42,158 nucleotides of DNA from Polaromonas sp. (GTDB taxonomy: Bacteria; Pseudomonadota; Gammaproteobacteria; Burkholderiales; Burkholderiaceae_C): assembly GCA_004293655.1 (NCBI GenBank), contig RDZZ01000044.1, forward strand, positions 1 to 42,158. Reading direction: 5' to 3'. Numbering within the stretch: the first letter of the stretch is position 1; the number at the start of each line of letters is the position of its first letter. The notes beneath the pieces are model-generated. The model was given only the letters and a program-made list of their open reading frames with translations. It was not told the DNA's origin and did no database searches. A program made the position numbers and the translations under genes. This document shows positions 1-42,158 of the stretch, one piece after another.

Positions 1-136
1 AAGGGTTAAGGGTTAGTCAGAATTGGACAAGTGGTCAGGCCAATTAATAATCGCACAAAGTCGGCGAAAACCGCATCCGGCAATACCCTGTACGGCCCAG
101 CCCTGTGCAGTCGTGTACAACTTTATAGGAGCATTC

Positions 137-871
137 ATGAGACTCAAGGGAAAGCACGCACTGGTCACAGCGGCGGGGCAGGGCATCGGGCGTGCCAGTG
201 CGCTGGCGCTGGCCGCAGAAGGGGCGCAGGTCTGGGCAACCGATGTCAACGTCGGTCTTTTAGACGGCTACCACGGCGTGGCCAACATCACCGCGCTGCA
301 ACTGGATGTGCTGGACAAAGCCGCCATCGACAAACTGGTGGCCAGCCTGCCGACCATTGACGTGCTGTTCAACTGCGCTGGTTTTGTACACAGCGGCCAT
401 GTGCTGCAAGCCTCGGACGAAGACCTGGCCTTTGCCTTTAACCTGAACGTGCGCTCGCAGTTCTGGATGATTCAGGCGGTGCTGCCCAAAATGCAGGCGC
501 AAAAAAGCGGCAGCATCATCAACATGGCCAGCGTGTGCAGCAGCATCAAGGGGCTGCCCAACCGCTTTGTCTACGGCACGACCAAGGCCGCAGTGATCGG
601 CCTGAGCAAAAGCGTGGCGGCTGATTTTGTGGGTGACGGCATTCGCTGCAACGCGATTTGCCCTGGCACCGTCGATACGCCATCTTTGCAAGAGCGCATC
701 AACGCGCAGGCTGACCCAGTTCAGGCACGCAAAAACTTTGTCGCCCGCCAGCCGCTCGGACGCCTGGCGCAAGCCCATGAAATCGCACCGCTGGTGGTGT
801 TTTTGGCCAGCAACGACGCTGCTTTTGTCACCGGGCAGGCCTACAGTATTGACGGCGGCATCACGATATGA
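137..871 (+). CDS. SDR family oxidoreductase (possibly 2-keto-3-deoxy-sugar-acid dehydrogenase type)
   Basis: ORF 23..871 with ATG at 137 (MRLKGKHALVTAAGQGIGRASA). TxxxGxG cofactor motif, NCAG, YGTTKAA active-site region, C-terminal GQAYSIDGG. Confidence 0.9.
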   Translation: MRLKGKHALVTAAGQGIGRASALALAAEGAQVWATDVNVGLLDGYHGVANITALQLDVLDKAAIDKLVASLPTIDVLFNCAGFVHSGHVLQASDEDLAFAFNLNVRSQFWMIQAVLPKMQAQKSGSIINMASVCSSIKGLPNRFVYGTTKAAVIGLSKSVAADFVGDGIRCNAICPGTVDTPSLQERINAQADPVQARKNFVARQPLGRLAQAHEIAPLVVFLASNDAAFVTGQAYSIDGGITI

Positions 872-1614
872 ACCAGCTTGATCTGGCCGGGCGGCACGCG
901 GTTGTCACGGGCGGTGCCGCCGGTCTGGGCCTGGCAATCACGCAGCGCTTGCTGGCCTCGGGTGCCTCGGTGACCTGGTGGGACCGCGATGCTTTGGCCA
1001 TGACAGCTTCTGCGGCGGCTCTGGGGCAGCCCGTGCATAGCCTGCAGGTCGATGTCAGCCAACATGCCAGCGTGGCCCGGGCCGTGCAGCAGACGCTGGC
1101 GCACCACCCCCGCATCGACATCTTGGTGAACTGCGCAGGCATCACCGGGCCGAACGTCAAACTGTGGGACTACCCGCCGGATGACTGGCTAGAAGTGATG
1201 CAGGTGAACCTCAACGGCCTGTTTTATGGCTGCCGCGAGGTGGTGCCTATCATGCGTTCGCAAAACTACGGGCGCATTGTGAACATCGCGTCGGTCGCTG
1301 GCAAAGAGGGCAACCCCAACGCCAGCGCCTACAGTGCCAGCAAGGCCGCGGTGATGGCCTTGACCAAATCACTGGGCAAAGAGCTGGCTGACACCGGTAT
1401 CCGCGTCAATTGCGTCGCACCTGCCGCCGTGAAGACCGCGATTTTTGACCAGATGAGCCCCGAGCACATTCAGTTCATGCTGGCAAAAATCCCCATGGGG
1501 CGTTTTGGCGAGCCGCAAGAAGTCGCCGCCATGGTGGCCTGGCTGTGTACCGAAGAATGCTCGTTCTCCACCGGCGCAGTGTTTGATTTGTCGGGCGGGC
1601 GCGCGACGTACTGA
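868..1614 (+). CDS. SDR family oxidoreductase
   Basis: ATGA overlap with the previous CDS. Motifs VTGGAAGLG, NCAG, YSASKAA, STGAVFDLSGG. Confidence 0.9.
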   Translation: MNQLDLAGRHAVVTGGAAGLGLAITQRLLASGASVTWWDRDALAMTASAAALGQPVHSLQVDVSQHASVARAVQQTLAHHPRIDILVNCAGITGPNVKLWDYPPDDWLEVMQVNLNGLFYGCREVVPIMRSQNYGRIVNIASVAGKEGNPNASAYSASKAAVMALTKSLGKELADTGIRVNCVAPAAVKTAIFDQMSPEHIQFMLAKIPMGRFGEPQEVAAMVAWLCTEECSFSTGAVFDLSGGRATY

Positions 1615-1659
1615 CTCTGCGAACACTTCATAAACATTCACCCCCCGAAAGAAAGCACC

Positions 1660-2508
1660 ATGAAACTCGTTCGCTACGGCATGCTGGGCAAAGAAAAGCC
1701 TGGCCTCATTGACGCAGATGGCAAACTGCGCGACCTGAGCAAGCACATCAAAAACATCGGCCCTGACCAGCTGGGCGATGCCGCACTGGCCAGGCTGCGC
1801 GCGCTCAAAACCGATGAGTTGCCACTGGTCAAAGGCACGCCCCGCTACGCCAGCCCTGTGGCGGGTGTGCCCAAGTTCATCGCCATTGGCCTGAATTTCG
1901 CAGACCATGCGGCTGAGTCCGGCCTGCCGATTCCGCCCGAGCCCATCGTCTTCATGAAGGCCACCAGCTGCATTCAAGGCCCGAACGATGATGTGATGTT
2001 GCCCAAAGGCTCGGTCAAGACCGACTGGGAAGTCGAGCTGGGCGTGGTGATGGGCACGCGCGCGCGCTATGTCTCGCAAAAAGACGCCCTCAGCCATGTG
2101 GCGGGTTACTGCACCATCAACGACGTGAGCGAGCGCGAGTACCAGATCGAGCGCGGCGGCACCTGGGACAAGGGCAAGGGCTGCGACACTTTTGGCCCGA
2201 TTGGCCCGTGGCTGGTCACGCGTGACGAGATACCGAACCCGCAAAAGCTCGGCATGTGGCTGGATGTCAATGGCAAGCGCATGCAAACGGGTAATACCAA
2301 AACCATGATTTTCAGCGTGGCCAAAATCGTCAGCTACGTGAGCCAGTTCATGACCCTGGAGCCGGGCGACGTGATCACCACGGGCACGCCACCGGGCGTG
2401 GGTCTGGGTATGAAGCCGCCGATGTACCTGAAAAAAGGCGATGTGATGACCCTGGGCATTGAAGGCCTGGGCGAGCAACGTCAGACCGTGGTGCCCTTCA
2501 GTCGTTGA
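1660..2508 (+). CDS. Fumarylacetoacetate hydrolase (FAH) family protein
   Basis: 282 aa with GLNFADHAAESG, DWEVELGVVMG, GYCTINDVSERE, GDVITTGTPPGVG, all classic FAH-family motifs. Confidence 0.92.
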   Translation: MKLVRYGMLGKEKPGLIDADGKLRDLSKHIKNIGPDQLGDAALARLRALKTDELPLVKGTPRYASPVAGVPKFIAIGLNFADHAAESGLPIPPEPIVFMKATSCIQGPNDDVMLPKGSVKTDWEVELGVVMGTRARYVSQKDALSHVAGYCTINDVSEREYQIERGGTWDKGKGCDTFGPIGPWLVTRDEIPNPQKLGMWLDVNGKRMQTGNTKTMIFSVAKIVSYVSQFMTLEPGDVITTGTPPGVGLGMKPPMYLKKGDVMTLGIEGLGEQRQTVVPFSR

Positions 2509-2560
2509 GAAGCATTTGCATGACTCTGGCGAGGCGGCGGCAGTCAGTGTGGGATGTGGG

Positions 2561-2737
2561 CTACGCTACCCGCTCAAGAACCAACACTGCAAAAAATCCA
2601 AAAGCTGCGATCAGCGTCCATTTCAAAATGGTCAAGCCGTAACGCTTGAAGCGGTCTTGGCCGGTGCCTGCGTAAAACATGAAGGACACCACTGCACCCA
2701 AAAGCAACAGCAAAATCAGCCATCGAAAAAGCAGCAT
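2561..2737 (-). CDS. Small hydrophobic membrane protein (58 aa), absent from the supplied ORF track
   Basis: Manual reverse-strand translation: MLLFRWLILLLLLGAVVSFMFYAGTGQDRFKRYGLTILKWTLIAAFGFFAVLVLERVA*. Two predicted TM helices around a polar loop; lies downstream of lpxC. Confidence 0.65.
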   Translation of the reverse strand: MLLFRWLILLLLLGAVVSFMFYAGTGQDRFKRYGLTILKWTLIAAFGFFAVLVLERVA

Positions 2738-2785
2738 GGGGTTCTTGGGTTGTTCTGGATCAAAGGGGACAAGGAGTGAAGGTCT

Positions 2786-3709
2786 CTACCAGGCGCGGGC
2801 CAGCGTCGCAAAACCTTTTGGGGCGTTTTTTTCGTCGTCAAATGTGACGATCTCATAGGCGCTGGGGTTGGCCAGCAGTGCTCGCAGCAGTTTGTTGTTC
2901 ATGGCGTGACCTGAGCGGAATGCGCTGTAGGCGGCCAGCAAGGGTTTGGCCAAAAGGTACAAGTCCCCCATGGCATCGAGAATTTTGTGTTTGACGAACT
3001 CGTCGTTGTAGCGCAGGCCGTCGCTGTTCAAGACTTTGTAGTCGTCCATCACGATGGCGTTGTCCATGCCGCCACCGAGGGCCAAGCCGTTGGCGCGCAT
3101 CATCTCGACGTCTTTGGTAAAACCGAAGGTGCGCGCTCTGGCAATGTCGCGGATGTACGAGTCAGTCCCCAAGTCAAACGCTACGCTTTGGCCGGTCGAG
3201 TCAACTGCGCGGTGGCTAAAGTCGATTTCAAAACTGAGCTTGTAGCCCTCATACGGACTCAGGCGCGCCCATTTGGCGCTGTCGCCCTCGCCTTCTGACA
3301 CACCCACCGGCTCAATGACGCGAATAAAACGCTTAGGCGCGCGCTGCAGTTCAATGCCAGCGGACTGCAGCAAAAAAACAAACGAAGAGGCTGAGCCGTC
3401 AAGAATAGGCACCTCTTCAGCCGTGATGTCCACGTACAGGTTGTCAATGCCCAGGCCTGCGCAGGCAGACATCAGGTGCTCTACTGTGTATACCTTGACG
3501 CTGCCGTTGGAGACAGTTGATGCCAGCCGGGTGTCGGTCACTGCCAGTGCGGAAATGACAATCTCCACCGGATGCGGCAAGTCAACCCGGCGAAAGACGA
3601 TGCCGGTGTCAGGCGCTGCAGGCCGCAGTGTCAGCTCCACACGCTGCCCACTGTGCAGACCAACGCCAACCGCTTTGGTCAGAGATTTAAGAGTTCTTTG
3701 GGCAAGCAT
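2786..3709 (-). CDS. lpxC: UDP-3-O-acyl-N-acetylglucosamine deacetylase
   Basis: [58 protein letters not shown]; conserved place at the end of the dcw cluster. Confidence 0.97.
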
Positions 3710-3964
3710 GCCGGTATTTTAATTTGCATGGCATCGCCGTACCTGCCAAGGGACTAATTGCGTTTTCAGATCAACAGGGGATGAGGCGTGAAGCCGCAGA
3801 CAGTGCTTCAGCACGACAAGGCGCAGCGGCTCCCTATGGGCTGGAGCCTGCGGCTCCGAGACTGCTTGAGCAGGTTTGGACAGGCTCTAGAAGCGAAGCC
3901 TCTGGCGAGCGGCGGCCTGCAAGGTGCAGGGAGCTACATGCAGTGAACGACCGTGGGGGCTTAC

Positions 3965-5203
3965 TCAATCTGCTTGTTTGCGCAAGAAGGCAGGAATCTC
4001 GAAATCGTCCATCCCGCCTGACGACAATGCATCGACCTTGGCCGCTGCCTGCACGCGGTTGGTGCGCCAGACGCTGGGCTTGTCCATGCTGCCATAGTCT
4101 GGCTGGGCAGAGCCTGCAGACGAGTAGCCTGCGCTGCCTGTGCCTGACATACCTGCCACAGAACTGAGGGTAGGCACATGGAAGGCCACGTTGTCTGTGC
4201 CCGTGCGCAGAACCTGCAGTGGCGGTGCGGTGCGGCGCGTGCTCTGGCGGCTCAGGCCGGTGGCAACTACCGTCACACGAATGTCGTCGCCCAGCTCGTT
4301 GTCATAAGCGGTACCATAAATCACATGGGCATCGGACGACGCGTAAGCGCGAATGGTGTTGACAGCCAGCTGCGACTCTTTGAGCTTGAGCGATCCCCTG
4401 GCCGTCGTGATCAACACCACCACACCCTTGGCACCTGACAGGTCAATGCCTTCGAGCAACGGGCAGGCCACCGCCTGCTCAGCAGCGATGCGGGCACGGT
4501 CAGGGCCGGTGGCCCGGGCAGTTCCCATCATGGCTTTGCCAGGCTCGCCCATCACCGTGCGCACGTCTTCAAAGTCAACGTTGATGTCGCCCTCGACATT
4601 GATGATCTCGGCAATGCCGCCCACCGCGTTTTTGAGCACGTCGTTGGCATGGCCAAAAGCCTGCTCTTGCGTCACGTCGTCGCCCAGCACTTCCAGCAGT
4701 TTTTCGTTGAGCACGACAATCAGCGAGTCCACATTGACTTCGAGCTCAGCCAGCCCGCTGTCGGCATTGGTCATGCGCCTGCCGCCTTCAAACTCAAAGG
4801 GTTTGGTCACCACGCCTACCGTCAAAATACCCATTTCTTTGGCAATGCGGGCAATCACGGGAGCAGCCCCGGTACCCGTACCGCCGCCCATGCCAGCGGT
4901 GATGAACAGCATGTGCGCCCCGGCGATGGCGCTGCGAATGTCGTCCACGGCCAGCTCGGCGGCTTCACGGCCTTTTTCGGGCTTGCTGCCTGCGCCCAGT
5001 CCTGTGCCCCCCAGCTGGATGACCTTGTGTGCGGAACCCTGGCTCAGAGCTTGCGCGTCGGTGTTGGCGCAGATGAACTCCACGCCTTGCACGCCGCAGT
5101 TGATCATGTGCCTGACCGCATTGCCACCACCACCGCCAACACCGATCACCTTGATCTGTGTGCCCTGGTTGAACTCTTCGATTTCAATCATCTCGATGCT
5201 CAT
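3965..5203 (-). CDS. ftsZ: Cell division protein FtsZ
   Basis: GVGGGGGNAVRHM, tubulin signature GGGTGTGAAPV, C-terminal FtsA/ZipA-binding peptide DDFEIPAFLRKQAD. Confidence 0.98.
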   Translation of the reverse strand: MSIEMIEIEEFNQGTQIKVIGVGGGGGNAVRHMINCGVQGVEFICANTDAQALSQGSAHKVIQLGGTGLGAGSKPEKGREAAELAVDDIRSAIAGAHMLFITAGMGGGTGTGAAPVIARIAKEMGILTVGVVTKPFEFEGGRRMTNADSGLAELEVNVDSLIVVLNEKLLEVLGDDVTQEQAFGHANDVLKNAVGGIAEIINVEGDINVDFEDVRTVMGEPGKAMMGTARATGPDRARIAAEQAVACPLLEGIDLSGAKGVVVLITTARGSLKLKESQLAVNTIRAYASSDAHVIYGTAYDNELGDDIRVTVVATGLSRQSTRRTAPPLQVLRTGTDNVAFHVPTLSSVAGMSGTGSAGYSSAGSAQPDYGSMDKPSVWRTNRVQAAAKVDALSSGGMDDFEIPAFLRKQAD

Positions 5204-5348
5204 TGGGAGCCTCCTGTTTTAATGCCTGTTTGCAGTTTCAAAAACTTTTCAAGACCATCCACATTGGAGTGAGTTCTTGAAGGGGGATCTACGCCTGCGG
5301 GCCATGTAGAGCGTGTGGTCGTGCAAATGGGTGTGTCGTTTTGCTGCA

Positions 5349-6578
5349 TCAGAAGTTTCCCACAAACCAGTCTTTCACACGTCCGAAAGCATTGTGCATG
5401 CTGCCAGCTTTTTGCGACACTTTGTAACCGCGCACCCGCGCCAGTCTGGCCTCTTCAAGAAGGCCCATCACGGTGGCTGACCGGGTTTGCGCGACCATGT
5501 CTGACAGCGCGCTGGCGTAGCGTGGCAAGCCTTTGCGTACAGGTTTGAGGAAAATGTCTTCTCCCAGCTCGACCATGCCCGGCATCATGGCGCTGCCGCC
5601 TGTGATCACAATGCCGGATGACAGCATTTCTTCGTAGCCGGACTCGCGGATGACCTGCTGCACCAGCGAGAAAATCTCTTCCACACGCGGCTCGATCACG
5701 CCGGCCAGTGCCTGCTGGCTGAGCATGCGCGGGGCGCGGTCGCCCAGTCCGGGGACTTCGACCTGGGCGTCGGGGTTGGCCAGCAGCTGTTTTGCAAAAC
5801 CGTTGCTCACCTTGATTTCTTCGGCGTCTTTGGTGGGTGTGCGCAGCGCCATGGCAATGTCACTGGTGATCAGGTCACCCGCAATCGGAATGACCGCCGT
5901 GTGCCGGATGGCCCCGCCTGTAAAAATCGCCACGTCTGTGGTGCCCGCACCAATGTCCACCACGGCCACCCCCAGGTCCTGCTCGTCTTGCGTCAGCACG
6001 GCCAGGCTGGACGCGAGTGGGTTGAGCATGAGCTGGTCAACTTCCAGCCCGCAGCGGCGTACACATTTGATGATGTTTTCAGCCGCGCTTTGCGCACCGG
6101 TGACGATGTGAACCTTCGCCTCCAGGCGGATGCCACTCATGCCAATGGGCTCGCGCACATCCTGCCCGTCAATGACAAACTCTTGTGGCTCGACCAGCAG
6201 CAAGCGCTGATCGGTCGAGATATTGATGGCTTTGGCGGTTTCAATCACGCGGGCCACGTCAGCCTGGGTGACTTCCTTGTCTTTGACGGCGACCATGCCG
6301 CTGGAGTTGATGCCGCGAATATGGCTGCCGGTGATGCCTGTATAGACGCGGGCGATCTTGCAATCCGCCATCAGCTCGGCCTCTTTGAGTGCCTGCTGAA
6401 TGCTCTGCACCGTCGCGTCGATGTTGACCACCACCCCGCGCTTGAGGCCGTGGGTCGCTGCAATGCCCAGGCCTGCCAGTTTGAGCTCGCCCCCCGGCAA
6501 CACCTCGGCGACCACAGCAATGACCTTGCTGGTGCCGATGTCCAGACCCACCACCAGGTCTTTGTATTCTTTGGCCAT
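5349..6578 (-). CDS. ftsA: Cell division protein FtsA
   Basis: LVVGLDIGTSKVIAVVAEV, VVDIGAGTTDVAIFTGG, C-terminal VKDWFVGNF. Confidence 0.97.
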   Translation of the reverse strand: MAKEYKDLVVGLDIGTSKVIAVVAEVLPGGELKLAGLGIAATHGLKRGVVVNIDATVQSIQQALKEAELMADCKIARVYTGITGSHIRGINSSGMVAVKDKEVTQADVARVIETAKAINISTDQRLLLVEPQEFVIDGQDVREPIGMSGIRLEAKVHIVTGAQSAAENIIKCVRRCGLEVDQLMLNPLASSLAVLTQDEQDLGVAVVDIGAGTTDVAIFTGGAIRHTAVIPIAGDLITSDIAMALRTPTKDAEEIKVSNGFAKQLLANPDAQVEVPGLGDRAPRMLSQQALAGVIEPRVEEIFSLVQQVIRESGYEEMLSSGIVITGGSAMMPGMVELGEDIFLKPVRKGLPRYASALSDMVAQTRSATVMGLLEEARLARVRGYKVSQKAGSMHNAFGRVKDWFVGNF

Positions 6579-6582
6579 TGTT

Positions 6583-7353
6583 CTACCTTGTTACTTTGAT
6601 GTCGGCTTTGTTGGCCTTGTGGGTCTTGTCGCCAGGGTCGACCGTGGTGACACCCCGTATTTTGAGCGCGTAGCCGTTGCCGTAACGCAGGTCAGCGGAC
6701 TCCAGTTCACGCCCGTAGCGCGATGACACCTGGGACAGCGTGACCAGAAACCGCTCGCATCTCGCACGCACCTCTTCTGGCGAGCCATGGCCCAGCTCAA
6801 TGTCTGCGCCGCTGTCGAGCTGGGCGCGCCAGCTGCCCTGGCTGCTCAGCTCCAGCTGCTGCAGCACGGTGTCGAACTGTTCAAACAGCGGCGACAGTGC
6901 CTCAAAGGCTTGCAGCACCAGCGCAGCCTGCCCCACTGGCCCATTGAGCTGAGGCAGCTCGTCGGCTTCGACTTCGCCCTGGTTGGCGTCAAACACTTCA
7001 CCAAAGCTGTTCAAAAGCCGGGTGTCGCCCTCTGACCCCCAAAACGCAACCGCCTGATGCTCTTGCAACACCACTCTCAGGCGGTTGGGGAATTGCCGGT
7101 GTACAACCGCTTTACGCACCCAGGGCGCCGACTCAAAAACAGCACGCACCCGCGCCATGTCGACCGTGAAAAAATTCCCCTCAAGGCGGGGAGCCACGTT
7201 GGCACGCAATGTCACCGCGTTGTTGTGGGCGACATCGCCCTGCACGCTGATGGCACTGAGGTTGAACACGCTCTGGCGCATCAGCCACGACGCGCCAAGT
7301 GCCAGCACCATGGCCACCAGTACCAGAGACAGCAGCACTGACAAGGCGTTCAT
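6583..7353 (-). CDS. ftsQ: Cell division protein FtsQ
   Basis: MNALSVLLSLVLVAMVLALGASWLM TM segment, POTRA-like ISVQGDVAHNN, APWVRKAVVHRQFPNRLRVVLQEHQAVAFW. ATG at 7353 preferred over the longer repeat-derived ORF. Confidence 0.93.
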   Translation of the reverse strand: MNALSVLLSLVLVAMVLALGASWLMRQSVFNLSAISVQGDVAHNNAVTLRANVAPRLEGNFFTVDMARVRAVFESAPWVRKAVVHRQFPNRLRVVLQEHQAVAFWGSEGDTRLLNSFGEVFDANQGEVEADELPQLNGPVGQAALVLQAFEALSPLFEQFDTVLQQLELSSQGSWRAQLDSGADIELGHGSPEEVRARCERFLVTLSQVSSRYGRELESADLRYGNGYALKIRGVTTVDPGDKTHKANKADIKVTR

Positions 7354-7412
7354 GAGTCTGACGTCCGGTGGATAAAACGCGGCTGCCGGAGCGGACGGTG
7401 GCCGGGCTCGTC

Positions 7413-8435
<1,023 letters not shown>

Positions 8436-8450
<15 letters not shown>

Positions 8451-8492
8451 ACGGCAATGCCTGATTGGATAGTTTGCTCACTTATTTGCAGC
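8436..8492 (-). repeat. Dispersed 17/23 repeat copy spanning the murC 3' end and ddlB 5' end
   Basis: - strand GCTGCAAATAAGTGAGC-N23-GTATGAGCCAAAATACC. Same geometry as copies at 9953, 28540, 30864 and 40772; gccaaaatacc is identical to the 40772 copy. Confidence 0.65.
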
Positions 8493-9880
8493 ATATCCAG
8501 TACCTTTTGCGGCACGCTGCCCATCGAGCCAGCGCCCATGCAGACCACCACATCGCCCGCCAAGGCGTTGTCCACAATAGCTTGCGGCATGGCCTCAATG
8601 GCATCGACAAAAATCGGCTCGACCTTGCCCACCACGCGCAGGGCACGCGCCAGCGAACGGCCATCGGCTGCCACGATGGGCGCTTCGCCTGCGGCATACA
8701 CCTCAGACAGCAGCACAGCGTCGGCGTGGCCGATGACCTTGACGAAATCCTCAAAACAGTCGCGCGTGCGGCTGTAGCGGTGCGGCTGAAATGCCAGCAC
8801 CAGGCGCCGGCCCGGAAAAGCGCCACGCGCAGCGGCCAGCGTGGCGGCCATCTCGACCGGGTGGTGGCCGTAGTCTTCAATCAGTGTGAAGTGCCCGCCC
8901 TTCTGGCCAGGTACCTCGCCATAGCTTTGAAAGCGGCGCCCCACACCCTTGAACTGCGCCAGTGCTTTTTGCACGGCAGCGTCTGGCACATTGAGTTCAA
9001 CCGCCACCGCAATGGCCGACAAGGCATTGAGCACATTGTGCTCGCCTGCCAGGTTGAGCACCACGTCCAGGTCAGGCAGCGTGACGCCATTGCGCCTGTG
9101 TACGGTGAAATGCATTTGGCCACCGACTGCCCGCACGTTGACAGCGCGTACCTGCGCTTGGTCATTAAAGCCGTAGCTGGTGATGGGGCAAGACACCTGC
9201 GGCACGATGCTGCGCACGGCAGCGTCGTCGGTACACAAAATGGCGGTGCCATAAAAAGGCATGCGGTGCAGAAAATCGACAAAGGCTTGCTTGAGCTTGC
9301 CAAAGTCATGGCCATAGGTTTCCATGTGGTCGGCGTCGATGTTGGTGACCACCGCCATCACGGGCAGCAGGTTCAAAAACGAGGCATCTGACTCGTCCGC
9401 CTCCACCACAATGTAGTCGCCCGAACCCAGTTTGGCGTTCGCGCCCGTGCTGTTGAGCCGCCCGCCAATCACAAAGGTCGGGTCCAGCCCACCTTCAGCC
9501 AGTATGCTGGCCACCAGACTGGTGGTGGTGGTTTTGCCGTGCGTGCCCGCAATGGCAACGCCCTTTTTCAAGCGCATCAGCTCGGCCAGCATCAGGGCGC
9601 GGGGAACCACCGGAATACGCTTTTCACGGGCGGCCAGCACTTCCGGGTTGTCCGCCCGTACCGCTGTGGAGGTCACCACCGCGTCAACGCGGGCCAGGTT
9701 GTCTGCAGCGTGGCCGACAAAGGTCTGGATGCCAAGGCTTTGCAGGCGGCGCAGCGTGGGGCTGTCCGCCAGGTCGGAGCCAGAGATCACATAGCCCAGG
9801 TTGTGCAGCACCTCGGCAATGCCCGACATGCCGGAGCCGCCCAGGCCAATGAAGTGAATGTGTTGGATGGTGTGTTTCAT
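8447..9880 (-). CDS. murC: UDP-N-acetylmuramate--L-alanine ligase
   Basis: [41 protein letters not shown]; overlaps ddlB. Confidence 0.97.
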
Positions 9881-9884
9881 GTCG

Positions 9885-10973
9885 TCAATTTCTCGCCAAG
9901 GTCTCGCAGGCAGCCACCACTTGGTCTGTTGCCTCTGTTTTATGCATCTTTTTGGCCTCTACCGCAACTTCCATAAGGGTTTGTCGCTCTGTTTTTTGTA
10001 GCATGGATGCCAGACTCGCAGCACTCAAGTCGCGCTGCTGCACCAGCCAGCCAGCGCCTTGATCGACCAGAAAGCGGGCATTGCCGGTTTGGTGGTCATC
10101 GACTGCCGCCGGGAAAGGCACGAACAGCGCGGCCGCCCCAACAGCGGCAATTTCCGTCACCGTGCTGGCCCCGGCGCGGCAGACGATGAGGTCCGCCGCC
10201 GCAAAAGCGCTGGCGGTGTCTTCAATAAACGGCGTGAGCGTTGCGTCCACGCCTGCTGCCAGGTAGTTGGCGCGCAGCGCATCCATCTGGCTTTTGCCGC
10301 TTTGGTGGGTCACCCGTGGCCGTTGGTCGCCGGGTATCAAGGCGAGGGCTTGCGGCACCAGGGTGTTCAAGGCGCTGGCACCCAAACTGCCGCCCACCAC
10401 CAACACGTGCAGCGGCCCGGTGCGCCCGGCAAAACGGGTGGCCGGGTCGGCCTGCGCCGTAAACGCTGGGCGCAGGGGGTTGCCCACGCATTGGGCATTT
10501 TTGAGCACATTGGGAAAGGCTGTAAAAACCCGGTCAGCGACTGCGGCCAGCACCTTGTTGACCATGCCCGCCACCGAGTTTTGTTCATGCAGCACCAGGG
10601 GCTTGCCCAACAGCACGCTCATCATGCCCGCCGGAAAAGCAATGTAGCCGCCAAAACCCAGCACCACGTCTGGCTTGACGCGCCGGATCACCCGCACGCT
10701 TTGCCAGAAAGCCCTGAGCAGCCGCAGCGGTAAAAATGCCAGCGTGGCCACGCCCTTGCCGCGCACCCCCGAAAACGCAATCGACTCAAAAGCAAAGCCG
10801 TGCGGTGGCACCAGCTGGCTTTCCATGCTGGGCTGGCTGGCTGTGCCTGCGCTGCCCAGCCAATGCACGCGCCAGCCGCGCTCGCGCAAAGCCTCGGCCA
10901 CGGCAAGGCCCGGAAAAATATGCCCCCCCGTGCCCCCGGCCATCACCAGAGCAGTCCGCACAGGGGTGTTCAT
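9885..10973 (-). CDS. murG: UDP-N-acetylglucosamine--N-acetylmuramyl-(pentapeptide) pyrophosphoryl-undecaprenol GlcNAc transferase
   Basis: [58 protein letters not shown]. Confidence 0.97.
9953..10002 (-). repeat. Dispersed 17/23 repeat copy within the murG 3' region
   Basis: - strand GCTACAAAAAACAGAGC-N23-GTAGAGGCC. Spacing identical to the other copies; translated [17 protein letters not shown]. Confidence 0.55.
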
Positions 10974-12232
10974 GCGCGGCCTCCGCGCATCAAAAGGCGG
11001 TTCTCATAATCGATTCGCAGCACCACGGCGAGCGAGATCAGGTTCATCAAGATCGCAGAGCCGCCGTAACTCATCAAGGGCAGCGTCAGGCCCTTGGTGG
11101 GCAGTGCGCCCAGATTGACGCCAATGTTGATGAAGGTCTGAAACCCGATCCAGATTCCTACGCCCTGGGCCACCAGCCCTGCAAACAGGCGATCCAGGGC
11201 AATCGACTGACGGCCAATGTGCATGATGCGCCGGGTCATCCACATGAACAAAGCAATGACCGCCAGCACGCCCACCAGGCCAAACTCTTCACCGATCACA
11301 GCCATCAAAAAGTCGGTGTGCGCCTCAGGCAGCCAGTGCAGCTTTTCGATGCTGCCGCCCAGACCCACCCCAAACACCTCGCCCCGCCCAAAAGCAATCA
11401 GGGAGTGCGACAACTGGTAGCCTTTGCCCATGGCGTATTTCTCGCTCCACGGGTCCAGGTAGGCAAAAATCCGCTCACGCCGCCATTCGCTGAGCATGAC
11501 CATCAGGGCGAACGCGACCACCACCACCGCTGCAATGACAAAAAACATGCGGGCATTGACGCCGCCCAGAAACAAAATGCCCATGGCAATGACTGAGATC
11601 ACCATGAAAGCGCCCATGTCAGGCTCGGCCAGCAGCAGCGAGCCGACCACGGCAATGGCTGCCGCCATGGGCAGAACAGCACGGAAAAAGCGCTCTTTGA
11701 CATCCATTTTGCGGACCATGTAGTCCGCCGCATACAGCAGCACCGCAAACTTGGCCAGCTCTGAGGGCTGAAAGTTCATGAACCCCAGCGTGATCCAGCG
11801 CCGCGCACCATTGACACCCTTGCCAATAAAGGGCACCAGCACCAGCATGAGCAGCACCAGCGACACCACAAACAGCCAGGGAGCGAGTTTTTCCCAGGTC
11901 GCTATCGGCACCTGAAAAGCCACCACGGCGGCAATGAAAGCCACCATCAGCGAGACCACATGGCGCGTCAGGAAGTGGGTGTGGGCATAGCGTGCGAACT
12001 TGGGGTTGTCCGGCATGGCCACTGATGCCGAATACACCATGACCAAGCCAAACATCAGCAGCGCCACCGTGACCCAGATCAGCGCCTGGTCAACCCCCGC
12101 AATACGCGCCGGGGTGCTGGGCATGCGCGACAGGCTTTGCCGGCCTAGCCGCACAGGCAGCACATCAGAGGCGGCTTTGCCGATGCCCGAAAACCAGCCG
12201 GCCAGGCGCGTGGCAGCGGTCATCACTGTCAC
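10970..12232 (-). CDS. ftsW: Lipid II polymerase / cell division protein FtsW
   Basis: [52 protein letters not shown]. Confidence 0.97.
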
Positions 12233-13734
12233 AGAACCACCCCTTCTTCCAGAGCCAGGGCGCGCACGGCATCACAAAACACGTGCGCGCGGTGTTCATA
12301 GTTGTCAAACATGTCAAAACTCGCGCAAGCTGGAGACATCAGCACAGCGTCTCCAGCGCTTGCCTGCTGCTGGGCAAGTTGGACAGCCTGCGGCATCGAC
12401 ACCGCATCCAGCAGGGGCACAGACACACCCTGCAGCGCAGTCCGTATCAAGGGCGCATCCCGCCCGATGAGCACCACCGCACGGGTGTAGCGGGCCACAG
12501 GTTCTGCCAGGGGTGAAAAGTCTTGCCCCTTGCCTTCGCCGCCCAAAATCAGTACCAGCCGACGCTCGGCCCCTAGCCCGGCCAGCGCAGCAGCCGTGGC
12601 CCCGACGTTGGTGCCCTTGCTGTCATCGACATACTCGACCCCGGCGACAACGCCGACAGGCTCTACCCGGTGCGGCTCGCCCCGGTAGTCACGCAGGCCG
12701 TGCAGCATGGCGGCCAGACTGCAGCCGGCAGCCACCGCCAGGCCAAGTGCCGCCAGCGCATTGGTCGCGTTGTGACGGCCCCGAATGCGCAGGGCGTCGA
12801 GCGGCATCAGGCGTTGGATGTGCAGCATCACTTCGTCATCTTTGCGCCGCTTGAAGGTCTCATCAAGCTCCAGCGCGCGTACCAGCCAGGCCATGCCGTT
12901 GACCATTTCAATGCCCCAGTCTCCAGGGCGTGTAGGTGCATCACCGCCAAAAGTGAAGTAACTGCGCAACTGTTTGCCTTTGACCAGCGGCGGCAGGGCT
13001 GCCATCAGAAGCGGGTCATGGCGGTTGAGCAGCATCACCCCTGTGGGGCCATAGACATTGGCTTTGGCCGCACGGTAGGCACCAAAGGTTTCATGCCAGT
13101 CCAGGTGGTCTTGCGTGACGTTCAAAACCGTTGCCGCTGTAGGCTCAAAGTTTTTGATGCCATCGAGCTGAAAACTTGACAACTCAAGCACCCAGACGTC
13201 GGGCAGGGCTTGCCCCAGCGCCGCAGCATCGAGCTTTTCGGTCAGGGTGTCGAGCAGTGTCGGGCCAATATTGCCTGCCACTGCAACGGACTTTCCGGCA
13301 CGCTGCACCAGCTGGCCCGTCAGCGAGGTCACAGTCGTTTTGCCGTTGGTGCCCGTGATGGCAATGACTTGCGGCGCATAAGCCTGCGCTGCTTTCAGGT
13401 CTGCCAGCGCTTGCGCAAACAGGCCAAGCTCGTTGTCGCACGCGATGCCGCGCGCCTGAGCAGCTGTCACCACACCGGCAATTGATGCGGGCGACAGGCC
13501 AGGGCTTTTCAGCACCCTGTCAAAAGGTGTTCCATCAAGCAGCGATGGCCCCATGTCTGAATGCACAAAAATGGCTGAAGGCACGCTGGTTTGCAGGGCC
13601 TGCAACTGCGGCGGTACAGCCCGCGTGTCTGCCACGGTAACCTGTGCGCCAGCGCGAGCACACCAGCGGGCCAGTGCCAGGCCTGAACTGCCCAAGCCCA
13701 GAACGAGCACGTGTTGATCGGCAAGGTCTTTCAT
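12229..13734 (-). CDS. murD: UDP-N-acetylmuramoyl-L-alanine--D-glutamate ligase
   Basis: [47 protein letters not shown]. Confidence 0.97.
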
Positions 13735-13740
13735 GGCCGT

Positions 13741-14919
13741 TTACCGCAGCTTGAGTGTTGACAGACCCACCAGGCACAGCAGCATGGTGATGATCCAGAA
13801 GCGCACCACAACCTGCGTTTCTTTCCAGCCGCTTTTCTCAAAATGGTGGTGCAGGGGCGCCATCTTGAGAACGCGGCGACCGGTGCCAAAGCGCTTTTTG
13901 GTGTATTTGAAGTACGTCACCTGCAGCATGACCGACAGGGCCTCGACCACAAAAATGCCACCCATGATGGCCAGCACAATTTCCTGACGCACGATCACTG
14001 CAATGGTGCCCAATGCAGCGCCCAAAGCCAGCGCCCCCACATCGCCCATAAAAACCTGGGCCGGATGGGTGTTGAACCACAAAAACGCCAGACCGGCACC
14101 GGCCATGGCGGCGCAAAATATCATCAGCTCGCCCGAGCCGGGAATATGCGGGAAAAACAGGTATTTGGAATAAACCGCACTGCCCGTGACGTAGGCAAAT
14201 ACACCCAGAGCCGAGCCCACCATGACGACCGGCATGATGGCCAGGCCGTCCAGGCCATCGGTCAGGTTGACGGCGTTGCTTGAACCCACAATGACCAGAT
14301 ACGTCAAAATCACAAAACCGAACACGCCCAGCGGGTAGCTGATTTCTTTGACAAACGGCACCAGCAAGCCTGCCTTGGGCGGCAAATTCACATCAAAGCC
14401 TGATTGCACCCAGCTGAAAAACAGCTGCAGCACACGCAGGTTGGAACTCTCGGAAATGCTGAACACCAGGTAAAGCGCAGCCACCAGGCCCACCAGAGAC
14501 TGCCAGAAATACTTCTCACGCGAGCGCATACCCTCGGGGTCTTTATGGACCACCTTGCGCCAGTCGTCCACCCAGCCAATCGCGCCAAACCCGAGCGTGA
14601 CCAGCAACACAATCCAGACAAACCGGTTCGACAGGTCAGCCCACAGCAGGGTAGATATGGCAATGCACAACAAAATCAGTACGCCGCCCATGGTGGGCGT
14701 GCCTGACTTGCTCAAATGGGTTTGCATGGCGTAGTCACGAATGGGCTGGCCGATTTTCAGCTCAGTCAACCTGCGAATCACAAACGGGCCAGCCACCAGC
14801 CCCAGCAGCAGCGCGGTCACAGCAGCCATCACGGCCCGAAATGTCAGGTACTGAAACACCCGAAAGGAGCCAAACTCTGGCGATAAGGACTGCAGCCACT
14901 GGGCCAGACTAAGCAACAT
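13741..14919 (-). CDS. mraY: Phospho-N-acetylmuramoyl-pentapeptide-transferase
   Basis: [66 protein letters not shown]. Start at MLLSLAQWL (14919); 14943 possible. Confidence 0.96.
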
Positions 14920-16309
14920 GAGACGGTTCCGAAAAAATGACATGCGCGGCACTGATGGCCTGCACCACGCGCTCCATCTGCATGGAGCGGGAGCCCTTGA
15001 CGAGCACACTGGCAAACTGCGGCAGTGCCGCCAAAACGGCTGCGTTCAGTGCCGCCATATCCGTGAAATGTTGCCCCGACCCAAAACTGTGGGCAGCACG
15101 CGCAGACTGCACGCCCAGGGCAAATAATTGGTCAATGCCGCGCTCGCGTGCCAGGTGCCCGGCTTCTTCATGAAACTGCGGCCCGTCGCTGCCCACTTCA
15201 GCCATGTCGCCGATGACCAGCAAGCGCGGGCCGGGCAGCTCAGCGAGAACGTCAATAGCCGCGTGCATGGAGTCAGGGTTGGCGTTATAGGTGTCGTCGA
15301 TCAGCGCCATCGAGCGCCCTGAGACCGTGACGGGTATTGCGCGTGAACGGCCTTTGACAGGTTCAAAAACCTGCAGACCAGCGGCAATACAGACCAGCGG
15401 TACACCCGCAGCCAGCGCACAGGCCAGGGCTGCCAGCGCATTTTTAACATTGTGCCGCCCGGCAATGCCAAGTGTGAACTCAACCTGTCCTGACGGCGTT
15501 TCAGCCTGGACTTGCCAGCGGTTGTTGGCCCAGTGGGCAGCCGCTGTGACATCTGCAGTGCCGCCCAGCGCAAAGGTCAGTGTTTTGCGCGCGCCTGCCA
15601 TTTTTTGCCACAGCGCGGTGTAAGCGTCATCTGCAGGGAACACCGCAACACCTTGGGCGTCCAGTGCCTCAATGACCGAGCCGTTCTCAAGCGCAACGGC
15701 CTCTACGGTGGACATGAACTCCAGGTGCTCGCGCTGGGCATTGTTCACCAACGCAATGGCGGGGCGAGCCAGCCCGGCCAGGTAAGCAATCTCACCGGGA
15801 TGGTTCATGCCCAGCTCCACCACGCCGATCTGGTGCGCAGGCCGCAGGCGCAACAGCGTCAGGGGCACGCCAATGTCGTTGTTGAAATTGCCTTGTGTCG
15901 AAAAAGCAGCATCAGGTTTGTAGGCGCGCAAAATCGACGCAATCATCTGGGTGACGGTAGTTTTGCCATTGCTGCCCGTCACGGCGATCAGGGGCAAGTC
16001 AAATTGCGAGCGCCAGCTTGACGCAAGTCGCCCCAGCGCCAGCTTTGAGTCACTGACCTCAAGACCTGGCAAGCCGGCCATAGACAAGCCGTGGTGGGCC
16101 ACAGCAGCGGTTGCACCACTGGCTTTGGCCTGGGCTAAAAAGTCATGGGCATCGAAGTTTTCACCTTTGAGTGCGACAAACAAATCGCCCTTTTGAAGTG
16201 TTCGGGTGTCGGTATGCACGCGGTCAATGTGCGTTTGTCCGCTACCCACCAGTGCAGCAGGCACTGGCCCGGCAGCGAGCCAGTCGTGGGCTTGTTGCAG
16301 GCTCATCAT
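14909..16309 (-). CDS. murF: UDP-N-acetylmuramoyl-tripeptide--D-alanyl-D-alanine ligase
   Basis: [43 protein letters not shown]. Confidence 0.96.
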
Positions 16310-17814
16310 GGGGCAACTCCTGCGCTGTTCACAAGCCGTGCATCCGTAAGGCGTGCATCCAGTGCTGCCTGCGCGTGCTGCACGTCAGAAAAAGGGTGTT
16401 TCACGCCATCCATGTCCTGATAGGTCTCATGCCCCTTGCCCGCCAGCAGCACCACATCACAAGGCTGTGCGCGCGCTACGGTTTGCGCAATCGCCAGTGC
16501 CCGGTCAGGCTGTACATGAACCGAGTCACCCCGCGTTAGCCCCTGCAGGATGTGGTCGATGATGCGCTGCGGGTCTTCACGACGCGGGTTGTCGCTGGTC
16601 ACCACCAGCTGGTCTGCATTCTTCTGTGCGCTAGCCGCCATCAAGGCTCGTTTGGATGTGTCGCGGTCACCACCACAGCCAAACAGGCACCATAGCTGGC
16701 CGCCCCGGCTGTGCGCCACACCGTGCAGTGCCAGCAATACTTTTTCCAGCGCATCGGGCGTGTGGGCATAGTCAATCGCCACCAGAGGCTGACCAGAATT
16801 TGCCAGGGTTTCAAGCCGTCCAGGCACAGACGGCAACGCGCTGGCAGCCGTTGCTGCATCTGCAAGCGACATACCCAGGGCGCGCATGGCAGCGACCACG
16901 CCCAGTAAATTGGACACGTTGTACAGACCGACCGTTGGCGCCGTGACCCGATGCCGCTGGGCGCCTTCGACCACCTCAAAAGCCAGCGTTTGCAGGCCTT
17001 GGCAAATCGCCTGCGCCTGCAGCCGGGCAGGTCTTTGAGCCGAGACAGTCCAGACATCCAGTGGCGACTTCGCCAGACTGGCAGCCAGCATTGAGCCTTG
17101 GGCATCATCGACATTGATCACTGCAGCTTCAAGTCCAGGCCAGGCAAACAGCGCCTCTTTTGCAGCCCAATAGGCCTGCATGGAGCCGTGGTAGTCCAGA
17201 TGGTCTTGTGTGAAGTTGGTGAACATGGCCACACGGATGTGCGTGGCATCCAGCCGGTGCTCGGCCAGACCAATCGATGAGGCTTCCAGGGCGCAGGCCA
17301 CAAAACCCTGATCCACAAGGCAGCGGAGCTGTTGCTGCAGCAGCACCGGGTCGGGCGTGGTCAGGCCATTGGCAACCAGCGCGTCGGGCGCGCCTATGCC
17401 CAGCGTACCGACTACCCCGCACTTGCGGCTCAGGCGGCCTAAAGCCTGGGCCAGCCACCAGGCGGTTGATGTCTTGCCGTTGGTGCCCGTCACAGCCACC
17501 ACCTGCAGCTGCTGGCTGGGTGCATTGAAGTAGCTCGCAGCAATCGGCGCTGCAGCAGCTTTGAGCCCTGCGTAGCCCGCAATGCGCTCGTCCGAGAACC
17601 CGAAGGGGTCAACACCCTGCGCTTCAACCAGGCAGGCTGCGGCACCAGCAGCCAGCGCACCCGGCACATAGTGGCGGGCATCGGTCGCAGCGCCTGGCCA
17701 GGCAATCAGACCGTCGCCTTGGCCAATTGTGCGACTGTCGGCTGACAGCTTGCCCGTCACGCGTGCGCACAGCCAGGCCGCGGCTTGTTCGGGCGTGTGC
17801 AAAAGGGTCATCAA
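16306..17814 (-). CDS. murE: UDP-N-acetylmuramoyl-L-alanyl-D-glutamate--2,6-diaminopimelate ligase
   Basis: VTGTNGKTSTAWWLAQAL, NFTQDHLDYHG, YAHTPDALEKVL, DNPRREDP (meso-DAP specificity type DNPR). Confidence 0.96.
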   Translation of the reverse strand: MMTLLHTPEQAAAWLCARVTGKLSADSRTIGQGDGLIAWPGAATDARHYVPGALAAGAAACLVEAQGVDPFGFSDERIAGYAGLKAAAAPIAASYFNAPSQQLQVVAVTGTNGKTSTAWWLAQALGRLSRKCGVVGTLGIGAPDALVANGLTTPDPVLLQQQLRCLVDQGFVACALEASSIGLAEHRLDATHIRVAMFTNFTQDHLDYHGSMQAYWAAKEALFAWPGLEAAVINVDDAQGSMLAASLAKSPLDVWTVSAQRPARLQAQAICQGLQTLAFEVVEGAQRHRVTAPTVGLYNVSNLLGVVAAMRALGMSLADAATAASALPSVPGRLETLANSGQPLVAIDYAHTPDALEKVLLALHGVAHSRGGQLWCLFGCGGDRDTSKRALMAASAQKNADQLVVTSDNPRREDPQRIIDHILQGLTRGDSVHVQPDRALAIAQTVARAQPCDVVLLAGKGHETYQDMDGVKHPFSDVQHAQAALDARLTDARLVNSAGVAP

Positions 17815-19544
17815 AACGACTCCACAACGGCTGGCGTGACGATCTGCGGCTTCACCGACATGTCGGGCTGCACGCCCATCATGCGAAGCGTTTGTTGCAC
17901 CACTTCGCTAAACACGGGTGCGGCTGCAATACCGCCGTAGTAGTTGCCGTCACTTGGCTCGTCAATCATGACGGCAACAATGATACGGGGGGACTCGATC
18001 GGTGCCATGCCAGTAAACCAGGCCCGGTATTTGTTGCTGGCATAGCCTTTACCGACCTGCTTGCGGGCAGTGCCTGACTTGCCGCCGACCGAGTAGCCCA
18101 CGGTTTGCGCCAGCGGTGCGGTACCACCCGGCGCAGCTGCCATTTGCAGCATCTGGCGAATTGCACGCGCATTCTCGGGGGAAAACACCTTCACACCCAC
18201 TGCGGGTTCGCTGCTTTTGAGCATCGTCGTCGCGATGATCTCGCCGTCATGCGCAAACGAGGTGTAGGAGTGCGCCATCTGGAACAGCGAGGCTGACAAC
18301 CCGTATCCATAGGACATGGTGGCCTGCTCGACAGGACGCCAGGTTTTCCAGGGTCGCAGGCGCCCGGTGACTGCACCGGGGAACTGAATTTGCGGCTTCT
18401 GGCCGTAGCCCAGCGCGGTGTAGGTGTCCCACATCTCGCGCGGTGTCATTTTTTGCGCGATCTTGAGCGAGCCCACATTGCTGGACTTTTGAATCACGCC
18501 CTCCACCGTCAGGGTGCCGTAGTTGTGCGTGTCGTTGATGGTGAAGCCGCCGATGTTGAAGCGTCCAGGCCCGGTTTCTATCGTGGTTTTCGGCGTGATC
18601 CGGCCCGCTTCAAGTGCCATCCCGACCGTGATCGGCTTCATGGTCGAGCCTGGCTCAAACGTGTCTGTCAGCGCCCGGTTGCGCAGCTGCTCGCCTGAGA
18701 GGTTTTGACGTTTGTTGGGCTCATAGCTGGGGTAATTGGCCAGCGCCAGCACTTCACCCGTGATGGTGTCAAGCACGACCACACTGCCTGCCTTGGCCTT
18801 GTGGCGCAAGACGGCATCACGCAGTTTTTGATAGGCCACAAACTGCACCTTGCTGTCCAGGCTGAGCTGAATGTCTTTGCCGTCCATTGGCGGGACTTGC
18901 TCGCCTACGTCTTCAACCACCCGCCCCAGCCGGTCCTTGATGACGCGGCGCGAGCCTGCACGTCCCGACAGATCTTTGTTGAACCTGAGCTCAATGCCAT
19001 CCTGGCCCCGGTCTTCAACGTTGGTAAAGCCCACCACATGGGCGGCAGTCGCGCCTTCCGGGTATTGCCGTTTGTACTCCTTGCGCTGGTAGATACCCTT
19101 GATCCCCAAAGCGCTGATTTTCTGGGCCACAGGGTCATCGACCTGCCGCCTGATCCAGACAAAGCTCTTGTCTTCGTTGGCCAGTTTTTTAGTCAACTCT
19201 GCCAGTGGCATGTCTAAAAGCGTTGCCAGTGCGGCGAGCTGCTCGGCGCTCGCCTCCACATCTTCCGGGATGGCCCAGATGCTGGGCGCTGGCACGCTGG
19301 ACGCCAGAATCAGGCCATTGCGGTCAAGAATGCGGCCACGGCTGGCGGGCAGCTCCAGCGTGCGGGCAAAGCGAACCTCGCCCTGACGCTGGAAAAAATC
19401 ATTGCCAAACACCTGCACATAGGCTGCACGGCAAGCCAGCCCCAGAAAAGCCAGGGCAATGCCGCCCACAATGAGCTTGCTGCGCCACACGGGCGTTTTA
19501 CTGGCCAGCAAGGGGCTGGATGTGTAGCGCACGCTTTTATTCAT
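17811..19544 (-). CDS. ftsI: Peptidoglycan D,D-transpeptidase FtsI / PBP3
   Basis: RGRILDRNGLILASS, EPGSTMKPITV (SxxK), SSNVG (SxN), VGGKSGTAR (KSGT). Confidence 0.97.
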   Translation of the reverse strand: MNKSVRYTSSPLLASKTPVWRSKLIVGGIALAFLGLACRAAYVQVFGNDFFQRQGEVRFARTLELPASRGRILDRNGLILASSVPAPSIWAIPEDVEASAEQLAALATLLDMPLAELTKKLANEDKSFVWIRRQVDDPVAQKISALGIKGIYQRKEYKRQYPEGATAAHVVGFTNVEDRGQDGIELRFNKDLSGRAGSRRVIKDRLGRVVEDVGEQVPPMDGKDIQLSLDSKVQFVAYQKLRDAVLRHKAKAGSVVVLDTITGEVLALANYPSYEPNKRQNLSGEQLRNRALTDTFEPGSTMKPITVGMALEAGRITPKTTIETGPGRFNIGGFTINDTHNYGTLTVEGVIQKSSNVGSLKIAQKMTPREMWDTYTALGYGQKPQIQFPGAVTGRLRPWKTWRPVEQATMSYGYGLSASLFQMAHSYTSFAHDGEIIATTMLKSSEPAVGVKVFSPENARAIRQMLQMAAAPGGTAPLAQTVGYSVGGKSGTARKQVGKGYASNKYRAWFTGMAPIESPRIIVAVMIDEPSDGNYYGGIAAAPVFSEVVQQTLRMMGVQPDMSVKPQIVTPAVVESF

Positions 19545-19915
19545 GGCCTGCGTATCCCGGCGCCCGCCGCATCGCGCGCCGTATTCGTGTCCACACCAGC
19601 AGCGCTTGCCGGTGCTGAGCCTGCGGCCAAAACGTCATGGCTCAGGGGCTTGTCTTTGTAAGTGACGTACTGCGTGATGGCCGGCGTGGTGGTGTGCATC
19701 TGCAAGCGGTCTTTGGCCAGTTTTTCAACCCGCAAAGGGGTTGCCTGCGCCCTTTTCTCGATTTGCAGGCGTTCGTTGTCGGTGTCTATTTTGCGACTCT
19801 GCGCAACAGCTTTTTCAAGCTCGACGAACAAGCGCCGCGACTCATACTGGATGTGTACGAGGTACAAGGCGCTGGCCATCACACCGAGCAGCAAAACCAA
19901 ATTAAACCGGGTCAT
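19541..19915 (-). CDS. ftsL: Cell division protein FtsL
   Basis: Short single-TM protein [36 protein letters not shown] in the canonical rsmH-ftsL-ftsI position. Confidence 0.9.
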
Positions 19916-20865
19916 GTCAGCGCTCCGGTGCGTTCGGCAATGCGCATGATGGCACTGCGCGAACGCGGGTTGGCAGCGACTTCTGCATCGCTGGGTTTGA
20001 CGCGCCCCAGCGCGTTCAAGCGCATGGCCCTGGGCGCCGCAAAAGGTGCTCGTCTGTCGAACACCTCACGCGAGTGCTCTGCAATGAACTGCTTGACGAT
20101 GCGGTCTTCCAGCGAGTGAAAGCTGATCACCACCAGGCGTCCTTGTGGCTGCAGTACATCGAGCGATGCGGCCAGCGCCTCTTGCAGCTCTTGCAGCTCG
20201 GCGTTGATGAAAATCCGAAACGCCTGAAATGTCCGCGTGGCAGGGTCTTTGCCAGGCTCGCGGGTTTTGACGGCACTGGCCACAACCTGGGCCAGCTCGG
20301 CAGTGCCGCGCAGCGGCCCGTGCAACGAGCGGCGCAGATCAATCGCTTTTGCAATCTGGCTGGCAAACCGCTCTTCTCCGTAGTCGCGAATCACCTCCGT
20401 CATGCTGTCAATGGAGGCGTCTTCCAGCCACTGGGCCACGCTCTGGCCGCGCGTGGTGTCCATGCGCATGTCAAGCGGGCCGTCAGAGCGGAACGAAAAC
20501 CCACGCGCAGGGTTATCGACCTGCGGCGAACTGATACCCAAATCCATCAGCAGACCCGCAGCACTGCGGGGCACGAGCGCTGCCAGTCTGCTAAACCCTT
20601 CATGGCGGATCGAGAACCGTGGGTCTGTGATGGTGCCAGCTTCTGCAACAGCATCGAGGTCTTTGTCAAAGGCCGTCAGGCTACCGCCTGCAGCGAGCTT
20701 CGATAAAATCAGCCGTGCGTGTCCGCCGCGCCCGAAAGTCGCGTCGATGTAGTGTTCGCCCGGCTTGATGTGAAGTGCCTCGACGGCTTCGTTCAACAAG
20801 ACGGTGCGGTGTGTCCATGTGTCTTGCACCGCCTGCTTTCTAAAATGAAAAATCTCTGAAGACAT
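19912..20865 (-). CDS. rsmH: 16S rRNA (cytosine(1402)-N(4))-methyltransferase
   Basis: [66 protein letters not shown]. Start uncertain: ATG 20865 or GTG 20829. Confidence 0.95.
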
Positions 20866-21268
20866 CGGGCATCTCGCCCTTGATCTGCTCGGCCTCTTGC
20901 GCCGCATAGGTCTGTGCATTCCACAGCTCGAAATAATGGCCCATCCCCAAAAGCACGGTGTCTTTGCTGATTCCGGCAGCACAGCGAAGCTCGGGGGACA
21001 CCAGAATGCGGCCCGTTGCATCCATGCAAACATCCATGGCGTTACCGAGAAAAATACGTTTCCACCACTGCGCCTGCATGGGCAGCGACGCGATGCGTTC
21101 ACTGAATTTCTCCCATTGAAGGCGCGGGAAAATCATGATGCAGCCGTGCGGGTGCTTTGTCATGGTGAGCTGGCCGGCTGAAGTTGCGCTGAGAAAGTCC
21201 CGATACCGGGTCGGCACAGACAACCGTCCCTTGGTATCGAGAGCTACAAAAGACGCACCTTGAAACAC
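20840..21268 (-). CDS. mraZ: Transcriptional regulator MraZ
   Basis: [26 protein letters not shown], second AbrB-like repeat [17 protein letters not shown] start at 21268 aligns with the usual MraZ N-terminus; the track ORF extends to 21301. Confidence 0.93.
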
Positions 21269-21285
21269 CGCTGAAGACCCTTGGG

Positions 21286-21320
21286 AAGCACTTTTCACCA
21301 CTAAACTGCACTTCCTCCCA
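21286..21320 (-). promoter_or_regulatory. Candidate MraZ operator (four pentamers at 10-bp period)
   Basis: - strand TGGGA-GGAAG-TGCAG-TTTAG-TGGTG-AAAAG-TGCTT just upstream of mraZ; pentamers begin exactly every 10 bp. Confidence 0.55.
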
Positions 21321-21472
21321 CTTTATCAGGAAAGGATTCGGGTTCACGTCAGCCAAAAGCGTTTTTCAATAAAATCAGCAGCCTACCAATAGGCATCCTC
21401 AAGGGCAGGCTGTTGCAGCGCAGTGTCTGCATGGCCTGCAGGCGCTGGCTTTTTGCGGCAATGCTGAGAGCG

Positions 21473-23347
21473 TCAATCGCGGCGGCTGATGACCTTGGCG
21501 TGCTCGGTGATGCCAATGACATTGAAAAAAGCAGCCACCAGCCGGTTGACTTCGGTAAATTGAACAAACCGTTTCTCGGCCTGCCGCGCAGACACCCAAT
21601 TCAGAAGCGTCCCGGCGGCTGAAAAATCAACACGTATCAATTTGGCACAAGAAATCGCCATGTGGTCTGCACCTCTGAGCTTGTCTTCCAGGTGGTCCAG
21701 CACGGCAACAGCGTCTCCGTGTATCTGGCCAGACAATTCAACTGACGAGAACCTGTTGACCTGCGCGCTGACCTGTGCATTGATCTGTGTATTGAATGAG
21801 TCCATCTGGCTGTCACCTTCGATCGTGCTCATGATGGACGGTATGGAGTCGTTGAATACATCGCCAATGATGGTGTGGCCTGAAGCCATCACATTGTCTG
21901 GCTCCAGTGCCTTGTAGCTGCAGCGCGCACTCTCCCAGGCGGGCGGCGAGACTTCATAGGTGACGCAAAAGTCAAGTGCAGCGAGCTCAAACTCATCAGG
22001 CCGGTGCGTCACGCGCAGGGCCTCCATGCGCAGATGCCACCACTCGTGCGCCGTGTCGCGATCGCCTGAAGGTGTGGCGTTTTGCAATATTTTCTGCAAG
22101 TTTGTGTCGCCCGTGAAACGCAGCTCAGCGGGTTGTGTACACCAGCTGGCAAAGACCTTGCGCAAAGGCTCCACCGCCGTGGCATCGATGGTTTTGAGGT
22201 TTCTCCAGTCCAGGCACCAGGGCATGGCGGCTTTTGCCAGTGCTGCCTTGAGTGCCGCGACTGTTTGAATGCCCACTGTAGAGGGGCAAATCCAGCTGGC
22301 TGACGTGCTGGCTGTTGGCGTTTGGCGCTGCGATGCGGCAAGTTGCCTGACCATGTCGAGCATGGAGAACCATTGTGGTGCCGAGCGATCAAAGCGCTGA
22401 ACAAAATCAATGGCGGCATTCTCGAACTTGTCCTTCTGATCTGTCGCGCGGTACAGGTCGAACAGAACCATCCAGGTGTCCAGGTTATGGACGCGGGTGC
22501 CAGCAGGCGACAGCATCTCCAGCAACACCGTCTCGGCACTGGCATCGTCGCCATTTGCAAAGCTGATGGCGGCCTCTTCAAGTTCCGCGTCATGGGCCAA
22601 CTCGGCGACGTCCACCGCCATGTAGTTGCTCGCCCCAAAACCCAGGGTTGACCTGCCAAAGTCGGTGCTGGGCGGCGGTGCCGGTACCACCGGTGCTGCC
22701 GACCGGCTGGCCGCCTGCGGCGAGGCAGCTGTAGCCCTTGCGTTGTGCTGTGCGGGTGCTGGTGTGGACGCAGTTGGTATTGTTGGTATTGTTGGTGTGG
22801 GTTTTTTGGCAGTTACAGGCCTGGAAGTTTCAGGAGCGGTGTCTCGCATGTCGCCCACCTGCGTTACCGCATAACCAATCGGCATGGCGACAGGCACCGA
22901 GTCAGCCATGTCCAGCGGGCTGGCTCCTGCTGGACGCCTGTCCGGTGGCGGGAGCGTGGTGTTGCCTGCGGGCCTTAATGAAGAGTGTGGCTTGGTTTGC
23001 CACCACTGCATGGACATCTGCGCCTCGATCTCATCAATCTTTTTAAGCGTTTGCGCACGGCCATCTGGCTTGGAGGGCATGCTGCTCTGAAAAAACGATG
23101 GTCTGCCAGCTGCGTCCTGGTCTGAGAGGTTCTCACGTGCGCGCATCTTGCGCAGCATGTCAAATTCACGTTTTCGCACAAAGTCGTTGCGGCGCTTGCG
23201 CTCGATCATGTCCTTGAGCACCTGCTTGCTCATGGTTTCTTCGCGGTCTGTGTCCTTGTTGTCAAGCTCAGCCCAGCTCGTCGCAGGATTGCGAACGAAC
23301 TTCACCATTTTTGACAATAAACCGGGGGTGTTGTCTTCTTTGGTCAT
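21473..23347 (-). CDS. STAS-domain-containing protein with long low-complexity linker
   Basis: C-terminus LSGQIHGDAVAVLDHLEDKLRGADHMAISCAKLIRVDFSAAGTLLNWVSARQAEKRFVQF resembles a STAS domain; a second STAS-like unit lies upstream (MPWCLDWRNLKTIDATAVEPLRKVFASW). Confidence 0.75.
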   Translation of the reverse strand: MTKEDNTPGLLSKMVKFVRNPATSWAELDNKDTDREETMSKQVLKDMIERKRRNDFVRKREFDMLRKMRARENLSDQDAAGRPSFFQSSMPSKPDGRAQTLKKIDEIEAQMSMQWWQTKPHSSLRPAGNTTLPPPDRRPAGASPLDMADSVPVAMPIGYAVTQVGDMRDTAPETSRPVTAKKPTPTIPTIPTASTPAPAQHNARATAASPQAASRSAAPVVPAPPPSTDFGRSTLGFGASNYMAVDVAELAHDAELEEAAISFANGDDASAETVLLEMLSPAGTRVHNLDTWMVLFDLYRATDQKDKFENAAIDFVQRFDRSAPQWFSMLDMVRQLAASQRQTPTASTSASWICPSTVGIQTVAALKAALAKAAMPWCLDWRNLKTIDATAVEPLRKVFASWCTQPAELRFTGDTNLQKILQNATPSGDRDTAHEWWHLRMEALRVTHRPDEFELAALDFCVTYEVSPPAWESARCSYKALEPDNVMASGHTIIGDVFNDSIPSIMSTIEGDSQMDSFNTQINAQVSAQVNRFSSVELSGQIHGDAVAVLDHLEDKLRGADHMAISCAKLIRVDFSAAGTLLNWVSARQAEKRFVQFTEVNRLVAAFFNVIGITEHAKVISRRD

Positions 23348-23437
23348 GGTGCGCGCCTGAAAAGGCATGACAAGATGCAGGGCGGGGCAATAAACAAGGT
23401 TGCTGACAACATTTTGGGCAACATTTCAAGCAGGACG

Positions 23438-24559
23438 TCAGTCGCCAAACATTTTTTGTTTGAGTTCGCGTCGCTGCTGCGCCTCCAGGGACAAGTTCGC
23501 TGTGGGACGGGCAATCAGCCGACCCACGCCGATGGGCTCACCCGTTTCGTCGCAGTAGCCATAGTCGCCCGAGTCAATGCGGCCAATGGACTGCTCGATT
23601 TTCTTGAGCAATTTGCGCTCACGGTCGCGGGTGCGCAATTCCAGCGCATGCTCTTCTTCAATGGTGGCGCGGTCAGCGGGGTCAGGCACGACCACTGTTT
23701 CTTCGCGCAGGTGCTCGGTGGTTTCCCCCGCGCTGTTGTGGATTTCCCGCTTCAGAGCGGACAGCTTGTGGCGGAAAAACGCCATCTGTTTGTCATTCAT
23801 GTACTCGCTGTCTGGCATGGCCTTGACCTCGTCATCGCTCAGTTCGGCAGCGGGTTTGGTCTTCCAGTTGTTGGCCAGCCTGGGGTCTTTTTTGGCAGCC
23901 ACGTGGGGCGGTGGGGCCATCACGCGTTCTGTCATGGCAGAGTAGCTGGCCTTGGCTGCGTCGGGCGCATGGGTCGGCACCATCGGGGCGGGTGGAGGCA
24001 GTTGGGAAGGCGCGCGCACAGAACTTCTGCGTCCGGGCTTGAGCGCCACTGGTGGGGTCATGGACTGGGGTCTTTCAACAGGGTGAGGTGTCGGCTCGGG
24101 TGCCGGTGCAGCAGCAGACGCCTTGGCGGGGGCTTGCAACGCCGACGTGGAGGCGGGCTTGACCGCTGACTTCTTGAGAGCAGGTTTCCCGATGGCCAGA
24201 CTTTGATCAGCCGGATTGGCGGGCACAGCGGTTTTGACCACCGAGTCAGCGGGTTTTTTAACCACTGTTCTGGTCGCTGTTCTGGTAGCCGCCGCAGGCT
24301 GGACAGCCTGGGAGATGGGTTTTGCAGCGGTTTTGAGCGGTGTTTTTGGCTTCACGGGGGGCTTTGCAGTGACCTTGACAACGGGGACTTTGCCAACGGG
24401 TTTCTGGGCAGAAGCCGCCCGTGGATGGCCTTGCGCAGCGTGTGCGACTGGCCCCGGCGGTGGCGCTGTCTGGGTATTTTGGTCGGCGCGCGATTGTAAC
24501 GGCTCAGCAGAACGCCGGGGGGCGGTCAAACCAAACCGCTGGAGAACTGATCTCAACAT
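23438..24559 (-). CDS. dksA: RNA polymerase-binding protein DksA with ~230-aa A/P/K-rich N-terminal extension
   Basis: C-terminal MPDSEYMNDKQMAFFRHKLSALKREI...DPADRATIEEEHALELRTRDRERKLLKKIEQSIGRIDSGDYGYCDETGEPIGVGRLIARPTANLSLEAQ. Confidence 0.9.
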   Translation of the reverse strand: MLRSVLQRFGLTAPRRSAEPLQSRADQNTQTAPPPGPVAHAAQGHPRAASAQKPVGKVPVVKVTAKPPVKPKTPLKTAAKPISQAVQPAAATRTATRTVVKKPADSVVKTAVPANPADQSLAIGKPALKKSAVKPASTSALQAPAKASAAAPAPEPTPHPVERPQSMTPPVALKPGRRSSVRAPSQLPPPAPMVPTHAPDAAKASYSAMTERVMAPPPHVAAKKDPRLANNWKTKPAAELSDDEVKAMPDSEYMNDKQMAFFRHKLSALKREIHNSAGETTEHLREETVVVPDPADRATIEEEHALELRTRDRERKLLKKIEQSIGRIDSGDYGYCDETGEPIGVGRLIARPTANLSLEAQQRRELKQKMFGD

Positions 24560-24624
24560 AAAGCTCCACTGCGCTTTTTAGCGCTTTTTACACACCAGCT
24601 TACACACCATGCAAACAGCCTAAC

Positions 24625-25692
24625 TCAAACCAGGCACTGCTCTAGGCCTTGCATGAAAATATCTTTTGGCAAGTCAATGCCAATGAAGACCATTTTGCTG
24701 GTTTTCTTCTCGCCTGCGGCCCAGGCAGGGCCCAAGTCGCTGCCCATCAACTGGTGTACGCCCTGAAAAATCACCTTGCGCTCCGTGCCCTCCATGCTCA
24801 GCACGCCCTTGTAGCGCAGCATGCGGGGGCCATAGATATTGACCACCGCACCCAGAAAATCTTCAAGTTTGGCGGGGCTAAAGGGCTTGTCTGAGCGGAA
24901 AACAAAGCTTTTGACATCATCGTCATGCGCATGGTGGTGGCCAGTCTCAGCCGCGTGTGACGGGTGGTCGCAGTGCTCGCCGTGTTCATGATCGTGGTCG
25001 TGCTTATGGTCATGGTCATGCCCGGCGTGCGCGTCTTCTTTGAGGAAGTCCGGGTCAATGTCCAGCTTGGCATTGAGGTTGAAACCCCGCAGGTCAAAAA
25101 CGTCCTTGATCGCCACGCTGCCGAAATGCACCGCTTTTTGCGGCGCACGCGGGTTCATGTGCGTCAGGCGGTGCATCAGCGCATCGACTTCGTCCTTTGC
25201 CACCAGGTCGGTCTTGCTGATGAAGATCTGGTCGGCAAAGCCCACCTGGCGGCGTGCTTCCTGGCGGTCATTGAGCTGGGTGGTGGCGTGTTTGGCATCG
25301 ACCAGCGTCAAAATGGAGTCCAGCAGGTACTGCTCGGCGATTTCTTCGTCCATAAAAAAGGTCTGGGCCACCGGGCCAGGGTCAGCCAGGCCAGTGGTCT
25401 CAATCACCACACGTTCAAAAGCAAGCTCACCTTTGCGTCTTTTGGCCGCCAGCACTTGCAGGGTCTCGCGCAGGTCTTCACGGATGGAGCAGCAGATGCA
25501 GCCGTTGCTCATCTGGATGATGGTCTCCTCGGTGTCGTTGACCAGAATCTCGTTGTCGATGTTTTCTTCACCAAACTCGTTTTCAATCACGGCGATTTTC
25601 TGGCCGTGCGCCTCGGTCAGGATGCGCTTTAACAGCGTGGTTTTGCCGGAACCCAGAAAGCCGGTCAGGATGGTGACGGGAATCAAACTCAT
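24625..25692 (-). CDS. CobW/COG0523-family GTP-binding metallochaperone-like protein
   Basis: TGFLGSGKTTLL, CICCSIREDL (CxCC), ETTGLADPGPV, His/Asp-rich HAGHDHDHKHDHDHEHGEHCDHPSHAAETGHHHAHDDD. ATG at 25692. Confidence 0.93.
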   Translation of the reverse strand: MSLIPVTILTGFLGSGKTTLLKRILTEAHGQKIAVIENEFGEENIDNEILVNDTEETIIQMSNGCICCSIREDLRETLQVLAAKRRKGELAFERVVIETTGLADPGPVAQTFFMDEEIAEQYLLDSILTLVDAKHATTQLNDRQEARRQVGFADQIFISKTDLVAKDEVDALMHRLTHMNPRAPQKAVHFGSVAIKDVFDLRGFNLNAKLDIDPDFLKEDAHAGHDHDHKHDHDHEHGEHCDHPSHAAETGHHHAHDDDVKSFVFRSDKPFSPAKLEDFLGAVVNIYGPRMLRYKGVLSMEGTERKVIFQGVHQLMGSDLGPAWAAGEKKTSKMVFIGIDLPKDIFMQGLEQCLV

Positions 25693-25978
25693 GGTGTCTG
25701 CCTCACTTAAAAAACAAAAATGCTCGGTGCCGACATACAACCAAGGCACGAAGGACGCACAAAGTATGTCGCCAAACCAGCCAGCGAGTTTAGCGGCCCG
25801 GTCAAACCTGTCTCAACAATGCCTGAAATGACACCTGAAATACCCGTGGCAACCGTTGTGCTGCGGCAGCCGTCAGTTGCCATGGATGGATGAATGCTAC
25901 GTTTTAAAGAGCAAACAATCCAGACACACAGTGCTGCAGAGGTCTTTTTGACCCTTGTCAAAGCGCTGCTGCATGGCG

Positions 25979-27250
25979 CTACCGTTTTTTGACCAGCACC
26001 AGTCCCTTGAGATACTCACCCTCGGGAAAGGTCACCGTCATGGGGTGGTCGGGTGCGCCGCCCAGGCGTTCGCTGATGAAGGCATCGACACCTGCGTCCA
26101 GCCCTGCACCGGCGACGATTTTGTGAAACAAGTCGGCGCTGATGCCGCCTGAGCATGAATAAGTAAACAGCACGCCGCCAGGCTCTAGCAGCATCAAGGC
26201 CAGTCGGTTGATGTCTTTGTAGGCTCTGGCCGCGCGGTCTGCGTGGGCGGCAGTGGGCGCAAATTTGGGCGGGTCCAGCACGATGGCATCAAACGTTACG
26301 CCGCTTGAGACGTACTGGCGCAGTGCGGCGTTCACGTCAGCGTCCCGCATCGTGGTGCGACTGGCATCAAAGCCGTTGAGCGCCACATTGGCCGCCGCAA
26401 GCTCAAGGGCTGGGCCAGACGAGTCAATCGAGGTGACGTGTGCTGCGCCGCCTGCCAGCGCGGCCACAGTAAAGCCGCCGGTGTAGCAGTAGCAGTTGAG
26501 CACGCGCTTGAACCCCAGGCGCCTGGTGTAACTGGCAAACTTTTGCCGGCTGTCGCGCTGGTCCAGGTAAAAACCGGTTTTATGGCCCTCGGCAACGTCC
26601 AGGTTGAGCTTCCAGTCACCTTCTGTGATGGTGATTTCTGTCGAACAATTTTCCGACGGGCCGCCCCTAGGAAAATTAGCTCCCTCGGGGGGCAGCGCAG
26701 TACGCGAAGCGACAAGCGTGGGGGCCATCTTGCCGGAACCCGCCAGCCAGCCAGTGGCCTCCGGCAAGCCTTCCAGGGCGCGCACGCTGGCGTCCGAGCG
26801 TTCATAAAGCCGCGTCAGACCGGTGGCGGCCAGCAGGGCCTGCACGATCACGCTTTTGAAGCGCTCGCTGCCGCAACTTGAAAACTGCGCCACCAGCGTG
26901 TCGCCATAGCGGTCGACCACCAGACCGGGCAGTCCGTCAGACTCGCCGTGAACCAGGCGCAAGCCGTTACTTTTGATGTCAAACAAGGCTCTGGCGCTTA
27001 TGGCTGCTGTGATACGCGCTACAAAAAAAGAAGCGTCTATGCGTTCGGTCTCGTCAAAACTCCAGACACGCGCCCGGATTCTGGACGTGGGGCTGAAAGC
27101 CGCCCAGGCCAGAAAGCGGCCGTCATGGCTTTCAACCCGCACCGTCTCGCCCGCATCTGCTGCGCCCCGGGCAATGGCCCCGTCAAAAATCCACGGGTGG
27201 CGGCGCAGGAGAGACCGCTCTTTGCCTTCTTTGAGTCGTATGGATTTCAT
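25979..27250 (-). CDS. Class I SAM-dependent rRNA methyltransferase (RlmI-like)
   Basis: MKSIRLKEGKERSLLRRHPWIFDGAI, GESDGLPGLVVDRYG, HKTGFYLDQRDSRQKF, NCYCYTGGFTVAA, VLDPPKFA, FTYSCSGG. Confidence 0.92.
   Translation of the reverse strand: MKSIRLKEGKERSLLRRHPWIFDGAIARGAADAGETVRVESHDGRFLAWAAFSPTSRIRARVWSFDETERIDASFFVARITAAISARALFDIKSNGLRLVHGESDGLPGLVVDRYGDTLVAQFSSCGSERFKSVIVQALLAATGLTRLYERSDASVRALEGLPEATGWLAGSGKMAPTLVASRTALPPEGANFPRGGPSENCSTEITITEGDWKLNLDVAEGHKTGFYLDQRDSRQKFASYTRRLGFKRVLNCYCYTGGFTVAALAGGAAHVTSIDSSGPALELAAANVALNGFDASRTTMRDADVNAALRQYVSSGVTFDAIVLDPPKFAPTAAHADRAARAYKDINRLALMLLEPGGVLFTYSCSGGISADLFHKIVAGAGLDAGVDAFISERLGGAPDHPMTVTFPEGEYLKGLVLVKKR
26655..26730. repeat. GC-rich dispersed-type repeat embedded in frame in the RlmI-like gene
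   Basis: gacgggccgcccctaggaaaattagctccctcggggggcagcgcagtacgcgaagcgacaagcgtgggggcc. The 3' part resembles 3929-3957 near ftsZ; encodes the non-conserved block KMAPTLVASRTALPPEGANFPRGGPS. Confidence 0.55.
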
Positions 27251-27281
27251 GGCACTTTTTTCATGGGATTTTTGACAACGC

Positions 27282-27968
27282 TCAAGCGGCCCGCAAGCGC
27301 AAACGCGAAATGGCTGCGCCTGCCAGCTCACCAATTTGCGCCAGAAAATCTGTCCCCATGTCGGCCTGAAAACGATCCGGGTCAGGGGACGCCAGCACCA
27401 GCAGGCCAAACGCATCTTGCGTGGGGTCAGCGCGCAGTGGAATCAGCGCCAGCGACACGGCCAGTTCGGGCTGTGGCAGCCAGCTGGCCGCTTCAAAGCC
27501 GGCGTTCGCGCCGCAGTAAGGTGCGGTCAGGGAACGGGTGAAGATCTGGGTGTCGGTGCTCACGCCCTTGCAAAACCCTTCGTCGGCAAAAATGTCGTTG
27601 ACCTGCCAGACCTTGATGGCGGCCTGGGGCATCAAAAACTCGGTTTTGAGCACATCCACGATGGCCGCTGGAAGGTCGCGGGCCTGGGCGGTGAGTAGCA
27701 GGTGGCGTGTGCAGCGATGCAGTTTTTCAGCAATGCCGACGTTTTCCTGCCCGTGGCGGATCATGTCCACCATGCGTGCCTCCAAAAGCTTGATCTTGTC
27801 GCGCAGCAAACCGGCCTGACGCTCTTGCAGGCTGACAGCGCGGCTGCCATGCCCACTGGAGAGCTGCACTGTGGCCAGCAGCTCGGCGTGGCGCTCGAAA
27901 AAGTCTGGCGTGTTGGCCAGAAAGTTGGCAATGTCGTCTTCAGTGATGGGTGGGTCGATGGGGTTCAT
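27282..27968 (-). CDS. DUF484 family protein (GAF-like)
   Basis: ITEDDIANFLANTPDFFERHAELLATVQL...GSRAVSLQERQAGLLRDKIKLLEARMVDMIRHGQEN; follows dapF as usual for this family. Confidence 0.9.
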   Translation of the reverse strand: MNPIDPPITEDDIANFLANTPDFFERHAELLATVQLSSGHGSRAVSLQERQAGLLRDKIKLLEARMVDMIRHGQENVGIAEKLHRCTRHLLLTAQARDLPAAIVDVLKTEFLMPQAAIKVWQVNDIFADEGFCKGVSTDTQIFTRSLTAPYCGANAGFEAASWLPQPELAVSLALIPLRADPTQDAFGLLVLASPDPDRFQADMGTDFLAQIGELAGAAISRLRLRAA

Positions 27969-28151
27969 CAGAATTTCCGAGAAACCCGGTCTTCAGGCCG
28001 GGGGAAGTAAAGGGAAGAGGGCAGCAGCGAAGCTGTGGGGCTGTGGATGTCAGTCCTGCATGGGTCGGCATTGCATTGTATGGAGTGGCTGCCGGCATCT
28101 TGCAGCCCGCCGCTGCGCCCTGGCTTGACATGGGTACGCCAGCTGCGGTTT

Positions 28152-29030
28152 TTAAAGGGGGTCTGGAATGTCAATGGTGGACGCAAACACCGTGGTAGCC
28201 GGCCCGGTCATGAACACCGGCGCCATCAGATCGCCCGACCATTCGATGGTGAGCAGCCCGCCGCGTGTGTGGACATCAACGCGGGGCTCCAGCAGGCCCA
28301 GGCGAATGCCTGCCACCACGGCGGCGCACGCACCGGTGCCGCAAGCCAGCGTCTCGCCTGCACCGCGCTCATGGACCCGCAAACGAATCTGGCTGCGGCA
28401 GACAATCTGCATGAACCCGGCGTTGACCCGGCGGGCAAACCGCGTGTGGGCTTCAATCAGCGGCCCCACTTGCGCCACGTCCGCGGTGTCCACATCGTCC
28501 ACCAGCTGCACCGCGTGGGGGTTTCCCATCGACAGAACTGCTACAAAAACAGGAGCGTGTGGTGCAGGCAGAACTTGCCCTAGCGGCCATTTTTGCCATG
28601 TACTGATACCCTCTGGCACCAATCCGCTTGAATCAAACGGTATCTGGTCCAGATCAAAAACGGGCGCGCCCATATCGACAGTGACGCGGCCATCGCTTTG
28701 CATGGCCAGCGTCAGTTGCCGGTTCATGGTCTGAACGCGCAGCACTGTTTTGTCTGTCAGGCCACGTTCTTGGGCAAAGCGCACAAAGCAGCGCGCCCCG
28801 TTGCCGCAGTGCTCGACTTCGCCGCCATCGCTGTTGTGAATCACGTACGCAAAATCAATACCCTCTGCAGGCGAGGGCCGGACTGACAAAATCTGGTCTG
28901 CACCCACACCAAAGCGCCGGTCGGCCAGAAAACGGTACTGCGCTGTGGTCAAGCCCAGCAGGCCCCGGGTTTCATCGAGCATCACAAAATCGTTGCCCGC
29001 ACCTTGCATTTTTGTAAATGGAATTCGCAT
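28152..29030 (-). CDS. dapF: Diaminopimelate epimerase
   Basis: [62 protein letters not shown]. Confidence 0.96.
28540..28597 (+). repeat. Dispersed 17/23 repeat copy inside dapF
   Basis: + strand GCTACAAAAACAGGAGC-N23-CTAGCGGCCATTTTTGCC; encodes the variable DapF segment [20 protein letters not shown]. Confidence 0.65.
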
Positions 29031-29114
29031 GAATGGGATTATCCGTTGTACGCTTGTCAAACAAACTGTTTCAATTCACGTCACCCCTCAAAGACTTCAC
29101 GCGAGCACCTCCAC

Positions 29115-29690
29115 ATGAGAATTCCTGACTGGACTCCTGCCCTCAAAGCCCAACCCGAAGCACTGGTCAGAGCCATCACGCAACGCCGTGGCGGTGCGCT
29201 GCTCAGCCTTGACCATGCCCTGCTCTGGAGCGAACCCCTGGCGCGCGGCTGGAACGTCTATCTCAAAGCCGTGCGCACCGAGCTGCCCACCAGCCGCAAG
29301 CTGCGTGAACTCGGTATTTGCACCGTGGCGCTGCTGACCGGTGCCACCTACGAATACCACTACCACGCGCCCGATTTTCTGGCAGCCGGCGGCAGCCAGG
29401 CTGAGCTCGATGCCCTGCGCGCTGTTTGCGAGTCAAATCCGTGCCTGCAGCAATCCAGTCAAGGGCTAGGCGCTATCGAAAGCATAGTGGTCCAGTACGC
29501 TGCACAAATGACGCTGAATGTCAAAGTGCCTGACGAGCTGTTCGCACAACTCAAAGAGCACTTCGACACCACCGAGATCGTGGAGCTGACCGCCGCAATT
29601 GCCACGTACAACATGGTGGCGCGGTTTCTGGTGGCGCTGGGCGTGTCGCCGGAAGGCACGGTGTCCCCGGATCAAGCCAAGTCACCGTGA
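29115..29690 (+). CDS. Carboxymuconolactone decarboxylase-like (AhpD-fold) protein
   Basis: MRIPDWTPALKAQPEALVRAITQRRGG...NVYLKAVRTELPTSRKLRELGICTVALLTGATYEYHYHAPDFLAAG...FDTTEIVELTAAIATYNMVARFLVALG. Confidence 0.75.
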   Translation: MRIPDWTPALKAQPEALVRAITQRRGGALLSLDHALLWSEPLARGWNVYLKAVRTELPTSRKLRELGICTVALLTGATYEYHYHAPDFLAAGGSQAELDALRAVCESNPCLQQSSQGLGAIESIVVQYAAQMTLNVKVPDELFAQLKEHFDTTEIVELTAAIATYNMVARFLVALGVSPEGTVSPDQAKSP

Positions 29691-29709
29691 CGACTCATCT
29701 GCCTTGCTG

Positions 29710-31374
29710 ATGCGAGCCAGTCAACTCCTCCACCCCCAGCGCAAACCTGCAGACCCGCGCCCTGCCGCGACTGTGTTGCTGCTGCGCGACACCGCCCACG
29801 GCATCGAGGTGCTGATGACGCGGCGCGCCATGACGGCCAGCTTTGCGCCGGGTGGGTATGTTTTTCCTGGCGGGGTCATTGACGCGCTTGATGCACAAAG
29901 CCACGCGCAGTCAAGCAGGCGTGCCCGCCAAAGCGATGTGCGCCTCACACAGGCCATTGCCGCCATTCGCGAGAGCTTTGAAGAGCTGGGCGTGCTGCTG
30001 GCCCGGCATGCCGATGGCAGTCACCCCACCACCCTTGAGATTGCGGCCCTTGACCGCACAGCCCCGTTTGCCGCGCAGTGCCAGGCGCGTGGCCTGGTGC
30101 TGGCGGGCGCTGAGGTGTTTGTGCTGGCCCACTGGACGACTGACCGCGACCTGCCGCGCCGTTTTGATGTGCCTTTTCTGGTGGCCCGCATGCCTGGCGG
30201 CCAGGAACCCGTCGCCGACGAATCCGAGCAGTTCGAGCCTTGCTGGGTGCGCCCGGCTGATGCGCTGGCCCGCCATGCCGAGGGCCGTTTTTTGCTGATT
30301 TTCCCCACCCTGCGCACGCTGGAGCGTTTGCAAGCCTACCCTACGGTCGATGCCGTGCTGCAGGCCTGCGCCCATGAAGAGCCGCTATGGACATCTTGCC
30401 CGCGCGCTGGCTGGCTGGCGGGCTCAGAGGCGCGCTACATGGAAAGCGATGCGCCCTACGGCGAGCTGGCCCTGGTCTGCCCGGACGGCCAGCTCCTGCA
30501 CACCCTCGACTGGCAAACCAGCACACCCGTGCAGCTTTTGAAAAACGTCATGCGCCTGACCGCGCCCAACCCCGGCGTGATGACCGGGCCAGGCACCAAC
30601 AGCTATCTGGTGGGCGACGCAGACACAGGCTACATCGCCATCGACCCCGGCCCGGCAGACGTTGACCACTTGGCACGGCTGTACAAGGCAGCGGGCGGCG
30701 ACATCCGTATGATTGTGTGTACCCACTCGCACCCTGACCACTCGCCGGGCGCGCAGCCCCTGCAAGCCCTGTGCGTGCAGGCGGGCTGGCCAAAGCCGCC
30801 GGTTCTGGGCCTGCCGTCTGCGCCCACAGCCCGGGCGGCAAGCGCTTTCACACCCGACCGGGTGCTACAAAATAAAGAGCATCTAACCCTTGCAAACACT
30901 GCTGTAGAGGGTCAAATGAGTCACACCTTGATGGTGCTGCACACACCCGGCCATGCAGCCAACCACCTGTGCCTGGTGCTGCTTGAAGACGGCCTGCTGT
31001 TTAGTGGCGACCATATCTTGAACGGCAGCACCACCGTGATTGACCCGCCCGACGGCAACATGGATGACTACCTGAGCGCGCTTGACCAGCTCGGCAGCGC
31101 CTGCAAGTTGCACGCCATCGAATTCATTTTGCCCGCGCACGGCTATGTGCTGGGCCAAGCCCCGGCCGCGATTGCCCAGCTCAAAGCCCACCGCCTCAAG
31201 CGCGAGGCCAAGGTCAAAGCCGTGATGCAGGCCCACCCCACCGGCACGCTGGACGACTGGGTGAAAACCGCTTATGACGATGTGGACGCACGCATCTGGC
31301 CTGTGGCCAAACGCTCGCTGCTGGCGCATGTGGAGCGCCTCGTCCTGGAAAATACACGAAAGAGTGACAAATAA
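29710..31374 (+). CDS. NUDIX hydrolase fused to MBL-fold (LACTB2-like) hydrolase
   Basis: N-terminal Nudix motif GGVIDALDA...RESFEELGVLL; C-terminal CTHSHPDHSPGAQ, HTPGHAANHLCLVL, LFSGDHIL, LPAHGYVLG and a winged-helix-like end. Confidence 0.88.
   Translation: MRASQLLHPQRKPADPRPAATVLLLRDTAHGIEVLMTRRAMTASFAPGGYVFPGGVIDALDAQSHAQSSRRARQSDVRLTQAIAAIRESFEELGVLLARHADGSHPTTLEIAALDRTAPFAAQCQARGLVLAGAEVFVLAHWTTDRDLPRRFDVPFLVARMPGGQEPVADESEQFEPCWVRPADALARHAEGRFLLIFPTLRTLERLQAYPTVDAVLQACAHEEPLWTSCPRAGWLAGSEARYMESDAPYGELALVCPDGQLLHTLDWQTSTPVQLLKNVMRLTAPNPGVMTGPGTNSYLVGDADTGYIAIDPGPADVDHLARLYKAAGGDIRMIVCTHSHPDHSPGAQPLQALCVQAGWPKPPVLGLPSAPTARAASAFTPDRVLQNKEHLTLANTAVEGQMSHTLMVLHTPGHAANHLCLVLLEDGLLFSGDHILNGSTTVIDPPDGNMDDYLSALDQLGSACKLHAIEFILPAHGYVLGQAPAAIAQLKAHRLKREAKVKAVMQAHPTGTLDDWVKTAYDDVDARIWPVAKRSLLAHVERLVLENTRKSDK
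30864..30917 (+). repeat. Dispersed 17/23 repeat copy inside the NUDIX-MBL gene
   Basis: GCTACAAAATAAAGAGC-N23-GTAGAGGGTCAAATG, AT-rich relative to its surroundings; encodes VLQNKEHLTLANTAVEGQM. Confidence 0.7.
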
Positions 31375-31474
31375 CCCAGAAAATAAAAAGGTTTCAACAG
31401 CCCTGTGCAAGACTGCGCTGCGACAAGGCACACTCGCTGAAAGTCAGTCTTGTCTTTCAACCTTTTTGAGCCTC

Positions 31475-32311
31475 ATGAAATCTAACGCTCCCGGCCCTCG
31501 CCCCAACGACCAACTCGAACACGCGCTGCTCGCTGCCTGGTCAACTCAGGCCGATGTTGGTATCTGTGTGGTCGATGAGAGCCTGCGGGTGGTGATGCTC
31601 AACACCGCCGCCAGCGCCATGCTGGGCGTTGACAGCCTGGCCATGCTCAATGAGCCGTTTGTCAAGCTGGTAGCGGCAGTGAGCTTTTTGCCCGGTATTG
31701 CACAGTGGCTGGGCACACCCGGCTTTTCAGGCGAGCGCCATGCCAGCTGCAAGACACAAGGTGCCACGACTGACCTGCTGTTCAAGGCCACCACCGTGCA
31801 TGCGCCCGGATTTGCCGACCCCGCCGAGGCCGGGACAGCCTTGGGGAAGTTCAAAGTCATCGCCATCACTGATATCAGTGCGCTCTTGGCGGCACAGCGG
31901 CATGTCGATTCTGAAACCTACCGTCGGCAGTGGCAAGCCCTCAATGCGGGCGTTGTGATCTCGGACGCCCGCCTGCCCGATATGCCCATCGTGTACGTCA
32001 ACCCCATGTTTGAGCAAATGAGCGGCTATGCTGCCAGCGAAGTGTTAGGGCGTAATTGCCGGTTTTTGCAGGGCAGCGATACGCTCCAGCCCGGTATAGA
32101 AGCCATCCGGCGCGCCATTCGCGAGCAGTCCAACGGCTACGCCATGCTGCGTAACTACCGTCGAGACGGCAGTGTGTTCATGAATGAGTTGTTCGTCTCC
32201 CCCGTCAAGGACGACACAGGCGCTGTGACGCACTTTGTGGGCATTCAGCACTTGGTCACGCCTGCACCTGAAGTTGTCCAGCTGGCCAAAGCCAGCCGTC
32301 ATGCGCTGTGA
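31475..32311 (+). CDS. PAS-LOV photoreceptor-like protein (N-terminal PAS-like plus C-terminal LOV)
   Basis: VVISDARLPDMPIVYVNPMFEQMSGYAASEVLGRNCRFLQGSDTLQPGIEAIRRAIREQSNGYAMLRNYRRDGSVFMNELFVSPVKDDTGAVTHFVGIQ. GRNCRFLQ is the canonical LOV flavin-cysteinyl motif (TGC codon 32057-32059). Confidence 0.92.
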   Translation: MKSNAPGPRPNDQLEHALLAAWSTQADVGICVVDESLRVVMLNTAASAMLGVDSLAMLNEPFVKLVAAVSFLPGIAQWLGTPGFSGERHASCKTQGATTDLLFKATTVHAPGFADPAEAGTALGKFKVIAITDISALLAAQRHVDSETYRRQWQALNAGVVISDARLPDMPIVYVNPMFEQMSGYAASEVLGRNCRFLQGSDTLQPGIEAIRRAIREQSNGYAMLRNYRRDGSVFMNELFVSPVKDDTGAVTHFVGIQHLVTPAPEVVQLAKASRHAL

Positions 32312-33114
32312 CTGATACGGCTGTAGATAGCGACCCTTCCACGCGCCTCGAGCGCGCAGCACTGACTTATTGTGTGGAGGGCCTGCAGCCGCGCGAAGAG
32401 CTGCTGGTCAAATCATTTATCCGTCTGCTAGACCACCTGACGCACCAACAATGGCGTTACCAGCCCCCCGATGGCAAAACGCATATTCACCTGCTGCTGG
32501 CAGCGCCCGGCACCAGCGAAGCCTTTGCTGCACGCTACGGCAAGCTGCCAGCCGCGCTGCTAGAACTCGGCCACGGGCATTTGTCTTGGCCATTGCGCCC
32601 GGATGTGCTGGAGAGAGAACTCAACCGCCTTGGCAGCCTGGCGACGACCCAGCGCGCCGACACCACACAGGCCGACACCACACAGGCCAACAGCGCGCAG
32701 TTGTTAACAGGCATGTTGTTAAGCCAGACCCAGCCACTGCAAACGCCTACAGGCGCGATGCGTCTGAAACAATGGCCTTCCTCACATTTATTGTCTGGCC
32801 CAGGCCGCATGCGTCTTGCAACATTGTTGACAGGCCAGCCCATGGATGTCGATGAGCTGGTTCGTCGTTCAAAACTGGAGCGGCGCATATGCCAGACATT
32901 TGTCAACGATCTTCAGCACGCCGGATTGCTGCACTACGCTACGTCTGTGCAGCCCGCCCCGACCATTGGGTCGCAGGCGACACAGCCATTGCCTGCCTCG
33001 TCATCCATGCCGCAAGAAGTTCGCACGGCCATTGCGGCAAAGCCCGCTTTGGCGTCTGCTGGCCTGCTCAATCGCATCCGGATACGTCTGGGCATCGGAA
33101 AACTGCGTGGTTAA
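32308..33114 (+). CDS. Hypothetical protein with C-terminal winged-helix-like segment; cassette partner
   Basis: GTGA start/stop overlap with the LOV gene. Helix-turn-helix-like LATLLTGQPMDVDELVRRSKLERRICQTFVNDLQHAGLLHY near the C-terminus. Confidence 0.8.
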   Translation: MTDTAVDSDPSTRLERAALTYCVEGLQPREELLVKSFIRLLDHLTHQQWRYQPPDGKTHIHLLLAAPGTSEAFAARYGKLPAALLELGHGHLSWPLRPDVLERELNRLGSLATTQRADTTQADTTQANSAQLLTGMLLSQTQPLQTPTGAMRLKQWPSSHLLSGPGRMRLATLLTGQPMDVDELVRRSKLERRICQTFVNDLQHAGLLHYATSVQPAPTIGSQATQPLPASSSMPQEVRTAIAAKPALASAGLLNRIRIRLGIGKLRG

Positions 33115-33164
33115 AAGTACATGAAAGCCCCAAGTAACGCTCCAAGTAACGCCCCCATACACCC

Positions 33165-33707
33165 ATGAGCGACCATAAAATACTTTTCAGTGGCACCACT
33201 GGCGCAGGCAAAACCACAGCCATCCGCGCGGTCAGCGAGACACCGCCCATGTCCACCGACGTGCGCAACACCGACACAGGTCTGTCCAAGGAAATGACCA
33301 CCGTCGGGCTCGACTACGGCGAGTTAACGCTCGATAACGGTGACAAACTTCGCCTGTATGGCACGCCGGGACAAAAACGGTTTGACTTCATGTGGACGAT
33401 TCTGTCCAAAGGCGCGCTCGGTCTGGTGATATTGATTGACAACCGCCAGCCAGACCCGCTGGCTGACCTGGACATGTACCTCAATGGCTTTAAACAACTC
33501 ATCGCGGACACGGCCTGTGTGATCGCCGTAGGCCGAACCGAGACCCACCCTGCCCCAGACCTCGAACAGTACGCCAGCCACCTGGCCGCGCGTGGCATTT
33601 TGTGCCCTGTGCTGGCCGCAGATGTGCGCGACGCACCGCAGGTGGTACAACTGCTGGAGTTGCTGCTGCTGCAACTGGAAATGAAAATGGAGAGCACGTG
33701 CCCATGA
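33165..33707 (+). CDS. Small Ras-like GTPase (COG2229 / CvnD-MglA-like)
   Basis: MSDHKILFSGTTGAGKTTAIRAVS (P-loop), EMTTVGLDYGEL (G2 Thr), LYGTPGQKRFDFMWTILSKGALGLVILID (G3-like). Confidence 0.92.
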   Translation: MSDHKILFSGTTGAGKTTAIRAVSETPPMSTDVRNTDTGLSKEMTTVGLDYGELTLDNGDKLRLYGTPGQKRFDFMWTILSKGALGLVILIDNRQPDPLADLDMYLNGFKQLIADTACVIAVGRTETHPAPDLEQYASHLAARGILCPVLAADVRDAPQVVQLLELLLLQLEMKMESTCP

Positions 33708-34087
33708 CCATTCACCCGAATCTGCAACGCGCGTGTGACCGCGCACTCAACGATCTGATGCTTGACATCAAAGGCATCAAGGCGGTGGTGGTGTCCACTG
33801 AAGATGGTTTTGAAGTGGCGGCCCGCGTCGAGAACACTGCGCAGATTGCCCGGTTGTCTGCCATGGCCAGCTCGCTCGCAGCGCTGGGCGCCATGGCGGG
33901 CGAAGAAAGCCGTCTGGGTGTGTGTGAGAGCATCATCATGCAAGCTGCCGAAGGCTTTATTGCCATCATCCAGGTTCGACGCGCCGATGTGTCGCTGATC
34001 GTCAGCGTGGTGACCGGGCGCGACGCGGTGACCGGCCAAGTGCTGTACTTTTCCAAAAAAGCAGCAAAGTCGCTGCAAGATGCTTGA
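33704..34087 (+). CDS. Roadblock/LC7 domain protein (MglB-like), copy 1
   Basis: ATGA overlap with the GTPase. MTIHPNLQRACDRALNDLMLDIKGIKAVVVSTEDGFEVAARVENTAQIARLSAMASSLAALGAMAGEESRLG. Confidence 0.88.
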   Translation: MTIHPNLQRACDRALNDLMLDIKGIKAVVVSTEDGFEVAARVENTAQIARLSAMASSLAALGAMAGEESRLGVCESIIMQAAEGFIAIIQVRRADVSLIVSVVTGRDAVTGQVLYFSKKAAKSLQDA

Positions 34088-34517
34088 AGCAAACGGTCGC
34101 CAGCATATGCCCAACACAGCGCAAGTCATGGCCCATCTGCAGGTGCTGGCACACTTCCCTGGCATTGACGGTTGTGCGCTGGTTGAAACCGCCACTGGCA
34201 TGGTGTGGCACGCTGCAGGCAACTACCCAGAACTTGAACGCATCGGCGAAGCTGCCATCGAGTTCTGGCGTGTTCAAGACCGATTGACGGCGCACTTGTC
34301 GACCCTGGGCACCCTCCAGTCAGCGGCCTATTCATTTTCCAGCCGTGTCGTGGCCTTGTTCCCGTGCAGTGAAAAAGCCGGCCTGGTGCTGGTGTGCGTA
34401 GCAGCAAAGGGCCATGTAGGCTGGCAGGCGTGGAGCACCAAGGTCGATGCCTTGCGCCGCGCGCTGGAACAGTCCTTGACAACATCTGCAATACCCACTG
34501 GCCTGGTAGAAAAGTGA
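34080..34517 (+). CDS. Roadblock/LC7-like protein, copy 2 (divergent)
   Basis: 8-bp overlap with copy 1. MAHLQVLAHFPGIDGCALVETATGMVWHAAGNYPELERIGEAAIEFWRVQ matches the roadblock beta-hairpin/helix layout. Confidence 0.65.
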   Translation: MLEANGRQHMPNTAQVMAHLQVLAHFPGIDGCALVETATGMVWHAAGNYPELERIGEAAIEFWRVQDRLTAHLSTLGTLQSAAYSFSSRVVALFPCSEKAGLVLVCVAAKGHVGWQAWSTKVDALRRALEQSLTTSAIPTGLVEK

Positions 34518-34665
34518 TGGGCGCAACATTGGCAGCACAGAATTTGCACAGACCCCTTGCCTCAACAACTTCCATCAAGTTTTTTGCAACCGCTTTCATC
34601 ACGCCGTGGCGGTGGCATCTGTTTTCAGGCGTCGACCATTCATTTATTCTCAAGGAAATTTTCAA

Positions 34666-35025
34666 ATGGCAACCATCAACCAGTCCATGCAAGAACTTCT
34701 GACCTGCGACGGTGCCTTGTGCGCCGCGCTGGTGGACTCATCAAGCGGCATGATTTTGGGTCAGGCCGGCTCGGGTGTTGACATGGAAGTCGCCGCTGCA
34801 GGAAACACCGAAGTGGTGCGCGCCAAGCTCAAAACCATGCGTGCATTGGGGCTCAATGATGTTGTTGAAGACATTTTGATCACGCTCGGAAAGCAGTACC
34901 ACATCATTCGCCCCATGGCACGCAAAGAAGGTCTGTTTGTGTACATCGTGCTTGACAAGTCCAAGTCCAACCTGGCGCTGGCACGCCGAAAAGTGCAGGA
35001 AGTCGAAAAAGACCTGATTGTCTGA
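34666..35025 (+). CDS. Roadblock/LC7-like protein, copy 3 (divergent)
   Basis: MATINQSMQELLTCDGALCAALVDSSSGMILGQAGSGVDMEVAAAGNTEVVRAKLKTMRALGLNDVVEDILITLGKQYHIIRPMARKEGLFVYIVLD. Confidence 0.75.
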   Translation: MATINQSMQELLTCDGALCAALVDSSSGMILGQAGSGVDMEVAAAGNTEVVRAKLKTMRALGLNDVVEDILITLGKQYHIIRPMARKEGLFVYIVLDKSKSNLALARRKVQEVEKDLIV

Positions 35026-35113
35026 GCGGTATCGAGCCGTATCTGGCTTGCATCCCGCATGCTGATTTGCCACGTCACAAAACTTGCCACACAACACAGA
35101 AGATTGAATTTTT

Positions 35114-35359
35114 ATGCCAATTTTGAAAATAAAAGTTTGCCATGCCGATGGCGGCGCGATGCACGGGCTGGAGGTAAAAGTGACGGGTTGCGGGCAACTG
35201 CTCACCGATGCAGAGGGGCGCGCGCAGTTCCTGACCGAATCAAACACCCATGTTGCGATAGAGATCAACGGCGCTGGTGTCTGGTCTGGGCCTGCTGACA
35301 GTCTCCATCGCGAAGAGACTTTTTTGCAATCTGCCAGCGGGTTCACACGCTCGATTTAA
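35114..35359 (+). CDS. Small beta-rich hypothetical protein (81 aa)
   Basis: MPILKIKVCHADGGAMHGLEVKVTGCGQLLTDAEGRAQFLTESNTHVAIEINGAGVWSGP; carboxypeptidase-regulatory/Ig-like strand pattern, last gene of the cassette. Confidence 0.65.
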   Translation: MPILKIKVCHADGGAMHGLEVKVTGCGQLLTDAEGRAQFLTESNTHVAIEINGAGVWSGPADSLHREETFLQSASGFTRSI

Positions 35360-35526
35360 GGAGCCTCTGCATGACTCTGGCGAGGCTGTGGCAGTCGGAT
35401 CGAGATGGGCTACAAGGCGTCTTTTTGCAGCTAATAGCACAGCTATTGGCAAGAAAAACAACGCAGTAGGCCGCCCGAGTCCGGCTGACCACAGACCGCA
35501 GGGAGTTGTGCAGAGGTTCCTTCACG
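35354..35526. mobile_element. Putative ~170-bp MITE-like element with ~20-bp imperfect terminal inverted repeats
   Basis: Left end aaggagcctctgcatgactct; right end (reverse complement) aaggaacctctgcacaactcc. The left part recurs at 2512-2566. Confidence 0.5.
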
Positions 35527-35723
35527 CTGCCCGGCACAGGGCGAGGGCAGACCGCCTTGCTGGGTGGCCTGCGGTGAAAGCCGCACCTCCAATTCCAGTC
35601 AGGGTTTATACTTTTCAGCGCAAGTGTGGGTGAAATACTTTTGGCCAAAGGCCCGCCCTTCAATCCAGCATCAATGGCTTATCGGCATACACTGCGTTAC
35701 TTTTTATTCTTCGAAGGTGAATC

Positions 35724-36617
35724 ATGTCAGTTATCACGACCCGTCGTTTCCTACAAGCTGCCGCCAGCTTGTGCGCAGGCCTTTTCTTGGTGGCCTGCGG
35801 TAAGAAAGAAGCCCCGCCTGCAGCCGTCGTGGCACCTGCCCCTGTGGCATCTGCCCCCGCCCCCGCGCCAGCGCGCGTGTACGTGGTGGGCACCGATGCA
35901 GCTTACGCACCGTTTGAGTCACAAAACGAAAAAGGCGAGATCGTCGGGTTTGACATTGATGTGGTCAAGGCCATTGCAGCCAAAGCCGGCATCGAGGTCA
36001 AGTTTGTCAACACCCCGTGGGAAGGCATCTTCAATGCGCTCAACCAGGGCGACCGTGACCTGCTGGTGTCCGCTGTGACGATTACCGACGAGCGCAAGCA
36101 GACCATGGACTTTTCTGCCCCCTACTTTGACGCGCAGCAACTGATTGCCGTGAAGGGCACGTCAAAAGTCACCAAGTTCAATGACCTCAAAAAGCTCAAG
36201 GTCGGCGTGCAAACAGGCACCACCGGCGACGAAGCCGTGACCAAACTGCAGGGCAAGACCAGCGCCAATATCAAGCGCTTTGAGTCCACCCCCCTGGCCC
36301 TGAAAGAACTCGAAGCGGGTGGTGTTGATGCTGTAGTCGCCGACAACGGTGTGGTGATTCATTACGTCAACAACAACGCCGGCAGCAAGTTCAAAACCGT
36401 CGCTGACGCCAGCTTCACGCCTGAGCAATATGGTCTGGCTGTCAAAAAAGGCAACACCGAACTGCTCGAAAAACTCAACAAGGGACTGGCCGACATCAAG
36501 GCCGATGGCAGCTACGACAAAATCTACGCCCAGTACTTTGGTGCGCCACCTGCTGCTGCACCAGCAGCACCCGCTGCATCGGCAGCGTCTGCGCCCATGC
36601 CAGCTGCTTCTAAATAA
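35724..36617 (+). CDS. Amino-acid ABC transporter substrate-binding lipoprotein
   Basis: Lipobox LFLVAC|GKK; VYVVGTDAAYAPFESQNEKGEIVGFDIDVVKAIAAKAGIEVKFVNTPWEGIFNALNQGDRDLLVSAVTITDERKQTMDFSAPY. Confidence 0.95.
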   Translation: MSVITTRRFLQAAASLCAGLFLVACGKKEAPPAAVVAPAPVASAPAPAPARVYVVGTDAAYAPFESQNEKGEIVGFDIDVVKAIAAKAGIEVKFVNTPWEGIFNALNQGDRDLLVSAVTITDERKQTMDFSAPYFDAQQLIAVKGTSKVTKFNDLKKLKVGVQTGTTGDEAVTKLQGKTSANIKRFESTPLALKELEAGGVDAVVADNGVVIHYVNNNAGSKFKTVADASFTPEQYGLAVKKGNTELLEKLNKGLADIKADGSYDKIYAQYFGAPPAAAPAAPAASAASAPMPAASK

Positions 36618-36699
36618 AGTCGCCGTCCATTATTGAGCGCCTCAAGCCCGTCACACAACCCTTGCACGACCCGATCAACCCGCCCAACTCTATAACGCA

Positions 36700-37452
36700 A
36701 TGGATTTACGCTGGGAAATTCTGGTCGGGTACATGCCGCTTTTTATCAGCGGCTTGTGGATGACGGTGCAGCTCACGCTGGTGGCGATTTCGGCAGGCTT
36801 GGTGCTGGGGGTGTTTTTCGGGCTGGTCAGCAGCTCACGGGACGCACCCCAGCCCCGAGCGGCGGCAGCGCGTGCAGGCCTAAAGGTCCTGCGCGGCATC
36901 ACCACCGCCTATGTCACGTTTTTTCGCGGCACACCGCTGTTTGTGCAGATCTTGCTGGTGCATTTTGCGTTGATGCCTGTGCTCATTCACCCCGACGGCG
37001 GCTTGCTGCTCAGCGGAGACATGGCACGCGAGTTCAGGCAAAACCATGGCGCATTTTTCTCGGGTGCACTGGCGCTGACACTCAACGCAGGGGCCTATAT
37101 TTCAGAGATTTTTCGCGCCGGTATTCAAAGCATTCACAACGGCCAGAGCCAGGCCGCCTACAGCGTTGGCCTGACGCACCCGCAGGCCATGCGCTATGTG
37201 GTTCTGCCCCAGGCGTTCAGGCGCATGGTGCCTGCACTGGTCAACGAAGGCGTCACATTGATCAAAGACTCGTCACTGGTCTCAGCCATCGGGCTGGCTG
37301 AACTGGCGCTGGCAGCGCGCACCGTGGCCGGGGCCTATTCACGCTACTGGGAGCCGTATCTGGCCATTTCAGTGGTGTATCTGGTGCTGACGCTGACGCT
37401 GTCGCTGCTGGCCAGTCGCCTGGAAGCGCCAAAACACTTGCGCGGGCGGTAG
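36700..37452 (+). CDS. Amino-acid ABC transporter permease (HisM/GlnP type)
   Basis: VTFFRGTPLFVQILLVHF, GAYISEIFRAGIQSIHNGQSQAAYSVGLTHPQAMRYVVLPQAFRRMVPALVNEGVTLIKDSSLVSAIGLAEL. Confidence 0.95.
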   Translation: MDLRWEILVGYMPLFISGLWMTVQLTLVAISAGLVLGVFFGLVSSSRDAPQPRAAAARAGLKVLRGITTAYVTFFRGTPLFVQILLVHFALMPVLIHPDGGLLLSGDMAREFRQNHGAFFSGALALTLNAGAYISEIFRAGIQSIHNGQSQAAYSVGLTHPQAMRYVVLPQAFRRMVPALVNEGVTLIKDSSLVSAIGLAELALAARTVAGAYSRYWEPYLAISVVYLVLTLTLSLLASRLEAPKHLRGR

Positions 37453-37719
37453 GGGCTGGCCTGTGCGCTGCAAACATGCAGCGCGATTGCACGCAGTGCC
37501 AAGTGTGGCGCAACCAGCCAAGGCATGCGTTGGTTTTCTGTTTGCCCACGCGCAATGTCATTGTTATAAGTTGCGGTCAGTTAAAGGCCCAAACCGTTCG
37601 CCCTGAGTCTGCCCAAGGGCTACCCGGCAACAGACGCTTGCTCAAGTTATTTTGAAAAATCATTTTTCTAGTCTGTGGCGATCGCTAGAGTTTCAGTTGC
37701 ACAACTTAACGGGGAAAGC

Positions 37720-38554
37720 ATGAAACCAAACCGATTCAGTGCGTTCAATTTTTTGCGGGCTTGCGCTGCCGTTAGCGCTTGCGCCTAGCGTTTGGGTGCA
37801 AACTTGCACCTACTTTGATGATTTCAAAGACAGCGGTGACGGCACTGTGACTGATCCTCAAAGCAATGCAGTGTGGCAGCGCTGTGCGGTGGGGCAGAGT
37901 TGGAATGGCTCGGGATGTCCGGGCGATGGGAAAGAAATGCCTTGGTGGGATGCGATGCGCGCTGCCAAAGCAGATCGGTTTCTGGGCAAGAAAGATTGGC
38001 GGCTGCCGACCAGAGGTGAATTGGTGTCTATCGTTGGTAAAAGTAAGGATTGTGAGAACGCCCAGCAGAAAAGGGCTGTGTCCTCTGTTTTTCAGTCGAT
38101 AAAGGCGGATCGTCTGGACTGGATTTGGTCATCCTCGCATGTTGGCGACATTATCACCTCAGCATTTGTAGTTGACTTCGCCGACGGAGCTGCGCTTATC
38201 AATGCCCGCCACATAACCGCCGCGGTTCGCTTGCTCCGTACCAATCAGTCATTGGCTTCTTCGGAATTTAACCGTGAGTTCGCCAAGATCGGGTAATTCG
38301 AAGCGGCTTACCTCACGCAAAAGCGCGAAAAAGAGCAGGAAGCAGCGGTCAAAGCCCAGCAAGAGCGCGATCAGGCCGCCAACGAAGCGCGGAATAACGC
38401 TCAGGCTTGCGGCGGGCTGTATGCGGGTAAGCCTGTGAGTTTGCGCTACACCCGTTCAAGTTCTATATTTGGTACGAGCGGTACGAATTACGCGGACGCT
38501 ATCATTATTGGTGCGGGTCGAGAAAGTGCGTCAGCTCGGGTTAGCAAAGCGTAA
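37720..38554 (+). pseudogene. DUF1566-type (Lcl) secreted protein, disrupted by a 5' frameshift and an in-frame TAA
   Basis: ATG frame from 37720 runs to a stop. Removing one T of T6 (37749-37754) restores signal peptide MKPNRFSAFNFCGLALPLALAPSVWVQTC. After TAA 38294-38296 the frame stays open for 85 codons (FEAAYLTQKREKEQEAAVKAQQERDQAANEARNNAQACGG...). Confidence 0.7.
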
Positions 38555-38613
38555 CCCGACACCAGACCGATTGAAGCTCATCTGTCGGGTTGCACTCTTT
38601 AGGCTAACCCGAC
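38536..38613. repeat. REP-like pair of GGGTTA..TAACCC palindromes
   Basis: tcgggttagcaaagcgtaacccgac and gtcgggttgcactctttaggctaacccgacc; both fold as hairpins and can pair with each other. Confidence 0.6.
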
Positions 38614-38641
38614 CTGCGTTTCTGAAACAGGCGGACTGAAC

Positions 38642-39187
38642 ATGCCCAATGCCCCACTCGTCATCTTCTCCCACGGCAAAGAAACCGGCCCTTGGGGCAC
38701 CAAAATTCGCCGCCTGGCCGATGTAGCGCAAGCTGCGGGCTGGCAAGTCATCAGCGTGGACTATGCCGCATTGACTGGGCAAGTTGATGCGCCCGCCGAG
38801 CTGCGTTTGCAAGCCTTGCTGCACCTGCTGGCCACTGGCTTGCCGCCGCACAGCCAACTGGCGCTGGTGGGCAGCAGCATGGGCGGCTGGGTGTCGGCTC
38901 AGGCGGCTTGCCATGTGCGGCCAGCGGGTTTGTTTTTACTGGCGCCTGCCTTGGGCATCGCCAGCTACCCCAGCCAGTGGCCTGCTGTTGACAGCAGCGT
39001 TGACATTGAAATCACCCACGGCTGGGCTGATGATGTGATACCGGCTCAAAACAGCATCACCTTTGCGCAGCGCACCGGCGCCCGGCTGCATGTGGTGGCT
39101 GATGACCATCGACTGAGCCAGTCGCTTGACGTGCTGTGCGCCAGCTTTGCGGCGTTTTTGGCGCGGGTCAAGGGTGCGGCGGCATGA
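38642..39187 (+). CDS. Alpha/beta hydrolase fold protein
   Basis: LVIFSHGKETGPWGTKIRRLA, nucleophile elbow LVGSSMGGW, ITHGWADDVIP, DDHRL. Confidence 0.85.
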   Translation: MPNAPLVIFSHGKETGPWGTKIRRLADVAQAAGWQVISVDYAALTGQVDAPAELRLQALLHLLATGLPPHSQLALVGSSMGGWVSAQAACHVRPAGLFLLAPALGIASYPSQWPAVDSSVDIEITHGWADDVIPAQNSITFAQRTGARLHVVADDHRLSQSLDVLCASFAAFLARVKGAAA

Positions 39188-39861
39188 GCCAGACTGAATG
39201 CGTTGCCCGCTTCACGTCGCACGGGCGTGAATTTATGGTGCTGCACAAAGCCAGTGCTGCTTACCTGCGCGCCGATGGCCGGATGATTGCCAGCCTGGGT
39301 GAAGGTCTGGACGTTGACGAAGCCATAGCCCAGGCACATTTGCAAGCGGAGCTGTTCCAGATCAATGAGCGTGTACAAGAGGCCGCGCTGCTGCACCGCC
39401 TGTATGAAATGCCGCGCACTGATGACATCCAAGCCATTGCCGCAGACTATGTGTTGATCAAACTGCCCGCTGGGCAACATACCCAAACTGGCGACGCGGT
39501 GTATGCACCGTTTAACCACAACGGCTATGCGTATACGCTGCAAGGTTGGGTATTTTTGGGCTGTTTTGAATCTGCGCAGCAGCTTGAAGCACACATCGCG
39601 AGCGAGCAAGTCAAGGACGCTTTGGCACCAACCCAATGCAAGCCCGCCAGCAAGCGGTTCAAAAACTTGAAGGAAGGCTTGCAGAAAGAGACCAAAGTGA
39701 TGGGCTACGTGGCCATTGGCCTGGCCATCGCATTTGCGTTGGCTTACGGCGTTCGCTCTGTGTTGAGCAGCTGGCCCATCGTGATTGCGCTGCTGATGGG
39801 TGCAATATTTGTGGGTTGTGCGGTGGTGCTTTGGAAAAGTAAGGTGGCAAAGAAAAAGTAA
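39184..39861 (+). CDS. Hypothetical membrane protein (C-terminal TM segments)
   Basis: ATGA overlap with the hydrolase; C-terminal VMGYVAIGLAIAFALAYGVRSVLSSWPIVIALLMGAIFVGCAVVLWKSK. Confidence 0.75.
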   Translation: MSQTECVARFTSHGREFMVLHKASAAYLRADGRMIASLGEGLDVDEAIAQAHLQAELFQINERVQEAALLHRLYEMPRTDDIQAIAADYVLIKLPAGQHTQTGDAVYAPFNHNGYAYTLQGWVFLGCFESAQQLEAHIASEQVKDALAPTQCKPASKRFKNLKEGLQKETKVMGYVAIGLAIAFALAYGVRSVLSSWPIVIALLMGAIFVGCAVVLWKSKVAKKK

Positions 39862-40005
39862 TGTGATTTCGTTTTTAGATCAGCAGCAGATAAGGCGCGA
39901 AGCCGCAGGCCGCACTGCAGCACGGCCAAAGACAAGCAGCAACACATCGCATCGCATTGACATGGGAAAAAAAGATGCATATCTCTTCAATTCTTGAAGC
40001 CATCT

Positions 40006-40055
40006 CTGGCCATTTCAGTGGTGTGCCTGATGTTGACGCTGTTGCTGCTGGCCTG
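40006..40055 (+). pseudogene. Relic of an ABC permease 3' end
   Basis: ctggccatttcagtggtgt is identical to 37360-37380 within the permease. In frame, LAISVVCLMLTLLLLA* vs LAISVVYLVLTLTLSLLA. Confidence 0.6.
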
Positions 40056-40220
40056 AGAGCCTGCTAGTTGTTGCGTGATGACAAGGCATCAAAGTCATTT
40101 ACCCCAGCAGCAAGGGTTTGCTGGTTTTTGAGGCGAGCGGCTAATTTTCAGTGGCTGAAACAAGCTCTGCCGTAGTTTTCACGAGGGTTGTTTGCTATAA
40201 ATTAAATAGTAAAAAAACTA

Positions 40221-40769
40221 CTAATAATGCCGTCCTGACTTGTAAGACGCACTGGCGTTGGGCTTCAAAGTAGCGGTGGCGGCCAGCCGCACGGTGGCCG
40301 CGCCCACATGTGCATGTGTAATCGCCAGCCCCAAAGCATCGGCTGCGTCACTGCCAGGCAAGCCGGGCAGTTTGAGCAGGCGCATGACCATGTGCTGCAC
40401 CTCGGCCTTGCCTGCCTTGCCGTAGCCTGCAACCGCTTTTTTCATTTGCAGCGCGGTGTATTCGGCCACTGGCAAATCGCGTGACACCAGCGCCGTGATG
40501 CATGCCCCGCGTGCCTGGCCCAGCAGCAGCGTGCCCTGCGGATTGACATTGACAAACACAATCTCGACCGACGCCGCCGCCGGCTGGTAGCGCTCGGCAA
40601 CCTCCCGAATCCCGTCATACAGCACCTTCAGGCGGGCAGGCAAGTCACGTGCGCCCAGATGCGTGGTGGTAATCGTGCCGCTGGCCACATAACGCAACTC
40701 AGAGCCTTCCAGGTCCACCACGCCAAAGCCGGTGATGCGCAAGCCCGGATCAATGCCAAGAATTCTCAT
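40221..40769 (-). CDS. ruvC: Crossover junction endodeoxyribonuclease RuvC
   Basis: [59 protein letters not shown]. Confidence 0.96.
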
Positions 40770-40771
40770 TT

Positions 40772-40826
40772 GCTACTTTTTTGATAGCGGCAGATGCAAA
40801 CAACACAAGCGCTAGATGCCAAAATA
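40772..40826 (+). repeat. Dispersed 17/23 repeat copy between ruvC and cdsA, contributing the cdsA stop codon
   Basis: GCTACTTTTTTGATAGC-N23-CTAGATGCCAAAATACC; the - strand TAG of cdsA is 40812-40814, within CTAG. Confidence 0.7.
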
Positions 40827-41792
40827 CCACCTGACCGAATGAAAAAACACCGGTGCGGCAAAGCACAGCGCATCAACCCGGTCCAGCAAGCCGGTGGCTC
40901 CCGTGACTGACTTGCCTTCTGCGCCCCAGTTGGTGATGCCACGGTCACGCTTGAGGGCTTTCATGACCAGGTGGCCCAATGAGCCCGCCACACAGGCAAT
41001 AAACCCCATGGCCACCGCCTGCGCGGGCTGAAAAGGCGTCAGGCCGCTCAGCACGCCCCCGATCAGGCTGGCCGCGCCCACGGCGATCAGCCAGCCCGTC
41101 CAGTTGAAGGTTTTACTCACACGCGGTGCAATCGGCGGGCGTGGCCACCGGCCGTCCACCAGGTGCTGCACCAGCATGCAGCTTTGCACCACCAACACCA
41201 GAAAAAATACCAGAAATGCGTTTTTGCCCTCGTAACCCGGAAACTTGAGCAGCATCAGCGCCGGCACGTGGCTGATGCCGTACACACACACCATGATGCC
41301 CCACTGCAGCTTGGCATTGCGCTCCAGAAAGCGCTGTGGGTCATTGGCCAGCGCACTGACCACCGGAATGGCCAGAAAAACATACACTGGAATGAACACC
41401 GTCACCAGGTCAAAGTGCCGCGTGATCACCAGCGAAAACTGCACCGGCAGCACCATGAAAAACGCCATCACCAGGCTGCGGTGGTCGCCCTGGCGCGTCG
41501 GCGAGAGCGTGATGAACTCGCGCAGTGCAAAAAAAGCGACCGTGCCAAACAGCACAACGGCCACCGTTTCCCCGGCAGCCCAGCCCACCCAGAACACCGT
41601 ACACATCACCCATGAGGTGCGCAGCAGACCGTTGAACTCCCTGAGTTTCTGGCTGTGTACATCGTCTTCCTGCCGATCCTTGAGCGACAGCACCAGCGCC
41701 CACACACTGCTCATGAGAAGCAAGCCAAACACCCCCACAAACAGCAGACCAACTTGCTGTGAAGGACTCAACTGGCGCAAAAAATCATTCAT
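40812..41792 (-). CDS. cdsA: Phosphatidate cytidylyltransferase
   Basis: Multi-TM protein ending GCVAGSLGHLVMKALKRDRGITNWGAEGKSVTGATGLLDRVDALCFAAPVFFHSVRWYFGI; CdsA signature region with a divergent motif. Confidence 0.85.
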   Translation of the reverse strand: MNDFLRQLSPSQQVGLLFVGVFGLLLMSSVWALVLSLKDRQEDDVHSQKLREFNGLLRTSWVMCTVFWVGWAAGETVAVVLFGTVAFFALREFITLSPTRQGDHRSLVMAFFMVLPVQFSLVITRHFDLVTVFIPVYVFLAIPVVSALANDPQRFLERNAKLQWGIMVCVYGISHVPALMLLKFPGYEGKNAFLVFFLVLVVQSCMLVQHLVDGRWPRPPIAPRVSKTFNWTGWLIAVGAASLIGGVLSGLTPFQPAQAVAMGFIACVAGSLGHLVMKALKRDRGITNWGAEGKSVTGATGLLDRVDALCFAAPVFFHSVRWYFGI

Positions 41793-41813
41793 TCAAACGT
41801 CCCGTTGTCCCGT

Positions 41814-42158
41814 TCACGCTTCCCGCAGATCCAGCACCGCTTGACGCGCCCGGATCAAAAAGTCGATACGTGCCTCTTGCGGTGCCGCTGCAATGGGCGC
41901 GCCAAATGTCACCGAGCACAAAATGGGCACGGGTACCACCTCACCTTTGGGCATCACGCGTTGCACGTTGTTGATCCAGGCGGGCACCAACACCACATGT
42001 GGGAACTTTTGCGCCAGGTTGTACAGGCCAGACTTGAAGTTCTGCGGCTCCTCCTGGTTGCCGCGCGTGCCCTCCGGGAACAAGATGATCGAGTCACCGT
42101 TGCCAAGGGCCTCCATCAGCGGCTCCAGCGGGTCTTGCTCGCCGGTCTTGACGCGGTC
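41814..42158 (-). CDS. 1-acyl-sn-glycerol-3-phosphate acyltransferase (PlsC-like), 5' end outside window
   Basis: DSIILFPEGTRGN motif, LVPAWINNVQRVMPKGEVVPVPILCSVTFGAPI; open to the window end. Confidence 0.85.
   Translation of the reverse strand, partial: DRVKTGEQDPLEPLMEALGNGDSIILFPEGTRGNQEEPQNFKSGLYNLAQKFPHVVLVPAWINNVQRVMPKGEVVPVPILCSVTFGAPIAAAPQEARIDFLIRARQAVLDLREA

Follow-up and report, generated by a model that had tools for sequence, protein, structure and literature searches.

A seven-gene locus in the window, the 42,158-nucleotide stretch of Polaromonas DNA analysed here, is best read as a Group 3 MglA-type switch with an acquired, dedicated blue-light input. In this reading, to which we give a probability of roughly 0.6, a PAS-LOV protein would act via a winged-helix protein (P2), a Roadblock protein (R1) would serve as GAP, and type IV pili would be the likeliest output. 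The core type is already published: Group 3 MglA was described in 2014, with no input identified (PMC4316618). The LOV input to such a cassette is the new part. No published description of a LOV sensor directly ahead of a bacterial Ras-like switch was found.

Gene organization of the cassette

Seven co-directional ORFs were confirmed at 31475-35359 of the window, all of them at the places given in an earlier note on this DNA:

31475..32311, + strand: PAS-LOV protein, 278 aa; LOV domain E = 1e-34; kept in five genomes
32308..33114, + strand: P2, 268 aa, wHTH protein; alignment, predicted model, weak SmtB and receiver matches, CvnC match
33165..33707, + strand: MglA-family small GTPase, 180 aa; G motifs, relatives up to 84% identical
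33704..34087, + strand: R1, MglB/CvnB-type Roadblock protein; profile match, invariant Asp-Gly pair
34107..34517, + strand: R2, divergent Roadblock-like protein; start moved from 34080, without the Asp-Gly pair
34666..35025, + strand: R3, third Roadblock protein by predicted fold; AlphaFold and Foldseek, no Pfam match, without the Asp-Gly pair
35114..35359, + strand: small beta-rich accessory protein, 81 aa; counterpart after R3 in one other genome

P2 has a GTG start at 32308 and overlaps the LOV stop by 4 bp, and the reading frames of the GTPase and R1 also overlap by 4 bp (33704-33707), both as previously described. The third overlap described in the earlier note, between R1 and R2 (ATG at 34080, stop at 34087), probably arose from mechanical extension of the ORF, since the relatives of R2 begin with MPNT or MPNN, equivalent to window position 34107, leaving a 19-nt gap to the R1 stop. 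Only one further genome (L128/L071) has a counterpart of the small beta-rich protein 3' of R3 (E = 1.8e-16). Scans for promoters and terminators gave nothing above chance expectation, and no RNA features were found in the window. A defence-system role for the cassette was considered and dropped, as a PADLOC search for defence systems gave no matches.

Assignment of the core to Group 3 MglA systems

By its sequence features, on which alone the assignment is made, the core of the cassette (P2, the GTPase, R1, R2 and R3) matches the Group 3 MglA type. Group 3 systems were reported from beta- and gamma-Proteobacteria without a sensor (Wuichet & Sogaard-Andersen 2014, PMC4316618), and consist of a receiver-like/winged-helix protein, an MglA with GTPGQ, a non-[NT]KxD G4 and a DAR-like G5, and coupled MglB, of which one or two are described; in G2, threonine replaces arginine (PMC4316618). 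The GTPase of the window carries the P-loop GTTGAGKTT, TT in G2, GTPGQ in G3, VGRTET in G4, which departs from [NT]KxD, and DVR in G5 (ADVRD), the latter being DAR or DVR in its relatives. LYGTPGQKRF and EMTTVG are invariant over the GTPase alignment (A8). The GTPGQ G3, the threonine G2, the degenerate G4, the DAR-like G5 and an Asp-Gly Roadblock protein are common to the cassette and the published type, and P2 is a candidate counterpart of the conserved protein with receiver-like and winged-helix regions, its matches to both folds being weak. The published type is described with no more than two MglBs and lacks a sensor; the cassette has three Roadblock or Roadblock-like proteins and a candidate PAS-LOV photoreceptor. 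In Myxococcus and Thermus, Group 1 MglA/MglB likewise pairs a small GTPase with a Roadblock GAP and may share a type IV pilus output, but its G3 reads TVPGQ, its G4 is canonical and it has an intrinsic arginine finger; membership in Group 1 was ruled out by GTPGQ and TT in place of TVPGQ and the intrinsic arginine finger.

The cassette had previously been called conservon-like. The analogy is fair for P2 and CvnC, the GTPase and CvnD, and R1 and CvnB5: actinobacterial conservons (Group 2; CvnA-D, Mfp) also unite a sensor, a Roadblock protein, a winged-helix protein and a GTPase in one operon, CvnC aligns with the winged helix of P2, CvnB matches R1, and the GTPase has GTPGQ and D[AV]R in common with CvnD. 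However, the cassette is not a conservon. DUF742 (PF05331) was not found at the family threshold in any of 21 genomes, including that of the window, the cassette of the window lacks the CvnA-type sensor histidine kinase that the conservon reference loci have, the gene order is different, and the features fit Group 3. Three Roadblock or Roadblock-like proteins and a soluble, putative flavin sensor further set the cassette apart.

Three Roadblock proteins had been proposed earlier, of which R1 was supported by profile and R3 by predicted fold, while R2 is weakly supported. R1 matches the CvnB5 profile as a Roadblock protein (E = 1.3e-10), and its Asp-Gly pair (D34 G35) is invariant in 22 sequences; by analogy, R1 is proposed to be the GAP. 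No Pfam model matches R3, but its AlphaFold model (pTM 0.83) resembles MglB in Foldseek (TM 0.80), with the alpha-beta-beta-alpha-beta-beta-beta-alpha order of the Roadblock/LC7 fold in the predicted structure. R3 also shows the highest conservation of all the cassette proteins (80% mean column identity) and, if this reading is true, would belong to the Roadblock core while escaping the Pfam models. R2 weakly matches LAMTOR2 (E = 0.02) and, in profile comparison, partially matches R3; comparisons of R1 with R2 and with R3 gave no significant match, and the Asp-Gly pair is absent from both R2 and R3.

The role of P2

In alignment, P2 comprises a receiver-like N-terminus, a variable linker, a winged helix and a conserved C-terminal tail (GLLxRIRxRLG), and its predicted secondary structure agrees with the receiver-like and winged-helix regions. 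The match to the receiver fold is weak, the receiver-like domain of the window protein has no evident phosphoacceptor Asp, and a Foldseek search with the P2 model returned nothing at E <= 0.001. The winged helix aligns with CvnC/DUF742, including the tail (hhalign probability 86%), a match that could reflect generic winged-helix similarity; a family search gave no DUF742 match for P2. A function of the tail as an amphipathic membrane anchor was rejected, its hydrophobic moment in the window protein being no higher than in shuffles. CvnB and CvnC, which R1 and the P2 winged helix match, have the homologues MfpD and MfpC, reported as a GAP and a likely GEF, respectively (PMC13343842). P2 is proposed to be both input port and, by analogy, exchange factor.

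Light-regulated transcription would be a different, and in our judgement unlikely, use of the same parts, with the PAS-LOV protein and the GTPase/Roadblock proteins controlling DNA binding by the P2 winged helix, so that P2 would be the output rather than the exchange factor. The C-terminal domain of P2 does resemble SmtB/ArsR winged helices (E = 0.002), and for the P2-type family a function in transcription has been suggested (Wuichet & Sogaard-Andersen, PMC4316618). Yet the SmtB/ArsR match is weak, the CvnC alignment of P2 extends to the tail, and CvnC/MfpC, the nearest characterised counterpart, is reported as a likely GEF and not as a transcription factor (PMC13343842).

The PAS-LOV protein as a candidate light input

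The PAS-LOV protein, proposed as the candidate light input to the cassette, consists of an N-terminal PAS domain, a LOV domain at about aa 150-262 and a 16-aa tail, with no output domain. The canonical LOV motif GRNCRFLQ pointed out earlier lies in a well-supported LOV domain, which matches that of a solved LOV histidine kinase at E = 1e-34 and the NCBIfam YtvA LOV region at 1e-36. By sequence match, the photoactive cysteine is Cys195, and the flavin-contacting residues N227, N237 and Q258 are present. In all five LOV carriers, which appear to be metagenome-assembled genomes, the photoactive cysteine is intact, and the remaining flavin contacts are kept wherever their positions were assembled. 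Photosynthetic reaction-centre genes were detected in only one of these five genomes, and a tie between the LOV protein and phototrophy was rejected on that account.

Fungal LOV-RGS proteins offer a natural link between a LOV domain and a G-protein regulator, differing in that the domains are fused and belong to eukaryotic heterotrimeric G-protein signalling. The plant PAS/LOV PROTEIN (PLP) also combines PAS and LOV domains without an enzymatic output domain, and blue light diminishes binding to its partner (PMC10602610); that partner is VTC2 and not a GTPase, and common descent is not claimed beyond the domain order.

It is improbable that the LOV protein senses redox or oxygen through its flavin instead of light, like the Aer-type FAD PAS protein that the sister group of the cassette carries in its place (E = 5e-39). 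LOV domains can respond to redox, and no photosynthetic reaction centre was detected in four of the five LOV genomes; a purely redox function, however, would need no conserved cysteine, and both the cysteine and the assembled flavin contacts are retained.

Distribution of the cassette and of its LOV gene

The core synteny was found in about 30 loci, and a related GTPase in 38 of 301 sampled genomes of the family. Given this recurrence of the synteny and core-gene dN/dS values well below 1, the gene arrangement is far beyond chance. Conserved synteny outside the strain, which the earlier note had set beforehand as a check, extends to the LOV gene: five genomes from three genera, that of the window among them, have a PAS-LOV gene directly before P2, and in three of the five the two genes overlap by 4 bp. 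A putative flavin photoreceptor gene is, by sequence and synteny, repeatedly and specifically coupled to a small-GTPase/Roadblock module. The LOV carriers form one GTPase clade, consistent with a single gain at moderate support (SH-aLRT 83); sequence identity among the LOV proteins correlates with that among the GTPases (r = 0.86). Most Group 3 cassettes have no LOV gene, including those of the same-genus relatives G100, G368 and G369; the LOV gene is an add-on in five genomes, outside the cassette core. That it is a mere operon neighbour signalling elsewhere, as its absence from most Group 3 cassettes might suggest, is very improbable, given that it always abuts P2 in five different chromosomal contexts, with no orthologous flanking genes common to the five genomes, overlaps P2 in three of them, and has near relatives that all adjoin a Group 3 cassette and were not found elsewhere in the genus, the family sample or a genome-contig scan.

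In G100, a sensor kinase lies upstream of the cassette, a single case that may be coincidence; several of the ORFs scanned upstream in relatives turned out to be housekeeping genes with no relation to the cassette. A BLUF domain precedes one distant R3 homologue or is fused to it; this was rejected as a conserved arrangement, since of 64 genomes from that family no other gave a full-length match.

Proposed mechanism and significance

For the Group 3 switch with a blue-light input, we infer the photochemistry, the light-to-GTPase step and the output as follows. Blue light would form a Cys195-FMN adduct in the PAS-LOV protein, altering its binding to P2, most simply at the receiver-like domain, which would take the signal by protein contact and not by phosphorylation. 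The CvnC-like winged helix of P2 may then act on the GTPase as exchange factor or scaffold, by analogy with MfpC, and R1, with its Asp-Gly pair, would be the GAP, like MfpD and MglB, with R2 and R3 envisaged as MglC-like platforms that have no catalytic role. Surface behaviour, most likely through type IV pili, would then depend on the GTP state. Little is known of Group 3 MglA output; in Snodgrassella, a Group 3 carrier, a mutation in an orphan mglB altered motility, of a kind ascribed in that study to type IV pili (PMC11112851). PilT is present in all five LOV genomes but does not discriminate, because it is common in this order.

More broadly, and tentatively, Group 3 MglA systems of Burkholderiales may use interchangeable stand-alone flavin sensors, with LOV for blue light, Aer-type PAS for redox or oxygen and, in one distant case, BLUF. 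The clade of the window would then have a Ras-like switch that is gated by light in nature and governs how the bacteria behave on surfaces.

In summary, light is probably what flips the Ras-like switch in bacteria that carry the LOV cassette. Because a photoreceptor signal can be turned on or off at will in an experiment, every step from the sensor through the GTPase to the output is directly testable in light versus dark. If the reading is true, the cassette would provide a naturally occurring case of a bacterial Ras-like GTPase under light control, and would be useful to optogenetics.

Conservation and classification of the cassette core

To place the core of the cassette, that is P2 (the putative winged-helix protein encoded between the LOV and GTPase genes), the small GTPase and the three Roadblock or Roadblock-like proteins R1, R2 and R3, we compared it with relatives. 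A related GTPase is present in 38 out of 301 sampled genomes of the family and in 15 out of 87 of the genus. GTPases of the window's type are surrounded by P2 and R1, usually together with R2 and R3; by our own tally, R3 occurs in about 30 of 33 such cassettes, one copy being partial. Group 3 MglA systems of beta- and gammaproteobacteria comprise one or two MglBs, a GTPase with GTPGQ, a non-canonical G4 and a DAR-like G5, and a conserved protein of unknown function that has a receiver-like and a winged-helix region (PMC4316618). The window core has a comparable set, with P2 as the likely counterpart of the unknown protein, and its GTPase (GTPGQ, TT, a degenerate G4 and DVR) shares the motif features. 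Because it matches this description, the core is assigned to the already known Group 3 MglA type, by features rather than by placement in the published tree. The cassette, which an earlier note had described as conservon-like, is not a conservon, since DUF742 (the CvnC family) was not found in the 21 genomes searched, its own included, and the window's cassette has no CvnA kinase.

The seven co-directional ORFs proposed for the cassette were all confirmed, as were the 4-bp overlaps between the LOV stop and the GTG start of P2 and between the GTPase stop codon and the start of R1. The proposed overlap of R1 with R2 is probably spurious, because R2 of relatives begins at MPNT/MPNN, corresponding to window position 34107 and, by this comparison, to a 19-nt gap after R1. 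Genes for cell division and the cell wall (FtsZ, Mur ligases and a PBP transpeptidase) are clustered upstream of the cassette on the opposite strand (window 3965-19490, - strand).

Linkage of the PAS-LOV gene to the cassette

Genome comparisons showed that the PAS-LOV gene recurs directly upstream of P2, in five genomes in total: the window, two other Polaromonas genomes (G350, locus L071; G310, locus L073, split over two contigs) and members of two other genera of Comamonadaceae (G036, L072; G208, L074). All five carriers are apparently metagenome assemblies. LOV and P2 overlap by 4 bp in three of them, the other two having gaps of 33 and 17 nt, and the five share no orthologous flanking genes. 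The full-length PAS-LOV type was not found elsewhere in the genus, in 401 family genomes or in a genome-contig scan. The carriers form one clade in the GTPase tree, with moderate support, consistent with one gain; LOV and GTPase divergence are correlated (r = 0.86, ten non-independent pairs), and dN/dS of the core genes is well below 1 (synonymous sites of LOV are saturated). LOV therefore behaves, by these comparisons, as though inherited in one unit with the core. The small beta-protein (81 aa) is common only to the window and G350. No report of LOV joined with MglA or Roadblock GTPase systems in bacteria was found in the open-access literature.

Other sensors near related modules

Sensors of other kinds were found near related modules:

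L062-L067, L054, L056, L057, L060 and L134 (sister cassettes): R1 adjoins an FAD PAS protein of the Aer type, of about 164 aa, with a long P2 and the GTPase close by
L173:6503-8107 (genome G519): one open frame encoding BLUF, a middle stretch that no Pfam model matches, and an R3-type Roadblock
L032:8984-12349 (G100, window's genus): multi-PAS histidine kinase at the position of LOV, about 187 nt before P2

A match to Aer, the aerotaxis receptor, at its FAD-binding PAS (E = 5e-39) was obtained for the PAS protein following R1 in the sister group, and these cassettes are possibly a redox-gated version. At one examined locus, a phosphonate-binding-like protein comes next. The BLUF domain (Pfam E = 8.6e-19), a single case, precedes or is fused to a distant R3 homologue; as a Shine-Dalgarno-like AAGGGAGA lies ahead of the R3 ATG, BLUF-R3 is either a fusion or two cistrons. 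Only LOV and Aer-type PAS are repeated sensor types. The occurrence of several flavin sensor kinds near one GTPase module class suggests that the module may accept interchangeable inputs.

Several further arrangements were observed. A PAS-PAS-GAF-GGDEF-EAL protein and a chemoreceptor-like protein are encoded directly downstream of P2-GTPase-R1-R3 in G129 (L168:7825-12121), and one open frame in G652 (L178:6777-8018) joins an R3-type Roadblock to a receiver and to what by eye is a PATAN-like region. The R3-type genes of L167, L174 and L177, near which no related GTPase was found, are possibly orphan copies like the orphan mglB of Snodgrassella. On an Acinetobacter wuhouensis plasmid typed as conjugative (L193, NZ_CP033119.1), a related GTPase (44% identity) lies at the record start, where no gene is listed, near transposases and an EAL protein.

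Protein features and proposed mechanism

In the first protein, a PAS domain at the N-terminus is followed by a C-terminal LOV domain, which carries the GRNCRFLQ motif noted earlier and the predicted Asn/Asn/Gln flavin contacts; family and domain searches of the protein found no output domain. For a plant PAS-LOV protein, partner binding is weaker under blue light than in darkness (PMC10602610). Family searches gave no match to P2 above a curated threshold. Its alignment shows a variable linker between two conserved regions, and the C-terminal tail, GLLxRIRxRLG, is conserved. Its AlphaFold model combines an N-terminal domain of mixed alpha/beta structure with a helical region resembling a winged helix, and receiver domains and winged helices match the fold weakly. 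A profile search retrieved SmtB (E = 0.002), and CvnC/DUF742 of Streptomyces and Euzebya conservons can be aligned to the predicted winged helix together with the tail; weak profile evidence is the basis for both the fold and the CvnC relationship. R1 is a CvnB/MglB-type Roadblock by profile, with an invariant Asp-Gly pair. R3, the most conserved protein of the cassette, has no Pfam match, and its predicted model is a confident Roadblock (TM 0.80 to MglB). R2 is probably also a Roadblock, though the evidence for it is weak.

Sequences and models show the gene linkage, the LOV signature and the GTPase motifs, and identify R1 (by profile) and R3 (by predicted fold) as Roadblocks. In the mechanism we propose, LOV would act on P2, which would promote nucleotide exchange, R1 would stimulate hydrolysis, and R2 and R3, from which the Asp-Gly pair is absent, would serve as platforms. 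CvnB/MfpD functions as a GAP, and CvnC/MfpC has been reported to be probably a GEF (PMC13343842). All five LOV genomes encode PilT, which is common in this order anyway. In Snodgrassella, a Group 3 carrier, mutation of an orphan mglB had an effect on motility ascribed to type IV pili (PMC11112851). The output of the cassette would be surface motility.
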